Assembly: GCF_003337275.1 (NCBI RefSeq)
Contig: NZ_QPJQ01000001.1
Coordinates: 124,001 to 188,000, forward strand
From: Marinomonas foliarum
Lineage (GTDB): Bacteria; Pseudomonadota; Gammaproteobacteria; Pseudomonadales; Marinomonadaceae
Length of the DNA: 64,000 nucleotides
Direction of reading: 5' to 3'
Shown here: piece by piece, positions 1 through 64,000 of the stretch
Numbering within the stretch: the first letter of the stretch is position 1
Layout: each line of letters opens with the position of its first letter
The notes under the pieces: generated by a model
What the model saw: only the letters and a program-made list of their open reading frames with translations
Database searches by the model: none
Told to the model about the DNA's origin: nothing
Position numbers and translations under genes: made by a program

Positions 1-3075
<3,075 letters not shown>

Positions 3076-3140
3076 TGCATATTCCGAATTGCATCAATTA
3101 ATGTTGACCGTATTATCAAACGAAGCGGCTTAGGATTCAA

Positions 3141-4334
3141 TTATAAGGCTACGTTGATTACGAAAATCTCGTTACGATTTACCAATAAACCCTGTTTCGT
3201 ACCAATAATTTGGCCTTTTGTCAGATCGTCGTCATTTATGTTCGCTAACTTAATGACTAAATCCACCTCATCGGCTTCTGCCAACGTAGTCGTTGGCATC
3301 AAGGCATCAAGATTAGTTAACAAAACTGGCTGATCTAAATCTTCTGGATATATTCTTTTTATAGCAATGGGCATAGTCTGCCCTCTCAATACTGCGTACA
3401 CCAGTAAGACATCGTCCTGATGCCAGCGAATCTCCCTTGCATCCCAATTGATCTTTACTACTAGCTGATCAGTAATAATAGGCGCAACCTGCTGATAACC
3501 AATTCTACCTAGGTCACGCGCCTTGCCTATTGCCGATAGCAACGCTAAACGCTCTTGAGAATGCCCACTGTAGCGAATCGCTTCTTGCCAAGCCAATACC
3601 GCGCCCAAATAGTTTTGCTGTGCAAATTCAGCCACACCTTTTAAATCCAGTGCAGTGGGCTGAGTCGGTGCGACCTGAAGCACAGCATCCACAACTTTTA
3701 GCATTTTGTCCGAGCTTTGACCACCATTCGCATAAAAAACAGCCTGTGCGTACTCAACCAACAAGTTCACACGGTTTTCAGCGTTTTTCGGCAGTTTTTC
3801 TAATGCCGTTTCAAAAGCTACTACAGCATTTTGGTATTGTTCTGCACTAAGATAGTCGTTTGCAAGATAATACCAATCTTCCACTCTGTCATAACGTTCG
3901 CTACGATAGATTAAAAAATCGGTTATTTTCTCAGGCGTTAACTTTTGCGTTTGCAAATCTTGTGTAAAAATCACCTCTTTTGAATAGCCTATCTGCTCAT
4001 AAAGACTAACACTTCCTAAAACAGCAACAATCATTACCCCCAACATAGACCAACGAGCAAAAGAGGTGTCCGTTGAAAAAGAGGGTTGTTTTTTGCTTCC
4101 GACAACACGTGCCTCATGATCGATATCAAGCAAAAGCTGTGCTGCCTCACTAGCAGTTAAGCGACCAGCTTCTTGCTCTTGAGCGATCTCATCTCGACGC
4201 ACCGAAGCAAATGACTGACTATCTTGGCCCTCTCTATCACCACGACAATTATCAGAACGATGATTCAGCGAACCAAATAGGTACACTAAACTCAAGGCTA
4301 TCAGACAGGCCATGACCATATACGCAATCATCAT
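3141..4334 (-). CDS. ccmI: Cytochrome c maturation protein CcmI (CycH)
   Basis: Holds apocytochrome c for the CcmF/H heme lyase. The frame is open further upstream, but the ATG at 4334 overlaps the ccmH stop as ATGA, has a GAGGAAGAG ribosome site, and starts a hydrophobic membrane segment (MMIAYMVMACLIALSLVYLF). This gives 397 residues. A second membrane segment lies near residues 95-115. A helical tetratricopeptide-like part follows (about 150-270, with EQYQNAVVAFETALEKLP), then a beta-rich periplasmic tail. A basic and acidic cytoplasmic loop separates the membrane segments, as in two-part CcmI proteins. It is the last gene of the ccm operon. Confidence 0.9.
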   Translation of the reverse strand: MMIAYMVMACLIALSLVYLFGSLNHRSDNCRGDREGQDSQSFASVRRDEIAQEQEAGRLTASEAAQLLLDIDHEARVVGSKKQPSFSTDTSFARWSMLGVMIVAVLGSVSLYEQIGYSKEVIFTQDLQTQKLTPEKITDFLIYRSERYDRVEDWYYLANDYLSAEQYQNAVVAFETALEKLPKNAENRVNLLVEYAQAVFYANGGQSSDKMLKVVDAVLQVAPTQPTALDLKGVAEFAQQNYLGAVLAWQEAIRYSGHSQERLALLSAIGKARDLGRIGYQQVAPIITDQLVVKINWDAREIRWHQDDVLLVYAVLRGQTMPIAIKRIYPEDLDQPVLLTNLDALMPTTTLAEADEVDLVIKLANINDDDLTKGQIIGTKQGLLVNRNEIFVINVAL

Positions 4335-4741
4335 AAAGCTCTTCCTCGTCGTTGACGGTTCGACATCAACACTGCCACAAAGGCCAAAATACCTATCCCA
4401 AGCAGGATAAACGGCCCGTACCAAAGCAGAAAAGTGGCCGAAGAGTGCTGTGGTCGGTACAAAACAAAAGTGCCATAACGCGCAACCATATAATCAACAA
4501 TTTCTTGATCCGTTTTACCCTGCTCAATTAATTGATGGATCAACTCCCTCAGATCAACAGCAATGCCAGAGTTTGAGTCCGCCAAATTTTGGTTCTGACA
4601 TTTAGGGCAACGTAGTTCTTCGACTAGGCTTTGGTAACGGGTTTTATTCAACTCTGAACTAAACAGCATTTGCTCTTGGGCAAAAGCCGACAAGGAAATC
4701 AACATCACCACATTTAGGAAAACACCTTTCACTAACATCAT
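4331..4741 (-). CDS. ccmH: Cytochrome c maturation protein CcmH (CycL)
   Basis: Periplasmic membrane-anchored thiol protein that reduces the apocytochrome c heme-binding cysteines. The 136-residue protein starts with a signal peptide ending near SLSAFAQE. The signature LRCPKCQNQ (Cys45 and Cys48) is followed by the conserved helices ending in ARYGTFVLY. A C-terminal membrane helix spans about residues 104-126. It is the short single-domain form, with the TPR part carried by the separate ccmI. Its ATG overlaps the ccmG stop by 4 bases, and its own stop overlaps the ccmI start. Confidence 0.95.
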   Translation of the reverse strand: MMLVKGVFLNVVMLISLSAFAQEQMLFSSELNKTRYQSLVEELRCPKCQNQNLADSNSGIAVDLRELIHQLIEQGKTDQEIVDYMVARYGTFVLYRPQHSSATFLLWYGPFILLGIGILAFVAVLMSNRQRRGRAL

Positions 4742-5247
4742 TTCATGTACTCTTTAATGTTAGGCCAGTTCACAGCATTAACCACGCCTTGATGTCGATA
4801 AACCACCACTCCAGAGCTATCAACAACAAAGGTTTCAGGGGCACCTGTCACGCCCATATCCACGCCAAAGTTACCTATTTCATCCATTAATACCACTTGG
4901 TAAGGATTGCCTTTTTGCTCTAACCATTGCTTCGCGGGTGGTTGCTGATCTTTGTAATCGACCCCAATGATAGGAACACCAGAACTGGCTAACTCCATCA
5001 AAAATGGATGTTCAACATGACACGCAGGACACCAAGTGCCCCAAAAATTAATAAGATAAGGACCCACAGGCAAATCGTCTTTGCTATAAACTTGATCATC
5101 TTGCAAAGACACCAATGTGAACTCTGGTAATGTTTTTCCAATTAATGCGGAGGGCATATATTGTGTATCTTTGCCAAGCTGAAGATATAAAACAGCACCT
5201 AATACCAAAAAAAACACGAATGGAATAAAAAGCAAAAATTTACGCAT
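4738..5247 (-). CDS. ccmG: Thiol:disulfide interchange protein CcmG/DsbE
   Basis: Periplasmic thioredoxin-like reductase supplying electrons to CcmH and apocytochrome c. It has 169 residues, with an N-terminal membrane anchor (about 4-22) and a thioredoxin fold. The active site is WGTWCPAC (Cys73 and Cys76) and the cis-proline loop is GVTGAPETFVVD. It starts 2 bases after the ccmF stop and overlaps ccmH by 4 bases, so translation is probably coupled. Confidence 0.95.
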   Translation of the reverse strand: MRKFLLFIPFVFFLVLGAVLYLQLGKDTQYMPSALIGKTLPEFTLVSLQDDQVYSKDDLPVGPYLINFWGTWCPACHVEHPFLMELASSGVPIIGVDYKDQQPPAKQWLEQKGNPYQVVLMDEIGNFGVDMGVTGAPETFVVDSSGVVVYRHQGVVNAVNWPNIKEYMK

Positions 5248-5249
5248 CG

Positions 5250-7187
5250 TTAGCCCCCTGCCCGTTTTCGATAACGTTTATCCAGTGCGGCCAATAAACC
5301 GCCCGCCATCATCAACAAACCACCAAGCCAAATCCAACGAACAAAGGACTTTACGTAAATTCGGACACCCCATGCAGAACCATCAAGCCTTTCACCTAGA
5401 GAAACGTATAAGTCACGAGTAAAACCAGCATCCAACGCAGCTTCAGTCATTACTTGCTGACGAGTTGTAAAGAAACGCTTTTCAGGATAAAGAACTGCAA
5501 CGGCTTCCCCTGATTTATATGCCGTAAATTGCCCTTTATTTGATACATAATTAGGCCCATCGACTTGCTCCATGCTATCAAACATAAAATCATAACCTGC
5601 CACCGTCGCGTTATCCCCAGGAGACAATCGCAGCATTGACTCATGACTGTTTACGCTAACCAATACAATCCCCACCAAGGAAACGACCATACCAAGATGC
5701 GCAAATAACATGCCATAGTAATTTCTTGGTAATTGACGAGCACGAGGAATAATACCTTTTGTTCCCGCAGAGACTTTACCAAACCAATCTGCACAAGATA
5801 AGAACACTACCCAAAATGCCACAGCCAAACTAAGCCAAGCGATAAAACCAAACCCGTAATAATAAACAACCAAGCCTGCCGATAAGATAGCGATAAACGC
5901 TGAGGTAGAACAAACCTTAGCAAACACACTAAATTTCGTATGGTGCCATTTAGACAAAGGCCCTACCGCCATAAATACCATCAGCAGCAGCGCAATTGGC
6001 GTGAACACACTATTAAAATACGGCGCTCCCACTGATATTTTTCCTAAGTTTAAGGCGTCAAATATCAATGGATACAAGGTGCCCAACAAAACGGTCAACG
6101 TCAGAACCGTCAGTAGAATATTATTCAACAATAACCAAGCTTCTCGTCCCGAAGCCCCAAAGGAAACGCTCGAACGCACCTCGACTGCACGGACGGCATA
6201 CAGCAATAAACTGCCACCCACGAGCACCAATAGTAAAACGAGAATAAAAATACCGCGAGTCGGATCGGCCGCAAAAGAGTGCACCGAGGTTAGTACACCA
6301 GAGCGAACCAAAAACGCACCAAGCAACGAAAGACTAAAAGTAAAAATCGCCAGTAGGATAGTCCAGCTTTTGAATACACCACGCTTTTCTGTAACAGCAA
6401 GGGAATGCAGCAACGCAGTTCCCGCTAACCAAGGCATAAACGAAGCATTTTCTACTGGATCCCAAAACCACCAGCCACCCCAACCTAATTCGTAATAAGC
6501 CCACCAGCTACCCAGCGTAATTCCTAAGGTCAAAAACGCCCACGACGCTGCGGTCCAGGGCCTTGCCCAACGCGCCCAAGACGCATTTAAATTCCCAGTA
6601 ATTAGCGCTGCCACGGCAAAGCCGAATGCCACAGAGAACCCCACGTACCCCATATACAAAACAGGAGGGTGGACAATCAGCCCAAAATCTTGCAACAAAG
6701 GATTCAGGTCTCCACCATCCACAGGAGTATCAGGCAGTAAGCGCGCAAAAGGCGAAGACGTAAAAAGCAAAAAGGATAAAAAACCTAGACTAACCATGCC
6801 TAGCACAGATAACACCACAGGGCCGACATCCTCTGGCAAGGTTTTTATCTTGAACGCTACGACAGAACACCAACCAGACAATATCAACACCCAGAGCAAC
6901 AGTGACCCTTCATGCCCCCCCCACAAAGCACTAAATTTATACCAAACAGGCAACTGGCTATTGGAGTTTTGGGCCACATACAGCACAGAGAAATCGTCAC
7001 TTAAAAATGACCAACTTAGTGTAATAAAGCTTACCAACACCAACGCAGACATAATAAAAGTCAGTGGGCGTGCTGCTTCCAGCAAAAGACGATTTCCTCT
7101 CCAATAACCAATCAGGGGGACAGAAGCGAGCGATAGAGCAAAAAACAACGACAATATCAGAGAAAATTGACCAATTTCAGGGAACAT
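5250..7187 (-). CDS. ccmF: Heme lyase subunit CcmF
   Basis: Large polytopic membrane protein that transfers heme from CcmE to apocytochrome c. The 645 residues match the family, with about 15 hydrophobic segments. The tryptophan-rich heme-handling motif WGGWWFWDPVENASFMPW is near residues 235-252. Flanking conserved histidines include one in GGHEGSLLLW and one in IVHPPVLYMGYVGF. The large periplasmic domain before the last helix (about 510-620) is present. It lies between ccmE and ccmG. Confidence 0.97.
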   Translation of the reverse strand: MFPEIGQFSLILSLFFALSLASVPLIGYWRGNRLLLEAARPLTFIMSALVLVSFITLSWSFLSDDFSVLYVAQNSNSQLPVWYKFSALWGGHEGSLLLWVLILSGWCSVVAFKIKTLPEDVGPVVLSVLGMVSLGFLSFLLFTSSPFARLLPDTPVDGGDLNPLLQDFGLIVHPPVLYMGYVGFSVAFGFAVAALITGNLNASWARWARPWTAASWAFLTLGITLGSWWAYYELGWGGWWFWDPVENASFMPWLAGTALLHSLAVTEKRGVFKSWTILLAIFTFSLSLLGAFLVRSGVLTSVHSFAADPTRGIFILVLLLVLVGGSLLLYAVRAVEVRSSVSFGASGREAWLLLNNILLTVLTLTVLLGTLYPLIFDALNLGKISVGAPYFNSVFTPIALLLMVFMAVGPLSKWHHTKFSVFAKVCSTSAFIAILSAGLVVYYYGFGFIAWLSLAVAFWVVFLSCADWFGKVSAGTKGIIPRARQLPRNYYGMLFAHLGMVVSLVGIVLVSVNSHESMLRLSPGDNATVAGYDFMFDSMEQVDGPNYVSNKGQFTAYKSGEAVAVLYPEKRFFTTRQQVMTEAALDAGFTRDLYVSLGERLDGSAWGVRIYVKSFVRWIWLGGLLMMAGGLLAALDKRYRKRAGG

Positions 7188-7199
7188 AAACAGCCTAAA

Positions 7200-7667
7200 T
7201 TAATAAGTAGATTGCGAGCTTGCTTTACTCTCACCCATCGAGCTTTGGGCATTCTTCACAGCCTCAGACACTTCCGGAGGCATATATTTTTCATCATGTT
7301 TCGCCAAAACTTCAGTAGCTATAAAAACACCGCCATCATTTAATTGACCTTGGGCAACAATTCCCTGACCTTCTCTAAATAGGTCTGGCAAAATACCACG
7401 GTATTCGATGGTGACTGTGTGCTGATAATCAGTCGCTTCAAACACAACTGCCAAGGTTTCAGGATTACGCTTTACACTGCCATCCACCACCAGACCACCC
7501 GCTCGTATATTGACATGACGTGGAGCTTCTCCCATGGCTATTTGGGACGGTGAATAAAACAAATTGATATTTTGCTGAAGAGCATACATGACTAGCGTCA
7601 CCGCAGCGCCCAATATCAATACAATAGCGGTTATGACTAACAGACGCTTTTTTCTAACTGGATGCAT
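7200..7667 (-). CDS. ccmE: Heme chaperone CcmE
   Basis: Periplasmic chaperone that binds heme covalently before handing it to CcmF. The 155-residue protein has a short basic N-terminus, one membrane helix (about 9-28) and an OB-fold. The heme-binding histidine is His124 in [12 protein letters not shown], with Tyr128 nearby. The disordered C-terminal tail is rich in Ser. Its ATG overlaps the ccmD stop as TAATG. Confidence 0.96.
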
Positions 7668-7843
7668 TATAGCGTTTGATTCCTCATAAAGCGTTTACGT
7701 AACCGATCGCGTGTTTTTCGACGTGTGGATAAGGTATCCCAAATCAACCACGTTAATGCCAAAGAACTAAAGCCATAAACAGACCAAACATAGAGTCCGT
7801 GAGCGCCCATCGCCAAAAAATCATTCAAATTATTAAAGGCCAC
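7667..7843 (-). CDS. ccmD: Heme exporter protein CcmD (58 aa)
   Basis: Small membrane protein that helps release heme-loaded CcmE from CcmABC. Reading the minus strand between ccmC and ccmE gives a 58-residue frame from GTG (7843-7841) to TAA (7669-7667). It starts [20 protein letters not shown], continues with one membrane helix (about residues 18-36), and ends in a strongly basic tail ([14 protein letters not shown]). Asn-rich start, MGxHGxYVW motif, single helix and basic tail are typical of CcmD. It overlaps the ccmC end by 11 bases and the ccmE start by 1. An ATG at codon 12 is a less likely start. Confidence 0.9.
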
Positions 7844-8579
7844 GCTTCATCACCTCTTCTCTCACCCAACTCGATCTATACTCACGCTTTAATATTTCAG
7901 ACTGCATTCGCCAAAGAACCAAGCCAGCCATCAAAAAATACATGCAAATCGCGCAAACAAGCAATGGTAGCCACATCTCAGAAGGCATCTCAGGTTTTTT
8001 AGTGAGCGTAAACGTCGGCCCTTGGTGAAGAGTTTCTAACAACACGACAGAGTACTTAATAATGGGCAAATTAATTAATCCCACAACACTAATCACAGCT
8101 ACCGCTTTATTGGCTAAAACTTGGTCGTCTAAGGCCTTTTGCAGCACAATAATTCCCATATAGAGAAAAAACAACACCAATACAGAGGTCAGCCTTGCAT
8201 CCCAGACCCACCAAGTCCCCCACGTCGGTTTCCCCCAAATAGCGCCAGAAACCAACGCTATCAAGGCCATTACCGCGCCAATCGGTGCCATTGCCTTAAT
8301 AAAGATAGGCGCAATTTTCATCCGCCAAACAAGAAACACAAAGCCGGCAACACCTAATGCGAAATAACACGATTGCGCGAGCATCGCCACTGGTACATGC
8401 ATATAGATGATTCTAAAGCTGTTACCCTGTTGATAATCCGCCGGAGCAAATACTAGGCCCCATATAAGACCAACAATAAGACCAACACAGCCCACAGCAA
8501 ATAAAGGCAAAGCCCACGCTTTAGAGCGATGGAAAAACCATTTGGGTGAACCCAATTTATGAAACCACGTCCAGTTCAT
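7833..8579 (-). CDS. ccmC: Heme exporter permease CcmC
   Basis: Membrane protein that presents heme for attachment to CcmE. The frame is open far upstream, over ccmB, but the ATG at 8579 overlaps the ccmB stop (TGATG) and begins the family-like MNWTWFHKLGSP. The protein then has 248 residues and six membrane segments. The tryptophan-rich motif WGTWWVWDARLTS lies near residues 122-134. Conserved histidines are in IYMHVPVA and ETLHQGPT. The start chosen here removes 95 spurious residues. Confidence 0.96.
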   Translation of the reverse strand: MNWTWFHKLGSPKWFFHRSKAWALPLFAVGCVGLIVGLIWGLVFAPADYQQGNSFRIIYMHVPVAMLAQSCYFALGVAGFVFLVWRMKIAPIFIKAMAPIGAVMALIALVSGAIWGKPTWGTWWVWDARLTSVLVLFFLYMGIIVLQKALDDQVLANKAVAVISVVGLINLPIIKYSVVLLETLHQGPTFTLTKKPEMPSEMWLPLLVCAICMYFLMAGLVLWRMQSEILKREYRSSWVREEVMKRGL

Positions 8580-9241
8580 CAGCTTGCACTCGCTTTGATC
8601 GCAATCGCCGTCATAAAAGGCGATATAACTAAAGACAACAGAGACATGGCCGACAACAGCGCTAACTGACCAGAATACGGTAAATTGGCTTCGGCTGCTT
8701 GTATCGCTAATGTCGAAAAAATAATTACTGGCAAATAAAACGGTAAAATAAGCAACATGACCAACATGGCACCTTGCCTTAAAGAAACAGTCAATGCGGC
8801 ACCAATCACACCGATTAAAAATAAGCTTGGTGTTCCCAGTAGGAACGTCATAATCAACACCCAAAAACTTGACTCAGGTAAAAACAACATCTCACTCAAC
8901 AACGGCATTATGCCCAACAAAGGCAATAGAAAAGCCAACCATTGTGCAACCACTTTAAGCAATATAAGCGCGGGAAGAGAAAGACCACTGACGACCCATT
9001 GCTCCAAAGAGCCATCACGAAAATCTTCTTTGAACATCCCCTCTACGGCCATCAATATAGCTAATACTGCCGCACACCAAATAATGCCGCCCGCAGCAGA
9101 AGCTAAAAACTCAGGCGAAGAACTGACTCCAATAGGAAACAAAGTAACGGCGATAATAAAAAACAACAGAACGTTAATAACATCTTGCTTACGACGCCAT
9201 ATCAGCAAAAATTCCGAAACTAAAAAAGAAGTATACGTCAT
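8579..9241 (-). CDS. ccmB: Heme exporter permease CcmB
   Basis: Membrane subunit of the CcmAB ABC transporter, whose ATP hydrolysis releases holo-CcmE. It has 220 residues with six predicted membrane helices. The family region FKEDFRDGSLEQWVVSGLSL is in the first cytoplasmic loop. It overlaps ccmA by 4 bases (ATGA) and ccmC by 1 base. Confidence 0.95.
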   Translation of the reverse strand: MTYTSFLVSEFLLIWRRKQDVINVLLFFIIAVTLFPIGVSSSPEFLASAAGGIIWCAAVLAILMAVEGMFKEDFRDGSLEQWVVSGLSLPALILLKVVAQWLAFLLPLLGIMPLLSEMLFLPESSFWVLIMTFLLGTPSLFLIGVIGAALTVSLRQGAMLVMLLILPFYLPVIIFSTLAIQAAEANLPYSGQLALLSAMSLLSLVISPFMTAIAIKASAS

Positions 9242-9852
9242 GACAACAAAGCCACATCACGACAAGATAAAGAACGTAAATCCTGATGGGTGGTTAACAC
9301 GACCAAACCACCGGACGACACATGTAACTGAATACGCTCTTCTAATAGAGCAATAGCTCCGACATCTAATGAAGCAAAGGGTTCATCTAGTAACCAGAGT
9401 GTTTTCTCAGTTAACCATAAACGCGCCAAAGCCACTCGGCGCAACTGTCCTGCGGATAATGTCCTCACTAATGCATCAATATGATCCAGCAGATCCAATT
9501 GCTTCAGCACAGTGTCTAATGTCTCTGGAGACACATCAGGACAATAACAGCGAATATTCTCAGCTACCGTAAGCAGGTTTTTGACACCTACCGAATGGCC
9601 AATATAAATAGCATCTTGCTGTAACGGATTTCTATCTAAGGTGACATCTTCGCCCGAATAAACGATTTTCCCTTCAAGAGGAGAGATGACACCTACAATG
9701 ACTTTCAACAAAGAACTCTTACCAGCACCGTTCTCCCCTAAAATACGCACAACCTCTCCAGATTGAGCAGAAAAAGAAAAGTCTTTGCATAGATCTCTCT
9801 CCCCTCGTTCTATCCAAAGGCCAGATATTGTTAAAGAAACAGAAGATTGCAA
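9238..9852 (-). CDS. ccmA: Heme exporter ATP-binding protein CcmA
   Basis: ABC ATPase of the CcmAB complex. It has 204 residues with Walker A GENGAGKSS (39-47), signature LSAGQ (132-136), Walker B LWLLDEP (152-158) and the switch histidine in LTTHQD. The start is TTG at 9852; no ATG lies nearby, and the family N-terminus aligns here. It is the first gene of ccmABCDEFGHI and is transcribed away from the FliK-like gene at 10030. Confidence 0.94.
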   Translation of the reverse strand: MQSSVSLTISGLWIERGERDLCKDFSFSAQSGEVVRILGENGAGKSSLLKVIVGVISPLEGKIVYSGEDVTLDRNPLQQDAIYIGHSVGVKNLLTVAENIRCYCPDVSPETLDTVLKQLDLLDHIDALVRTLSAGQLRRVALARLWLTEKTLWLLDEPFASLDVGAIALLEERIQLHVSSGGLVVLTTHQDLRSLSCRDVALLS

Positions 9853-9921
9853 AAGATTTACCTAATTCGGCCGATATGAAAGCCAAGGTTACCATTCTTT
9901 GGCTACGCTGTTTATCTATAC

Positions 9922-9948
9922 TGCTTAACGATATGGTTTCGTTAAGCA
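9922..9948. promoter_or_regulatory. Perfect inverted repeat between ccmA and the divergent FliK-like gene
   Basis: Ten-base arms TGCTTAACGA and TCGTTAAGCA are separated by 7 bases (TATGGTT). The site lies 69 bases from the ccmA start and 81 bases from the start at 10030, inside the only 177-bp divergent gap of this region. A TATACT box (9917-9922, plus) touches the left arm; on the minus strand the same stretch reads TATAGA. Operator and hairpin are both possible. The regulator is unknown. Confidence 0.4.
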
Positions 9949-10029
9949 AAGAGTTAAGACATTATATGAGAACCGTTCCTAAAAGAACAAACTGATCGGT
10001 GCTCACATCACATTTTATAGGCAGGCGAC

Positions 10030-11673
10030 ATGATCTCTGACATACAATCTATGATAAATGCTTCATCCGGTAAGCAGAGTAACGCCAACATCAATAGCAA
10101 TAGCAATAGTACAGTAGGAAATTCAGCCACTCTTGCGAAATTAATCGGTGAAATAAAATTAATAGAAAGCCTAAGCTTAATTAAATTTCAGGGCAGCGAG
10201 TTGCTGAACTTTCAAGGCAAACCAGCACAACTGTTATTTGCAACCGGCACGCAACATCCATTCACCTTAATAAATACTGGCACACCGATCGATATTAGCG
10301 ACATTCAAAACGCAAAATTAAATAGAACCAACTTGCAGCAAGCATCGCTATCTATCCCTTTAGAAAATTCGTCAAATAAAACGGTTACGAACCCAAGCGC
10401 TTCTACTTTTAAGCAAGCTGATAACCTTATGCTAGCGTCTCGTGTTGTCAATTTAACCGTCACTTCAGGGACGCTCACTTTACCTGCGACACCAAACAAT
10501 CAAACCACTACGACGACTATGCCGCCAGCTAATACGCAAGGTGCAGCTACACAATCCACAACATCAAATCAAGCCACAGCAAGCAATCAAATCGTGACCA
10601 CAAACCAAACGATAAGCACTCCAACCATAAGCACTCAACCTACAATAAATGCTCCATTGCCACCTGCCACCACGGTACAACAATCCACAACAACACAGGT
10701 GGGAGCTTCCAACCCTCAAGTCGCAACAGTCTCAGATGGAAATACCGAGTTTCCTATTTTGAGCCAAACGCCACTAAAAAAAGGCGATGTCGTTCGAGTC
10801 ATGGTTGATGCCAATAACAACCTACAAGTACTGCCAACAAAAGCGAGCGCCTCAGCTACCCCTTCTACCCAAGTGGAAGCTCTTAAACAGAGCCTTCCAA
10901 GACAACTTTCGCTCACAGACATGTCTCAACTTGTAAAACAATTACACACTCTTAACGAGACATCATCTGCAAACCTACCGCCACAAACGCAACAAGCTTT
11001 AAAACAGCTCATACAAAATTTTCCGACACTAGGTGCGCTCACCACTTCGCCTGATGCAATGAAGCAAGCCATTCAGACCAGTGGCGTATTTTCAGAGTCT
11101 TTACTGGCTAGTGACAGCAAAGCTCAACTCCCTGCAGACATAAAGCTCAACTTATCTCGTCTAAAAGAGGCTCAAGAAAATACTGGAGCACTGCGACTTG
11201 GAAGCATTACTACAGAACAAATTGCGAATGCTATTGAGCGTATTACTACCAGCCAATTACGACATTTTTCAGATCCAAACCAAATCACCACACCGACCTA
11301 TCCACTGCATATAGAACTACCAATTAAAAACGGTCAAAATCCAAGTTTTGTTCAAATAGAAATAAACAAAGATGCAAGCAGTGAAGAACAATCAAAACAA
11401 GACAGGCGCTGGCTGGTAAAACTAAAATTTGACTTTGAGGAAACTGGCAGATTTGATGCGCGAGCCAGTATTCAGGCGAACAAAGTTGGTGTTTTATTTG
11501 CGGCTGAAGATCCAGACACAGTGCAGAAATTACAGAAAAACATGTCTCTATTGAAGCAACAGTTAACTGACAAAGATATTGAAGTGGAAAGATTAGACGC
11601 CTTTCAGGCAAAACTAGATAAAGAAAAAGCCAATGCGCTTAAAACACAATCTTTAATAGATGTGAGGACCTAA
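10030..11673 (+). CDS. FliK-like hook-length control domain protein
   Basis: A 547-residue soluble protein. Residues about 1-140 are mixed, and about 140-250 are a low-complexity Thr/Gln/Asn-rich stretch. The C-terminal part (about 415-535) resembles the FliK C-terminal (Flg_hook) domain: PLHIELPIKNG, then RRWLVKLKFDFEETGRFDARASIQANKVGVLFAAED. It differs from the canonical FliK at 30567. Its stop overlaps the start of a free FlhB-like domain (TAATG), and FliK and FlhB C-terminal domains are known partners in substrate switching. AGGCAGG precedes the ATG. An accessory export-switch role is inferred. Confidence 0.75.
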   Translation: MISDIQSMINASSGKQSNANINSNSNSTVGNSATLAKLIGEIKLIESLSLIKFQGSELLNFQGKPAQLLFATGTQHPFTLINTGTPIDISDIQNAKLNRTNLQQASLSIPLENSSNKTVTNPSASTFKQADNLMLASRVVNLTVTSGTLTLPATPNNQTTTTTMPPANTQGAATQSTTSNQATASNQIVTTNQTISTPTISTQPTINAPLPPATTVQQSTTTQVGASNPQVATVSDGNTEFPILSQTPLKKGDVVRVMVDANNNLQVLPTKASASATPSTQVEALKQSLPRQLSLTDMSQLVKQLHTLNETSSANLPPQTQQALKQLIQNFPTLGALTTSPDAMKQAIQTSGVFSESLLASDSKAQLPADIKLNLSRLKEAQENTGALRLGSITTEQIANAIERITTSQLRHFSDPNQITTPTYPLHIELPIKNGQNPSFVQIEINKDASSEEQSKQDRRWLVKLKFDFEETGRFDARASIQANKVGVLFAAEDPDTVQKLQKNMSLLKQQLTDKDIEVERLDAFQAKLDKEKANALKTQSLIDVRT

Positions 11674-11921
11674 TGCAAAAAGCCGTCGCTTTAAAATATG
11701 ACTTTAGCGCAGCACCAAAAGTGATCGCTAAAGGGAGTGGATTACTGGCGGAAAAAATAATGTCGGTCGCCAAAGAAAATGACGTCTTGCTACACCAAAG
11801 TCCTGAACTTGTAGAAATGCTCAGTACTTTGGAGTTAGGAGAGGAAATACCTGAATCATTGTATCTTGCTGTTGCAGAAGTTATCGCTTTTGCACACAAA
11901 ATCAAAGACCATCAGTGGTAA
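11673..11921 (+). CDS. Free FlhB C-terminal-like protein (FlhX/YlqH type)
   Basis: An 82-residue protein that aligns with the cytoplasmic part of FlhB after the autocleavage site. AVALKYDFSAAPKVIAKGSGLLAEKI parallels SVALKYDQVGGAAPVLLAKGGDFIALKI in the full FlhB of this window. The NPTH cleavage motif and the membrane domain are absent. Such free domains can substitute for, or compete with, cleaved FlhB in some bacteria. It is translationally coupled to the FliK-like gene, and its 3' end overlaps the convergent DUF2802 gene by 10 bases. Confidence 0.85.
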   Translation: MQKAVALKYDFSAAPKVIAKGSGLLAEKIMSVAKENDVLLHQSPELVEMLSTLELGEEIPESLYLAVAEVIAFAHKIKDHQW

Positions 11922-12316
11922 TCTGAATTACGGTGGGACTCTTGTTTTAACAAGCTGATCAGCTCAGCCTCAGCACGGATCAAGCCACATTTAGACACCA
12001 AGTCATCAATAGTTGCCCCCATTTCCAAAAGCTCCATAGCGCGATTGTATGAGACACCGCCTTCTTTTGATAAAATCTCAGATTGCTTTTCAACAGCCAA
12101 ATTCAGTTTTTTCTCAATGGCAACTAAACGACGACCCATACCAATAGAGCCTGAAGCAAGTACTTGCACCTGCTTTTTTTGATTAGATTCAGCCTCGGCA
12201 TGCTGAAGCTTCATTCGCGCCAATCGTTTTGAAAGTCCATACGCCCAAACAACCACCGCGATCAGAATCGCAAACTGCAGCATTAATAAGAGGTTAAATA
12301 ACCATTGAGATTCCAT
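11912..12316 (-). CDS. DUF2802-type membrane-anchored coiled-coil protein
   Basis: A 134-residue protein with one N-terminal membrane helix (about 7-27). A coiled coil follows (about 30-85, KRLARMKLQHAEAESNQKK). The C-terminal helical motif is YNRAMELLEMGATIDDLVSKCGLIRAEAELISLL, which resembles a small helix-turn-helix. Proteins of this type follow cheW at the end of polar flagellar and chemotaxis clusters in Pseudomonas and Vibrio. The function is not established. It lies 19 bases after cheW. Confidence 0.75.
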   Translation of the reverse strand: MESQWLFNLLLMLQFAILIAVVVWAYGLSKRLARMKLQHAEAESNQKKQVQVLASGSIGMGRRLVAIEKKLNLAVEKQSEILSKEGGVSYNRAMELLEMGATIDDLVSKCGLIRAEAELISLLKQESHRNSDYH

Positions 12317-12335
12317 CTAGTACAACAACCTTAAA

Positions 12336-12827
12336 TTACATTGACCCAACTTCAGACCACTCATTTTCAGATAACAATTTATCCAAATCAACCAGAATAA
12401 GTAAAATGTCATTTTTATGACAAACACCCTGGATAAATTTAGATGATTCATCGTTACCTACATTTGGTGATGGCTCAATCTCTGATTGACGCAAATAAAC
12501 CACTTCAGAAACAGCATCAACAAGTATTCCGATCACATGCCCTTCGACCTCAAGAATCATGATACGAGTCGCATCAGTGATTTCACCAGAAGGCAGGCCA
12601 AACCGTTGACAAGTATCAATCACAGTCACAACCGTGCCACGCAAATGGATAATACCTAATACAAAATTAGGTGCACCAGGTACGGGAGCAATCTCAGAGT
12701 AACGCAAAACTTCCTTCACTTGCATAACATTTACACCATAGATTTCATCTTCTAGGCGGAATGTTACCCATTGCAACATTGGATCTTCTGATTGGTTTGC
12801 GCTTTTTAGCGCGATGCTAGTTGCCAT
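12336..12827 (-). CDS. cheW: Chemotaxis coupling protein CheW
   Basis: Couples chemoreceptors to CheA. The 163-residue protein is a single CheW domain: LQWVTFRLEDEIYGVNVMQVKEVLR, then VLGIIHLRGTVVTVIDTCQRFGLP and IGILVDAVSEVVYL. GGAG precedes the ATG by 7 bases. It follows parP, the order seen in vibrios and pseudomonads. Confidence 0.97.
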   Translation of the reverse strand: MATSIALKSANQSEDPMLQWVTFRLEDEIYGVNVMQVKEVLRYSEIAPVPGAPNFVLGIIHLRGTVVTVIDTCQRFGLPSGEITDATRIMILEVEGHVIGILVDAVSEVVYLRQSEIEPSPNVGNDESSKFIQGVCHKNDILLILVDLDKLLSENEWSEVGSM

Positions 12828-12862
12828 TATTCATCTCCAAAGATCAAAAATGATCATTACAA

Positions 12863-13825
<963 letters not shown>

Positions 13826-13834
13826 AAGCTGTTA

Positions 13835-14608
13835 CTATCCCGCTGGGTTCAGCAAAGAATCCTTCAGACTTGCATAAGCCTTAATTCCTCGGGCATTAGG
13901 ATCTAGAGCTGAAGGCGCTATACCTGCTGTACTGGCATCTCTTAACTTTGTGTCTACAGGAATAACAGAATGCCAAACTAACTCTTCGTAAGTATCCTTT
14001 AGGTTTCTGAGGCTTTTATTAGAGGCTTGAGTACGTCGATCAAAAAGAGTAGGAACAATTAAAAATGGTACTGGTCGCTTTCTTGCGCGGTTTATCATCG
14101 TCAATGTTCTCACCATGCGCTCTAACCCTTTAATGGCCAGAAACTCGGTTTGAACTGGAATAACAAGCTGTTGACAAGCCGCTAACGCATTAATCATTAA
14201 TACACCAAGCACTGGAGGGCTATCGATTAACACATAATCGTAATCATCCCATAATATAGCTAGGGTTTTCGAAATAACTAACCCCATACCACCTTGTGAC
14301 TGAGCATGGCGCTCTAACGTTGCCAGGGCTGTAGAAGCAGGCAAAAGTGATAAGTTGGGGTGGCCAGTCTCCAAAATAAGTGAAGCCGGCAAATCTGCAG
14401 GGATCTTTCCTGTCGTTTGAAAAAGGCTATAAGCACTTTTTTCAATTGAATCCGGATCAAAGCGAAAATAGCTCGTCAAAGAGCCATGGGGATCAAGATC
14501 TATCATTAATACCCGATTTCCGGCATCCGCTAACAAGCCTGCCAAAGAAACTACCGTAGTCGTTTTGCCAACGCCGCCTTTTTGATTCGCCACTGCCCAA
14601 ATGTGCAC
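13835..14608 (-). CDS. parC: ParA-like ATPase ParC for polar chemotaxis arrays
   Basis: A 257-residue ParA/MinD-superfamily ATPase with a deviant Walker A NQKGGVGKTTT (8-18). Other motifs are MIDLDPHGSLTSYF (switch I region) and VLIDSPPVLG (Walker B). It starts with GTG preceded by GGGGAG. Its place after motCD and before parP matches ParC, which positions chemotaxis arrays at the pole, rather than FlhG/FleN, which would be next to flhF. Soj-like proteins share the fold, so the name rests on context. Confidence 0.88.
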   Translation of the reverse strand: MHIWAVANQKGGVGKTTTVVSLAGLLADAGNRVLMIDLDPHGSLTSYFRFDPDSIEKSAYSLFQTTGKIPADLPASLILETGHPNLSLLPASTALATLERHAQSQGGMGLVISKTLAILWDDYDYVLIDSPPVLGVLMINALAACQQLVIPVQTEFLAIKGLERMVRTLTMINRARKRPVPFLIVPTLFDRRTQASNKSLRNLKDTYEELVWHSVIPVDTKLRDASTAGIAPSALDPNARGIKAYASLKDSLLNPAG

Positions 14609-14677
14609 TCTGACTCCCCTGATACCCTATGCTATTATTTTGCTTACGATTTCCTTGCAATCATATACAGTAATACA

Positions 14678-15496
14678 CTACTGAAACAAGTAATCATGCA
14701 GATTATCAGCGTTACGCTTACTAATTCGTAAAATTACACGGCGATTTTGCTGGCGAGCATAGTCATTTGTGTTTCTCACTTTAGGATGTTCGCTAGAAAA
14801 GCCGATTGGTGCAATCATTTCTGAATTCACGCCTCTGTAAACTAACTCGTCCACAACTGAAGAGGAACGTAGGCTAGACAAGTGCCAATTCGAGACTAAG
14901 CGCCTTGAATTAACAGGTAAATCATCAGTATTACCTTCTACTAATATTACTGAAGGGTATGCCTTAAGGATATCAGCCACTAGAATCAACAAAGCAACAG
15001 CTTCATTCGTCAGTTCATATTCACCTTGTCCAAATAATAGACCAGACTTCAACTCTAGACTCACCCAATCCGCGGATTCAGTAACGGATATCTGACCTGT
15101 AGCATGTAAACCTGAAAACTGATTCTCTACAACTTGACTAAGCAAAGAGTAAACCGCAGAGGATGTATTTTCTTCAATAGTAGGGATAGCGGCGGGAATC
15201 GGCTTGACTTCAACCATTTCAGTGTCTTTCGGCTCACCAATAATAGGCTCACCAATATTGATTGGCTTAATAGACTTCTGAACAGCGTCAAATACGCCTT
15301 GTAGCGTTTCTTTTAAACGCGCCTCATCTCCAGAATTTTTCAATGAGAGAGAGTACAGGGCAACGAAGAAAGCAAAGAGAAGAGTAATAAAGTCAGCATA
15401 AGATAGTATCCACCTGTCACGTCCTTGCGTAGCCTTAGCTGATGACTTAGTCACCACCCGACGACGCTTAGACACTCTAGACGAATTATCACTCAT
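14678..15496 (-). CDS. motD: Flagellar stator protein MotD (MotB family)
   Basis: Peptidoglycan-anchored stator subunit. The 272-residue protein has a basic N-terminus, one membrane helix with the proton-binding aspartate in RWILSYADFITLLFAFF (Asp35), a linker, and an OmpA-like domain (about 130-262, with VEGNTDDLPVNSRRLVSNWHLSSLRSSSV). It overlaps motC by 8 bases. The gene order cheB-motC-motD is the pseudomonad arrangement, in which MotCD is one of two stator sets. A second set is not in this window. Confidence 0.93.
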   Translation of the reverse strand: MSDNSSRVSKRRRVVTKSSAKATQGRDRWILSYADFITLLFAFFVALYSLSLKNSGDEARLKETLQGVFDAVQKSIKPINIGEPIIGEPKDTEMVEVKPIPAAIPTIEENTSSAVYSLLSQVVENQFSGLHATGQISVTESADWVSLELKSGLLFGQGEYELTNEAVALLILVADILKAYPSVILVEGNTDDLPVNSRRLVSNWHLSSLRSSSVVDELVYRGVNSEMIAPIGFSSEHPKVRNTNDYARQQNRRVILRISKRNADNLHDYLFQ

Positions 15497-16226
15497 AAGC
15501 GTTCAGTTCAAGCTCTAGTCGATATGGATGCTTCCCTATGGCAATACCACAAATACCATCAATGAGCAGTTGATGATAAAGAAGTTCTTTATCCACGTAG
15601 CCAGTTAGCTTTTTAACGATGGGAAAGATCACCAAATTTGCAAACCCCTGACCGTATAGCGTTGACACGAAAGCAACCGCGATACCATGCCCTAATGCCT
15701 CAGGGCTGTCTAAATTCGCCATAGCTTGAATCAAACCAAGAACTGATCCCATAATGCCTAGGGTTGGTGCGTATCCTCCGATAGACTCAATAAAGGAGAT
15801 ACTTCTCATTCTTTTATCATAAATTCTAACTGCGTCATCATGCAATCGGTCAGCTAATAAATCTGGATCCGTCCCATCAATGGCCATTTGTAGAGCTCTA
15901 CTAGAAAATTTACTTCCCAGCATTTCGACATCAGACTCTAAAGCAAGCAAAGAAAGGCGGCGCGCTTTGTGCGCTAGATTATTTAAAGAGGATCTTGCAG
16001 AGTTAAAATCATAAACAGGAGGGAACAGGCTCCATTTAATTAAAGCTAAAGCACGAACAGCTTCTTGAATGCTACTTTGAATTAATGTGGCGCCAATACT
16101 ACCAATAACAACAATAATAGCTGATGGTAAATTAAGGAGGAGAATAACTTCCCCTCCTCCTAACCAGTTAGCTAGCAGCACTGAACTAAAGGCGATTAAC
16201 AGTCCTGCTAAAGTCACAAAATCCAC
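15489..16226 (-). CDS. motC: Flagellar stator protein MotC (MotA family)
   Basis: Proton-channel stator subunit with four membrane helices. It has 245 residues. Conserved parts are the ESIGGYAPTLGIMGSVLGLIQAM segment and AVAFVSTLYGQGFANLVIFPI, with the cytoplasmic loop between helices 2 and 3 (about 70-145). The start is GTG, overlapping the cheB stop by one base (TAGTG), and the 3' end overlaps motD. Confidence 0.94.
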   Translation of the reverse strand: MDFVTLAGLLIAFSSVLLANWLGGGEVILLLNLPSAIIVVIGSIGATLIQSSIQEAVRALALIKWSLFPPVYDFNSARSSLNNLAHKARRLSLLALESDVEMLGSKFSSRALQMAIDGTDPDLLADRLHDDAVRIYDKRMRSISFIESIGGYAPTLGIMGSVLGLIQAMANLDSPEALGHGIAVAFVSTLYGQGFANLVIFPIVKKLTGYVDKELLYHQLLIDGICGIAIGKHPYRLELELNAYE

Positions 16227-17290
16227 TAGCTGACCTCACGTGCTATACGCTCACCAATGTGGTCGAGGTCAATAATTTCATCTGCTAAATTCGCTTTCTC
16301 TACAGCCATAGGCATACCGTAGATAACGCAGGACTCTTCACTTTGGATCCAAACTTTGGAGCCAGAATTTTTTAACATCCGAGCCCCTTCTCTACCATCC
16401 ACCCCCATACCAGTCATTACAACCGACAATACTTTACCCGGGTAGCATTTCGAAGCAGATCCAAACGTAACATCGACAGAAGGCTTGTAATTAAGTCGCT
16501 CATCGCCATCAAGGATACGCACGCAGCCTCCATTTCGAGGATCAATCATCATTTGCTTTCCACCCGGTGCCAAAAGTGCAACCCCAGCTTGCAGACGATC
16601 ACCGTCTTGAGCTTCTTTCACTGTAATTTGACAAATATTATTTAATCGTTCAGCAAAAGCACCAGTAAACGCTGCTGGCATATGTTGAACCAACACAATA
16701 GGCGCAGCAAAGTCCTTAGGCAACTTACTTAACACTGCCTGCAAAGCCATGGGTCCACCAGTCGATGTACCAATAGCAACAAGACTAACTCGCTTCCTCA
16801 TACGCGGAATAATAACGCCACGTTCGGTCACAATAGGCTTGGGAGCCTCTCTTGGAGCAAGAGCAGCAACAGGCCTTCTATCTCCAGCAAATCGAGTTCT
16901 TGCTACCGCCAATACACGGTCAACCAATGCCCGTTTAACAATTGCCGAATCTCGAGAAATATCCTCGAAATTCTTCGGCATAAAATCAACCGCACCTGCT
17001 TCTAATGCATCTAAAGTAACTTTAGCTCCCTCATGCGTTAGTGAGGAAAACATTAGAACAGGTGTAGGCTTGAGCTTCATGATATTAGTTACTGCGGCAA
17101 TGCCATCTAACACAGGCATTTCATAATCCATAGTAACTACATCAGGAGATAAAGATTGTACCTTCTCTATTGCTTCTCGCCCGTCATTTGCAGTACCAAC
17201 GACGGTCAATCTAGGGTCAGCCTCAAATATTTCGACTAAACGGCGTCGAAAAAAACCTGAATCATCAACAACCAGCACCTTTACAGGCAT
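16226..17290 (-). CDS. cheB: Protein-glutamate methylesterase CheB
   Basis: Demethylates and deamidates chemoreceptors after phosphorylation by CheA. The 354-residue protein has a receiver domain with Asp9, Asp10 and phospho-acceptor Asp55 (TMDYEMP). A linker follows, then a methylesterase domain with catalytic serine in GTSTGGP, histidine in VQHMP and aspartate in MTGMGVDG. It lies 26 bases after cheA and overlaps motC by one base. Confidence 0.97.
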   Translation of the reverse strand: MPVKVLVVDDSGFFRRRLVEIFEADPRLTVVGTANDGREAIEKVQSLSPDVVTMDYEMPVLDGIAAVTNIMKLKPTPVLMFSSLTHEGAKVTLDALEAGAVDFMPKNFEDISRDSAIVKRALVDRVLAVARTRFAGDRRPVAALAPREAPKPIVTERGVIIPRMRKRVSLVAIGTSTGGPMALQAVLSKLPKDFAAPIVLVQHMPAAFTGAFAERLNNICQITVKEAQDGDRLQAGVALLAPGGKQMMIDPRNGGCVRILDGDERLNYKPSVDVTFGSASKCYPGKVLSVVMTGMGVDGREGARMLKNSGSKVWIQSEESCVIYGMPMAVEKANLADEIIDLDHIGERIAREVS

Positions 17291-17316
17291 ATCACATCTC
17301 CTAAATGAGTAGCTTA

Positions 17317-19542
17317 CTACCTAGATGCGTAAGACTTAAGCATACTAGGTACATCCAGAATTAATGCAATACGACCATCACCAGTTATTGTTGCACCTGC
17401 CATACCTGCAGTACCTTGCAACATTTTACCTAATGGTTTTATAACCACTTCTTCTTGGCCAACTAACTGATCTACAACAAAGCCAACTTCACTCATACCT
17501 ACCTGGACAACAACTACATGAGCTTCGGTTGGAAGGTCTCCTTTGTTGCTATTCTTAATAAGCCAGCTCTTAAGATGGAAGATTGGTAGTGTCTTCCCTC
17601 TAATTACAACAACTTGCTGACCATCAACCACGTTGGTTTTTTTCAGGTTAAGATGGAAAATTTCATTAACGCTAACCAGTGGGAAAGCAAAAGCCTGATC
17701 AGATAATGTCACCATTAATGTCGGCATAATTGCTAACGTTAATGGAACCTTAATGATAAAGCGTGAGCCTTGCCCCAACACTGATTTAATCTGCAAAGTA
17801 CCGTTCAGCTGAGAAATTTTCGTCTTAACAACGTCCATTCCCACACCACGACCAGATACATCGGTTATTTCAACCTTGGTTGAGAAACCAGGTGCAAAGA
17901 TTAAATTAAACGCTTCTTCATCAGACAAGCGCTCAGCCGCATCAGTATCCATCAAGCCTTTTTCTACAGCCTTACGGCGAAGAACGTCAGGGTCCATACC
18001 TGCTCCATCATCTTCGATGGACAGTAGAATATGATCCCCTTCCTGCTCTGCAGAAAGCACAACATGACCAACTCTTGATTTACCTTTAGCTTCACGAATA
18101 TCTGGTGATTCGACACCATGATCTACCGAGTTTCGAACCAAGTGAACAAGCGGATCGGCTAGTGCTTCTACTAGGTTTTTATCTAAATCTGTTTCTTCAC
18201 CTCGGAGCTCTAAATTCACTTCTTTTTTCAAATTACGAGCCAAATCTCGAACAACTCGTGGAAACTTACCGAATACCTTCTTAATAGGCTGCATTCGGGT
18301 TTTCATCACGGCGTTTTGCAAATCACCGGTTACAACGTCTAAGTTTGAGACCGCTTTCCCCATAGACTCATCGTCACTTTGCAAACCGAGTCGTACAAGT
18401 CGATTTCTAACCAACACCAACTCGCCGACCATATTCATTATGTCGTCTAATCGTTTGGTATCAACACGAACAGTAGCCTCTTGAGTAACTGGAGCGTTAG
18501 CAACTTTTTCTTTTACATGCACTGGCTCTTCGGCAGGTTTAGCCGCCGCTTTCGGTGCTACTTTAGGCTTAGCGGGTGCAGCCTTCGGCTCTGCTGCTGC
18601 TTTTGGTTTTGCTTCAGCTGCAGGTTTGTCCGCTTTTTTAGAACTATCTTTGCTCTGTAAAGTATCTAACAAAGACTCAAACTCATCCTCTGTAATGATG
18701 TCTGACTCAATGTCAGCAGGCGGTGATTCACTCGCTGCTTTTTCATCTTTTTTAGATGGGCTACCGTCTCCATGAAGCTGATCCAGTAAGGCTTCAAATT
18801 CATCTTCTGTTATTTCGTCTGAAGATGTTACCGCCTCACTTTTCTCTTCATCGTCTATTCCTGGCGCACTATTACCATGTAGTTGATCTAATAAAGCATC
18901 AAACTCATCTTCGGTAATCTCGTCATCTGTTTTTGAGTCAGATTGAGACGCTTTAGCACCCTCAGCACTTTTGTCTGTCGCCTTTACAGGAGCATCACCA
19001 AGCGCATCAAGCAGGGATTCAAATTCATCATCAGAAATATCTTCAGGCTCATCCGCAGAAGCAGCCTCTTCCTTCTCAGGCTCCTCCTCTACTGCCTCAT
19101 CTTCAGCAACTTCTTCGACGTCATCATCCTGAGCAGCAAGCTCTTCTGCAGTTGGCGGCTTTGCATATACAGCGAGCGCTGCAATTAGCTCTGGGGAAGC
19201 AGGTTCAGGATCACCACCAGCACGAACAACCTCGAACATTTCGTTTACAGCATCAAGCGCCTGCAAAACGATGTCCATCAAATCAGAATCTATTTTACGC
19301 TGACCGTTCCTTAAGATATCAAAAACGTTCTCAGCATAATGACAGCATCCAACCAACGCATTTAATTGTAAAAACCCAGCACCACCTTTGACGGTGTGAA
19401 AACCACGAAAGATTGCGTTCAGCAATTGCTTATCGTCTGGATTCTGCTCTAAATCTACTAATTGTTCGGAAAGCTGTTCTAGGATTTCACCAGCTTCTAC
19501 CAAAAAATCTTGTAGTATCTCTTCATCGACCTCGAAACTCAT
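17317..19542 (-). CDS. cheA: Chemotaxis histidine kinase CheA
   Basis: Receptor-coupled kinase for CheY and CheB. It has 741 residues: an Hpt domain with phospho-His49 (FHTVKGGAGFL), a long linker (about 130-350), a dimerisation domain (about 355-415), an HATPase domain (N box LVHLVRNSVDHGVE near 465-478, G box DDGAGMD), and a CheW-like domain (about 600-738). No folded P2 domain is evident. Instead the linker holds four short repeats of the form I-S/T-x-D-E-F-x-S/A-L-L-D (residues 169-182, 209-223, 244-258 and 283-296), followed by an Ala/Lys/Pro-rich stretch. GAGCTGAGG precedes the ATG. Confidence 0.97.
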   Translation of the reverse strand: MSFEVDEEILQDFLVEAGEILEQLSEQLVDLEQNPDDKQLLNAIFRGFHTVKGGAGFLQLNALVGCCHYAENVFDILRNGQRKIDSDLMDIVLQALDAVNEMFEVVRAGGDPEPASPELIAALAVYAKPPTAEELAAQDDDVEEVAEDEAVEEEPEKEEAASADEPEDISDDEFESLLDALGDAPVKATDKSAEGAKASQSDSKTDDEITEDEFDALLDQLHGNSAPGIDDEEKSEAVTSSDEITEDEFEALLDQLHGDGSPSKKDEKAASESPPADIESDIITEDEFESLLDTLQSKDSSKKADKPAAEAKPKAAAEPKAAPAKPKVAPKAAAKPAEEPVHVKEKVANAPVTQEATVRVDTKRLDDIMNMVGELVLVRNRLVRLGLQSDDESMGKAVSNLDVVTGDLQNAVMKTRMQPIKKVFGKFPRVVRDLARNLKKEVNLELRGEETDLDKNLVEALADPLVHLVRNSVDHGVESPDIREAKGKSRVGHVVLSAEQEGDHILLSIEDDGAGMDPDVLRRKAVEKGLMDTDAAERLSDEEAFNLIFAPGFSTKVEITDVSGRGVGMDVVKTKISQLNGTLQIKSVLGQGSRFIIKVPLTLAIMPTLMVTLSDQAFAFPLVSVNEIFHLNLKKTNVVDGQQVVVIRGKTLPIFHLKSWLIKNSNKGDLPTEAHVVVVQVGMSEVGFVVDQLVGQEEVVIKPLGKMLQGTAGMAGATITGDGRIALILDVPSMLKSYASR

Positions 19543-19554
19543 CCTCAGCTCCTT

Positions 19555-20343
19555 CTAGAAACCAAGACTTGATAGCAAGTCGTCTACTTCGTCTTGACTA
19601 TTCAGTACTTCAGGGTTGTTTTGTTTATTAATAGCTGGGCCATGTCCACGAGTGTCATCGTGTTCAGACTCTTTCTCTGTGTGTTCAATACCGGAGATAC
19701 TATCAACGCGTCCAGCAACAGCAACGAGATGTACAAGTTTTTCTTCTACATCACGAATTAAATCATTCACTCTAGCGATAACTTGACCAGTTAGGTCTTG
19801 ATAACCTTGCTCTAGAAGAATTGTGTTGAGGTTTGAATGCAAGGTGGTGGCACTATCGTCCGCATAAGATAAGAAGACATCAATACGCTTGTATAAATCT
19901 CTAAATTCTTGCGGCGTTAAATCTCGCTGAATTAAACGACTCCAGTCTTTGCGTAGCTCTCTCGCCTGGCTTTGTAGTTCGCTGGCGACAGGAACACTAC
20001 TATCAACCATATCCATGGTTTTATTAGCAGCTGCACTAGTCGTTTCAATAACATAATTCAACCGATCCGAGGCATCAGTAATTTTGGTAACAGACTCGTT
20101 CCCGCCTTCACCAACAACAAGGTCCATTGAATCAACCTGAAAATCACGAATAGCATCATGCAAACTTCGAGTTAAAAAACCCACCTCGTTGTAGAAACTA
20201 TTATGACGAGCTTCACTCAGTTCTTGAATCTTTTTAATTGCCCCACTGAAGTCACCGACTTCTATGTGATTTAAAAGCTCAACTGCGCCGTCTTTAACTA
20301 GATTTTCAAAATCCACTAGTCCAGATCCCAATATCTTTGACAT
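19555..20343 (-). CDS. cheZ: CheY-P phosphatase CheZ
   Basis: Dephosphorylates CheY-P. The 262-residue protein is mostly helical. The catalytic region is around LEQGYQDLTGQVIARV, with the conserved Asp/Gln pair near residues 184-189. The C-terminal CheY-binding peptide DEVDDLLSSLGF ends the protein, preceded by a Gly/Asn/His-rich flexible linker. It lies between cheY and cheA with short gaps. Confidence 0.96.
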   Translation of the reverse strand: MSKILGSGLVDFENLVKDGAVELLNHIEVGDFSGAIKKIQELSEARHNSFYNEVGFLTRSLHDAIRDFQVDSMDLVVGEGGNESVTKITDASDRLNYVIETTSAAANKTMDMVDSSVPVASELQSQARELRKDWSRLIQRDLTPQEFRDLYKRIDVFLSYADDSATTLHSNLNTILLEQGYQDLTGQVIARVNDLIRDVEEKLVHLVAVAGRVDSISGIEHTEKESEHDDTRGHGPAINKQNNPEVLNSQDEVDDLLSSLGF

Positions 20344-20352
20344 CTACATTCC

Positions 20353-20757
20353 CTATTTTGCAGCATCTATTCGTTCGAATATTTTCTCAATTTTTTCTTT
20401 GAGAGCCACCGCAGTAAACGGCTTAACAACATAACCATTCACCCCAGCCTGAGCTGCAGCAATAATTTGGTCACGTTTAGCTTCTGCCGTTACCATAAGT
20501 ACTGGAATACTTTTCAATTTTTCATCTGCACGTACGGCACGAAGTAATTCAATCCCAGTCATACCTGGCATATTCCAATCGGTCACGAGAAAATCAATCG
20601 TCCCAGCTTGAAGTATAGGTAACGCAGTCGTCCCATCATCAGCTTCAACTGTATTGGTAAACCCTAAATCCCGTAATAGGTTTTTAATGATTCGTCTCAT
20701 TGTCGAGAAATCATCAACAATCAGGATCTTCATGTTTTTATCCAATGCAACCTCCAC
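20353..20757 (-). CDS. cheY: Chemotaxis response regulator CheY
   Basis: Single receiver domain that binds the FliM N-terminus when phosphorylated. The 134-residue form starts at GTG with [20 protein letters not shown], which parallels the extended N-terminus of vibrio CheY. A TTG at 20745 with GGAGG 5 bases upstream and an ATG at 20733 are alternatives. The acidic pair is in IVDDFS, the phospho-acceptor in [11 protein letters not shown], and the lysine in YVVKPF. Confidence 0.96.
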
Positions 20758-20787
20758 ACCCTAAAGGTAATATTTCACAACTCATAA

Positions 20788-21525
20788 TTAATCTCGCCAA
20801 TCACTTAATCTAGCTCTCAATCTCATAGCCGCTTGACTATGTATTTGACTAACTCTTGATTCACTAACACCTAGTACTGCGCCAATTTCTTTTAGATTAA
20901 GTTCTTCATTATAATAAAGAGACAAAACCAGTTTTTCTCTTTCCGGTAGATTATCAATCTCTGTGGCTAATTGACTCTGAAAACCACCCTCTTCTACTAA
21001 AGAGTAAGGTGCATTTTCCACTTCGGATTCAACGCTATCTAGATTATTTGTATCAGAGTCTAGCATCTCTTCATAGCTAAACAACTGAGTAGACATGGAT
21101 GAATGAATCATTTCATGGTATTCATCCATGCTTATATTCATGTGTGCTGCCACCTCCATATCTGAGGCTTCTCGACCTAGGGTCGCTTCCAATTCCTTTA
21201 TAGCATTAGCAACCGCTCTACCGTTGCGTCTAACTGAACGAGGAGCCCAGTCCGTTTTTCGCACTTCGTCCATAATGGAACCACGAATACGAATCCCAGC
21301 ATAGGTTTCGAAGCTAGCACCCTTGGTAGATTCAAAGCGTTTATACGCCTCAATAAGCCCCATCATGCCAGCTTGAATTAAATCATCTACATCTACACTA
21401 TCGGGCAATCTAGCCAATAGGTGATAGGCAATTTTTTTCACTAAATACCCGTATTGCTCAACAATCGCATCTATTGAGAGAGTTGCTTTTTTGGAGTATG
21501 TGTTATATCCGTTTTTGGTCTGCAT
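20788..21525 (-). CDS. fliA: Flagellar sigma factor FliA (sigma-28)
   Basis: Directs transcription of late flagellar and chemotaxis genes and is inhibited by FlgM. The 245 residues contain sigma region 2 (VDVDDLIQAGMMGLIEAYKRFE, then FETYAGIRIRGSIMDEVRKTDW), region 3 (RRNGRAVANAIKELEATLGREAS) and region 4 (LPEREKLVLSLYYNEELNLKEIGAVLGVSESRVSQI). The gene directly upstream is flhF; flhG, normally between them, is absent. Confidence 0.97.
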   Translation of the reverse strand: MQTKNGYNTYSKKATLSIDAIVEQYGYLVKKIAYHLLARLPDSVDVDDLIQAGMMGLIEAYKRFESTKGASFETYAGIRIRGSIMDEVRKTDWAPRSVRRNGRAVANAIKELEATLGREASDMEVAAHMNISMDEYHEMIHSSMSTQLFSYEEMLDSDTNNLDSVESEVENAPYSLVEEGGFQSQLATEIDNLPEREKLVLSLYYNEELNLKEIGAVLGVSESRVSQIHSQAAMRLRARLSDWRD

Positions 21526-21621
21526 AAAATAGTCTAAGCAACCTTTACCATTTAAGTTAGTTGCGCTAACTAACTGTACTACATAGTTTGGCGCAACGCT
21601 TTCAGTAATAACATAATTTTA
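21526..21621 (-). other. flhF-fliA junction: inverted repeats, no flhG
   Basis: This 96-bp gap occupies the usual position of flhG/fleN. It holds no coding remnant. GTTGCGC (21560-21566) and GCGCAAC (21591-21597) form 7-base arms around a 24-base spacer. AGTTAG and CTAACT repeats lie within the same stretch. They could form a leader hairpin in front of fliA or mark a deletion junction. Confidence 0.45.
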
Positions 21622-22908
21622 CTAACTACCATACTTTAGTGACCCATAAAGCTGACTATAGTGCTCTGCTGTATAAACAGCTCTACTAATCAGGTTATGT
21701 GCACGAGCTGGCTCGATATCATCTGGTATCCTTTGGCCATCCGCGATATATACAACAGGAAGCCCTTCTTCAATAACTACACTAATCGCTTCACCAAGTG
21801 AAGCTGATTCGTCAAGCTTACTTAAAACACACCCATCCAACTGCACCTGAGAGTAAACTTCAGTTACTGTTTTCAACACTTGTCTTTGACTTGTACAAGG
21901 CAACACCAATAGCTTTTTCAGGCTAGCTCTTGCGCGCTTCATCATTAACAATTGCCGTTCAAGGTTGGAATCTCTTGGGTTCATACCTGCCGTATCAACA
22001 AGCACTAAAGAGTAATGCGCGTATTTTGCCAACACTTCATTTAAATCAGAGTATTCATTAACGACTTCAACTGGGACGTTTAAGATACGGCCAAATGTTC
22101 TCAACTGTTCATGAGCGGCTATTCGGTATGTATCTGTTGTAATTAACACAACACCTTCAGAGCCATGCTTCAATACATGCTGAGCGGCAATTTTACCGAT
22201 CGTTGTCGTTTTACCAACACCTGTGGGGCCCATAAAGGCAATACAGCCACGCAATTCAGAAGAGCTAGATCGAATAGGTATATAGTCCGCCAAGTGCGCC
22301 AACAACCGATTCCAGTCATCTTCACGCCCTTTAAGGTCTATGTCATCCATTAGTCTAGACACAACAAACTCAGATAAACCTAAACCTTTCAGTTTTTCAC
22401 GCGCTCTAGCCTCCACAGAGGACTCTTTAACTGAGCTTCGATTATCATTCTGCTGATGCTGCTCTAACATTGCTCGAACATTTTTCAGTTCTAGTTCCAT
22501 GTCCTGCAATTGCTTAGCATTTTCGCTGTTCTTTACAGACAAGGCCTCTTCAACAGCTGGGTCTTCCTTATCATCAGAAAGTGGCGGCATTTCAATTTGA
22601 GAGGCTTGACGCGATTCCGCATAAGAAGGTGCATCATTTTTAGGTGGCGTAGTTTGCTGCTTTGCTCGTTCGATACGTTCTAAATAATTCGCACTAGGGT
22701 CGGCAGAAGAGTCCGAACGTGGCGAACTAGAACGCTTAGATGACATGCTAGAAGGTAATGATCCATCGTAATCTAGAGCGGCAACAATTTCTATCTCGCC
22801 TGTCGGCAGACGTTGATTTGACAAGATAACCGCATCAGGACCTACGGCATCACGAACTTTCCGTATCGCTTGACGCATGTCTGGTGCTCGAAACCGCCTA
22901 ATTTGCAT
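21622..22908 (-). CDS. flhF: Flagellar SRP-type GTPase FlhF
   Basis: Polar landmark GTPase that places the first flagellar components at the pole. The 428-residue protein has a basic B domain at the start (MQIRRFRAPDMRQAIRKVRDAVGPDAVILS), a variable acidic/Ser linker (about 48-165), an N domain, and a GTPase domain with P-loop GPTGVGKTT (227-235), LITTDTYRIAAHEQL, VDTAGMNPRD and LSKLDESASLGEAI. FlhG usually follows and stimulates its GTPase, but fliA follows here. Confidence 0.96.
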   Translation of the reverse strand: MQIRRFRAPDMRQAIRKVRDAVGPDAVILSNQRLPTGEIEIVAALDYDGSLPSSMSSKRSSSPRSDSSADPSANYLERIERAKQQTTPPKNDAPSYAESRQASQIEMPPLSDDKEDPAVEEALSVKNSENAKQLQDMELELKNVRAMLEQHQQNDNRSSVKESSVEARAREKLKGLGLSEFVVSRLMDDIDLKGREDDWNRLLAHLADYIPIRSSSSELRGCIAFMGPTGVGKTTTIGKIAAQHVLKHGSEGVVLITTDTYRIAAHEQLRTFGRILNVPVEVVNEYSDLNEVLAKYAHYSLVLVDTAGMNPRDSNLERQLLMMKRARASLKKLLVLPCTSQRQVLKTVTEVYSQVQLDGCVLSKLDESASLGEAISVVIEEGLPVVYIADGQRIPDDIEPARAHNLISRAVYTAEHYSQLYGSLKYGS

Positions 22909-23010
22909 GAATAACTTAATCCTTACAGTTTATTTTTCTTACAAATCCATAGCTTACCCGAAAGATTCCAATAAATATAGATACAATATTTTACAGAAAA
23001 CTGGCAATTG

Positions 23011-25128
23011 CTATTGTCCAATAACCCCCACGACTGTAATGCGTTTATGGTCTGGAACCTCTTGATACGAAAGTACAGACATATTCACCATACCGTAGCG
23101 CATAAAACGCGCCAACATGGGTCTAATTGGTGCAGAAACAATCAAAATAGGTGTATTTCCCATCGCCTCTTGCTGCTCTGCAGACTGCCTCAAAGAGGTT
23201 TGCAATTGCTCTGCCATCTGTGGCTCTAGGATCAACGCCTCCTCATTTTTAATACCAGACTGCTGACTCTGCTGAACAGTCTGCATTAACATTTTTTCTA
23301 ACTGGGGCTCTAAGGTCAATACAGGAATTTCATCAACACCATCTGCCAATGTTTGAATAATCAATCGTGACAAGGAGGTTCTTACTGCCGCAGTTAATAT
23401 CATAGGATCTTGGGTTTTTGGCTGAACACCCATTATCGATTCAGCGATCGTCCTCATATCTCTTAGAGGAACACCTTCGATCAATAGATTCTGCAACACT
23501 TTAAGCAAGACACTTAAGGGCACAGTATTAGGTACTAACTCTTCGGCCAACTTCGGATTGTACTGTTTCAATAGACTCAATAACTGCTGAACTTCATCAT
23601 GACCAATCAACTCATAAGCGTGTTTATGCATTATTTGGTTAATATGGGTAGCGACGACAGTACTAACGTCAACCACAGTATAACCATAGGTTTGTGCCTG
23701 ATCCCTTTTCTTTGGGTCAATCCAAACGGCATCCAAACCAAATGAAGGGTCCTTACCAGCGATACCATCAATAGACCCAAAGACTTGACCTGGATCAATC
23801 GCCAAATCTTTATCTGGATGCACTTCAGCCTCTGCCAAACTCACGCCCATCAGTGTGACTCTATAAGCATTTGGCATCAAATCCAAATTATCCCGAATAT
23901 GAACACTAGGCACCAAAAAGCCCAAATCTTGGGACAATTTCCGACGCACTCCCTTTATCCTAGCCAATAATTCACCACCCTGCGTTTTATCAACCAAAGG
24001 AATTAAACGGTAGCCAACTTCTAAACCCAGCATATCCACAGGAGCCACATCGTCCCAGCTTAAGTCCCTCACCTCTGCTGGTGCGGAACCTTCTGCAGGT
24101 GTCTTCGTTGCATTTTTGGCACCTTGTTTTGGCTTTTGTTTCTTACGGAATTCTAAAAAGTACGCCAACCCACCCAAACAAGCCGCTAAGGAGAGAAAAG
24201 AGAAATGAGGCATTCCAGGCACAACACCCATAATAGTCATCACGCCAGCAGCAACATAAAGCGCTTTTGAAGACCCAAACATCTGACGGACTATTTGCGA
24301 CCCCATATCGCCCGTCTCATTCACCCTAGTCACCATGATGGCTGCAGCAGTAGACAACATCAAAGAAGGCAGCTGAGCAACTAGACCATCACCAATCGTT
24401 AAGAGTGAATAACGCTCAATAGCTTGCGTAAAAGAAAGGTCATGCTGGGCCATACCGATCGATAAACCACCAATAATATTAATTCCAAGAATCAATAACC
24501 CAGCAATTGCATCCCCTTTCACAAATTTTGAAGCACCATCCATAGAGCCATAAAACTCTGCTTCGGAAGCAATTTCTGTCCTGCGTTGCTTGGCCTGATC
24601 TGCGTCAATCATACCCGCATTTAAGTCAGCATCGATGGCCATCTGTTTACCTGGCATCGCATCCAAAGTGAAACGAGCACTAACTTCAGAAATACGGCCA
24701 GCACCTTTGGTAACAACTGCAAAGTTGATAATCATCAAAATAGCAAAGACCACAAAACCGACAACATAGTTGCCACCAATCACAACCTCACCAAAGGCCT
24801 GGATTACCTTACCGGCAGCATCACCACCTTCATGGCCATTTAACAAAACCACACGTGTGGACGCTACGTTCAGTGCCAACCTCATTAAGGTCGATACCAA
24901 CAGAACCGTCGGAAACACTGCAAAATCTAACGGTCGCATGGAATAAATAGCGACCAAAAGCACCACAATAGCTAAAGCGATATTAAAGGTGAAAAGAACG
25001 TCTAGTAAAAACGCGGGAATGGGGAGAATCATCATCGCCAAAAGCGACAATAACAAAATAGGAATCCCTAGATTCCCACTAAAAATACCCTGAACCTGCC
25101 CAGTAAGTCGACCGCGGTCAAAATTCAC
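23011..25128 (-). CDS. flhA: Flagellar export gate protein FlhA
   Basis: Nonameric export-gate component. The 705-residue protein has eight N-terminal membrane helices (about 20-320), including the conserved loop GRISEVSARFTLDAMPGKQMAIDADLNAG. A linker and a large cytoplasmic domain (about 355-690) form the chaperone and substrate platform. The start is GTG with AAGGA 6 bases upstream. It lies 37 bases after flhB. Confidence 0.97.
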   Translation of the reverse strand: MNFDRGRLTGQVQGIFSGNLGIPILLLSLLAMMILPIPAFLLDVLFTFNIALAIVVLLVAIYSMRPLDFAVFPTVLLVSTLMRLALNVASTRVVLLNGHEGGDAAGKVIQAFGEVVIGGNYVVGFVVFAILMIINFAVVTKGAGRISEVSARFTLDAMPGKQMAIDADLNAGMIDADQAKQRRTEIASEAEFYGSMDGASKFVKGDAIAGLLILGINIIGGLSIGMAQHDLSFTQAIERYSLLTIGDGLVAQLPSLMLSTAAAIMVTRVNETGDMGSQIVRQMFGSSKALYVAAGVMTIMGVVPGMPHFSFLSLAACLGGLAYFLEFRKKQKPKQGAKNATKTPAEGSAPAEVRDLSWDDVAPVDMLGLEVGYRLIPLVDKTQGGELLARIKGVRRKLSQDLGFLVPSVHIRDNLDLMPNAYRVTLMGVSLAEAEVHPDKDLAIDPGQVFGSIDGIAGKDPSFGLDAVWIDPKKRDQAQTYGYTVVDVSTVVATHINQIMHKHAYELIGHDEVQQLLSLLKQYNPKLAEELVPNTVPLSVLLKVLQNLLIEGVPLRDMRTIAESIMGVQPKTQDPMILTAAVRTSLSRLIIQTLADGVDEIPVLTLEPQLEKMLMQTVQQSQQSGIKNEEALILEPQMAEQLQTSLRQSAEQQEAMGNTPILIVSAPIRPMLARFMRYGMVNMSVLSYQEVPDHKRITVVGVIGQ

Positions 25129-25165
25129 ACGACATCCTTAATGGAGGAGAATACACAAAACATAA

Positions 25166-26302
25166 TTAACTACCGTCCCACTGAAATTCATCAGGCACTT
25201 CTAAGTTTGGCATAGCTTCTGGTTGCGGCGCCCCCATACGAGCATTACGCAACTGATATACGTAAGCCAGCAATTGAGCTACTACTTTAAATAACCCTTG
25301 CGGTATTTCTTCACCGATTTCTGTATGGTGATACACAGCTCTTGCCAACACTGGAGATTGTATCACAGGGATATCATAGTGATTGCCGACTTCTCGAATT
25401 TTCAGAGCAATAAAATCACCCCCTTTAGCAAGTAGTACAGGAGCAGCCCCACCGACTTGATCATATTTAAGCGCTACAGAGAAATGTGTAGGGTTCGTTA
25501 TAATTACATCAGCATCTGGCACATCAGACATCATTCGGTTCATTGCAGCTTGACGCTGCAACTGACGAATTCTCCCTCGCACCATAGGATCACCCTCTTG
25601 CTGCTTAAATTCGTCTTTCACTTCCTGCTTAGTCATTTTCAATTTTTCTTTATGAGACCAAACCTGAAACGGCACATCAATAGCGGCAATAAGCGCCAAA
25701 GCAAGGGTAACAAAGATAAAAGACCAAATGACAATGTCGATACCATGTGAGATAGACAACTCTATTGACTGAAAAGTTAGACCTAAAGTCTCCGGCAAAA
25801 AATAATTCAATACTAAAGTGGCCACAACCCCCACCAGCGTCACTTTTGCAATCGACTTGAGCAGCTCCACCAAAGACTGAACCGAAAACATTTTCTTAAG
25901 CCCGGCAATAGGATTCATTTTGCTTAGCTTCGGTATTAGCGGTTCCCACGCAAAGTTCAATCCACCCAAGGCAATACTGCCAACAATACCTGCGACTGCT
26001 AGCACTGACATTAACACCACCATTGAATCCATCATTGTCACAACAGATTCATATAGATGAAAAATCATACGACTCAGATCAAAAGCATCAGCTCTTTCAA
26101 GCAAAAAATTAAAATCGAACAACACCGCTAGATCTCGAACAAGAAGCGTTCCTGTGCCATAAATCGTCGCGGCAGCAACAATTAACAATAAAGCAGCACT
26201 AAGGTCTTTAGATCTGGCGATATTTCCTTTATTACGTGCGTCCTGAAGCTTTTTACTACTGGCGTCTTCGGTTTTTTCGCTACCGTCTTCATTTTCAGCC
26301 AT
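25166..26302 (-). CDS. flhB: Flagellar export switch protein FlhB
   Basis: Switches export from rod/hook to filament substrates. The 378 residues have four membrane helices (about 32-208), a conserved basic linker (WSHKEKLKMTKQEVKDEFKQQEGDP) and the autocleavage motif NPTH (270-273), followed by the C-terminal domain. The ATG falls inside the restored fliR reading frame, giving an 8-base overlap with fliR if that gene is read through its frameshift. Confidence 0.97.
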   Translation of the reverse strand: MAENEDGSEKTEDASSKKLQDARNKGNIARSKDLSAALLLIVAAATIYGTGTLLVRDLAVLFDFNFLLERADAFDLSRMIFHLYESVVTMMDSMVVLMSVLAVAGIVGSIALGGLNFAWEPLIPKLSKMNPIAGLKKMFSVQSLVELLKSIAKVTLVGVVATLVLNYFLPETLGLTFQSIELSISHGIDIVIWSFIFVTLALALIAAIDVPFQVWSHKEKLKMTKQEVKDEFKQQEGDPMVRGRIRQLQRQAAMNRMMSDVPDADVIITNPTHFSVALKYDQVGGAAPVLLAKGGDFIALKIREVGNHYDIPVIQSPVLARAVYHHTEIGEEIPQGLFKVVAQLLAYVYQLRNARMGAPQPEAMPNLEVPDEFQWDGS

Positions 26303-27076
26303 GTAAATGAACCCCCCAAGTCACCTTCAGCCAATCCATTAACTCGCCAAAGAAAAGCAAATATATGTTTAAGAAATCATCCAGCATAATCCAGAAGAAG
26401 AACAGTGAAAATAGCATAATAATTGGAAAGCCAAGCGCAAATATATTCAATTGGGCGACGCTTTAGCAACAACACCAAACGATAAATTGATGATCAAAAC
26501 AGAAACAGCCAACGGCAATACAATAAGCAATGCTTTTTCAAACATCCATCCACCCAGCGATACTAACTGCCAATAACGCTGACTATCAAAACCACTACCA
26601 ATCGGCCAATAATTAAAACTCTCAGCCAAATACTCTATCATCACAAGATGACCATTTGTGCCTAAAAAAGCAAGAGCAACCATAGACAAGTAATACTGCC
26701 CGAGTGTTGCGACCGAAATACCATTTGCAGGATCATTAGACATAGCAAAACCCAAGCCCGCCTTCATTGCTGCAAGCTGACCAGCAAGAGAAAATAGTTG
26801 AAACAATATCGTGACGATAAACCCCAAAACAAAACCAATAACTAACTGCTCAGCAATTAGAACAATATAAGCAGGAGAAATAGGATCGTAATAAGGTACA
26901 TTTATAACTGGCGTCACAATAACAGCGACAAGAAAAGAAAACGATATGCGCACGCGCGAATTCACCAGTCGACTGCCAAATAAAGGCAGCGCCATGAAAA
27001 AAGCACCAATACGGAAAAAAGGCAAAAGGAAGCTGATAGTCAGGTCAAGTAACTGATCAGGATTAATTTCTAACAT
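26295..27076 (-). pseudogene. fliR: Flagellar export gate protein FliR, interrupted by a one-base frameshift
   Basis: The frame from ATG 27076 encodes 209 residues that match FliR up to GVVAKASPN and then stops at 26447. Shifting frame by one base at the CCC triplet (plus strand GGG, 26453-26455) continues the family sequence as NIFALGFPIIMLFSLFFFWIML to a TGA at 26295-26297. With one extra C the product would be 260 residues, the normal FliR length, and would overlap flhB by 8 bases. The lost tail includes the last membrane helix. Both parts keep coding character, so the change is very recent or a sequencing error. It overlaps the fliQ stop by one base. Confidence 0.9.
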
Positions 27077-27345
27077 CAGCCTATTATCATAGGTATATTA
27101 ATAAACAAACTTGTCGTGAAGTCCATCAGCTTAGTCAAAATCCAAGGGCCTAGTTGCATAATCACCAAAATGGTCACTATTAGCCTAGGTAAGAAAGATA
27201 AGGTCTGCTCGTTTATTTGCGTTGCAGCTTGAAACACACTCACAATCAAGCCAACAAATAAACTAGGCATCATTACGACACCTACAATTAAGACAATCAA
27301 ATAAAAACCTTGTCCATATAGATCTAAAACTACCTGAGGGTCCAT
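27076..27345 (-). CDS. fliQ: Flagellar export gate protein FliQ
   Basis: Small export-gate subunit with two membrane helices. The ATG at 27345 gives 89 residues, the normal family length, starting MDPQVVLDLYGQGFYL; the longer open frame would run into fliP. Conserved parts are LIVSVFQAATQINEQTLSFLPR. It starts 2 bases after the fliP stop and its stop overlaps the fliR start. Confidence 0.96.
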   Translation of the reverse strand: MDPQVVLDLYGQGFYLIVLIVGVVMMPSLFVGLIVSVFQAATQINEQTLSFLPRLIVTILVIMQLGPWILTKLMDFTTSLFINIPMIIG

Positions 27346-27347
27346 AG

Positions 27348-28082
27348 CTAAATCCCGAAACTCGCCGCCAAAGTACCCATAATCATAGACCAACCATCAA
27401 CCATCACAAAGAGCATAATCTTGAATGGTAAGGAAATAATAATAGGAGAGAGCATCATCATACCCATTGCCATCAATACACTGGCAACCACCATATCGAC
27501 AATAAGAAAAGGAATAAAGATCATAAAACCAATCTGAAAAGCGGTTTTCAATTCGCTCGTTACAAATGCTGGCATCAAGATAGTGAAAGGCAAGGTCTCC
27601 ATGGAGTCAATCGTTCCTTCTCGCCCTGCCAACTTAACAAAAAGAGCAATATCATCCTCCCTTGTTTGAGCAAGCATAAAGTCCCGAACAGGAACAGAAG
27701 CAGCTTCAACGGCTTGAACCGATGTCATTTCTTCATTTAAATAAGGCTGTAAAGCCACTTCATTTACTCTGTCCAAAGTCGGCGTCATGATAAATAACGT
27801 TAAAAACAATGCCATACCAATCATAATTTGGTTCGATGGTGTCTGCTGCAAACCAATCGCCTGACGTAGAATAGCTAAGACAACTACAATCCGTGTAAAA
27901 GCTGTCATCATCATCAAAGCCGCTGGCAACAAAGTCAGCGCAGTCATAATAAAGAGAATTTGCAATGAAACCGTATAATCTTGACTGCCGTCAGGATTAG
28001 TGACAACTTTCACTGCCGGCAAGCCTACCTCAGCCCAAGATCCCCCTGGCATCACCAGCAACAAAAGCAAGATAAGACGCAT
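27348..28082 (-). CDS. fliP: Flagellar export gate protein FliP
   Basis: Pentameric core of the export gate. The ATG at 28082 gives 244 residues; a GTG one codon earlier (28085) is the alternative and lies closer to the GGGGA ribosome site. A cleavable signal peptide ([15 protein letters not shown]) precedes the family motifs [24 protein letters not shown] and [28 protein letters not shown]. The 5' end overlaps the fliO stop and the gene is followed directly by fliQ. Confidence 0.96.
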
Positions 28083-28501
28083 CACGTGGCATCCCCATCA
28101 TTTTTGTTCGCTGCTGCCTTTTCCCGATCAACCTCTTTCATCATAGAGGCAAATGAGGTTGTTTTAGATGGAAAGCTTCGCAGGTGACTAATAGCTTGAG
28201 GAGTCACACCAATTAACAAGCGCTCACCCTCAACCTCAACCAACATGAGCTTTTCTTTGGCACCAAGGGACTGAGCGCTAATAATTTTAATATCAGATTG
28301 GCCAAGCTTCATTTGAGCGAATTGAAAGCGCTTCATTAGCCAAAGGCATGCAGGTATAAAAGCGATAACAAAAATTAGAGAAAGAACAACTTTCCAAATA
28401 GATGAACTCACAGACATGTCTTGCGCACCAGCGGCGCACAAAAACGGAGACGCCATACAAAGTATGGCGATAAAAACACGATCAAAAGAAAAAAAGCTCA
28501 A
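28082..28501 (-). CDS. fliO: Flagellar biosynthesis protein FliO
   Basis: Membrane protein that assists FliP ring assembly. The start is TTG at 28501, supported by the signal-peptide-like N-terminus ([20 protein letters not shown]); an ATG at 28456 would remove it. One membrane helix (about 35-56) is followed by the conserved cytoplasmic part with [30 protein letters not shown]. The length is 139 residues, in the family range. It lies 6 bases after fliN. Confidence 0.9.
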
Positions 28502-28507
28502 TATATA

Positions 28508-28969
28508 CTACTTAAGTCGTCTAATACGCTCGCTTGGGCTAACTACATCAGTCAAACGAATACCGTACTTGTCGTTAACTACCACCACTTCGCCATGCGC
28601 AATCAATGTTCCATTAACCAACACATCAAGAGGCTCACCAGCAAATCGATCAAGCTCCACAACTGAACCTTGCGTTAGTTGCATCAAATTACGGATCGCA
28701 ATTTCCGTGTTACCCAATTCCATAGAAAGGACAACAGGAATATCCATAATTAGGTCAAGGTCTGACCCAACGCCACCACTAGGAACAGCAGGATTCGAAA
28801 GTGTTTCCAACTTAACAGGCTCAACTTTCTGTTCTGACATTGCTGCCGCCCATTCGTCTTCAATACCTTCACCATCCTCTGATTCACCAGCCTCAGACAT
28901 TGCCGCTGCCCATTCATCAGCTAAGTCTTCATCCATTCCTGCTGCGTCTGGATTTTGTTCTTCTGCCAT
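28508..28969 (-). CDS. fliN: Flagellar C-ring protein FliN
   Basis: Lower C-ring subunit for motor switching and export cargo docking. The 153-residue protein has an acidic N-terminal region (1-60) and a SpoA domain (about 70-150, IPVVLSMELGNTEIAIRNLMQLTQGSVVELDR). The motif DEWAAAMSE occurs twice in the N-terminal region (near residues 18-26 and 37-45), where relatives usually have one. It starts 1 base after the fliM stop. Confidence 0.96.
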   Translation of the reverse strand: MAEEQNPDAAGMDEDLADEWAAAMSEAGESEDGEGIEDEWAAAMSEQKVEPVKLETLSNPAVPSGGVGSDLDLIMDIPVVLSMELGNTEIAIRNLMQLTQGSVVELDRFAGEPLDVLVNGTLIAHGEVVVVNDKYGIRLTDVVSPSERIRRLK

Positions 28970-28970
28970 G

Positions 28971-29945
28971 CTACTTCGTCACCTTCGTTTTAAAACTTTC
29001 TTCCATTTGTACTGAATAGCGCTCGTTACTCACACCTAACTTGCCTTTAAATGTAGGCACACCATTCGCTCGAACGGTTACAAATTCAGGCATTTCTATC
29101 GGAATAACATCACCCGCTTTAAATTTTAAGACTTCACCTAAAGATATCTTTCTATTAGCCACATTTACCGATAAATTAACATCAATCTCTTTAACATCTT
29201 GCTCAAGAGATTTACCCCAACGATCGTCTTTTTCATCCACGTCACTCTGTACACCAGCATCAAGCAACTCTCTTACTGGCTCAATCATTGAATAAGGTAA
29301 CGTTATATGAAGCTCACCACCACCGCCATCTAGCTCAATATGAAAAGTGGATACCACCACAACCTCGCTAGGACTAACTATGTTCGCCATTGCGGGATTT
29401 ACTTCTGAACTAATGTACTCTAGTTCAAGCTTCAATACGGGAGCCCACGCCTCCGTTAAGTCAACAAACACTTGCTCTAACATTAATTGAACGATTCGGA
29501 TTTCTGTTGGTGTAAATTCTCGCCCCTCAATTTTTGCATGTCGACCGTCACCACCAAAGAAATTATCCACTAACTTAAAAACCAGTTTAGCATCAAGAAT
29601 AAAAAGCGCAGTACTTCTTAAAGGACGAAACTTTACCAAGTTCAAACTAGTGGGAACATAAAGGGTATGAACGTATTCACCAAACTTCATGACCTGCAGA
29701 CCGCCTGATGAAACATCAGCAGTACGGCGAAGCATATTAAACAAACTAATCCGCGTATAACGAGCAAATCGTTCGTTAATCATTTCCAAAGTGGGCATAC
29801 GCCCACGCACAATACGCTCTTGACTGGTGATGTCATACGACGCCACGCCATTGGCGTCTCGATTATCCTCTTCTGTAGGTTTTTCATCGGCGCCATGTAA
29901 GAGGGCATCGATTTCATCCTGTGACAACAGATCTTGAGCTGACAT
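28971..29945 (-). CDS. fliM: Flagellar motor switch protein FliM
   Basis: Middle C-ring subunit that binds CheY-P. The 324-residue protein has the N-terminal CheY-binding peptide LLSQDEIDALLHG (residues 6-18), the CheC-like middle domain (about 40-230) and a C-terminal SpoA domain (about 245-320). It starts 4 bases after fliL. Confidence 0.97.
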   Translation of the reverse strand: MSAQDLLSQDEIDALLHGADEKPTEEDNRDANGVASYDITSQERIVRGRMPTLEMINERFARYTRISLFNMLRRTADVSSGGLQVMKFGEYVHTLYVPTSLNLVKFRPLRSTALFILDAKLVFKLVDNFFGGDGRHAKIEGREFTPTEIRIVQLMLEQVFVDLTEAWAPVLKLELEYISSEVNPAMANIVSPSEVVVVSTFHIELDGGGGELHITLPYSMIEPVRELLDAGVQSDVDEKDDRWGKSLEQDVKEIDVNLSVNVANRKISLGEVLKFKAGDVIPIEMPEFVTVRANGVPTFKGKLGVSNERYSVQMEESFKTKVTK

Positions 29946-29949
29946 AATT

Positions 29950-30450
29950 TTATTGCATCACAAAGTTAGTAAATAACACAGCATCAATCCCACCTTGACC
30001 AGTTTCCTGCTCAAGAATGCCATTGATTGCATCAAGGGCCGCATTTTTTAATGCCATCTTCCCTTCAGCGGTTTGTAATTCATCAAACGATTGGCTTGAA
30101 AAAAGCAGTACCAAACTGTTTCTAATCAAAGGCATATGTAGGGTTACAGCATTAATCTGCTCAACATTTTTGGACTTAATAGACATATTAAGCTGCACAT
30201 ACCTCTGTTTGCCACCGACGATGAAATCCACCGTAAAAGCGGGGTCTAATGCCAGGTATGTAGAAGGCTCATTTGCTAACGCTGCCTCAGCAGACTCTGC
30301 GGAATCATCGGAACCACTAAATAGAAAAAAATATGCGCCAGCTCCGCCTCCGACCAACACCAAAAACAGGGCTATTATGATAATAAGCTTTTTCTTACCA
30401 CCAGACTTCCCTTCTTCTGCACCAATATCCAAACCGTCTTCTTCAGCCAT
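29950..30450 (-). CDS. fliL: Flagellar basal body protein FliL
   Basis: Inner-membrane protein that surrounds and supports the stators. Choosing the ATG at 30450, with AAGG 9 bases upstream, gives 166 residues starting MAEEDGLDIG; the open frame extends 8 codons further. One membrane helix (about 22-42) follows the basic GGKKK stretch. The periplasmic domain is about residues 60-166 (YLALDPAFTVDFIVGGKQRYVQLNMSI). It heads the fliLMNOPQR-flhBA set. Confidence 0.94.
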   Translation of the reverse strand: MAEEDGLDIGAEEGKSGGKKKLIIIIALFLVLVGGGAGAYFFLFSGSDDSAESAEAALANEPSTYLALDPAFTVDFIVGGKQRYVQLNMSIKSKNVEQINAVTLHMPLIRNSLVLLFSSQSFDELQTAEGKMALKNAALDAINGILEQETGQGGIDAVLFTNFVMQ

Positions 30451-30566
30451 ATTCATAAACCTTAGGTGTATCAAATTCTTTTACAAAACGCTTATCGCGC
30501 TCTTATGCATGAACAATACTCTATTCTACAAAGAATCAAACATAGCACCATCAATTTCTTGAAAGT

Positions 30567-32210
30567 TTAAGCGTAGTAATCAACACCAGACGCTGAAACA
30601 TAAGATAAATTGCTTGGATCCAGCTCATCCTCTAACTCATCATTGCTGGCGAGTAAACCTTGAGACGAACCATTCCCCCCGTCATTCGCCCTATCTTGAG
30701 CACCAGAAGTATCTTGCTGCGAAACATCCACATCAGCACGACTCAAATCCATACCCTGCTGAGCTAGCATATCTCTTAAGCGCCCCATCTGCCCTTCTAG
30801 CAAATCCCTTGCTTGGGGCGTTGCTGCAATAAAACTAATTTGAGTATTCGAATCACTGTCTACAGACACTTTAACTGTTAAACTTCCTAACTCTGGTGGG
30901 TCCAAACGTATATGAGCGGTATGGCCACCATCTCGAGCAATCCAAGCAACTTTTTGAGTCATCTCATTAGCCCAGCCCGGATGGCCCGGTGGTAGACTCA
31001 TTGTCAGATTATTTTGAGGTGTCATCGCTGGGCTATTGGCTGCAACAACAGCAGCTCGGTTAACATTGTTATTATGTAATGAACTATTTAAACCGCCAGA
31101 TGAATTATCATCCGCAAAGCTACCATCGATTTGCGCGGACATTCGACCTATCATGGCTTCCTGTTCTTTTTTACGCAATTCAATTGGTTCGTTTAACAGA
31201 ACACCATCGTCAGCTAGCAAGGTATCACTAAGATCAACAGCATCACCATCTAATGCCGTTGCTGTTCCAGCCCCTAACAAAGACTGGGGAACCGCTCCTG
31301 AGCGACTCTCTTTATTTACAACTGATCCCACTACAGCGGCTGCCGCAGCTCCACTTACAACTTTAGATGGATCGATTTCAGCCTCTCCTGTTACAGAGTC
31401 TGAAGCGGCTTTAGTGACAGGGTTAGCCATTTGAGATAAAACCCAAGACAGAGAGCTTTCACCACCCTCTAAATCAGGATCAACCATCTCTCCAGAAGGC
31501 TCAACCAAATTAGATTTAGCAGTCAAACCTTCCTCACCAACCACCGCCGGCGTTAACCCAAGCACACCGACAATATTTTCACCGTCTGTTGCAGCATCAC
31601 CAGATGTATTTATTGCATCAACGCTCTGCTCACTTTTCATTACTGATGCAGCTTGAGGCATAGCATCTGTAGTAAGCGCTTCGTTACTATTAAGCCCACC
31701 ATTTATATTTTTTAGTGGTTCAGCCTCTACAGCAGCCAATTTAGCATCTGAATTTATAGTGTTAGTAGTCGATAGCGTTGAAACAGGAGTTTCCTCATCT
31801 ACAGAAATAGCACCAGAAAGCCCTTGAATAGGAGTCGCTTCACCTTCACCCTGCAACTTTTTGCCGCTACCATCTGCTTTAATATCATTATCTTTAGATG
31901 CGACAGCTTGATTGGAAAGCCCAGCCTCTCCATCAGATGAACGATCCTTTATTGGTGTAAGATCTTTTTTAGGCTCTTTCGTCGTAGCTGCTTTGTCAGC
32001 TCTAGAAGCCTGAGCTTCAGGTACTGATGACTGTGTAGACGTAGAGGAATTACCACGTGAGGAAGCCTTATCAGAAGCAAGGGTATCTTTTGCTTTATTA
32101 AAGTCATTCGCAAAAGCATCACCACTCTTAGATGGAGCTTTAGTCGAAATAGGCTTTTTAGGTGGTACATTTGAAGATAAAGACAATACCGAATTTGAGT
32201 CTGTGCGCAT
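30567..32210 (-). CDS. fliK: Flagellar hook-length control protein FliK
   Basis: Molecular ruler that ends hook growth by contacting FlhB. The frame opens with TTG at 32225, but GGAGG sits inside that extension 6 bases before the ATG at 32210, so 547 residues are expected. The long N-terminal region is low-complexity and rich in Ser, Ala, Lys and Asp. The compact C-terminal domain (about 405-505) contains RLDPPELGSLTVKVSVD and FIAATPQARDLLEGQMGRLRDML. It lies between the HsbR-like gene and fliL, and a second FliK-like protein is at 10030. Confidence 0.93.
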   Translation of the reverse strand: MRTDSNSVLSLSSNVPPKKPISTKAPSKSGDAFANDFNKAKDTLASDKASSRGNSSTSTQSSVPEAQASRADKAATTKEPKKDLTPIKDRSSDGEAGLSNQAVASKDNDIKADGSGKKLQGEGEATPIQGLSGAISVDEETPVSTLSTTNTINSDAKLAAVEAEPLKNINGGLNSNEALTTDAMPQAASVMKSEQSVDAINTSGDAATDGENIVGVLGLTPAVVGEEGLTAKSNLVEPSGEMVDPDLEGGESSLSWVLSQMANPVTKAASDSVTGEAEIDPSKVVSGAAAAAVVGSVVNKESRSGAVPQSLLGAGTATALDGDAVDLSDTLLADDGVLLNEPIELRKKEQEAMIGRMSAQIDGSFADDNSSGGLNSSLHNNNVNRAAVVAANSPAMTPQNNLTMSLPPGHPGWANEMTQKVAWIARDGGHTAHIRLDPPELGSLTVKVSVDSDSNTQISFIAATPQARDLLEGQMGRLRDMLAQQGMDLSRADVDVSQQDTSGAQDRANDGGNGSSQGLLASNDELEDELDPSNLSYVSASGVDYYA

Positions 32211-32255
32211 AATTTCCTCCGACAATGTAGAGGGCTATGCAATAGAAAGGCCAAT

Positions 32256-33965
32256 CTAATTAATTAAGCCAACTTGCCAATGATAATGCGCGGTCACTGC
32301 GCTCCCTCCCTTAGAGAATTCCAACTTAGAACACAGCTGATCCAATAATGCCAAGCCTCGGTTATAAAGCAACTCTGCATTGGACATATCGTAATTCACC
32401 TTCTGATAATCAAAGCCAGAGCCACTGTCTTCAACATACAAAACAAGTACTCGCTGATTATTATCAGAAGTTACTCTAACTGAAATTTTAACATACCCCT
32501 CGACCAAATCACTTAAACGCTGCTCACGCTCAGCGTAATACTGAGAAAAACCTTCACTGGAACTCTTCTTTACTGAATTAAGCTGTAACACACCGTGCTC
32601 AAGTGCATTCGAATATAATTCAGAAAGGATCATAAAAATCTGACTAGAGAAGCTACTTAAACCTGGCACTGTAGTAAGTATTTGAAGAACATACGGGAGT
32701 GGATCCGTATTGCGAAGCGAGTCAGCATATAAGACATACTCAAACGAAAAATTAGCAGGGGTCTCATGATGCCTTTTTGGCGCATCACGCTCTAACGAAT
32801 CAATCCCGATGTTTGTATCTAAACGAATATTCAAACAGGAAATATCATCATGAGGGTTTTCTAACACCCCTTCATTCCTCAACTGCTCAATCAACCAATC
32901 TGTCGCCCTGTCTGCTTCTATCTCCCCTTGATAAAGAGGGTTAAGCACTGAATGGCAGAACATCTCACCCGACAAATCCAGGGCCTCATAAACACCGTCT
33001 GAAAACGCCATCAACCTATCTCCAGGAACAAACGTCATAGGATCGATTTGACACTCAAAAGCCTCAGGCGAAAGCACACCTAATGGCAAGTTTTTCGACG
33101 AAAAGCGAATCGGCTGCCGAGAGGACCCTGAAAAAAATAGTAAATCTGGTAGCCCACCATTCCAGACCTCAATACTATTATTGTTCACTTTAACATCGAT
33201 AAATACAGCGCTACAGAACATATTTGCAGGCAAAATACTTTTAAGGCGTGCATTAATTTCAGGAATAATTTGACGCATCAGAAACCCTTTTTTTGTCCAA
33301 TCAAAAAAGATATCTGCTAATGGAAGAGCCCCAATAGCGGCCGAGAGGCCATGACCCGTAAAATCACCCAATAATAAATGCATCCCACCGTTTGGTTTAT
33401 AAGCAGCCAAGATCACATCACCATTAAAGGTTTGGGTACCATAGTGAATAGTTGCGAGAGCGGGGTCTTCTAAACAATTTGAATGGGTAATATTCTCGTA
33501 AACAACCTTTGCTACCTCTTGATCGTGTAGCAATTGCTCATTGTATAAACTCATTGCATCACGCTGCTCTTCCAACGTTTTTTGCATTACGAGCAACTTC
33601 ACTATAGCGTTTAATTTCGCCGTAATAAGAGCTGGATTATAAGGTTTTGAGATGAAATCAATACCGCCAATACGTAGGCATTTAGATAAGGCTATGGGGT
33701 CAGAAACACCCGAAAGAAAAACAATAGGAACAAACAAGTCTCCAGCAATCTGCTGAATTTCAAGAGCGGCCTCCCAACCATTTTTTAATGGCATTTTAAT
33801 ATCTAAACAGACAAGTTGAATGGCCTTAGGATCAAATTTATCAATAGCATCTTGACCATCAATGGCAACAATAACCTTGTGTCCGAGTTGACTCAAAATA
33901 GCCTTCAATAAAATGCGATCAGACGGGTTATCATCCGCAATCAATATGGTTAAAACTTGTTCCAT
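32256..33965 (-). CDS. HsbR-like response regulator: receiver, PP2C phosphatase, HATPase
   Basis: A 569-residue soluble regulator. The receiver domain (1-120) has Asp11, Asp12, phospho-acceptor Asp55 (CLDIKMP) and Lys107. A PP2C/SpoIIE phosphatase domain (about 170-375) shows LLLGDFTGHGLSAAIGALPL and MAFSDGVYEALD. A C-terminal HATPase of anti-sigma type (about 410-560) shows ILSELYSNALEHGVLQL and YVEDSGSGFD. This architecture is that of HsbR (P. aeruginosa) and CrsR (Shewanella), which act on a STAS partner by dephosphorylation and phosphorylation. The STAS gene is 6 bases upstream, so a partner switch is well supported. The output target, FlgM or sigma-S, is inferred. Confidence 0.88.
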   Translation of the reverse strand: MEQVLTILIADDNPSDRILLKAILSQLGHKVIVAIDGQDAIDKFDPKAIQLVCLDIKMPLKNGWEAALEIQQIAGDLFVPIVFLSGVSDPIALSKCLRIGGIDFISKPYNPALITAKLNAIVKLLVMQKTLEEQRDAMSLYNEQLLHDQEVAKVVYENITHSNCLEDPALATIHYGTQTFNGDVILAAYKPNGGMHLLLGDFTGHGLSAAIGALPLADIFFDWTKKGFLMRQIIPEINARLKSILPANMFCSAVFIDVKVNNNSIEVWNGGLPDLLFFSGSSRQPIRFSSKNLPLGVLSPEAFECQIDPMTFVPGDRLMAFSDGVYEALDLSGEMFCHSVLNPLYQGEIEADRATDWLIEQLRNEGVLENPHDDISCLNIRLDTNIGIDSLERDAPKRHHETPANFSFEYVLYADSLRNTDPLPYVLQILTTVPGLSSFSSQIFMILSELYSNALEHGVLQLNSVKKSSSEGFSQYYAEREQRLSDLVEGYVKISVRVTSDNNQRVLVLYVEDSGSGFDYQKVNYDMSNAELLYNRGLALLDQLCSKLEFSKGGSAVTAHYHWQVGLIN

Positions 33966-33971
33966 ATAAAA

Positions 33972-34274
33972 CTACTCAGTAATAACAAACAGCCGATGGA
34001 AGTTAGCAATTTTTAGAATATCGTTAACCGCACCATTTGCGTGTATCAATCTAATATTAGCTTTATCAGCTCCAGCATAATCTCTAAGCAACAACAACAT
34101 CCCTAAAGCAGAGCTATCGAGGTAAGTTACTTTAGACAAATCCACATCATAAGAAGTTACATCAACAGCGTTAATAAAAGCCTCTTTAAACATCTTATGG
34201 CAGCTGTAATCGAAACGCCCTTCTATTTGGATCGTTAAACACCCTGATTTTTTATCAAAAAAGCTTTCAACCAC
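33972..34274 (-). CDS. STAS-domain anti-anti-sigma factor (HsbA-like)
   Basis: A 100-residue single STAS domain with the phosphorylatable-serine motif VTYLDSSALGMLLLLRD (Ser54 and Ser55). In P. aeruginosa HsbA is controlled by HsbR and binds FlgM or a diguanylate cyclase; in Shewanella CrsA controls sigma-S. The direct pairing with the receiver-PP2C-HATPase gene supports the same switch here. It lies 30 bases after the gene at 34305. Confidence 0.88.
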   Translation of the reverse strand: MVESFFDKKSGCLTIQIEGRFDYSCHKMFKEAFINAVDVTSYDVDLSKVTYLDSSALGMLLLLRDYAGADKANIRLIHANGAVNDILKIANFHRLFVITE

Positions 34275-34304
34275 AGCCTACTCCTAGAGGGTGAATGGAA
34301 AGCC

Positions 34305-36194
34305 TTATTTAGCCCCCCACTCACTATTAGATTCTTCTGCAGAAATATCGTCATCTGCAGCTGATGAAATACTGATAGTGGCTCTCTCCATCAAACTGTG
34401 GAGCCGCTCCAGCACTTCATTAACGGACAGTCTTGCTTTATCTAGCCTCGCGACACCAACACTTCTATCGGATTCCAGCAAAGACAATGTGGATGACGTC
34501 ATTGACTTCATCCCCTCTATCTGATTTTGAACATTGCTAATATCGTGTTGTAAATCAACAGCAAAACGATGACGTATACTCTCGCTTTGACCTTCCGTTG
34601 CGGCCAGGCTGGTTAACACTCCAGCCCTAACTTCATTAAGCCACCGCTCTACATCACCTAATAAAAACACATCAGAAGACAAATCTTTTTCAACCAACGC
34701 GAGGCGCTGCAAAACCAACTCATAACCTAATATCAATGAATCCCTTATTTGTTCAGATAACCAAACAACATCACCTAGTTCATTTTGAAACGTTTCTGCA
34801 ATCGAATCATCGACCAGAGCAACATCATTATTAGCAGATAGTTCATTGTGATTTGTTTCTTCGTCAATTAGGGATGCTATTTGTTGTAGTTTAGTAACTT
34901 TTTCTAACGATTTTGTTTGTGATGGCAAGGTGTTCAGCGCATTAAAAGCTGATATGACATTTTGGCGGGTCTGCTCTAATGATTTCGCAAAGGAGGCATA
35001 AGGAGACGATACTCTCAATGGACGTATAGGGGCATCCCACACATCGTGAGACATAAGCTTCAAGCTATGATGCAGCACCTCAAGCTCAGCCATTTCAGAT
35101 TTGGCTTTAATTGAAATAAAACACTGCAAATTAGCCGCCCCTTCATCACCCTCTGAAACAAAGCGCTTCACACTTAGCTGGTACATACCATCCGATAAAG
35201 TTAACACCACGCCATCTTCAGACAATAGTATTGAATCTGCTATACGCTCCCCAATAGGGTCATCTAGGCCTGAGTCGATACCAAAAATAGACTCGAACAA
35301 AGAGGTATTTTTAAACCAAAGGCGCTCTGCCCCAGCACTTAACCAACTCACATCACCTTCATGATTGGTAATAAAGAATGCCTCATCAACTTGCCCAAAA
35401 GCCTTTTCAACTAAACTAATCGTTTCCTGAGATTGACGAATATCAAAATCACGAGATGCCAATTCATTATCAAAAAAGTGGCCAATATCTGTTAACTCGT
35501 CCACTACATTTCGAGGCGCTAACACAGGAGCGTGACTGTGCTTATAATGATCCAACACTGCCTGCAAACTAGAAAAACCTGTACGCAACTGAGCCGCAAA
35601 TCGCACACTCAACATTAACAAAGTCGCCATCAAAACAATAAATGCAGCAATACATCCTAACATTAAACGTTCAGAAAACAGTTGATGCTCATAATCAAGG
35701 CCAACACTAATTTGTTGCAACTTATCACTTAGCGCCTTTAACTGAGTAATCGAAGCGTAAGCCGCGATGCGATCTGACTCTGCCAACAGCATCCCACCTG
35801 ATTCTTTTTGAGTCATTCCATCCAATAATATGAAAGAGTCAGACACATTTTCGTCTGCTATAAGCGGAAAACTTGACAACCGACTCTCAATCAAACGGTA
35901 TTCACTCAATAGCGCTTGAGAAAAATCACTTGTATTTATAGTTGAGCTATTAATATCGACATCTTTTCCAAACAACAACCACTGCAGCCAGTTCTCCTTC
36001 GCACTATGCGTCAATACTAAAAGCTCATCCAACTTCGCTTGCTCTTGCCTCTGCTGCTCTAAACTCATATTGATAGCAACATACATTCCACTAAATGCGA
36101 GTAATAGCATAAACAATAAAGCCACGACGCCTTTTTGCAGTCTGTTAATGAGCTCTTTTCTTGGAGCGCCAAACGGTGAATGTGGTGTATTCAT
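34305..36194 (-). CDS. Membrane sensor with HAMP- and PAS-like parts, no chemoreceptor tip; unrecognised family
   Basis: A 629-residue protein from ATG 36194; a TTG two codons earlier is weaker. It has a membrane helix near 22-42, a periplasmic helical region (about 43-180), a second helix near 184-206, a HAMP-like segment (about 207-262) and a PAS-like segment starting DEAFFITNHEGDVSWLSAGAERLW. A long helical region follows (about 365-605) and an acidic tail. The topology is that of a chemoreceptor, but the conserved receptor hairpin around [16 protein letters not shown] is missing, as are kinase or GGDEF motifs. It is flanked by the STAS gene and an unknown gene inside the fli operon. Input to the partner switch is inferred from position only. 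Confidence 0.7.
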   Translation of the reverse strand: MNTPHSPFGAPRKELINRLQKGVVALLFMLLLAFSGMYVAINMSLEQQRQEQAKLDELLVLTHSAKENWLQWLLFGKDVDINSSTINTSDFSQALLSEYRLIESRLSSFPLIADENVSDSFILLDGMTQKESGGMLLAESDRIAAYASITQLKALSDKLQQISVGLDYEHQLFSERLMLGCIAAFIVLMATLLMLSVRFAAQLRTGFSSLQAVLDHYKHSHAPVLAPRNVVDELTDIGHFFDNELASRDFDIRQSQETISLVEKAFGQVDEAFFITNHEGDVSWLSAGAERLWFKNTSLFESIFGIDSGLDDPIGERIADSILLSEDGVVLTLSDGMYQLSVKRFVSEGDEGAANLQCFISIKAKSEMAELEVLHHSLKLMSHDVWDAPIRPLRVSSPYASFAKSLEQTRQNVISAFNALNTLPSQTKSLEKVTKLQQIASLIDEETNHNELSANNDVALVDDSIAETFQNELGDVVWLSEQIRDSLILGYELVLQRLALVEKDLSSDVFLLGDVERWLNEVRAGVLTSLAATEGQSESIRHRFAVDLQHDISNVQNQIEGMKSMTSSTLSLLESDRSVGVARLDKARLSVNEVLERLHSLMERATISISSAADDDISAEESNSEWGAK

Positions 36195-36209
36195 AGGCAA
36201 TAATCACTT

Positions 36210-38072
36210 TCAAGCTAATAATAATGATGGCCAAACGCCAGCAACAAAGAACACAAAGTTTTTCTTATTGATCAATATTTCACTGCAGTCAGTATAGGAA
36301 AAAGTAGACTTTTCACCCTGACCATTCTGCATATTATCTAAGGCAATAAAATCCTGAATATATTCAGTTTCAGGCAAAGCGGCACTCCAGTTACATGAAG
36401 ACAGAGGTAAAGCAATCGACGCGCCCATCCACTCTAAAATGACAGTAAAGACAGAATCATCAGTTGAAAAACTCAGCCTGTAGTCTAATGGCATTTCATT
36501 TACAACTCGGTCATAGCAACAACCATCATGAACAAGTAAAGCAGCAGACTCATAGCCTTCTTCAACCCGGCTCATAATAGTCCTAGGCGTTTGATAAGGA
36601 AGCAATGCAGAAACTAAACTCGCCTCTATCCAAAACATCCTGCCACAAACGCTTCCAGAATAATAACCGTTCTTAGTTGGTAAATCTTCTATCTTAGACT
36701 CTTGCCAATTAGATATTTCTGGTAACCGCTCAGTATTCAGTAGCCAAGGCTCAATCAACAATTCATTCAATGAATTCAACCAAACGTTTTTACTCCATAA
36801 ACGAGGTGATGGCATTTGGCATGAAACAGCTTCTACAGTACGAATAAAAAAATAAGGAATCGCAAAATAGTGTCCGCCTTGTTGAACCACCAAGACTTTA
36901 TCAATGCTAGAGGGAAAGAGACAAAAAGCATCATCTTTTGAAAGCAAAGGCATTTCTAATAAAACCTCTGCCTCATGATTATTATCTATCGAAAAAAACC
37001 AGCGTTCTCCTGCTCTACGGATATCCCCTTCATTCACAAGAAACTTACCTACACAATCCTCTCGATCGAAAACAAATACACCACAGCTCGTTTCTACCTC
37101 ATATAAAATATAAGCAAGGCAATCACGTCCTAAACAGGAAAGATAAAAAAACTCAGCGCCATTAAAAGAAGCAATGTAAACAGAGCCACCATGTCGAATA
37201 GAAAGATAATGATGCCCTTCATCCACATCAATCGGAACAAGATGCTCTGCCAGAGGCACAAGACGGTCAGCTGAACTTAGCAGGGGAACATCAGAACTAA
37301 AATAGTCACTAAACCGCTTATAGAACTTTTCCTTAAAAAGATCATTAAACCTATCTAACAAGCGATAACGTAGATCACGTGACATAGAGACATTTTGAAA
37401 CAAAGGCAAAAAACTCAATTCGTAGAGTTCTTTTTCCGATTTTTTGTGACTTTTTGGCAGTGCCTTCCAACGTAACTCAGGGAATTTATCTTGAAGCCAA
37501 ATAAGAGACTGCACACTTACCAGCGAAAAACACCCTGTTAATACAGAATTTTTGACAGAATCTAGCTTAAACGACACCGAACCCATTCGAGAAAGCGTTT
37601 CAAGATAGGCATCAATACTGATTGTCGAATTTGTGCTTTCACCCAATCGCGCTTCAAAATTTGTATAGGAAGGCCCATCGAAGGACTGCTCAACAAAAGA
37701 CAACACAACTTGCCAGCAAGCTCTTTCAGCAGACAACAAAACCTCTAATTGAGTCCCTCGTTCTTCATCAACCTGACGACCAATTATTACTTGAACAATG
37801 GCATCGGTAGCAGACAAAAAAGCAAGATGATACTCCTTTTTATAAGGCGCATCTTGCGCCAAAAGCCCATCAGCCGCGGACAAAAGATCCAATAGTCTCT
37901 GATTGTATAAAGGAGAAGAAAGAAGTGATTTAGATATATTTTTGACAGAAATTAATGTCTGGCGAAGCTTAGTGATGCCTTGCGCGGGGGAATAAGCGTA
38001 TTCATGCAATGCACTTTCTATTTGAGCAATAGGCAAAGACAAATTGGTGTCTCCGTTATCCAGTCCCGCCAT
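36210..38072 (-). CDS. Large soluble protein of unknown family, possibly CheW-like at the C-terminus
   Basis: A 620-residue protein that I do not recognise. Residues about 1-130 are predominantly helical. About 150-260 contain helices with a basic patch (ALPKSHKKSEKELYE). From about 275 onward it is beta-rich. A segment near 395-425 (DKVLVVQQGGHYFAIPYFFIRTVEAV) resembles the first strands of CheW domains, but no diagnostic GLINLRG-type motif follows. No signal peptide or convincing membrane helix is seen except a hydrophobic C-terminus (VFFVAGVWPSLLLA). It sits between fliJ and the membrane sensor with a 15-base gap, so co-expression with both is likely. Confidence 0.65.
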   Translation of the reverse strand: MAGLDNGDTNLSLPIAQIESALHEYAYSPAQGITKLRQTLISVKNISKSLLSSPLYNQRLLDLLSAADGLLAQDAPYKKEYHLAFLSATDAIVQVIIGRQVDEERGTQLEVLLSAERACWQVVLSFVEQSFDGPSYTNFEARLGESTNSTISIDAYLETLSRMGSVSFKLDSVKNSVLTGCFSLVSVQSLIWLQDKFPELRWKALPKSHKKSEKELYELSFLPLFQNVSMSRDLRYRLLDRFNDLFKEKFYKRFSDYFSSDVPLLSSADRLVPLAEHLVPIDVDEGHHYLSIRHGGSVYIASFNGAEFFYLSCLGRDCLAYILYEVETSCGVFVFDREDCVGKFLVNEGDIRRAGERWFFSIDNNHEAEVLLEMPLLSKDDAFCLFPSSIDKVLVVQQGGHYFAIPYFFIRTVEAVSCQMPSPRLWSKNVWLNSLNELLIEPWLLNTERLPEISNWQESKIEDLPTKNGYYSGSVCGRMFWIEASLVSALLPYQTPRTIMSRVEEGYESAALLVHDGCCYDRVVNEMPLDYRLSFSTDDSVFTVILEWMGASIALPLSSCNWSAALPETEYIQDFIALDNMQNGQGEKSTFSYTDCSEILINKKNFVFFVAGVWPSLLLA

Positions 38073-38121
38073 ATTTCACCTTAACAATGAGCCAAGTGGC
38101 TGTATAAATACAATTTGAATA

Positions 38122-38556
38122 CTATCGCAAACTATCTAAAAAGCGTCGCATAGCGAATTCATCACTTTGACGTTGTTCTTGCTTACTCTCCACAAGCAGC
38201 TCCGCCTTATGATTTTTTTCTTTAAGCCAGTCCATACTTTTTGTTTTAGTACGAGCTTGCAGCCATCGACGCATACTCATATCCGCCTGTTGCTCTGATC
38301 GACCAATAGCTGCCTCCTGCTGAGCAATGGCTTGCTGGACCCGAGTCACAAAATGCTGATAATTCGTCGTTAGATACGCACTCAACCCCAACAGGTTACG
38401 CTCTGACTCGTACTGTTCCGCATATTCGCGCAACTCTTTCAGCTTTTGCTCATCATAGATAACTTTGGCTTTATCACGGGCCAACTGCTGAGCAGCAGAA
38501 TCTTCTTTGCGCTTAGCAAGATCGACTAAAATCTGCATTCGCTGTGATTTTTTCAT
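38122..38556 (-). CDS. fliJ: Flagellar export chaperone FliJ
   Basis: Coiled-coil stalk of the FliHIJ ATPase complex. The ATG at 38556 gives 144 residues starting MKKSQRMQILVDLAKRKEDSA; a GTG two codons earlier is possible. The sequence is an antiparallel coiled coil rich in Gln, Glu, Arg and Lys. It follows fliI by 53 bases, the standard order. Confidence 0.92.
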   Translation of the reverse strand: MKKSQRMQILVDLAKRKEDSAAQQLARDKAKVIYDEQKLKELREYAEQYESERNLLGLSAYLTTNYQHFVTRVQQAIAQQEAAIGRSEQQADMSMRRWLQARTKTKSMDWLKEKNHKAELLVESKQEQRQSDEFAMRRFLDSLR

Positions 38557-38609
38557 GACCACCCCATATCGAAACTCACTAAATAGTAGACGTTTTTATA
38601 AGCTGTCGT

Positions 38610-39941
38610 CTACTGCGCTTTCGTCATAGCCGTCACAAGAGCTTGCAAGCTTTCATCGATACTAAAGCTTTCGGTAAGTGATTGCTGTAGAAACTCTCGA
38701 ATATCTGGCATCTGCAAAATAGCTTGATCTAGATCTGGATCACTGCCTCGGGCATAAGCACCGACAGAAATAAGGTCTTGGTTTTGTTGGAATTTTGAAT
38801 ACAGCTGTTTAACTCGCATTGCACCATATAAGTGATCTTCACTCACGATATGCGGCATAGCACGAGATATAGAGGCTTCAATATCTATAGCTGGATAATG
38901 CCCTTCTTCAGCCAAACGTCGAGACAAAACAATATGACCATCAAGAATCGCACGAGACGCATCAGCAATAGGGTCCTGCTGATCATCCCCTTCAGTCAAC
39001 ACCGTATAGAACGCCGTCACTGAACCGCTGCCTTCGCAACCATTGCCTGCGCGTTCAACCAACTGAGGAAGTTTAGAAAAAACAGAAGGCGGATAACCTT
39101 TTGTCGCCGGCGGCTCACCAACAGACAAAGCGATTTCCCGCTGCGCTTGGGCGTAACGCGTCAAAGAATCCATCAGCAGTAATACATTTTTACCTTGGTC
39201 ACGATAATATTCAGCAATACGAGTGGCCAACATTGCTGCGCGCAAACGCATCAACGCAGAATCATCAGCAGGGGACGCGACAACGACAGAACGCGAAAGA
39301 CCTTCCTCGCCCAATATTTGATCAATAAATTCTTTAACTTCTCGACCACGCTCACCGATCAAGCCAACAATGGTAATATCCGCTTCAGTATATTTTGTCA
39401 TCATACCGAGCAACATACTCTTACCCACACCACTGCCTGCGAAAAGACCTAGACGCTGACCTTTACCAACAGTCAGCAAACTGTTTATCGCCTTAATCCC
39501 CACATCTAAAGGCTCATTGATAGGCTTCCTTTGTAGTGGATTTATCACATCACCATGCAGGGTAACAGAGTCCTTAGTCTTGATCTTACCTTTGCCATCC
39601 AAAGGCTTACCCAAGCCATTAACAACACGGCCTAGCAACTCATCGCCCACAGGCATCAAACTATCACCAAGTAAAGGACGAACACGAGCGCCAGGGGAAA
39701 TCCCTTCAATCGCTTCGGTGGGCATTAAATAGGTTAAATCGCCGGTGAATCCAACAACTTCAGACTCTACCCAGCGATCTTTTCGAACTTGTACAGAACA
39801 GCGATCACCCAAAGCTACGACACATCCAACCGCCTCCATGGTCAAACCAACCATACGGGTTACTTTGCCTTCTATTTGAGGGGGCATTGTCGTTAAGGAA
39901 ACATGACTAAGTTTGTTAAATCGATCTTTTAGCGAAGACAC
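38610..39941 (-). CDS. fliI: Flagellum-specific ATPase FliI
   Basis: Hexameric ATPase of the export apparatus. The 443-residue protein has a beta-barrel N-terminal domain, Walker A AGSGVGKS (168-175), [29 protein letters not shown] and the C-terminal domain. The start is GTG with AGGA 8 bases upstream. It lies 5 bases after fliH. Confidence 0.97.
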
Positions 39942-39946
39942 AGCAG

Positions 39947-40753
39947 TTAATCCTGCTCTGTAAAGGTAAGGTTACGAAGCTCATCACACACAGCATCGAG
40001 CCGTTGCTCAACACGACCATCAACATGAAAAGACTTAGAATCAAGGACAAAGCCACCACTAATAAACGATTCATCAGTTTCGAGCTGAATCGTTAACCTA
40101 TCTTTAACACCCAACTCGTCTAATACAGACACATCATCAGGATGAAGTCGAAGTTTTACACGCCCTTCAAATTCACCAACTTCATCAAATACTCTAGAAA
40201 GCTGTTTCTTTAGCACGCTATGCCCATCTTGAGACATGGTAGACAAACAGACATTTTCGATAATACGCGTCATAGATTGGTATAAAAGCGTCTCTACCGC
40301 TTCTCGACTCTCCTCCAATGGTTGCGTTAGCTCTTGAACAGCTTTACTCAATAAAGCCTCAAGCGTTTCAAATTGAAGTTTCGCCTGTTCACGAGCTTGC
40401 TCTTTACCTTCTTCCAGTCCAATTAAGCGACCTTCTTCGTGGCCTTTCTCAAAGCCATCCACTTCACCTTTAGAAAACCCATCAGCGTGGCCTTTTTTAT
40501 GACCTTCTTCTTCGCCCTGAATAAAACCTTCTTCATAGGCGGCTGAACGAATCTCTTCCAGCTGAGAAGCTGTTAACGGTTCGTATACCAAAGAGTCTTC
40601 ATCAACTTCCTCACTGGTAACGACTGTGTTTTTTTGAATCAGCACCGCTGGACCAGAACTGGTCACCGGATTATTGTTTTCGAGGTGAGGAAGCTCCCAA
40701 CGCTCATAAGCCGTTAACTTACGCTCGTTTTTTTCATGATTTTGATCTGACAT
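39947..40753 (-). CDS. fliH: Flagellar export regulator FliH
   Basis: Peripheral stalk that links the FliI ATPase to the C-ring. The 268-residue protein contains the characteristic glycine-repeat region (about 88-130: [20 protein letters not shown] and onward), with repeated GxxxG spacing, and a C-terminal FliI-binding domain. It lies 7 bases after fliG. Confidence 0.95.
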
Positions 40754-40760
40754 GCTCTAA

Positions 40761-41774
40761 CTAAACCATCTGCTCACCGCCGCCACCGAGAACAATTTCT
40801 CCGTTATCAGCAAGGCGTCTGGCAACAGCCAATATTTCTTTTTGTGCAACTTCCACTTCACTTACACGCACAGGACCTTTCGCTTCCAAATCATCTTTAA
40901 GCATGTCGGCAGCACGTGAAGACATGTTCTTGAAAATCTTATCTTGCATATCTGGATCCGCACCTTTCAAGGCAAGAATCAAGGTTTCAGACTCAACTTC
41001 ACGAAGAATGATTTGAATTCCTCGATCATCTACATCCATCAGGTTATCAAATACAAACATCAAATCCTGAATAGTGTTAGCAAGATCCTCATCAACATCG
41101 CGGATAGATTCCATCAATTCAGACTCAACAGAACTATCAATAAAGTTCATTATATTGGCTGCCGTACGAATACCGCCAATTGTTGTAGACTGTGTAGAGT
41201 TATTGCCAGAGAACTGGCGCTCAAGAATGTTGTTTAACTCTTGTAGAGCTGCTGGCTGAACTGTTTCTAAGGCAGCCACGCGTAATACGATGTCCAAGCG
41301 CACTCGCTCATCAAAGTTAGCAAGGATATCAGCCGCCTGATCTGGATCTAGGTAAGAAATAACAATAGCTTGGATCTGAGGGTGCTCATAACGGATAACG
41401 TCAGCAACCGCTCGAGATTCCATCCATTTGAGGGTATCAAGGCCCGTTGTATTGCCACCCAATAAAATTCGATCAATCAAGCTGCCGGCTTTTTCTTCAC
41501 CCAACGCCTCTCTTAGCATGTTACGAATATAACCATCCGCACCAAGGCCTAAGCCGGTTTGATCTCCAACTAACACCAAGAAATCATCCAATACTTTTTC
41601 AACCTGGTGTCGCTGAATATTAGATAGCTGAGCCATGGTTTGGCCAATGCGCTGAACCTCTTTAGGCCCCATGTGTTTCAATATTTGGGCAGCGTCAGAT
41701 TCGCCCAGCGACATAAGTAGCACCGCGGCTTTTTGAACTGAACTTAATTCTGCACCTTGGCCAATATCACTCAT
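40761..41774 (-). CDS. fliG: Flagellar motor switch protein FliG
   Basis: Upper C-ring subunit that contacts the stator. The ATG at 41774 overlaps the fliF stop as ATGA and gives 337 residues, the family size; the open frame extends 6 codons upstream. Domain features are LSSVQKAAVLLMSLGESDAAQIL at the N-terminus, the EHPQ motif (RYEHPQIQAIVISYL), and the C-terminal charged helix containing DDRGIQIILREVESETLILALKGA. Confidence 0.96.
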   Translation of the reverse strand: MSDIGQGAELSSVQKAAVLLMSLGESDAAQILKHMGPKEVQRIGQTMAQLSNIQRHQVEKVLDDFLVLVGDQTGLGLGADGYIRNMLREALGEEKAGSLIDRILLGGNTTGLDTLKWMESRAVADVIRYEHPQIQAIVISYLDPDQAADILANFDERVRLDIVLRVAALETVQPAALQELNNILERQFSGNNSTQSTTIGGIRTAANIMNFIDSSVESELMESIRDVDEDLANTIQDLMFVFDNLMDVDDRGIQIILREVESETLILALKGADPDMQDKIFKNMSSRAADMLKDDLEAKGPVRVSEVEVAQKEILAVARRLADNGEIVLGGGGEQMV

Positions 41775-43447
41775 TTGCTTTCCATTACCCATTGTTTAAC
41801 GACTTGAGCGACACGCTCTGGCTCTTCGGCGATTAATCCACGAATAGCATTTAGCTGTCGGTCAATTTTTTCTGGTGATCCAGGAACTAATATATCTTCT
41901 GCACTTACTAACGAAACCTGATCATCTGAGATTTCATCTGTTTCATCTGAGAAAATAGCCGCTTCTGTGTCATCTGTCACTGCAATCTTATTCTGATCGC
42001 TGAGTGTTTTAAGAATAGGTCGAACAACCACAAGCAATAATATCAGTACAAACATACCAACCAAGGTTGGCTGAATTAGGTTCAAGAACCACGCCTGCTG
42101 ATAGAAAGGCACCTCAACCATAGGCTCTTCTGGATCTGGTAAAGCAAATGGGGAGTTAATAACGCTCACACTGTCACCACGAGACGGGTCATAACCGACT
42201 GCATCACGCACTAAGAGTGTTAACCGACCAAGCTCATCATCATTCCATGGTGTTCTTACAATCGCGGCGGTATCAGGGTTTAAACTCATCAAATCATCAA
42301 CAACAACCGCAACCGACAAACGCCTAACCATACCCTGTTGCCGCTTTGTATAGCTGATACTACGATCCAATTCAAAGTTTCGCGTTGTTTCTTCACGAGA
42401 TTGTCCATTTGCACCCGATGAACCACCACCTATTGGCGCACCGTTTTCATCGACCGCTTCAGGAGCCGTCACCGCACCCGGCGGCTGATTGGTCAAAGCT
42501 CCAGGAATACCACCAGCATTTGCACCTGCACTTCGGTTTTCTCGTAATGTTTGCTCACTTCTTAATGCCAATAAATCAGGGTTATATTGTTCATCTGTTT
42601 TTTCAACAGCGGTAAAATCAACGTCCGCAGACACTTCTGCTTTGAAGCGCCCCTGGCCCACAACTGGCCCGAGAATATTATTTACTCGCTGCAATAGCAC
42701 ATCTTCTACTTTACGAGCGTAATCAAACTGTTTTCCAGCAACAGAAAGTTCAGAATCAGAATCTTTCTCTGTTAGTAAAGTGCCGCGTTGGTCCACTACA
42801 GTGACATCTTTATCGCTTAACTGAGAAATACTAGAAGCAACTAAGTTAACAATCGCTTCGACTTGACTCCTATCCAAACGCCTTCCAGGATAAAGCTCCA
42901 AAAACACCGACGCGGATGGTTTTCGTGTATCTCGAACAAATACGGACTCTTTCGGTATTGCCAAATGTACTCTGGCACTTTTAATACTTTGTAAGCTTGA
43001 TATTGTTCGACTTAACTCACCTTCTAAACCGCGGCGATAACGCGTCGTTTCTACAAATTGAGATGTTCCAAGCCCTTGCTCTTGGTCCATTATTTCCATA
43101 CCAACAATGTTGTCGGAAACAATACCAGAACCAGCTAACTTCAGACGAGCCTGATGGTAAAAATCAGATTCAACAAGCAAAGCACCTGTGTTTTGGTCTA
43201 ATTTGAAAGGGATGTTATTTACACTGAGGATTTCAACGATCTGATCTGCATTGTAATCTGTGATACTACTTAATACTGGTTTGTAATCTGGGCCATTGCT
43301 CCATAAGACAGCCGCTAAACCAATAGCGATAGAGGCAGCCAAGCCAACCATTAAGGCAAGCTGACGTATAACCGTTAACTTATTAAAGCCGGTAACTAAC
43401 TCTAGATAGAGCTTTTGCTCCGATTGTTCTGCAGGGATATTATCCAT
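41771..43447 (-). CDS. fliF: Flagellar MS-ring protein FliF
   Basis: Membrane ring on which the C-ring and rod are built. The 558-residue protein has membrane helices near 28-48 and 450-472. The ring-building motifs are in the periplasmic part (YKPVLSSITDYNADQIVEILSVNNIPFKL; RGLEGELSRTISSLQSIKSARVHLA). The C-terminal FliG-binding tail ends AIRGLIAEEPERVAQVVKQWV. It lies 27 bases after fliE. Confidence 0.97.
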   Translation of the reverse strand: MDNIPAEQSEQKLYLELVTGFNKLTVIRQLALMVGLAASIAIGLAAVLWSNGPDYKPVLSSITDYNADQIVEILSVNNIPFKLDQNTGALLVESDFYHQARLKLAGSGIVSDNIVGMEIMDQEQGLGTSQFVETTRYRRGLEGELSRTISSLQSIKSARVHLAIPKESVFVRDTRKPSASVFLELYPGRRLDRSQVEAIVNLVASSISQLSDKDVTVVDQRGTLLTEKDSDSELSVAGKQFDYARKVEDVLLQRVNNILGPVVGQGRFKAEVSADVDFTAVEKTDEQYNPDLLALRSEQTLRENRSAGANAGGIPGALTNQPPGAVTAPEAVDENGAPIGGGSSGANGQSREETTRNFELDRSISYTKRQQGMVRRLSVAVVVDDLMSLNPDTAAIVRTPWNDDELGRLTLLVRDAVGYDPSRGDSVSVINSPFALPDPEEPMVEVPFYQQAWFLNLIQPTLVGMFVLILLLVVVRPILKTLSDQNKIAVTDDTEAAIFSDETDEISDDQVSLVSAEDILVPGSPEKIDRQLNAIRGLIAEEPERVAQVVKQWVMESK

Positions 43448-43474
43448 TAAAAAGCGCCAAGCGGTTTATTATGC

Positions 43475-43837
43475 CTAAATTGGCATATTCATGATTTTTT
43501 CATACGCGTCTACAAGTTTATTACGCACCTGCGTCATTGCTTCAAATGACACACTCGACTTTTGCAGACCTATCATGACTTGAGGCAAATCAACCCCTTC
43601 ATCACCGCGCTCATAGGATTGGGCTAACTGAGTCGATTCTTTTTGCAAAGTATTTACGTTATTGACCGCATTTTTCAGCATTTCTGCAAAATCAGCTCGC
43701 TCAACAGTCTGCCCGCTGTCACTTTCTCCACCTATTTTGGTGATATTAGACACAGAAGAGCTAGGCGCTTGAACTTGCGACTGCATTTCTCTCATTTGAG
43801 ACAACACCTGATTAATGTCTGGTCGACCAGTAATCAT
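43475..43837 (-). CDS. fliE: Flagellar hook-basal body protein FliE
   Basis: Adapter between the MS ring and the rod. The 120-residue protein has a flexible N-terminal part and the conserved C-terminal region FAEMLKNAVNNVNTLQKESTQLAQSY, then LPQVMIGLQKSSVSFEAMTQVRNKLVDAYEKIMNMPI. It is the first gene of fliEFGHIJ and follows the flrBC genes. Confidence 0.96.
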   Translation of the reverse strand: MITGRPDINQVLSQMREMQSQVQAPSSSVSNITKIGGESDSGQTVERADFAEMLKNAVNNVNTLQKESTQLAQSYERGDEGVDLPQVMIGLQKSSVSFEAMTQVRNKLVDAYEKIMNMPI

Positions 43838-43872
43838 GTTTTTTCACCTAAAAAATCACATTTGTACAGCTT

Positions 43873-43901
43873 AGCATAAAGCTAATTAAAACAAGATACA
43901 A
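43873..43901 (-). promoter_or_regulatory. Possible sigma-70-type promoter before fliE
   Basis: On the minus strand TTGTAT (43901-43896), a 17-base spacer and TATGCT (43878-43873) lie between the flrC stop and the fliE start. No sigma-54 GG-N10-GC pattern was found in the same 67-base gap, although fliE is often sigma-54 dependent in vibrios. Each box matches consensus at four of six positions, so this is weak. Confidence 0.35.
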
Positions 43902-43904
43902 AAA

Positions 43905-45251
43905 TCAATCTACATCTATGCCACTTTCACGCATTTTAGCAATTTTGTAACGCAATGTTCTTGGACTAATTCCCAATGTATCTGCAACCACTTTGCGCTT
44001 TCCGTTTGCGTCAATCAGAGCTTGGGCAATAATTCGGAATTCATGCTGCTGAACACCCTTGCCTAAAATGGAAGCAGCACTGTCTTCATCAATAACTGTC
44101 TCTGTCGCTACTGGCGTTAAACTCATCATATCAAAAGCAATATGATCTTCATTAATTTGCGCATTTGGACTTAATATTAGGGCGCGTTGAATCACATTAT
44201 CCAGCTCACGTACATTACCAGGCCAAGGATGTGATTCTAATTTGCTCTGAGCTGACGGTTTTAACATCGCGCCAGCAATACGCATTTTCGTAGCATGTTT
44301 CGCCAGTAAATGCTGAGCAATAGGCAAGATGTCCCCCTTGCGTTCGCGAATTGGCTGCCAACGTAACGGAAATACATTCAAGCGATAATATAAATCTTCT
44401 CTAAAGCCACCTTCCCGCACATAATCTGCAAGATCTCGGTTTGTTGTAGCAATAATTCGAACATCCAAGGGAATCGACTTTTTACCACCAAGGCGTTCTA
44501 CCTCTTGCTCCTGCAGCACTCGTAATAATTTCGCCTGCAAGCCAACATCCATCTCAGTAATTTCATCTAGCAACAGTGTACCGCCATTGGCTTGTTCAAA
44601 TTTACCAGCTTGAGATGATACAGCTCCTGTATAAGCCCCCTTTTCATAACCAAACAATATGGCTTCTAACATATTCTCAGGGATGGCCGCACAGTTAATC
44701 GCCACAAAAGGCGCATTAGGTCGACTTGAATTTTGATGAATATAGTGAGCTAGCACCTCTTTACCAGTACCACTTTCACCACAAATCAGTACTGTCGAAT
44801 CAGTGACAGCAACACGCTTTGCTAATTCAAACAAAGCAATACTTGATGGATCTTTGGCGATAGGTTGAAGACTAACTGAAGGTGCAGCTTTTACAGTGTA
44901 TTTAGCAATCGCGTTTAATAGCTCTTCTTCTTGAAAGGGTTTAAGTAAATAGTCAACCGCACCATCACGCATTGCCTCTACAGCGTGAGCAATATCACCA
45001 TATGCAGTCATCAACATAATAGGTAATTCAGGGTAAGTATCTATGACATGGTGAAGCAATCCATAACCGTCCATCCCAGGCAGGTTAACGTCAGAAACCA
45101 CCATATCAAACAGAGTGTGTTTAAGTGCGATAATCGCCTCTTCAGCGCTGTAGACAATTTTACACTGATAACTTGCCAACATCAGCGTATCTTCTAGCGC
45201 TTCAGCAAGCCCCTTGTCATCCTCTACAATCAATAACTTAACATCAGACAT
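43905..45251 (-). CDS. flrC: Sigma-54-dependent flagellar response regulator FlrC/FleR
   Basis: Activates class III flagellar promoters with sigma-54. The 448-residue protein has a receiver (Asp11, Asp12, Asp54 in VVSDVNLPG), an AAA+ domain with Walker A GESGTGKE, a sigma-54 loop reading GAYTGA instead of GAFTGA, Walker B GGTLLLDEI, and a Fis-type helix-turn-helix at the end (ANGKRKVVADTLGISPRTLRYKI). It pairs with the kinase gene, which starts just upstream. Confidence 0.96.
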   Translation of the reverse strand: MSDVKLLIVEDDKGLAEALEDTLMLASYQCKIVYSAEEAIIALKHTLFDMVVSDVNLPGMDGYGLLHHVIDTYPELPIMLMTAYGDIAHAVEAMRDGAVDYLLKPFQEEELLNAIAKYTVKAAPSVSLQPIAKDPSSIALFELAKRVAVTDSTVLICGESGTGKEVLAHYIHQNSSRPNAPFVAINCAAIPENMLEAILFGYEKGAYTGAVSSQAGKFEQANGGTLLLDEITEMDVGLQAKLLRVLQEQEVERLGGKKSIPLDVRIIATTNRDLADYVREGGFREDLYYRLNVFPLRWQPIRERKGDILPIAQHLLAKHATKMRIAGAMLKPSAQSKLESHPWPGNVRELDNVIQRALILSPNAQINEDHIAFDMMSLTPVATETVIDEDSAASILGKGVQQHEFRIIAQALIDANGKRKVVADTLGISPRTLRYKIAKMRESGIDVD

Positions 45252-45252
45252 T

Positions 45253-46407
45253 TCATACCCTTACAAGAGGCAACGTAAAACTGGCGGTCGTTCCAGTGCC
45301 TTCTATACTGTCTATTTCAAATTGCCCATGATGAGCCCGAGCAATAGCCTTAACCACCATCAAACCCAATCCTGTTCCATGCTGCTTTGTGGTCACAAAA
45401 CCTTCCTGAACATGCTCCAGTTGCGCTTTCGACATTCCAACACCACTGTCTTTAAACATGAGTGTCACAAAACCATGGCTATTACGCCAATGTAATTCCA
45501 CTAAGCCACGTTCAGGCTGTGCATCCACCGCATTATTCACAAGGTTTAATAAAGCCCCCAATAATGTTTCTTTATTACACTGAATACAATCCGTCGCCGA
45601 AAATTCGGCTCCTTCAGCGTCAAATTTCATGTTTCTTTGATCACAAATTTCTTTGCTTTGCGCTGTGAGCTCTTTTATAAAAGCCGTCACACTGACTGTT
45701 TCATCCAGTTTTATTTCACTACGAGAAAAAATCAACATGTCACGTATTTGCTTTTCGATATTAGCTAGCCTATCTGCTAACTTGTTCGCAAAAGTCTGCC
45801 GCATAACAGGAGCAAGATCAGGTTTTTGTAAGTGCCCAGCATATAACGTAGCGGATGAAAGAGGGGTTCGAATTTGGTGCGCTAAAGCCGCCACCATTTT
45901 CCCCATGTTGGACAAACGTTCATGATGACTCAGCTTTTTTTGCAACAAATATGCTTCGGTCAAATCAACCAAAATAACCAGCTGCCCAGGTACATTACCT
46001 AAAGAAGCCGTTTCTACGCGTACTCGTCGCCCTGAAACCATACTAACATCATGGCCATCATCTTTTTGTGGGCGAAAACTAAGAGGAACAATACTCCCCC
46101 ACGCTTGTCCAACCAAAGGTAAATTAAATAAGCGATCCGCGACAGGGTTGGCCATTACAACCACTCCCTCTTCATTCAATAATAGAACTCCAACCGGCAT
46201 AGATTCAAACAACTGTTGAAACTGCAATACCAACACTCTGTTTTTATCTTGTTCTTGGCGCTTATCTTCTTCAAGTTTTTCTAATTGGTCATACAATCGA
46301 GCAACTTCATGCTGAAGATCTACATAAGACTTTGCCAATACATCAGAAGATTCGGAGAAGGCTTTAAACGCGGTTTTTAACTCCGCTATTTCTTCATCTT
46401 TTGTCAC
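45253..46407 (-). CDS. flrB: Flagellar sensor kinase FlrB/FleS
   Basis: Soluble histidine kinase for FlrC. The 384 residues contain a coiled-coil N-terminus, a PAS domain (about 60-155, FESMPVGVLLLNEEGVVVMANPVA), an H box (MVAALAHQIRTPLSSATLYAGHL, near 178-200) and an HATPase domain (NLVNNAVDAQ, MFKDSGVGM, GTGLGLMVVKAIARAH). The start is GTG, overlapping the upstream stop as TAGTG. It ends one base before flrC. Confidence 0.95.
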   Translation of the reverse strand: MTKDEEIAELKTAFKAFSESSDVLAKSYVDLQHEVARLYDQLEKLEEDKRQEQDKNRVLVLQFQQLFESMPVGVLLLNEEGVVVMANPVADRLFNLPLVGQAWGSIVPLSFRPQKDDGHDVSMVSGRRVRVETASLGNVPGQLVILVDLTEAYLLQKKLSHHERLSNMGKMVAALAHQIRTPLSSATLYAGHLQKPDLAPVMRQTFANKLADRLANIEKQIRDMLIFSRSEIKLDETVSVTAFIKELTAQSKEICDQRNMKFDAEGAEFSATDCIQCNKETLLGALLNLVNNAVDAQPERGLVELHWRNSHGFVTLMFKDSGVGMSKAQLEHVQEGFVTTKQHGTGLGLMVVKAIARAHHGQFEIDSIEGTGTTASFTLPLVRV

Positions 46408-46877
46408 TAAAACTCCGACTTATCAATATTATAGCGACGCATTTTCTCAATCAGTGTGGTGCGCTGTATTTGTAAATTTTGCGCAGCTTTAGACACAACA
46501 CCTTGAGTAGATACTAAAGCTTGGCGAATAAGAAGCGCCTCAAGATGGCGAACATGCAAGTTTAAATTTACACCTGAGGCCTGAGGAAAAGTGTGTAACT
46601 GCTTAATTTCTTTCAAAACAAGAGAAAGAGACTGAGAACGCCAAGGCAAAGGACAAAACCACACATTAAAATCACCAATGCTTTTCATCATCGGGCGAAG
46701 TGAGATTAATGGCACCATTTCATCAAGTTCAAAAGAGTCTACCGCCTTACCCAACACAACAAAATCGGGCAAAGAAAGCGAAGCCAAAGACGTGCTATAT
46801 TCGATTCCAATAAAGGTCAAAATGCTGGACACACTCGACGCTTCTTCATCGTCCAATCCACACAACCAAGCCTTCAC
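46407..46877 (-). CDS. Miniature FlrA/FleQ homologue lacking the AAA+ domain
   Basis: A 156-residue protein in the position of the flagellar master regulator gene. Residues about 1-95 resemble the degenerate FleQ/FlrA N-terminal receiver (it lacks the canonical Asp pair and Lys). Residues about 105-150 are a Fis-type helix-turn-helix with the family ending GVVSKAAQNLQIQRTTLIEKMRRYNI. The roughly 240-residue AAA+ domain expected between them is entirely absent, and the junction is in frame. The start is GTG with GAGGTG 5 bases upstream; the stop overlaps flrB. It cannot activate sigma-54 by itself, so a repressor, DNA-bound scaffold or vestigial role is likely. Confidence 0.82.
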   Translation of the reverse strand: MKAWLCGLDDEEASSVSSILTFIGIEYSTSLASLSLPDFVVLGKAVDSFELDEMVPLISLRPMMKSIGDFNVWFCPLPWRSQSLSLVLKEIKQLHTFPQASGVNLNLHVRHLEALLIRQALVSTQGVVSKAAQNLQIQRTTLIEKMRRYNIDKSEF

Positions 46878-46915
46878 AACATCACCTCAATCTAAATAAA
46901 CAAACAACCATCATT

Positions 46916-46946
46916 ACTATAATGCGTTGATTTTACTCACTTTCAA
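46916..46946 (-). promoter_or_regulatory. Possible promoter of the mini-flrA-flrBC operon
   Basis: On the minus strand TTGAAA (46946-46941) and TATAGT (46921-46916) are separated by 19 bases, longer than optimal. The -35 box lies in a small hairpin (TCACT and AGTGA around CTTGAA) that could also be a weak bioD terminator. No sigma-54 site was recognised. Confidence 0.35.
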
Positions 46947-46980
46947 GAGTGACATGCCACCTAATAACGCAAATATGCCA

Positions 46981-47658
46981 TTATAATGCCGAAAGTAACT
47001 CATCAAACACCTTGGCAACATCCTCATCATTTTTACACCAAGGCAAGGCTCCTAACAATGGGGCTGACAACATAGAAGACAAAGTAGCAACATTTTCATC
47101 ATAACAAGACATTATTTCTGGTCCAGTATTGGCAATCCAACCAGCAAGAGTCAAGCCATCGCGAGCAATCGCTTCAGCGGTTAATAGTGCATGATTCAAA
47201 CAACCTAGCTTCATATTAACAACTAAAATGATTGGAAAATCTAATGTTTTAGCCACATCAGATAACATCTCTCTATCGTTTAATGGCACTCGCCAACCAC
47301 CAGCCCCCTCAACTAGCGCTAATTCATGTGGTGTTAACAAAGCCCCTTTTATATAACCCTCTAAACGAGAAGCGGTAACAAGGCGACCCTCTTTCATTGC
47401 CGCGACATGAGGTGCAACAGCCTCCTCAAGGACAACAGGGTTTACTTGCTCATAAGCCAATTTAACGCTACTCGCATGCTGTATAAGCAAAGCATCATCA
47501 TTGCGTAAATTACCATCAACCCGATCTGCACCCGCTGCAATCGGCTTAAGCCCGATAGATTTCAAGCCAGCGCGTTTAGCTGCTTTTAACAACCCCACTG
47601 TGACATAAGTTTTGCCGGCATCTGTATCGACCCCCGTGACAAAAAAACGTTTCTTCAC
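46981..47658 (-). CDS. bioD: Dethiobiotin synthetase BioD
   Basis: Closes the ureido ring of dethiobiotin from DAPA, CO2 and ATP. The 225 residues show the P-loop GVDTDAGKT (9-17), the substrate-binding KPIAAGAD and VEGAGGWRVPL. The start is GTG with AGGAG upstream. It is the last gene of bioBFHCD, 3 bases after bioC. Confidence 0.96.
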   Translation of the reverse strand: MKKRFFVTGVDTDAGKTYVTVGLLKAAKRAGLKSIGLKPIAAGADRVDGNLRNDDALLIQHASSVKLAYEQVNPVVLEEAVAPHVAAMKEGRLVTASRLEGYIKGALLTPHELALVEGAGGWRVPLNDREMLSDVAKTLDFPIILVVNMKLGCLNHALLTAEAIARDGLTLAGWIANTGPEIMSCYDENVATLSSMLSAPLLGALPWCKNDEDVAKVFDELLSAL

Positions 47659-47661
47659 TCA

Positions 47662-48480
47662 CTACTCCTGAATACCAAAAGGCCGTTGAGCCACAACAAA
47701 TGAAACTTGATAACTTAATGGAATACCCAACTCATGCCGTTGCTTTTCATACTCATACAAAAAGGCTTTCCACTTACTTGGCGACATTGCCTTTTCGCCA
47801 TCAGAGGCAATCAGACTCGCCCCTACTTTTTTCAATGAATAAATAGCGCTTTCTGGCGTATCGAACCACATAGGGATATCAGATAACAAAGAGGAAGAAA
47901 GGTTCAAGCCAGAACTTTTAATACAATCCATAAGTGTTTCTGGTGCCATATACTGATGCACATGATCTTCATTATCCAAACCAAGCCACGCTTGGCTAAT
48001 CTCCGGCATAGAACCTTGCGATAGAGTCGAGAAAAGCACATAACCACCCGGTTTGGTAATACGATAAAGCTCTTTAAATAAATCCAAAGGATTAAGGCAC
48101 CACTGAATAGCAAGGCTTGAAAAAACCAAATCACACAGCTTATCCCGAAGAGGTAATCTTTCAGCATCAGCGCAAACATAGTAGGTATTTGACAAAAAAG
48201 AATAACGTTCACTTGCCACTGTTAGCATCTGCGGAGACAAATCAAGCGCAATATTACAAGCGGTATTTAGTTGTTCAGATAAAACACCTAGCGCTTGACC
48301 TGTTCCCGTCCCAAGATCTAATACGACATCAGCCTGGTTTAAAGGCAGCATCGCCAACAGACGATCTAAGACAATTTTCTGGAAGTCAGCATAAGAATCA
48401 TAGGTTCGAGAAGCTCGATCAAAGCGCTTAGCCAGTTGTCGTTTATAGCTAAGCGCGGATATATCAGGAGTTATTAGCAT
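47662..48480 (-). CDS. bioC: Malonyl-ACP O-methyltransferase BioC
   Basis: Methylates malonyl-ACP to start pimelate synthesis. The 272-residue SAM-dependent methyltransferase has motif I VVLDLGTGTGQALGVL, then IALDLSPQML and DLVFSSLAIQWC, which are BioC-like. The N-terminal FDRASRTYDSYADFQ is typical of the family. The start overlaps bioH by 17 bases. Confidence 0.94.
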   Translation of the reverse strand: MLITPDISALSYKRQLAKRFDRASRTYDSYADFQKIVLDRLLAMLPLNQADVVLDLGTGTGQALGVLSEQLNTACNIALDLSPQMLTVASERYSFLSNTYYVCADAERLPLRDKLCDLVFSSLAIQWCLNPLDLFKELYRITKPGGYVLFSTLSQGSMPEISQAWLGLDNEDHVHQYMAPETLMDCIKSSGLNLSSSLLSDIPMWFDTPESAIYSLKKVGASLIASDGEKAMSPSKWKAFLYEYEKQRHELGIPLSYQVSFVVAQRPFGIQE

Positions 48481-49267
48481 CGATAAAGTTTTCTACGTGA
48501 CGCACACAAGCCTCTTCATCTTCCAAAAAAGGCTGATGTGCACAGTTTGACAGTACAACACATTGCTGCAAAGGATTCACATCAGTTTGTTGCTCTAATG
48601 ATTTACTAGAAACCAACGCATCCTTGCCGCCCAATATATGTAAATTAGGAAGATCCAAAAGAGACCATTCGCGACGCACATCCAAAGAGCGCAACAACCT
48701 AAGACCGCCAATCAAAGCGGGACGATTCAGTGTTTTTATCGGCAACAAGACCTGTAACTGCTTAACCAAGGCTCGTTCGTTCTCTGCACCTTTCGCCTGT
48801 AACATGACAAAGCGCTTAAGCCCTTCTTCTGGCGACTGTTCAACCAAGCCAGCAAAGGCGTCAAAATCCTCAACAGGCATTGCGCTTTCCCAACCTTCTC
48901 GTTTAACAAAGCTCGGGGAAGCCGACAAGGTAATTAAACCAAGCACACAACTCGAACGACGAGCCGCCACATAAGCAGACACCATGCCACCCAATGACCA
49001 ACCAATCCACCAAGCTTCATTTGGAGCAGCATCTATTAACTGCTCAGATAAGGCATCAATATCGTAATTTGGCCCGATGCGAGAACGGGAAATCCATTGC
49101 TCATCAAGAGAAATGCTAGGCAAGTTTGCCACCACGACATAAAACCGCTCACTTAGACGCAAAGCAAAAGAGCGCATAACCTCTTTTGGCATAGCCCAAC
49201 CTGAAACCATAAAAATAGCCTGGTTAGACGCGTTTCCAAAAGATTCTGTTTCAATACGTACTCGCAT
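48464..49267 (-). CDS. bioH: Pimeloyl-ACP methyl ester esterase BioH
   Basis: Alpha/beta hydrolase that removes the methyl ester from pimeloyl-ACP. The 267 residues include the nucleophile motif GWSLGG (Ser91), aspartate in ILGGKDALV and histidine in NCAHQPFLE. Being inside the bio operon between bioF and bioC makes the assignment firm; E. coli has bioH elsewhere. Confidence 0.92.
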   Translation of the reverse strand: MRVRIETESFGNASNQAIFMVSGWAMPKEVMRSFALRLSERFYVVVANLPSISLDEQWISRSRIGPNYDIDALSEQLIDAAPNEAWWIGWSLGGMVSAYVAARRSSCVLGLITLSASPSFVKREGWESAMPVEDFDAFAGLVEQSPEEGLKRFVMLQAKGAENERALVKQLQVLLPIKTLNRPALIGGLRLLRSLDVRREWSLLDLPNLHILGGKDALVSSKSLEQQTDVNPLQQCVVLSNCAHQPFLEDEEACVRHVENFIDANNS

Positions 49268-49279
49268 GCTGTCCCTCTA

Positions 49280-50491
49280 TTACATTGGATTTAAACGTTT
49301 TGCGCTTAAAAGTTTTGCTGTTAAAACTTTTTCGAGTGAATCGCATAATAACATTAAATCTTCATCAGAGTGGGCGGCACTTAAGGTAATTCTTAAACGA
49401 GCACTGCCTACCGGTACAGTAGGTGGGCGAATCGCAGTACACCAGATTCCAAGCGTTTTTAATTGCTCGCTAATGGCAATCGCAGTCTTGCTATCACCAA
49501 TCACAACCGGCTGGATCGCGGTATTTGAGGGCATTAGCTCAACAGGCAATGACTGCACCCTTTGACGGAAGTAGCTAATATGTCGAGCCAATTTTTCACG
49601 CCTTTCCTGACCTTCTACCGACTGAATAAGCTGCAACGAAGCCAAAGTAGCGCCAGCAACGGCCGGTGACATTGCAGTGGTATAAACATAAGGACGTGCA
49701 AACTGCGTAAGATAATCTGCATAGTCATGGGAGGTCGCAACAAAAGCACCCGCGGTGCCAAATGCCTTACCAAATGTACCCACTAAGATAGGCAAGCTCG
49801 CAGAATCTAACCCTTCCAAGGACAAGCAGCCCCTGCCATTTTCACCCAGACACCCCAACCCATGAGCATCATCGACCATGAACATCCAATCATACTGATT
49901 AGCCAATTGGGACAACTCAGCCAAGGGAGCAATATCACCATCCATGCTGAAAACACCATCGGTAACCAACAACCCTGCCGCCGAAGACTTAGTAAGCAGT
50001 TTCTGCGCACTCGCTACATCGCCATGCAAATAACGGCGTAAAGGCGCTTGTGCTAATAGAGCGCCATCAATCAAAGAGGCATGATTCAGTTTATCCTGCA
50101 CAACAGGGCGATTTTTATCTGCAAGTGCAGAAATCACACCAAGGTTCGCCATATAACCTGTACTAAATAGCATAACTCGCTCGTAGCCTAGCCAGTCCGC
50201 CAAGGCTTCTTCAAGCGCTTGATGGGGAGCTAAATGCCCACACACCAAATGAGACGAGCCACCACCCACCCCATAGGTTTCAGCCGTATCATTCATCGCT
50301 TTGATCAACGAGGGATGATTAGCCAACCCCAGGTAATCGTTCGAGCAAAACGCGGTGTAATCTTGCGAAGCTATTTGAGCATGTGGAACTTGCGGGCTTT
50401 CCAACGTAATGGTGCGGCGCATTAAGTTCTGTTGGTGGCGCTCTTCAAGCGCCGCCAATACCCAATCCGGCGTTTTAGACGCTGGCTTCAT
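49280..50491 (-). CDS. bioF: 8-amino-7-oxononanoate synthase BioF
   Basis: PLP enzyme condensing pimeloyl-ACP with alanine. The 403 residues show [29 protein letters not shown] and the PLP lysine in [12 protein letters not shown] (Lys242). The 5' end overlaps bioB by 17 bases, and bioH starts 12 bases downstream. Confidence 0.97.
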
Positions 50492-51542
50492 AAAACAACT
50501 TAGACTCTTCTTGTTTTACCGCCTGCGCTGCAATGGCTTCAGCCACAGCCTCATCTGAATGCTCTTCACGTTTTTCAGGGTTAATACCCAAATTAGCAAA
50601 CAACGCCATATCTTTATCGGCTTCAGGGTTACCCGTAGTCAGCAGTTTTTCACCATAGAAAATAGAGTTAGCGCCCGCCATGAAACACAAGGCTTGCGTT
50701 TGCTCATTCATGCCTTGGCGGCCAGCAGACAATCGAACATGAGATTTAGGCATTAGAATACGTGCCACAGCAATAGTACGAATAAATTCAAAGGTATCGA
50801 GATCATCAACATTTTCTAGCGGCGTCCCTTCTACTTTCACCAACATATTAATCGGCACACTTTCTGGATGCGGCGTCATTAGCGACAATTGACGCAGCAA
50901 ACCCACACGATCCTTTTGCTCTTCGCCCATCCCCATAATGCCACCACAGCAAAGCTTAATACCGGAATCACGCACGCGAGAAAGCGTATCTAAACGATCC
51001 TGATAAGTTCTAGTCGTAATGATGCTGTCATAAAACTCCGCAGAGGTGTCTAGGTTGTGGTTGTAATAATCCAGCCCAACATCAGACAATCGCTGCGCTT
51101 GATCATCGTTTAGCGTCCCAAGTGTGACACAGGACTCTAACCCTAACGACTTAACACCCTTGATCATTTCCAGAACATAGGGGAAATCTTTCTCGGAAGG
51201 ATGCTTCCAAGCAGCCCCCATACAAAAACGGCTAGCGCCTTTTTCTTTTGCCAAAGCCGCTTCTTCTAGTACCTTTTTCACTTCCATTAACTTTTCTTTC
51301 TCAAGCTCTGTATTGTAATGACCACTCTGTGGGCAGTACTTACAGTCTTCCGGACAAGCACCAGTCTTGATCGATAAAAGCGTACTTACTTGCACTTCAT
51401 TTGGCGTAAAATTTTCTCTATGGACCGTCTGAGCACGAAACATCAAATCCATGAAGGGCAAATCAAACAGAGCTTTTATTTCCGCATGCGTCCAATCAAA
51501 ACGCGGAGCGCTCACAGTATTTGTAGACGTACTTAAAGACAT
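50475..51542 (-). CDS. bioB: Biotin synthase BioB
   Basis: Radical-SAM enzyme inserting sulfur into dethiobiotin. The ATG at 51542, with GAGGAT 4 bases upstream, gives 355 residues starting [17 protein letters not shown]; the open frame continues 22 codons upstream through the promoter. The radical-SAM motif is [14 protein letters not shown]. Other motifs are [18 protein letters not shown] and the R-x-S-A-G-R segment. It is the first gene of bioBFHCD. Confidence 0.97.
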
Positions 51543-51602
51543 AGTATCCTCGATCCATAAAAATTTATGGAGCAATACTAATGGACTGGAAAAAACTGTC
51601 AA
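51542..51602 (-). promoter_or_regulatory. bioB promoter with overlapping palindrome
   Basis: On the minus strand a perfect -35 TTGACA (51602-51597), a 16-base spacer and -10 TAGTAT (51580-51575) place transcription start near 51568. A palindrome CCATAAA-AA-TTTATGG (51555-51570) covers that start. A mirror copy TAGTAT on the plus strand (51542-51547) may serve comF. The site does not resemble the known BirA operator half-sites (TTGTAAACC type). The -35 lies inside the comF coding sequence. Confidence 0.6.
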
Positions 51603-52351
51603 CCACAAAAATCACAGAGGTTTACAGAGGGTTGTTTTTTAACCAATGCTACATTTGCCACGCAAAAGCCAAAAACACCCTCTGCCAACACTGCAAACAA
51701 GGACTACCCACGAACCACACACACTGCCATCAGTGCAAACGCCCAACACACACCCACAACATTTTATGTGGTCAATGCCAAAGCAATCCGCCAGCGTACC
51801 AAGTATGTGTCGCCCCATATCAGTTTGAAGGCGTCATCAAAACCCTGATTCACGGCATAAAATTCAATCAAAGAAACCAGTATATTCGCCCACTAACATT
51901 CCTATTAAGTGAACAGCTTATAGAGTCATATTTAGACCAGAGTTGGCCCGAACAACTACTTTATGTACCAAGCCACCCAAGTCGAATCAAAGAACGTGGT
52001 TTTTGCCAAACTAAAGCCATGGCAACACAACTGACAAGAGAGCTCAAACAGCACTTGGGGGATAAATGCCCAAACCTACCAAAGAAAAACCCAATAAAAA
52101 AAATCAAAAACACCCAAGCTCAGCACTCATTAAGCCGAAAAGAGCGACTAAAAAGCCCTAAAAATAGTTATTTAATTACTCCTCCAACCGCTAAGCATAT
52201 AGCTCTATTTGATGATGTCATGACCACAGGAAGCACCATAGAACATTGCACTAAATTATTACTAGCCGCGGGGGTTGAGCAGGTCGATATTTGGGTTATT
52301 GCCAGAACACCAGATAAAGAATACAAGCCACAAGCCAAACAAACAGTCTAG
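51581..52351 (+). CDS. comF: ComF-family phosphoribosyltransferase-like protein
   Basis: A 256-residue ComF/GntX-type protein linked to DNA uptake and use. The N-terminus carries paired CxxC zinc motifs (CYIC, CQHC, CHQC, CGQC, residues about 23-70). The C-terminal phosphoribosyltransferase fold has the PRPP loop [17 protein letters not shown] lysine-rich stretch lies near 165-185. It diverges from bioB with only 38 bases between starts, an arrangement common in gammaproteobacteria, and bioA follows. Confidence 0.92.
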
Positions 52352-52404
52352 TCATTGCAGGCACCTTTGTTTACTATGCCCCCAACAAAGTAATGGTGAA
52401 CGTC

Positions 52405-53691
52405 ATGAAAACAGATCAAGAATACCTAGATTTAGACAAGCAACTTCTGTGGCACCCATACACATCGATGAGTAAACCTAGTCCGCATTTTCTTGTCGAA
52501 AAAGCTTTAGGCTGTGAAATAACACTCAATGATGGGCGAACGTTAATCGACGGCATGTCGTCATGGTGGAGTGTCATTCATGGCTACAACCACCCAACAC
52601 TGAATGACGCAATACAAGAACAATTATCACAATTCTCTCACATCATGTTTGGTGGATTCACTCACAAACCCGCGATAGAGCTCGCAGAAAAACTCGTCGC
52701 GATAACACCCTCTGAACTGCAACGCGTTTTCTTCTCCGATTCAGGCTCGGTTTCTGTTGAAGTCGCTCTAAAAATGGCAATCCAGTACTGGAACACACAA
52801 AATAAACCTGACAAACAATTTTTTGTAACACCAAAAAGCGGCTATCATGGTGATACATTTGCCGCTATGTCAGTGTGTGATCCTGAAAATGGCATGCACA
52901 ATTTATTCACTGGCGCGCTAACAAAGCAATTCTTTATATCACCACCACCAACTGGCTTGAATGAACCAATCCAAATAGAATATCTAACCGAAATCCGTAA
53001 CACGTTTGAAGAAAACCATGAACGCATAGCGGGTTTTATTATCGAACCCGTTGTGCAAAATGCTGGCGGCATGCGCTTTTATAATCCTGAATATTTAAAT
53101 CAGATTCGCGCACTTTGTGATGAGTTTGACATATTATTAATTTTCGATGAAATTGCCACAGGATTTGGCCGCACAGGCAAGCTTTTTGCTACTGACCACA
53201 CCAATATCTGCCCAGATATCATGTGTGTTGGCAAGGCTCTAACAGGTGGTTACATGACACTAGCAGCCACACTAACCAATGACAAAGTAGCATTGGGGAT
53301 CAGCGATAATAGCGGGGTTTTTATGCACGGCCCCACCTTTATGGGCAACCCTCTTGCCTGTGCCGCAGCCAATGCAAGCCTCTCACTGCTGAGTGAATAC
53401 GATATTCCTGCACAAATCTCTCAGCTAGAAACTTGGATGGAAGAAGCGTTAAGCCCGTGCGAACAACTCGAACAAGTAAAAGAAATCCGCTGCCTTGGGG
53501 GCATAGGCGTTGTCGAGTTAAAAAATCCGGTTAACTTACATGAAATACAGCCAAAGTTCGTTGAACTAGGCGTATGGATACGACCTTTCGGCAAGCTCAT
53601 TTACTTGATGCCACCTTACGTAATCAGTAAAGAGCAAATTAATCTTCTTGGTAAAGCCATTTATCACGTCGCTAGCGAACTCCCTGGCTAA
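52405..53691 (+). CDS. bioA: Adenosylmethionine-8-amino-7-oxononanoate aminotransferase BioA
   Basis: Transfers an amino group from SAM to KAPA to give DAPA. The ATG at 52405, with GGTGA upstream, gives 428 residues; an ATG at 52393 has no ribosome site. Family motifs are LLWHPYTSM, DGMSSWWSVIHGYNHP, LIFDEIATGFGRTGKLF and the PLP lysine in CVGKALTGGYM. It is on the opposite strand from bioBFHCD, after comF. Confidence 0.96.
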   Translation: MKTDQEYLDLDKQLLWHPYTSMSKPSPHFLVEKALGCEITLNDGRTLIDGMSSWWSVIHGYNHPTLNDAIQEQLSQFSHIMFGGFTHKPAIELAEKLVAITPSELQRVFFSDSGSVSVEVALKMAIQYWNTQNKPDKQFFVTPKSGYHGDTFAAMSVCDPENGMHNLFTGALTKQFFISPPPTGLNEPIQIEYLTEIRNTFEENHERIAGFIIEPVVQNAGGMRFYNPEYLNQIRALCDEFDILLIFDEIATGFGRTGKLFATDHTNICPDIMCVGKALTGGYMTLAATLTNDKVALGISDNSGVFMHGPTFMGNPLACAAANASLSLLSEYDIPAQISQLETWMEEALSPCEQLEQVKEIRCLGGIGVVELKNPVNLHEIQPKFVELGVWIRPFGKLIYLMPPYVISKEQINLLGKAIYHVASELPG

Positions 53692-53717
53692 ACCAAATAT
53701 AAATAGCTCACGACAAA

Positions 53718-53751
53718 AAAGGCCTTTGATAAATAACTATCAAAGGCCTTT
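53718..53751. terminator. Bidirectional terminator between bioA and aer
   Basis: A perfect 14-base inverted repeat (AAAGGCCTTTGATA and TATCAAAGGCCTTT) with a 6-base loop AATAAC lies between convergent genes. An A-run on the left and T's on the right give U-tracts in both directions. Confidence 0.9.
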
Positions 53752-53781
53752 AAAGTCAAACTTTCAAAATCGCATTATTCT

Positions 53782-55344
53782 TTACTGCTTCATTCGCTCG
53801 GCAAGATTCCCCTGCTCATAAGCCTCTTCTTCAATATGGCTAATATTGATGACAATGTTTTCTGCTCGCTCAATACTATGAACACTTAATTGATCCACAT
53901 CGTGCATCTTATCATTTAGATCTCTCGCAACACCTGCCTGCTCCTCAGAAGAAACATTAATTTGCGCAGTCATTTCAACAACCTGTTTTATAGCGGATTC
54001 TATATCACTCATTTTTTGAGCGACTTTATTCACACTATCAACCCCCTCTTGCGCCACAGCAGTCCCTTTATCTATGGTATTTGTCACATCCAGGGTATTT
54101 TTCTTCAATTCTTCCGTCATACTATTGATGTTTTGCGTGGCATTCTGAGTACGTATCGCTAATGCGCGAACCTCATCCGCAACAACAGCAAAGCCTCGAC
54201 CCGCCTCACCCGCACGGGCCGACTCAATCGCCGCATTCAAGGCTAGCAAATTCGTCTGTTCTGCAATGTCACTGATAGAATTAACCACTTCATTAATACT
54301 GTCGCTACGCTCAGCCAATATAGCGACAACTTTTTTGGCCTCAGAAATATCCTGATAAACCTGACGCATCGTCTCACCTGTTTGCTGAGCTAACAAACGA
54401 CTTTCACGAGACAAGCCGCCAACCGACTCTGTCGCTTCAACCGCCACATGCACATGTTCCGCAACATGGGTGACACTAGCCAATAACTGAGAACTAGCAG
54501 CAACCACTTCCTGAAAAGTGTTGCGCTGCTTATTAAAATTAGCCAAATTCGTAGTGACACTTTCCTTAGCATCCGACGCTCTTTGACGAAGCTGCTGAGC
54601 ACCTTCTTTTAAACGATAACGGAAGGTATTACCTGCGGCTTCTTGATGTATTTTAGCGAACTTAATTGCGGCTTTAATCCCAACAGTTTTACAGTATAAA
54701 TACTGACCAATAGGATTATGAGCCTCAGACGATAAACCAGAAACCACCAACTTTAAAGACCGAGCCTGAAAATAGGTCAACCACATTCCTAACAACGCCA
54801 AAATAGGTGCTGCTACCTGTAAAGCCAATACATTAGACAATAAACCGATAATCGCCAAAAAAAAGAAACAGGACATTAATGGCCAAGAAGCGTTGCTGAG
54901 ATGTGCAGCTACTTTTGTCACTGTCGGCAATAAAGCTTTACCCGCATTAATACGATCGTAAATAGACTGCGCATGCTGAATTTCGTCTCGCGTCGCCTTA
55001 CGGCGCACTGATTCATAGCCAATGACTTTATTGCCATCTAGCAACGGACTCACATGAGCGCTGACCCAATAATGATCCCCATTTTCACAACGGTTTTTCA
55101 CCAACCCCATCCAGCTCTTACCCTGTTTCAGGTTAGCCCACATATCAGCAAATACCGCAGGCGGAACATCTGGATGGCGAATAAGATTATGAGGAGAGCC
55201 AATTAAAGCTTCTCGATCATACCCAGCGATTTCACAAAAAACATCATTAACAAACGTAATGCGTCCTTTCACATCCGTACTGGAAACTAAAACATAGCTT
55301 TCAGGAAAATCATTTTCTTTATTGGTTACTGGCATCTTTCGCAT
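53782..55344 (-). CDS. aer: Aer-type aerotaxis receptor (PAS methyl-accepting protein)
   Basis: Redox/oxygen-sensing chemoreceptor. The ATG at 55344, with GAGAG upstream, gives 520 residues. The N-terminal PAS domain (about 15-120) has the Aer-like segments [37 protein letters not shown] and ENGDHYWV. Two close hydrophobic segments lie near 150-190. The signalling domain has the hairpin tip [20 protein letters not shown]. No periplasmic domain or C-terminal CheR-docking pentapeptide is present. It would feed the CheA encoded at 17317. Confidence 0.92.
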
Positions 55345-55436
55345 AGACAACTCTCGATATTTTTTATATTAGTTATTTTTATCACGTATGCTGGACTGTT
55401 ACTAACTGTAATCTTCCCTAAAAATACGACACAGAC

Positions 55437-56813
55437 TTATTCATCATCAAAATCGCGATAAGCATCCGGGGCCAAATCTTCAAAGCGCGTGTATTTGCCC
55501 ACAAACGCCAATCGACAAGTACCAATAGGACCATTACGCTGCTTACCAATAATAATCTCAGCAATCCCCTTGTGAGGAGTATCTTCATGATAAACCTCAT
55601 CCCGATAAACAAAAGAAATCACATCGGCATCCTGCTCGATCGCTCCAGATTCACGCAAATCCGAGTTAACTGGGCGTTTATTCGGTCGGTTTTCCAAACT
55701 ACGGTTAAGCTGAGAAAGAGCAACCATAGGACAATCCATTTCTTTTGCTATGGCTTTAAGAGATCGAGAAATTTCGGAAATCTCATTGGTACGACCTTCG
55801 GTAAAACCTGGGATCTGCATCAACTGAAGGTAATCGACCATGATCATAGCGACACCACCATGCTCACGAGCAATACGACGCACGCGAGAACGCATTTCAG
55901 TTGGACTGATACCACCCGTATCATCAATAAATAGCTTGCGATCCTTGAGCATTTTCACCGCAGACATTAATTTATCCCAGTCTTCTTGCACTAATTGCCC
56001 AGAACGCATACGAGTCTGATCAATTCGGCCAAGCGAAGAAAGCATACGCATCATCAGTGATTCCGCGGGCATCTCCAAACTGAAGACAATAACAGGCTTA
56101 TCACTGATCATGGCGGCATTTTCAACCAAATTCATTGCAAACGTTGTCTTACCCATGGACGGACGACCCGCCACAATAACCAAATCTGCAGGCTGCAACC
56201 CCGCCGTCATCGCATCTAAATCAGTAAAACCCGTACTCAAACCCGTAATTGCACCATCTTGATGGTAGAGCTCATCGATTTTATCGACTGTCGCACTAAG
56301 AATATCTGCGGCAATTCTTGGTCCGCCCTTCTTCTCTCCACCTTCTGCAATTTGAAATATTTTTCGTTCAGCCTCATCCAACACTTCGGCCGCAGTCATG
56401 CCTTCTGGGTGAAATGCTCTAGCAGAAATATCATTTGTTGTCGAAATAAGGCGACGTAAAACAGAGCGCTCGCGGACAATGTCGGCATAAGCCGCAATAT
56501 TTGAGGTACTTGGTGTCGCTTCAGCTATCTCAATAAGATAGGACATTCCACCAATAGATTCTAAATCACCACGCTTATCTAAACGTTCGCCAATAGTAAC
56601 AACATCAATTGGTTCTGATTCATCCGCCAAACGAGCAATAACGGCAAATATGGACTTATGTTCTGGTCGATAAAAATCATCCGCTATAACAAGCTCAGAT
56701 ACTTTCTCCCAAGCTTGCGGGTCTAGCATCAGCCCACCAACAACTGAACGCTCAGCCTCAATGGAATACGGTGGTAATTTTATAGAAGCGACTTCGGAAT
56801 CATTTAGTTGCAC
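55437..56813 (-). CDS. dnaB: Replicative DNA helicase DnaB
   Basis: Hexameric helicase at the replication fork. The 458 residues include the N-terminal DnaG-interacting domain, a linker, and the RecA-like domain with Walker A GRPSMGKTT, EMPAESLMMRMLSSLGRID and Walker B IMVDYLQLM. The start is GTG at 56813. No intein or insertion is seen. rplI lies upstream, as is usual. Confidence 0.97.
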   Translation of the reverse strand: MQLNDSEVASIKLPPYSIEAERSVVGGLMLDPQAWEKVSELVIADDFYRPEHKSIFAVIARLADESEPIDVVTIGERLDKRGDLESIGGMSYLIEIAEATPSTSNIAAYADIVRERSVLRRLISTTNDISARAFHPEGMTAAEVLDEAERKIFQIAEGGEKKGGPRIAADILSATVDKIDELYHQDGAITGLSTGFTDLDAMTAGLQPADLVIVAGRPSMGKTTFAMNLVENAAMISDKPVIVFSLEMPAESLMMRMLSSLGRIDQTRMRSGQLVQEDWDKLMSAVKMLKDRKLFIDDTGGISPTEMRSRVRRIAREHGGVAMIMVDYLQLMQIPGFTEGRTNEISEISRSLKAIAKEMDCPMVALSQLNRSLENRPNKRPVNSDLRESGAIEQDADVISFVYRDEVYHEDTPHKGIAEIIIGKQRNGPIGTCRLAFVGKYTRFEDLAPDAYRDFDDE

Positions 56814-56865
56814 GTAAAATACTCATACAAAACAAAAAAAACAGGGGGTTAGCTTAGCACGACCG

Positions 56866-56899
56866 AAAAAAAAGGGCATCTTGCAATAGCAAGATCCCC
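56866..56899 (-). terminator. Intrinsic terminator of the rpsF-rpsR-rplI operon
   Basis: On the minus strand GGGGATCTTGC, loop TATT, GCAAGATGCCC and then eight T's form a strong terminator after rplI. Two more hairpins lie just before it: AGTAATTTG/CAAATTACT (56934-56957, overlapping the rplI stop) and AAGGAAGGC/GCCTTTCTT (near 56911-56932). Confidence 0.92.
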
Positions 56900-56952
56900 T
56901 TCTCTTATTTAAGAAAGGCTAACGCCTTCCTTAAGTAATTTGTCTAAGCAAA

Positions 56953-57396
56953 TTACTCAGCGATTACTTCTAAAGTAACAACAACAATCACGTCAGAGTG
57001 AAGTTGAATATCTACTTCGAAAGAACCTGTGTGACGAATCGCGCCTTCAGGAAGACGAATTTCAGCTTTCTCTACAGCTACTTGTGTAGAAATTGCATCA
57101 GCGATATCACGAGTACCGATAGAACCGAAAAGCTTACCTTCATCACCAGCATTTGCAGCGATAGTAAAAGTTTTGCCCTCTAGCGTTAGTGCACGAGCTT
57201 CAGCTGCTGCTTTACGCTCCGCTGCTTTCGCTTCAAGTTCAACACGACGCTCTTCAAAGCTAGCCAAGTTAGCTTTAGTAGCCATTACAGCTTTTTTGTT
57301 CGGAATCAAAAAGTTACGAGCATAGCCTGGTTTAACAACTGCAACGTCACCAATACCGCCTAGCTTGTTTACTTTGTCGAGTAGAATAACTTCCAT
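56953..57396 (-). CDS. rplI: 50S ribosomal protein L9
   Basis: Ribosomal protein of the L1 stalk base. The ATG at 57396, with GAGGTG upstream, gives 147 residues with the family start [32 protein letters not shown]; a GTG three codons earlier is part of the ribosome site. The central helix (about 40-75) and C-terminal domain are complete. Confidence 0.98.
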
Positions 57397-57418
57397 CTCG
57401 ATCACCTCTAATTAATCA

Positions 57419-58279
57419 TTAGCTATCACTTGAGTTGGACGCCTTATCTCGGATTCTAGAACGAATATCAACAAAACTATCAATCACACATAGTGCAACG
57501 AGAATGTTTGCAAAATACACATTCAAAACAAAGAATCCCACAAGATAAAATGCGATCAGTCCAACAATCCCAATTTCTTTCTTTGCCAAAACACCATGTA
57601 CTAGAGCAAGCCCCGGCAATATTAGAGCAGGTATAGCGGCTTGGGATAAAATACTGAATGAACCACCTAAGCTTTCGCCTATTAGAATCATTCCCCCCAA
57701 TACCAAACTAAACACTACTGGTAATCTTAATTGATGAAACTCAGTACGTAATCCGCCTGGATTATAGAGCCCTGCCTGCCACTTTCTCGCTAAAAACAAA
57801 GAGAGAATGGCAATGACCACTTGGAAGATGGATATTGCCATCACCGCCTGGTTAAAAATCAAATTTCTATCAGGAATTTCAGCGCCCTCATTTGACAGAA
57901 CCTTCTGAACCAAGGTTACCGCTAGATTCAGAACATCCGCCATTAAAAGCGGCTGAAGCAACGTACTAATAACCGCCAGAAAACTGCCGACTAATAACAC
58001 CCAACTCCACGATGTTGTTACTCTAAGTAAATAGCTTAACAACATCACATCAATTAACACCATGAGAGCCGTAGCATCTCCCTGGAGCGTCCAAAGCACA
58101 AGTGCTGGCAGACAACCCCAAGCTAATACTGGTATTCCTTCTTTTACACCTTTGCGAAGCACCACCAATCCTAAGATTGCAGCGGCTAACCAAAACATCA
58201 TAGGGATTAGACCAAACACCATCACACCAATAATGGCATTCAAGCGTTTTTTCATAACCCATTTAGCTAAACCACTCAT
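57419..58279 (-). CDS. DUF2232-type polytopic membrane protein
   Basis: A 286-residue protein with about eight hydrophobic segments and an N-terminal AKWVMKKRLNAIIGVMVFGLIPMMFWL. A similar membrane protein lies between rpsR and rplI in pseudomonads and other gammaproteobacteria. The function is unknown. It is 21 bases from rpsR and 22 from rplI, so it is part of the ribosomal operon. Confidence 0.85.
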   Translation of the reverse strand: MSGLAKWVMKKRLNAIIGVMVFGLIPMMFWLAAAILGLVVLRKGVKEGIPVLAWGCLPALVLWTLQGDATALMVLIDVMLLSYLLRVTTSWSWVLLVGSFLAVISTLLQPLLMADVLNLAVTLVQKVLSNEGAEIPDRNLIFNQAVMAISIFQVVIAILSLFLARKWQAGLYNPGGLRTEFHQLRLPVVFSLVLGGMILIGESLGGSFSILSQAAIPALILPGLALVHGVLAKKEIGIVGLIAFYLVGFFVLNVYFANILVALCVIDSFVDIRSRIRDKASNSSDS

Positions 58280-58300
58280 AAAAGCGCTTCTTTCAGCCTA

Positions 58301-58531
58301 TTAATTAAAGTGGCTGTCAGTGTAAGGAAGTAAAGCAATGTAGCGAGCGCGTTTGATTGCAGTCGCTAGCTGACGCTGATAACGAGCCTTAGTGCCAGTA
58401 ATACGGCTAGGTACGATTTTACCAGTTTCAGTGATGTAACCTTTCAGTGTGTCTAGATCTTTGTAATCGATCTCTTTAACGCCTTCTGCAGTGAAACGGC
58501 AGAACTTACGACGACGGAAAAAACGAGCCAT
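58301..58531 (-). CDS. rpsR: 30S ribosomal protein S18
   Basis: Small-subunit protein that pairs with S6. The 76 residues show [20 protein letters not shown], then [20 protein letters not shown] and [19 protein letters not shown]. It lies 23 bases after rpsF. Confidence 0.98.
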
Positions 58532-58554
58532 GAGTGTCTCCTAATAAAAATAGA

Positions 58555-58959
58555 TTAATCTTCAGATTCTTCAGAAACTTCTTCCGAATTGTCGTTGTTA
58601 CGCTCTTCACGCTGAGGAGCAGAACGACGATCTTCACGACCTTCAGAAGCTTTAATAGGAGATACGTCAGTTACCGCATCTTTACGACGAATCACCAAGT
58701 TACGGATGATGGCATCGTTGTAGCGGAAAGTGTCGTTTAATTCAGACAAAACACTGTCAGAACACTCAATGTTCATAAGAACATAGTGTGCTTTGTGAAT
58801 TTTGTTAATTGGGTAAGCTAGTTGACGACGACCCCAATCTTCTAGACGGTGAACTTGACCACCATCTTCTGTGATTAGGTTAGTGTAACGCTCAACCATT
58901 GCTGGTACTTGTTCGCTTTGATCTGGGTGAACCAGAAAGACGATTTCATAATGACGCAT
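58555..58959 (-). CDS. rpsF: 30S ribosomal protein S6
   Basis: Small-subunit protein that pairs with S18. The 134 residues start [19 protein letters not shown] and contain [28 protein letters not shown]. The C-terminal tail is acidic and charged, rich in Glu, Ser and Asn, which varies between species. AAGGAGAG precedes the ATG. Confidence 0.98.
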
Positions 58960-59045
58960 TTAAGCTCTCCTTATGGGTTCTTAGTCTCCACGCTCCCCCT
59001 GTTAAAAAGCTGTGAGACAAGGAGTATTGATTTACAGGGACGCGC

Positions 59046-59075
59046 ATTATATAGCACCAATGGACAATAAGTAAA
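59046..59075 (-). promoter_or_regulatory. rpsF operon promoter
   Basis: On the minus strand TTTACT (59075-59070), an 18-base spacer and a perfect TATAAT (59051-59046) are followed by a GC-rich discriminator (GCGCGTCCC), as in stringently controlled ribosomal promoters. The leader to the rpsF start is about 80 bases and contains complementary pieces such as GTCTC and GAGAC; it could carry the known S6:S18 autoregulatory site, but I could not confirm the motif. Confidence 0.75.
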
Positions 59076-59156
59076 CGAATTCAAGCAAAGTAATGCGAGC
59101 CCCTTCCACTTTCATACCAATCAAGAATTAATAGAACTTAATATCATACTGGTTAT

Positions 59157-59185
59157 TTTACAGGCCTTACTAAACACAATAGAAT
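59157..59185 (+). promoter_or_regulatory. Promoter of the MipA/OmpV-like gene
   Basis: TTTACA (59157-59162), a 17-base spacer and TAGAAT (59180-59185) lie 35 bases before the ATG. Each box matches consensus at five of six positions. Confidence 0.6.
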
Positions 59186-59219
59186 CATTCACTCCTTACA
59201 CTGACGCTATCTAAAGAAT

Positions 59220-59954
59220 ATGGATATGATGAGAAAAGCATTTTGGGTATTACTACTGTCAATATCGCCTATAGTTCATGCCAATGGCAGTTTAGGAGTA
59301 ATTGGCGCCAAGTCTGAATCTGTATACAAAGAAACGAGTAGCCGCTCAGCATCCTTGCCAAACATAGGCTATGAAGGCGAGCATTTTTACCTTCAATTAC
59401 CAGAGTTAGGGTATCGTTTCTTGCCAAGACAATCGTTACAAAACTTTGCCGTAGGAATATCTTATGAAGGATTAAGCTTTGATCCTGATGACTCAAGTAA
59501 TACAAGCATCCAATTACTTGATGAGAGAGACCCAAGCATCATGGCTTTTGCCAGCTACCGCTTAGGAATCTTTTCAACAAAAGTTGCACAAGATATAAGT
59601 GGTAAACACGACGGTTATTACGCTCAGGTAGGGTTAGGTTATCCAATCCCTATAGGTACATGGAAAATAATACCATCGTTTTCATATCGCCATATGGACA
59701 ATAAAATGAGCAACCATTTATTTGGTATTTCTAGAAGTGAATCTATTCGAACTGGGGGCGCTATTGCCGCCTATGACTCAGGTGCTATTTCTCAAATAAG
59801 ATATGGGGTCAGAGCTATTTACCCTATTACATCCAATGCGAATCTTATATTAGGCATTAGCCAAACCAAATTTGATGATGATATTTTGAAAAGCCCTATC
59901 GTAGAAGACAACACAGTTAACGCTGCTTCACTGGGTTTTATCTTTTCATTTTAA
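59220..59954 (+). CDS. MipA/OmpV-family outer membrane protein
   Basis: A 244-residue beta-barrel protein. The signal peptide is about residues 1-22 (MMRKAFWVLLLSISPIVHAN). Alternating beta-strands and a C-terminal phenylalanine (SLGFIFSF) fit an outer-membrane barrel. ATGs at 59226 and 59229 are alternative starts. The family includes MipA, which scaffolds murein enzymes, and OmpV porins; which role applies cannot be told. Confidence 0.8.
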   Translation: MDMMRKAFWVLLLSISPIVHANGSLGVIGAKSESVYKETSSRSASLPNIGYEGEHFYLQLPELGYRFLPRQSLQNFAVGISYEGLSFDPDDSSNTSIQLLDERDPSIMAFASYRLGIFSTKVAQDISGKHDGYYAQVGLGYPIPIGTWKIIPSFSYRHMDNKMSNHLFGISRSESIRTGGAIAAYDSGAISQIRYGVRAIYPITSNANLILGISQTKFDDDILKSPIVEDNTVNAASLGFIFSF

Positions 59955-60012
59955 TCGATGCAACTTAGCTATCGCATTACATTCAGACTATTACTTTCGG
60001 AACAGATAGACC

Positions 60013-60909
60013 ATGAGTAAACTTTCTCACAATGCTCAAGCCATGATTTTTGGGCTAGGTGCCGTGTTGCTTTGGTCGACTGTTGCGACTGCATTCTCCA
60101 TATCACTAAGGCACTTCTCTCCCACCCAGCTACTGCTCGTTGCAAATGTCGTTTCACTATTTTTTCTAGCTTCACTTCTGGTGATTAAAGGAGAATTTGG
60201 CTCTCTGATGTCATACGCCAAACAATCATGGAAATCGTCTTTATTTTTTGGGGCCATTAACCCTTTTCTTTATTACCTAATATTGCTCCAAGCTTACAAC
60301 ACACTTCCGGCCCAAGAGGCTCAAGTAATTAATTACACTTGGGCTATAACTCTCAGTTTTATGGCAGTCCCCATTCTTAAACAGCGACTAAAAACTGCTG
60401 ATTATATGGCGGCTGCCGCATGCTATTTTGGAGTACTATATATTGCAACACGTGGGCAAATAGGTTCTTTAGAGTTTTCTAACGCCTCTGGTGTCTCCTT
60501 CGCCCTTGTAAGCACAATTATTTGGGCGCTATATTGGCTTTTAAACACCAAGGATAAACGACCAAGTTTGGTTGGACTCACTCTTAACTTTGTTTTCGCA
60601 TTGCCATTAATATTCATTTATGCAGCGTTAACAGGAGAACTAACCCATTGGGATAATAACGGCTTATGGGGAGCTATTTACATAGGCTTATTTGAGATGG
60701 GATTGAGTTTTGTATTATGGAATAAGGCCCTAAAGCTCACCTCAAACGCCAGCCAAGTAGCTAACTTAATCTTTCTGTCACCATTATTATCTATTGTCTG
60801 GCTCTCACAATTTGCTGGAGAGCCCATTTTACACTCTACGTTGGTTGGATTGGCCTGCATCCTAATCGGCCTTTTTATACAAAATTGGGCAAAAAGAAAA
60901 ACAAAATAG
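60013..60909 (+). CDS. EamA-family drug/metabolite transporter
   Basis: A 298-residue protein with ten membrane helices in two EamA repeats, for example FGLGAVLLWSTVATAFSISLRHFS near the start and GLWGAIYIGLFEMGLSFVLWNKAL in the second repeat. The substrate is unknown. The C-terminus is basic (NWAKRKTK). The stop is followed at once by a GCAAA tandem repeat. Confidence 0.88.
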   Translation: MSKLSHNAQAMIFGLGAVLLWSTVATAFSISLRHFSPTQLLLVANVVSLFFLASLLVIKGEFGSLMSYAKQSWKSSLFFGAINPFLYYLILLQAYNTLPAQEAQVINYTWAITLSFMAVPILKQRLKTADYMAAAACYFGVLYIATRGQIGSLEFSNASGVSFALVSTIIWALYWLLNTKDKRPSLVGLTLNFVFALPLIFIYAALTGELTHWDNNGLWGAIYIGLFEMGLSFVLWNKALKLTSNASQVANLIFLSPLLSIVWLSQFAGEPILHSTLVGLACILIGLFIQNWAKRKTK

Positions 60910-60938
60910 CAAAGCAAAGCAAAGCAAAGCAAAGCAAA
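60909..60938. repeat. Pentanucleotide tandem repeat (GCAAA) x 6
   Basis: Six perfect GCAAA copies begin at the last base of the transporter stop codon. The unit is not a multiple of three but the tract lies outside coding sequence, so slippage would not alter a protein. Confidence 0.95.
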
Positions 60939-61220
60939 GGACATGTTATTCCTCCGTTTATTTATTGCTAGCTATTCTTTTCAAGTCGGGCAGCAAGACA
61001 TCTTGGATTCAAAATGCAGGGACATTAATCTCAACTTTCGACGCCATCACTGTTGTAAGCCCCAGCAGCCTAGACATCTTTTTACACCTTGACTTCTCTC
61101 AAAGTGATATATTCCGTAATGATTATACAGCAGCTAAAGGAAATGCCGTTAATCGGCTTCTATGTCTACACTGTACTCATAGTGGGCTTCATTACTCCAC
61201 AAGAATCACCAACAAAAAAA
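60939..61220. other. Gap between convergent EamA genes, no recognised gene
   Basis: About 280 bases with no recognisable feature. An open frame on the plus strand (60965-61252, 95 codons) has no ribosome site and runs into the 3' end of the opposite transporter gene; its translation shows no family I recognise. It may be eroded sequence. Confidence 0.5.
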
Positions 61221-62087
61221 CTACCCCCTATCACGCGCCATTCGGGTACTAATTAAAATACTTGAGAAAATAAATAACATTCCAAGAATGGCGTAAATAT
61301 CTGGCACATGCTCCCAAACGGCCCACCCCCAAAAGCCACTAAAGACAACACCAACATAACTCACTGGTGACACTATACTGGCAGGTGCATAAGTGTAAGC
61401 CAGATTATAAAGATACATTCCAACGTATAGTGTAATAGTAACCACTGCAACCAGAGGCCATACATCAACAGGCAGAACGACAGAATCCCCTTGGATAAAC
61501 ACCAAGGGAAGAGACAACGCTGTCGAGACAAAGAAATACACAAACAACGTCTCTTGGCCTGACACTTGCTGTGACAACATACGTGTCGTCACCATCGACA
61601 GCGCCAAGCCAATAGCTGAAATAAAGCCAACAATATGCCAAGGATTCAAATGATCTGGCGTTGGCTGAATAATAAACGCCACACCAATAAAACCAACCAC
61701 AAGCGGCACCCAACGGCTTTTCGGCACCCTTATTTTATGGAGAATTAAGACAACAAACGGCACACATAAGGGCGCGCAGGTTCTAAGCAAAGACGCCTCT
61801 ACTAAAGGAATATGATTTAAGGACCAGTAATAGCAAAGAAAGCCAATGAAACCACCAAAGCTACGCAGGAAATGAATTCTCCAAACTGAAAATGGGCGCT
61901 TTTGCCAACGGCCTCGCATTTGTGGCAATAAAATTAAGGCACAAAACAAGCTTTGCCAGAAAACCAGTGTTGATACCGCAATCATGGTTTGTGCCTGCTT
62001 GGCTGCCAACGCAGTAATCGATATAACAAACGCATATGCAATTGTCATAGCAATCCCTTTTTTCAACAACTCATTGTTATCCAACAC
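61221..62087 (-). CDS. EamA-family transporter (second copy type)
   Basis: A 288-residue protein with ten membrane helices. EamA features include FVISITALAAKQAQTMIAVSTLVFWQS and YYWSLNHIPLVEASLLRTCAPL. The start at GTG 62087 keeps the usual LLKKGIAM lead-in; an ATG at 62048 with AAGGGA upstream is an alternative. It is only distantly similar to the transporter at 60013 and the substrate is unknown. Confidence 0.87.
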   Translation of the reverse strand: MLDNNELLKKGIAMTIAYAFVISITALAAKQAQTMIAVSTLVFWQSLFCALILLPQMRGRWQKRPFSVWRIHFLRSFGGFIGFLCYYWSLNHIPLVEASLLRTCAPLCVPFVVLILHKIRVPKSRWVPLVVGFIGVAFIIQPTPDHLNPWHIVGFISAIGLALSMVTTRMLSQQVSGQETLFVYFFVSTALSLPLVFIQGDSVVLPVDVWPLVAVVTITLYVGMYLYNLAYTYAPASIVSPVSYVGVVFSGFWGWAVWEHVPDIYAILGMLFIFSSILISTRMARDRG

Positions 62088-62169
62088 GTGGTCACTCTAT
62101 ATTTAAGAAAAGTAGAAGAAATATTTAACCTAACAAAACTAACTTATCGAGTGATTAAACATGACGATG

Positions 62170-62877
62170 CTAAATCTCTTCAGGACCAGAAACGCCAAAG
62201 TAACGAAAAAAAAGTGGATGAGGCTCAGCCTGAGACAATACCGATACGGACTCATGAGCCGTAACACAACCCCGCTCAATCAGAATGACACGTCCGCCAA
62301 CCAAAGTCGCTTCCCTTGGTAAATGCGACACCAGCAAGGTCGTTAGCTCCAGTTCTTGGGTTACATCATTAACCAAGTGCAGCATTTCTTCACGCAATGC
62401 TGGATCCAGCGCACTAAAAGGTTCATCTAACAATAAGATCGGCTTTTTCCGAACCAGTGCTCGAGCAATAGCGACTCGCTGAGCTTGGCCGCCAGACAAC
62501 GCCTGGGGAAAACGTTCGGCTTTATCAAGCAGCTGTGTTTTATCAAGTGCCCATTGGACTTTTTGCTTTTGCTCTTTACTCAAAGACAATGAAGGAGACA
62601 AGCCTATAGCAACATTTTGCCAGACAGTTAATTGAGGGAATAAATTATCACTTTGAAATAAGGTCGAAATCGGCCTTTCATAAGCAGGCAAAGAAAGAAG
62701 AGATGCCTCGTTGAAAGAAAGTACTCCTCGACCTGTTAAAAAGCCCCCCAGCAAATGTAGAAGTGTACTTTTCCCTTCGCCGCTACCACCAAGCAAAGTG
62801 GTGACACCGGGGGAAATATTCACACAGTAATTCGCATGAAAATTTTCCCAATCATATTGAAGATCAATCTTTAACAC
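62170..62877 (-). CDS. thiQ: Thiamine ABC transporter ATP-binding protein ThiQ
   Basis: ATPase for thiamine or TPP import. The 235 residues show Walker A GGSGEGKSTLL, signature LSGGQAQRVAIARAL, Walker B ILLLDEPFSALDP and the switch histidine in LVSHLPREA. The characteristic short ThiQ form lacks a regulatory extension. The start is GTG, overlapping thiP by 14 bases. Confidence 0.93.
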   Translation of the reverse strand: MLKIDLQYDWENFHANYCVNISPGVTTLLGGSGEGKSTLLHLLGGFLTGRGVLSFNEASLLSLPAYERPISTLFQSDNLFPQLTVWQNVAIGLSPSLSLSKEQKQKVQWALDKTQLLDKAERFPQALSGGQAQRVAIARALVRKKPILLLDEPFSALDPALREEMLHLVNDVTQELELTTLLVSHLPREATLVGGRVILIERGCVTAHESVSVLSQAEPHPLFFRYFGVSGPEEI

Positions 62878-64000
62878 GAATAGTTACTCCACCAATAAAG
62901 CGAGACGAGCAATAAAACAGCATCAAGCACAAAGAGATTAATACCACAGCGACACAAGCTCCCTCTTCCAAACGATAAGAACCAATCAATTGAAACAAAT
63001 ACAAGGGCAAGGACACCAAGCCCTGACTACCAAATAACGCAATAACTCCCATATCCCCCAAAGAAAGCAAAAGCGCGTAACCAAATGCCTGTGCAACACT
63101 TCTTCTAATAAGCGGCCATTCTAGGCGCCACCGTGACCAAGACTGAATCCCCAAACTCAAATACACATTTCGAAAGCGCCGCTCCTGCTGGTACAGAACA
63201 GGCATAAGTGCCCGCAACACAAAAGGCAGAGCCATCACAGAGTTAACCCAAACAACAATCCAATAGCTCGACTGCAACCCGATACCAAGGTCTCGCAAAG
63301 TTAAAAACAACCCTGTGGCAATCACTAATCCTGGCACCATTAAAATCATATTACCTAAATGCTCTATTTTATTCGGCAAAAACGCCAAGTACTGACGAGC
63401 CATACAAAAACGCGCCAGCACCCCAAAACAAATACCCAGCAATAAACTCAACAACGCAGCAGGCAGCGCAATTTTCATAGAAACAAGCACAGCACCCCAC
63501 AAGGCAGTCGACTGTAATGTGCTTAAAAAGACAGGTGAAAAAACAGGGTCAAAAATAGCCACAAAAGGTGGGATAACCAACAAAAGAGCACAGAGCATAG
63601 CAAGACCATCTGCCAATTTAGCTAAGATAGAATCTTTGAGAACATAACTTTTAACAGCTAACAGGCTCGCATCTTGGCGATTCACCGGGGCGAGCCTATA
63701 AACTACAACCGCAAATAAGGTACATATAAATACCTGCAACAGCGCCAAGAAACTGGCCTTATTGAGATCAAAATCAAAACGTAGCGCCTGATATATGGCC
63801 ACTTCTAAAGTACTGAATTTTGGCCCGCCCCCCAGGCTCAACACCACAGCAAAGCTAGAAAAACACAACATAAAAATCAGCACAAACGCGCCTGGCAAGG
63901 CTTTCTTCATATAATGCCACTCGATCAATCGAAAGGCGGCCCAGCGAGAGAATCCCAGCTGCGAAGCCTGACGCCACTGCCCTGCTGGGATCAAATCATA
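62864..64000 (-). CDS. thiP: Thiamine ABC transporter permease ThiP (5' end beyond window)
   Basis: The visible 378 residues are the C-terminal two thirds of a fused two-domain permease that is about 530 residues in the family. The frame is open to the right edge. Family segments are FRLIEWHYMKKALPGAFVLIFMLCFSSFAVVLSLGGGPKFSTLEVAIYQALRF-like first-domain end (residues read in parts) and RRFRNVYLSLGIQSWSRWRLEW, the second EAA-type loop. thiB, the binding protein, would lie outside the window. Confidence 0.92.
   Translation of the reverse strand, partial: YDLIPAGQWRQASQLGFSRWAAFRLIEWHYMKKALPGAFVLIFMLCFSSFAVVLSLGGGPKFSTLEVAIYQALRFDFDLNKASFLALLQVFICTLFAVVVYRLAPVNRQDASLLAVKSYVLKDSILAKLADGLAMLCALLLVIPPFVAIFDPVFSPVFLSTLQSTALWGAVLVSMKIALPAALLSLLLGICFGVLARFCMARQYLAFLPNKIEHLGNMILMVPGLVIATGLFLTLRDLGIGLQSSYWIVVWVNSVMALPFVLRALMPVLYQQERRFRNVYLSLGIQSWSRWRLEWPLIRRSVAQAFGYALLLSLGDMGVIALFGSQGLVSLPLYLFQLIGSYRLEEGACVAVVLISLCLMLFYCSSRFIGGVTIRVKD

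Follow-up and report, generated by a model that had tools for sequence, protein, structure and literature searches.

A conserved short form of the flagellar regulator FlrA without its AAA+ domain in Marinomonas

Results

The short flrA gene and its neighbours

The window, meaning the whole stretch of 64,000 nucleotides of Marinomonas foliarum DNA that was analysed, contains a flagellar gene cluster in which the position of flrA/fleQ is occupied by a short gene, flrA′, on the minus strand. The plus strand of the same interval contains stops. With names assigned from sequence, the gene order is bioD–flrA′–flrB–flrC–fliEFG. The features of the locus are as follows.

46407–46877, minus strand: short flrA (flrA′), encoding a 156-residue protein with a receiver-like domain and a Fis-type HTH, without AAA+; GTG start
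46590–46877, minus strand: N-domain (residues 1–96), which looks like a shrunken FleQ-type receiver; helix α1 spans residues 10–23
46431–46550, minus strand: Fis/FleQ-type HTH (residues 110–149), Pfam HTH_8, closest PDB sequence FleQ
46405–46409, minus strand: TAGTG, flrA′ stop and flrB start, sharing one base
46883–46889, minus strand: ribosome-binding site TGAGGTG ahead of the GTG start, mostly kept in an upstream alignment of 18 loci
45253–46407, minus strand: flrB, a PAS/HisKA sensor kinase (Pfam PAS, HisKA and HATPase)
43905–45251, minus strand: flrC, receiver, AAA+ (GAYTGA) and HTH (Pfam; PDB match FlrC; FlrC clade, 100/99)
43475–43837, minus strand: fliE, the first gene of the basal-body series, without an upstream sigma-54 site

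A reading of the sequence alone had described a 156-residue product lacking the AAA+ domain, a TAGTG coupling to flrB and a GTG start with a good ribosome-binding site, and all three descriptions hold. The neighbouring FlrB and FlrC are both intact, and the PDB sequence nearest to FlrC is "Flagellar regulatory protein C", a V. cholerae-type FlrC. Across the window and 38 named public loci, flrA′ overlaps flrB by one base in 29 of 39 cases and abuts it in nine more. The gap is −1 or 0 bp in 38/39 loci and 13 bp in Maribrevibacterium, versus 140–519 bp in 11/11 outgroup loci. As to the suggested comparison across relatives, each of the 38 named loci has the same short gene, then flrB and flrC, and both genes follow short flrA in 67 of the 68 loci examined, which form two partly overlapping sets. 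Alongside short flrA, the genes flrB, flrC, flhF, fliA and rpoN are all retained.

The single exception (locus L038, genome G021) has its flagellar cluster deleted. In this genome (L205–L206, C1:2495001–2530000), the cluster is lost from the flrB start to motD with an intact short flrA beside it, and the junction carries IS66-type transposase-like ORFs, recognised by eye, together with a 5′ stub of flrB. The loss is therefore probably recent and the retention of flrA′ proves little, so the genome was set aside as a natural experiment on short flrA without the flagellar cluster. Elsewhere in the window, the interval from fliJ to fliK holds three large genes (32256–38072): a response regulator with an apparent phosphatase part (32256–33965) and two genes encoding 631 and 620 residues, neither with an NCBIfam match.

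Domain composition of the short FlrA

The only Pfam match over the cut-off in the short FlrA is HTH_8/Fis (E 4.4e-10, residues 110–149); Pfam gives no Sigma54_activat (AAA+) match. A profile of 35 relatives searched against PDB sequences finds P. aeruginosa FleQ as the best match (E 1.7e-12, via the HTH), with Fis as the best non-FleQ sequence at E 0.41, and hhalign aligns the C-terminal part with FleQ at a probability of 99.3%. The AAA+ domain had been called cleanly missing. It is indeed absent, but it is not the only loss: the receiver-like domain has also lost a part (about 96 residues, aligned to FleQ residues 5–129), and the linker between AAA+ and HTH is shortened.

On the claim of a FleQ-like N-terminal part, fold and sequence comparisons differ. 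Structural realignment places the fold of the N-domain closest to the receivers of FleQ and FlrA, and on this modelled basis it looks like a shrunken FleQ receiver, whereas plain HMMs give no link: HMMER returned no FleQ match in a comparison with 2772 ORFs, and hhalign reached only a weak score against FleQ (probability 31%, P 5e-4). In the ranking given by Foldseek itself, FixJ and VanR come before FlrA, which is in 13th place. The missing HMMER link and the Foldseek ranking would fit a replacement of flrA at this locus by an unrelated small receiver-like regulator in the style of PrrA/RegA. We consider such a replacement improbable. The phospho-acceptor position, which follows strand β3 (residues 39–42), is an invariant Gly43 and not Asp in 35 aligned short FlrA sequences, and most of 15 aligned outgroup FleQ proteins also have Gly there. 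Across the 35 sequences, whose identity falls to 45%, 38 columns are invariant and the HTH is near-invariant.

Distribution and selection

The short form occurs in 47 of 48 genomes of the genus, with 46–99% identity and without an internal stop; the sole genome without it is a 77%-complete assembly. An assembly artefact, including a deletion of about 1 kb as the sequence-only reading had considered, is ruled out by this conservation. Among 46 loci found in a scan of named genomes, 37 from Marinomonas and one from Maribrevibacterium harenarium match over nearly the full length, while the other eight, from unrelated taxa, match only in part. When 5.8 billion proteins were searched with a profile, among the 120 of 220 matches listed, the full-length form appears only under Marinomonas where an organism is named, and the lower-ranked matches comprise the HTH part only, many of them apparently pieces of FleQ-type proteins.

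Of 21 genomes that represent other families in the same order, 17 match solely by the HTH (within residues 92–155) of a frame of 370–558 residues. One of these HTH-matching proteins aligns from end to end with P. aeruginosa FleQ (652 bits). An flrB-type gene lies beside the FleQ-type frame in 12 of the 17 outgroup loci fetched; of the remainder, L061 and L066 end at a contig edge, and none was found in L068, L071 and L072.

Among 19 ungapped near relatives, leaving out L175, L180 and L181 with their codon insertions, the HTH has a median dN/dS of 0.011 over 13 usable pairs and the N-domain one of 0.09 over nine, many pairs being saturated at synonymous sites. A wider set of 30 of 38 loci, with eight skipped for length, gives 0.015 and 0.097, with maxima of 0.199 and 0.49, respectively. 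By these codon comparisons, the short FlrA is under strong purifying selection. A pseudogene is ruled out by the low ratios and the lack of an internal stop in 47 genomes, which bears out the earlier view that the gene is maintained and not decaying. Selection also bears on the idea that the short FlrA serves mainly as a leader for the translation or transcription of flrBC, its protein doing little and the TAGTG coupling keeping the frame open. The overlapping or abutting junctions described above are what such a role would predict. However, purifying selection acts at the codon level, the HTH stays near-invariant at 45% overall identity, and a leader needs no conserved recognition helix; we therefore give this idea little credence.

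The public names of the gene are mostly generic, either helix-turn-helix domain-containing protein or hypothetical protein, and the change is therefore easily missed. No paper on a Marinomonas short FlrA was found in a search of the open-licence literature.

Search for a full-length FleQ

The sequence-only reading would have been undermined by a full-length FlrA/FleQ encoded elsewhere. An outgroup FleQ query, run on 35 of the 48 genus genomes, found none in 35/35, the best match being at most 274 bits, as expected for generic activators. The same query scored 307–1082 bits in 17 of 21 outgroup genomes, its own source among the 17. The M. foliarum genome encodes 12 sigma-54 activators counted above 200 bits, namely FlrC and 11 others; six of its 18 AAA+ matches, at 30 bits or less, were left uncounted. 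A tree of AAA+ domains includes these 12 proteins and 15 of 17 outgroup FleQ sequences (L059, cut by a contig end, and L072 were left out). In this tree, the window's FlrC sits in the FlrC clade (100/99), and the FleQ clade (98/97), with 14 of the 15 FleQ rows, takes in none of the remaining 11 activators; the FleQ row L074 and the genome's own C30 and C50 are unplaced. The Pfam FleQ-domain model passes its cut-off of 22 bits in C5 and C20 (27.6 and 23.6 bits), and these two cluster with C27 (100/99), apart from FleQ. The bit scores in 35 genomes and the tree rule out that a FleQ-type AAA+ domain moved into another gene.

Promoters of the flagellar operons

Sigma-54 sites were compared between seven Marinomonas and five outgroup genomes. 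The scan covered 30 genes, nine of which were classed from the literature and the rest uncounted: five as FlrA-type (flrB, fliE, fliL, flhA and flgA), with fliL and flgA presumably belonging to the FlrA/FleQ operons, and four as FlrC-type (flgB, flgF, flgG and flgK). A −24/−12 site was scored when at least 9 of 12 positions matched, with GG and GC required, within 250 bases upstream and 30 bases inside the gene, and expected counts were obtained by shuffling. Regions were dropped if the gene was not in the fetched stretch or had less than 200 bases upstream, which kept 33/35 FlrA-type regions in Marinomonas and 18/25 in the outgroups. In excerpts of PMC7064773, the genes for the MS ring, the C ring and export are driven in V. 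cholerae by FlrA, as is flrBC, and FlrBC in turn drives flgB, flgF and flgK; a passage of PMC6424431 gives flhA of P. putida as a FleQ-dependent sigma-54 promoter.

The FlrA-type operons of Marinomonas show sites within the scored region in 0/33 cases (1.5 expected), with 9/12 sites just beyond the 250-base limit at flhA in G017 (−293) and fliL in G019 (−334), versus 14/18 (1.4 expected) in the outgroups. At the stricter level of at least 10/12, flrB has a site in 0/39 loci (the window and 38 named loci) versus 6/11 outgroups, and fliE in 0/39 versus 1/6. Furthermore, the −1/0 gap means that the space able to hold a FlrA-dependent flrBC promoter in the outgroups is absent. FlrC-type sites are kept in Marinomonas at flgB (7/7) and flgK (6/7), with 1/7 at flgG and 0/7 at flgF (1.2 expected in all); the site is thus gone from flgF as well, whose promoter is under FlrBC in V. 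cholerae. The outgroups have 11/20 FlrC-type sites (1.5 expected), with 0/5 at flgK. Among the uncounted genes, sites occur at fliK (9/12, at −28, in 3/7 Marinomonas), at motC in G028 (10/12, at −96) and at flhF, where they are over 200 bp upstream. A conserved TTGCCGCTTTTTGCCG-type block lies upstream of the flgB sigma-54 site in L124 (position 5330) and relatives, and is a candidate FlrC enhancer.

A takeover of the FlrA-type promoters by FlrC or another activator, for example the C30 protein, would leave the cascade still starting at sigma-54. The M. foliarum genome does keep FlrC and rpoN and encodes 11 more sigma-54 activators, but the 0/33 count leaves such an activator little to fire, and we find the takeover hard to credit. 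RpoN was found in 47 of 48 genus genomes. One 99%-complete member of the genus (G031) has no RpoN match, yet short flrA and fliF are present.

Upstream of flrA′, a pattern scan located one further feature.

46919–46946, minus strand: putative sigma-70 promoter of flrA′BC, TTGAAA-16-CATTAT, matching the consensus

With one-base variants allowed and the same 16-base spacing, a similar element is present in 12 of 18 aligned upstream regions (the closest 18 of 39); the scanned region holds five sigma-70 consensus sites against 2.9 expected. A scan for a FleQ box, using the pattern GTCA-N6-TGAC, gave only five scattered matches in the flagellar regions of seven Marinomonas, and so no support for an operator or for the earlier suggestion that the protein could bind FlrA-type sites.

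Absence of flhG/fleN

In the window, the place that flhG/fleN occupies in the outgroups is empty.

21526–21621, minus strand: flhF–fliA junction of 96 bp, the outgroup flhG/fleN site
21622–22908, minus strand: flhF, retained
20788–21525, minus strand: fliA (sigma-28), retained

The gap between flhF and fliA is about 100 bp and flhG is missing in 34/34 genus loci with flhF; in the 35th genome, G021, the cluster is lost. In the outgroups, an FlhG-type ORF with a P-loop motif follows flhF in 10/10 loci, and fliA lies about 0.9–1.3 kb from flhF in the nine loci that reach it. An outgroup FlhG query, itself a match to FleN (418 bits), scored 110–598 bits in 15 of the 21 outgroup genomes, one of them its own source, and at most 72.3 bits in the 48 genus genomes. 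The best genus matches are 25–30% identical, which rules out a relocated flhG; by size and score, these weak matches are probably MinD. A ParA-type gene at 13835–14608, which we take to be ParC, was rejected as FlhG: it scores with partition ParA/MinD models and adjoins motD and CheW-like genes. A gene at 12863–13825, CheW-like by eye, contains an extended tract of Glu-Pro repeats.

Two outgroup genomes, G044 and G045 (81% complete), have FleQ and no strong FlhG match, so FleQ and FlhG are not always lost together across the order; four further outgroup genomes lack both. In G044 (L060), the full-length FleQ is also accompanied by no FlhF match at E 1e-30.

Flagellar number

A single polar flagellum is reported from electron microscopy of M. 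phaeophyticola 15G1-11 and M. rhodophyticola KJ51-3 in excerpts of PMC11165874, and for M. posidonica, a species not linked to a genome of this comparison, in part of PMC3577112. Short flrA is present in 15G1-11 (L187) and KJ51-3 (L162). The genome G016 is taken as 15G1-11 because the L187 and G016 matches share the coordinates 203120–203587, and its flhF–fliA gap (L095) contains no flhG. We thus take 15G1-11 as a strain in which the flhG-less state is matched to a published description, as excerpted, of a single polar flagellum. Loss of flhG in V. cholerae leads to hyperflagellation according to a passage of PMC7064773, and loss of FleN in P. putida to more flagella, with a promoter effect that acts through FleQ, according to one of PMC6424431. 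The excerpted text of PMC10723142 describes FleN as contacting the FleQ AAA+ domain, the FleQ receiver as dimerising by α1, and FleQ as alternating between repressor and activator of biofilm genes. Without a FleQ AAA+ domain, FlhG would have nothing to restrain at the level of transcription, and the Marinomonas state is in this respect coherent. In Marinomonas, the action of FlhG on FlhF must likewise be unnecessary, or be taken over by something else.

Discussion

The sequence-only reading had proposed that the top tier of the flagellar cascade works differently here, and two findings absent from it, the loss of FlrA-type sigma-54 sites and that of flhG, lend it support. We propose that the sigma-54 master tier has been dismantled, that FlrBC forms the only sigma-54 tier, and that the short FlrA is kept as a DNA-binding regulator; we assign this explanation as a whole a probability of about three in four. 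In an ancestor of Marinomonas, including Maribrevibacterium, FlrA/FleQ would have been stripped of the AAA+ motor and of some of its receiver. The remaining protein could still bind DNA, while ATP hydrolysis, sigma-54 contact, c-di-GMP binding in the AAA+ pocket and FlhG/FleN binding there would be gone. The gene now stands first in an flrA′–flrB–flrC operon, in this model read from a sigma-70-type promoter, and the FlrA-dependent sigma-54 promoters and flhG are gone too, presumably lost along with the AAA+ domain. Early genes would now depend on housekeeping transcription, as proposed for Campylobacter, the FlrB–FlrC pair would drive rod and hook genes (flgB, flgK), and FliA the late genes. 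The short FlrA would act as a selected, sigma-54-independent DNA-binding regulator that most likely adjusts the expression of its own operon or of early flagellar operons. The sequences themselves show that the domain is lost and that this state is conserved across the genus, that FleQ and FlhG are absent from the genomes searched, which sigma-54 sites are lost or kept, and that the operon is fused; control by sigma-70, binding to DNA, autoregulation and the sequence of events are inferred.

The short FlrA could instead be a true repressor or silencer on old enhancer-type sites, restraining flagellar or biofilm genes, so that the remnant sets the flagellar dose in place of FlrA–FlhG. The HTH is almost invariant (dN/dS 0.011) though the activator part is gone; 15G1-11 has a single polar flagellum though the FlhG brake is gone; and FleQ itself switches between repression and activation at biofilm genes, the last two points as excerpted from PMC11165874 and PMC10723142. 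Against this stand the FleQ-box scan, which found no operator, and the disappearance of the FlrA-type sigma-54 sites, with no full-length FlrA left to antagonise. We regard the repressor as a minority possibility. With similarly tentative weight, we entertain, within the proposal of a dismantled master tier, that an AAA-less regulator acting at the sigma-70 level may itself take over from the FlrA–FlhG pair the control of flagellar gene dose and number, one polar flagellum being counted without FlhG or a sigma-54 master.

In gammaproteobacteria, FleQ/FlrA and FlhG/FleN are regarded as the central machinery by which polar flagella are initiated and counted. In the comparison of 48 genomes, Marinomonas has dropped the motor of the first, all of the second, and the promoters on which they act. 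As a natural experiment among gammaproteobacteria, the genus can be used to ask whether one polar flagellum requires a sigma-54 master tier and FlhG, and what becomes of a bEBP that has lost its ATPase.

Comparison with known systems

FleQ of Pseudomonas and FlrA of Vibrio share with the short FlrA a locus ahead of flrBC (fleSR), a FleQ-type HTH, and a receiver-like domain of similar overall fold without Asp at the phospho-acceptor position. The short FlrA differs in lacking AAA+, and with it the Walker A/B motifs, GAFTGA, and the FleN and c-di-GMP sites. In addition, the Marinomonas receiver is shortened, the gene is fused into the flrBC operon, and the sigma-54 sites of class II operons and the FlhG/FleN partner are missing. 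Fis resembles the short FlrA as a small DNA binder with this HTH fold, but its sequence match is weak beside that of FleQ. RegA/PrrA/ActR proteins combine a phosphorylatable receiver, served by a cognate kinase, with a Fis-type HTH and have no AAA+ domain; their domain order and similar size are shared by the short FlrA, whose shortened, FleQ-like receiver with Gly43 in place of Asp and apparent bEBP descent set it apart. Campylobacter has FlhG, and Marinomonas departs from it in having lost this protein and in keeping a remnant of the master regulator. As excerpts of PMC7064773 describe it, Campylobacter (FlgSR) has no master regulator, early genes that are apparently constitutive, and rod and hook genes under a two-component sigma-54 tier. 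Marinomonas is alike in lacking a sigma-54 master activator and in having a two-component sigma-54 tier, with the features of the FlrC/FleR tier present in full: FlrB, a receiver–AAA+–HTH FlrC, and a sigma-54 site at flgB.
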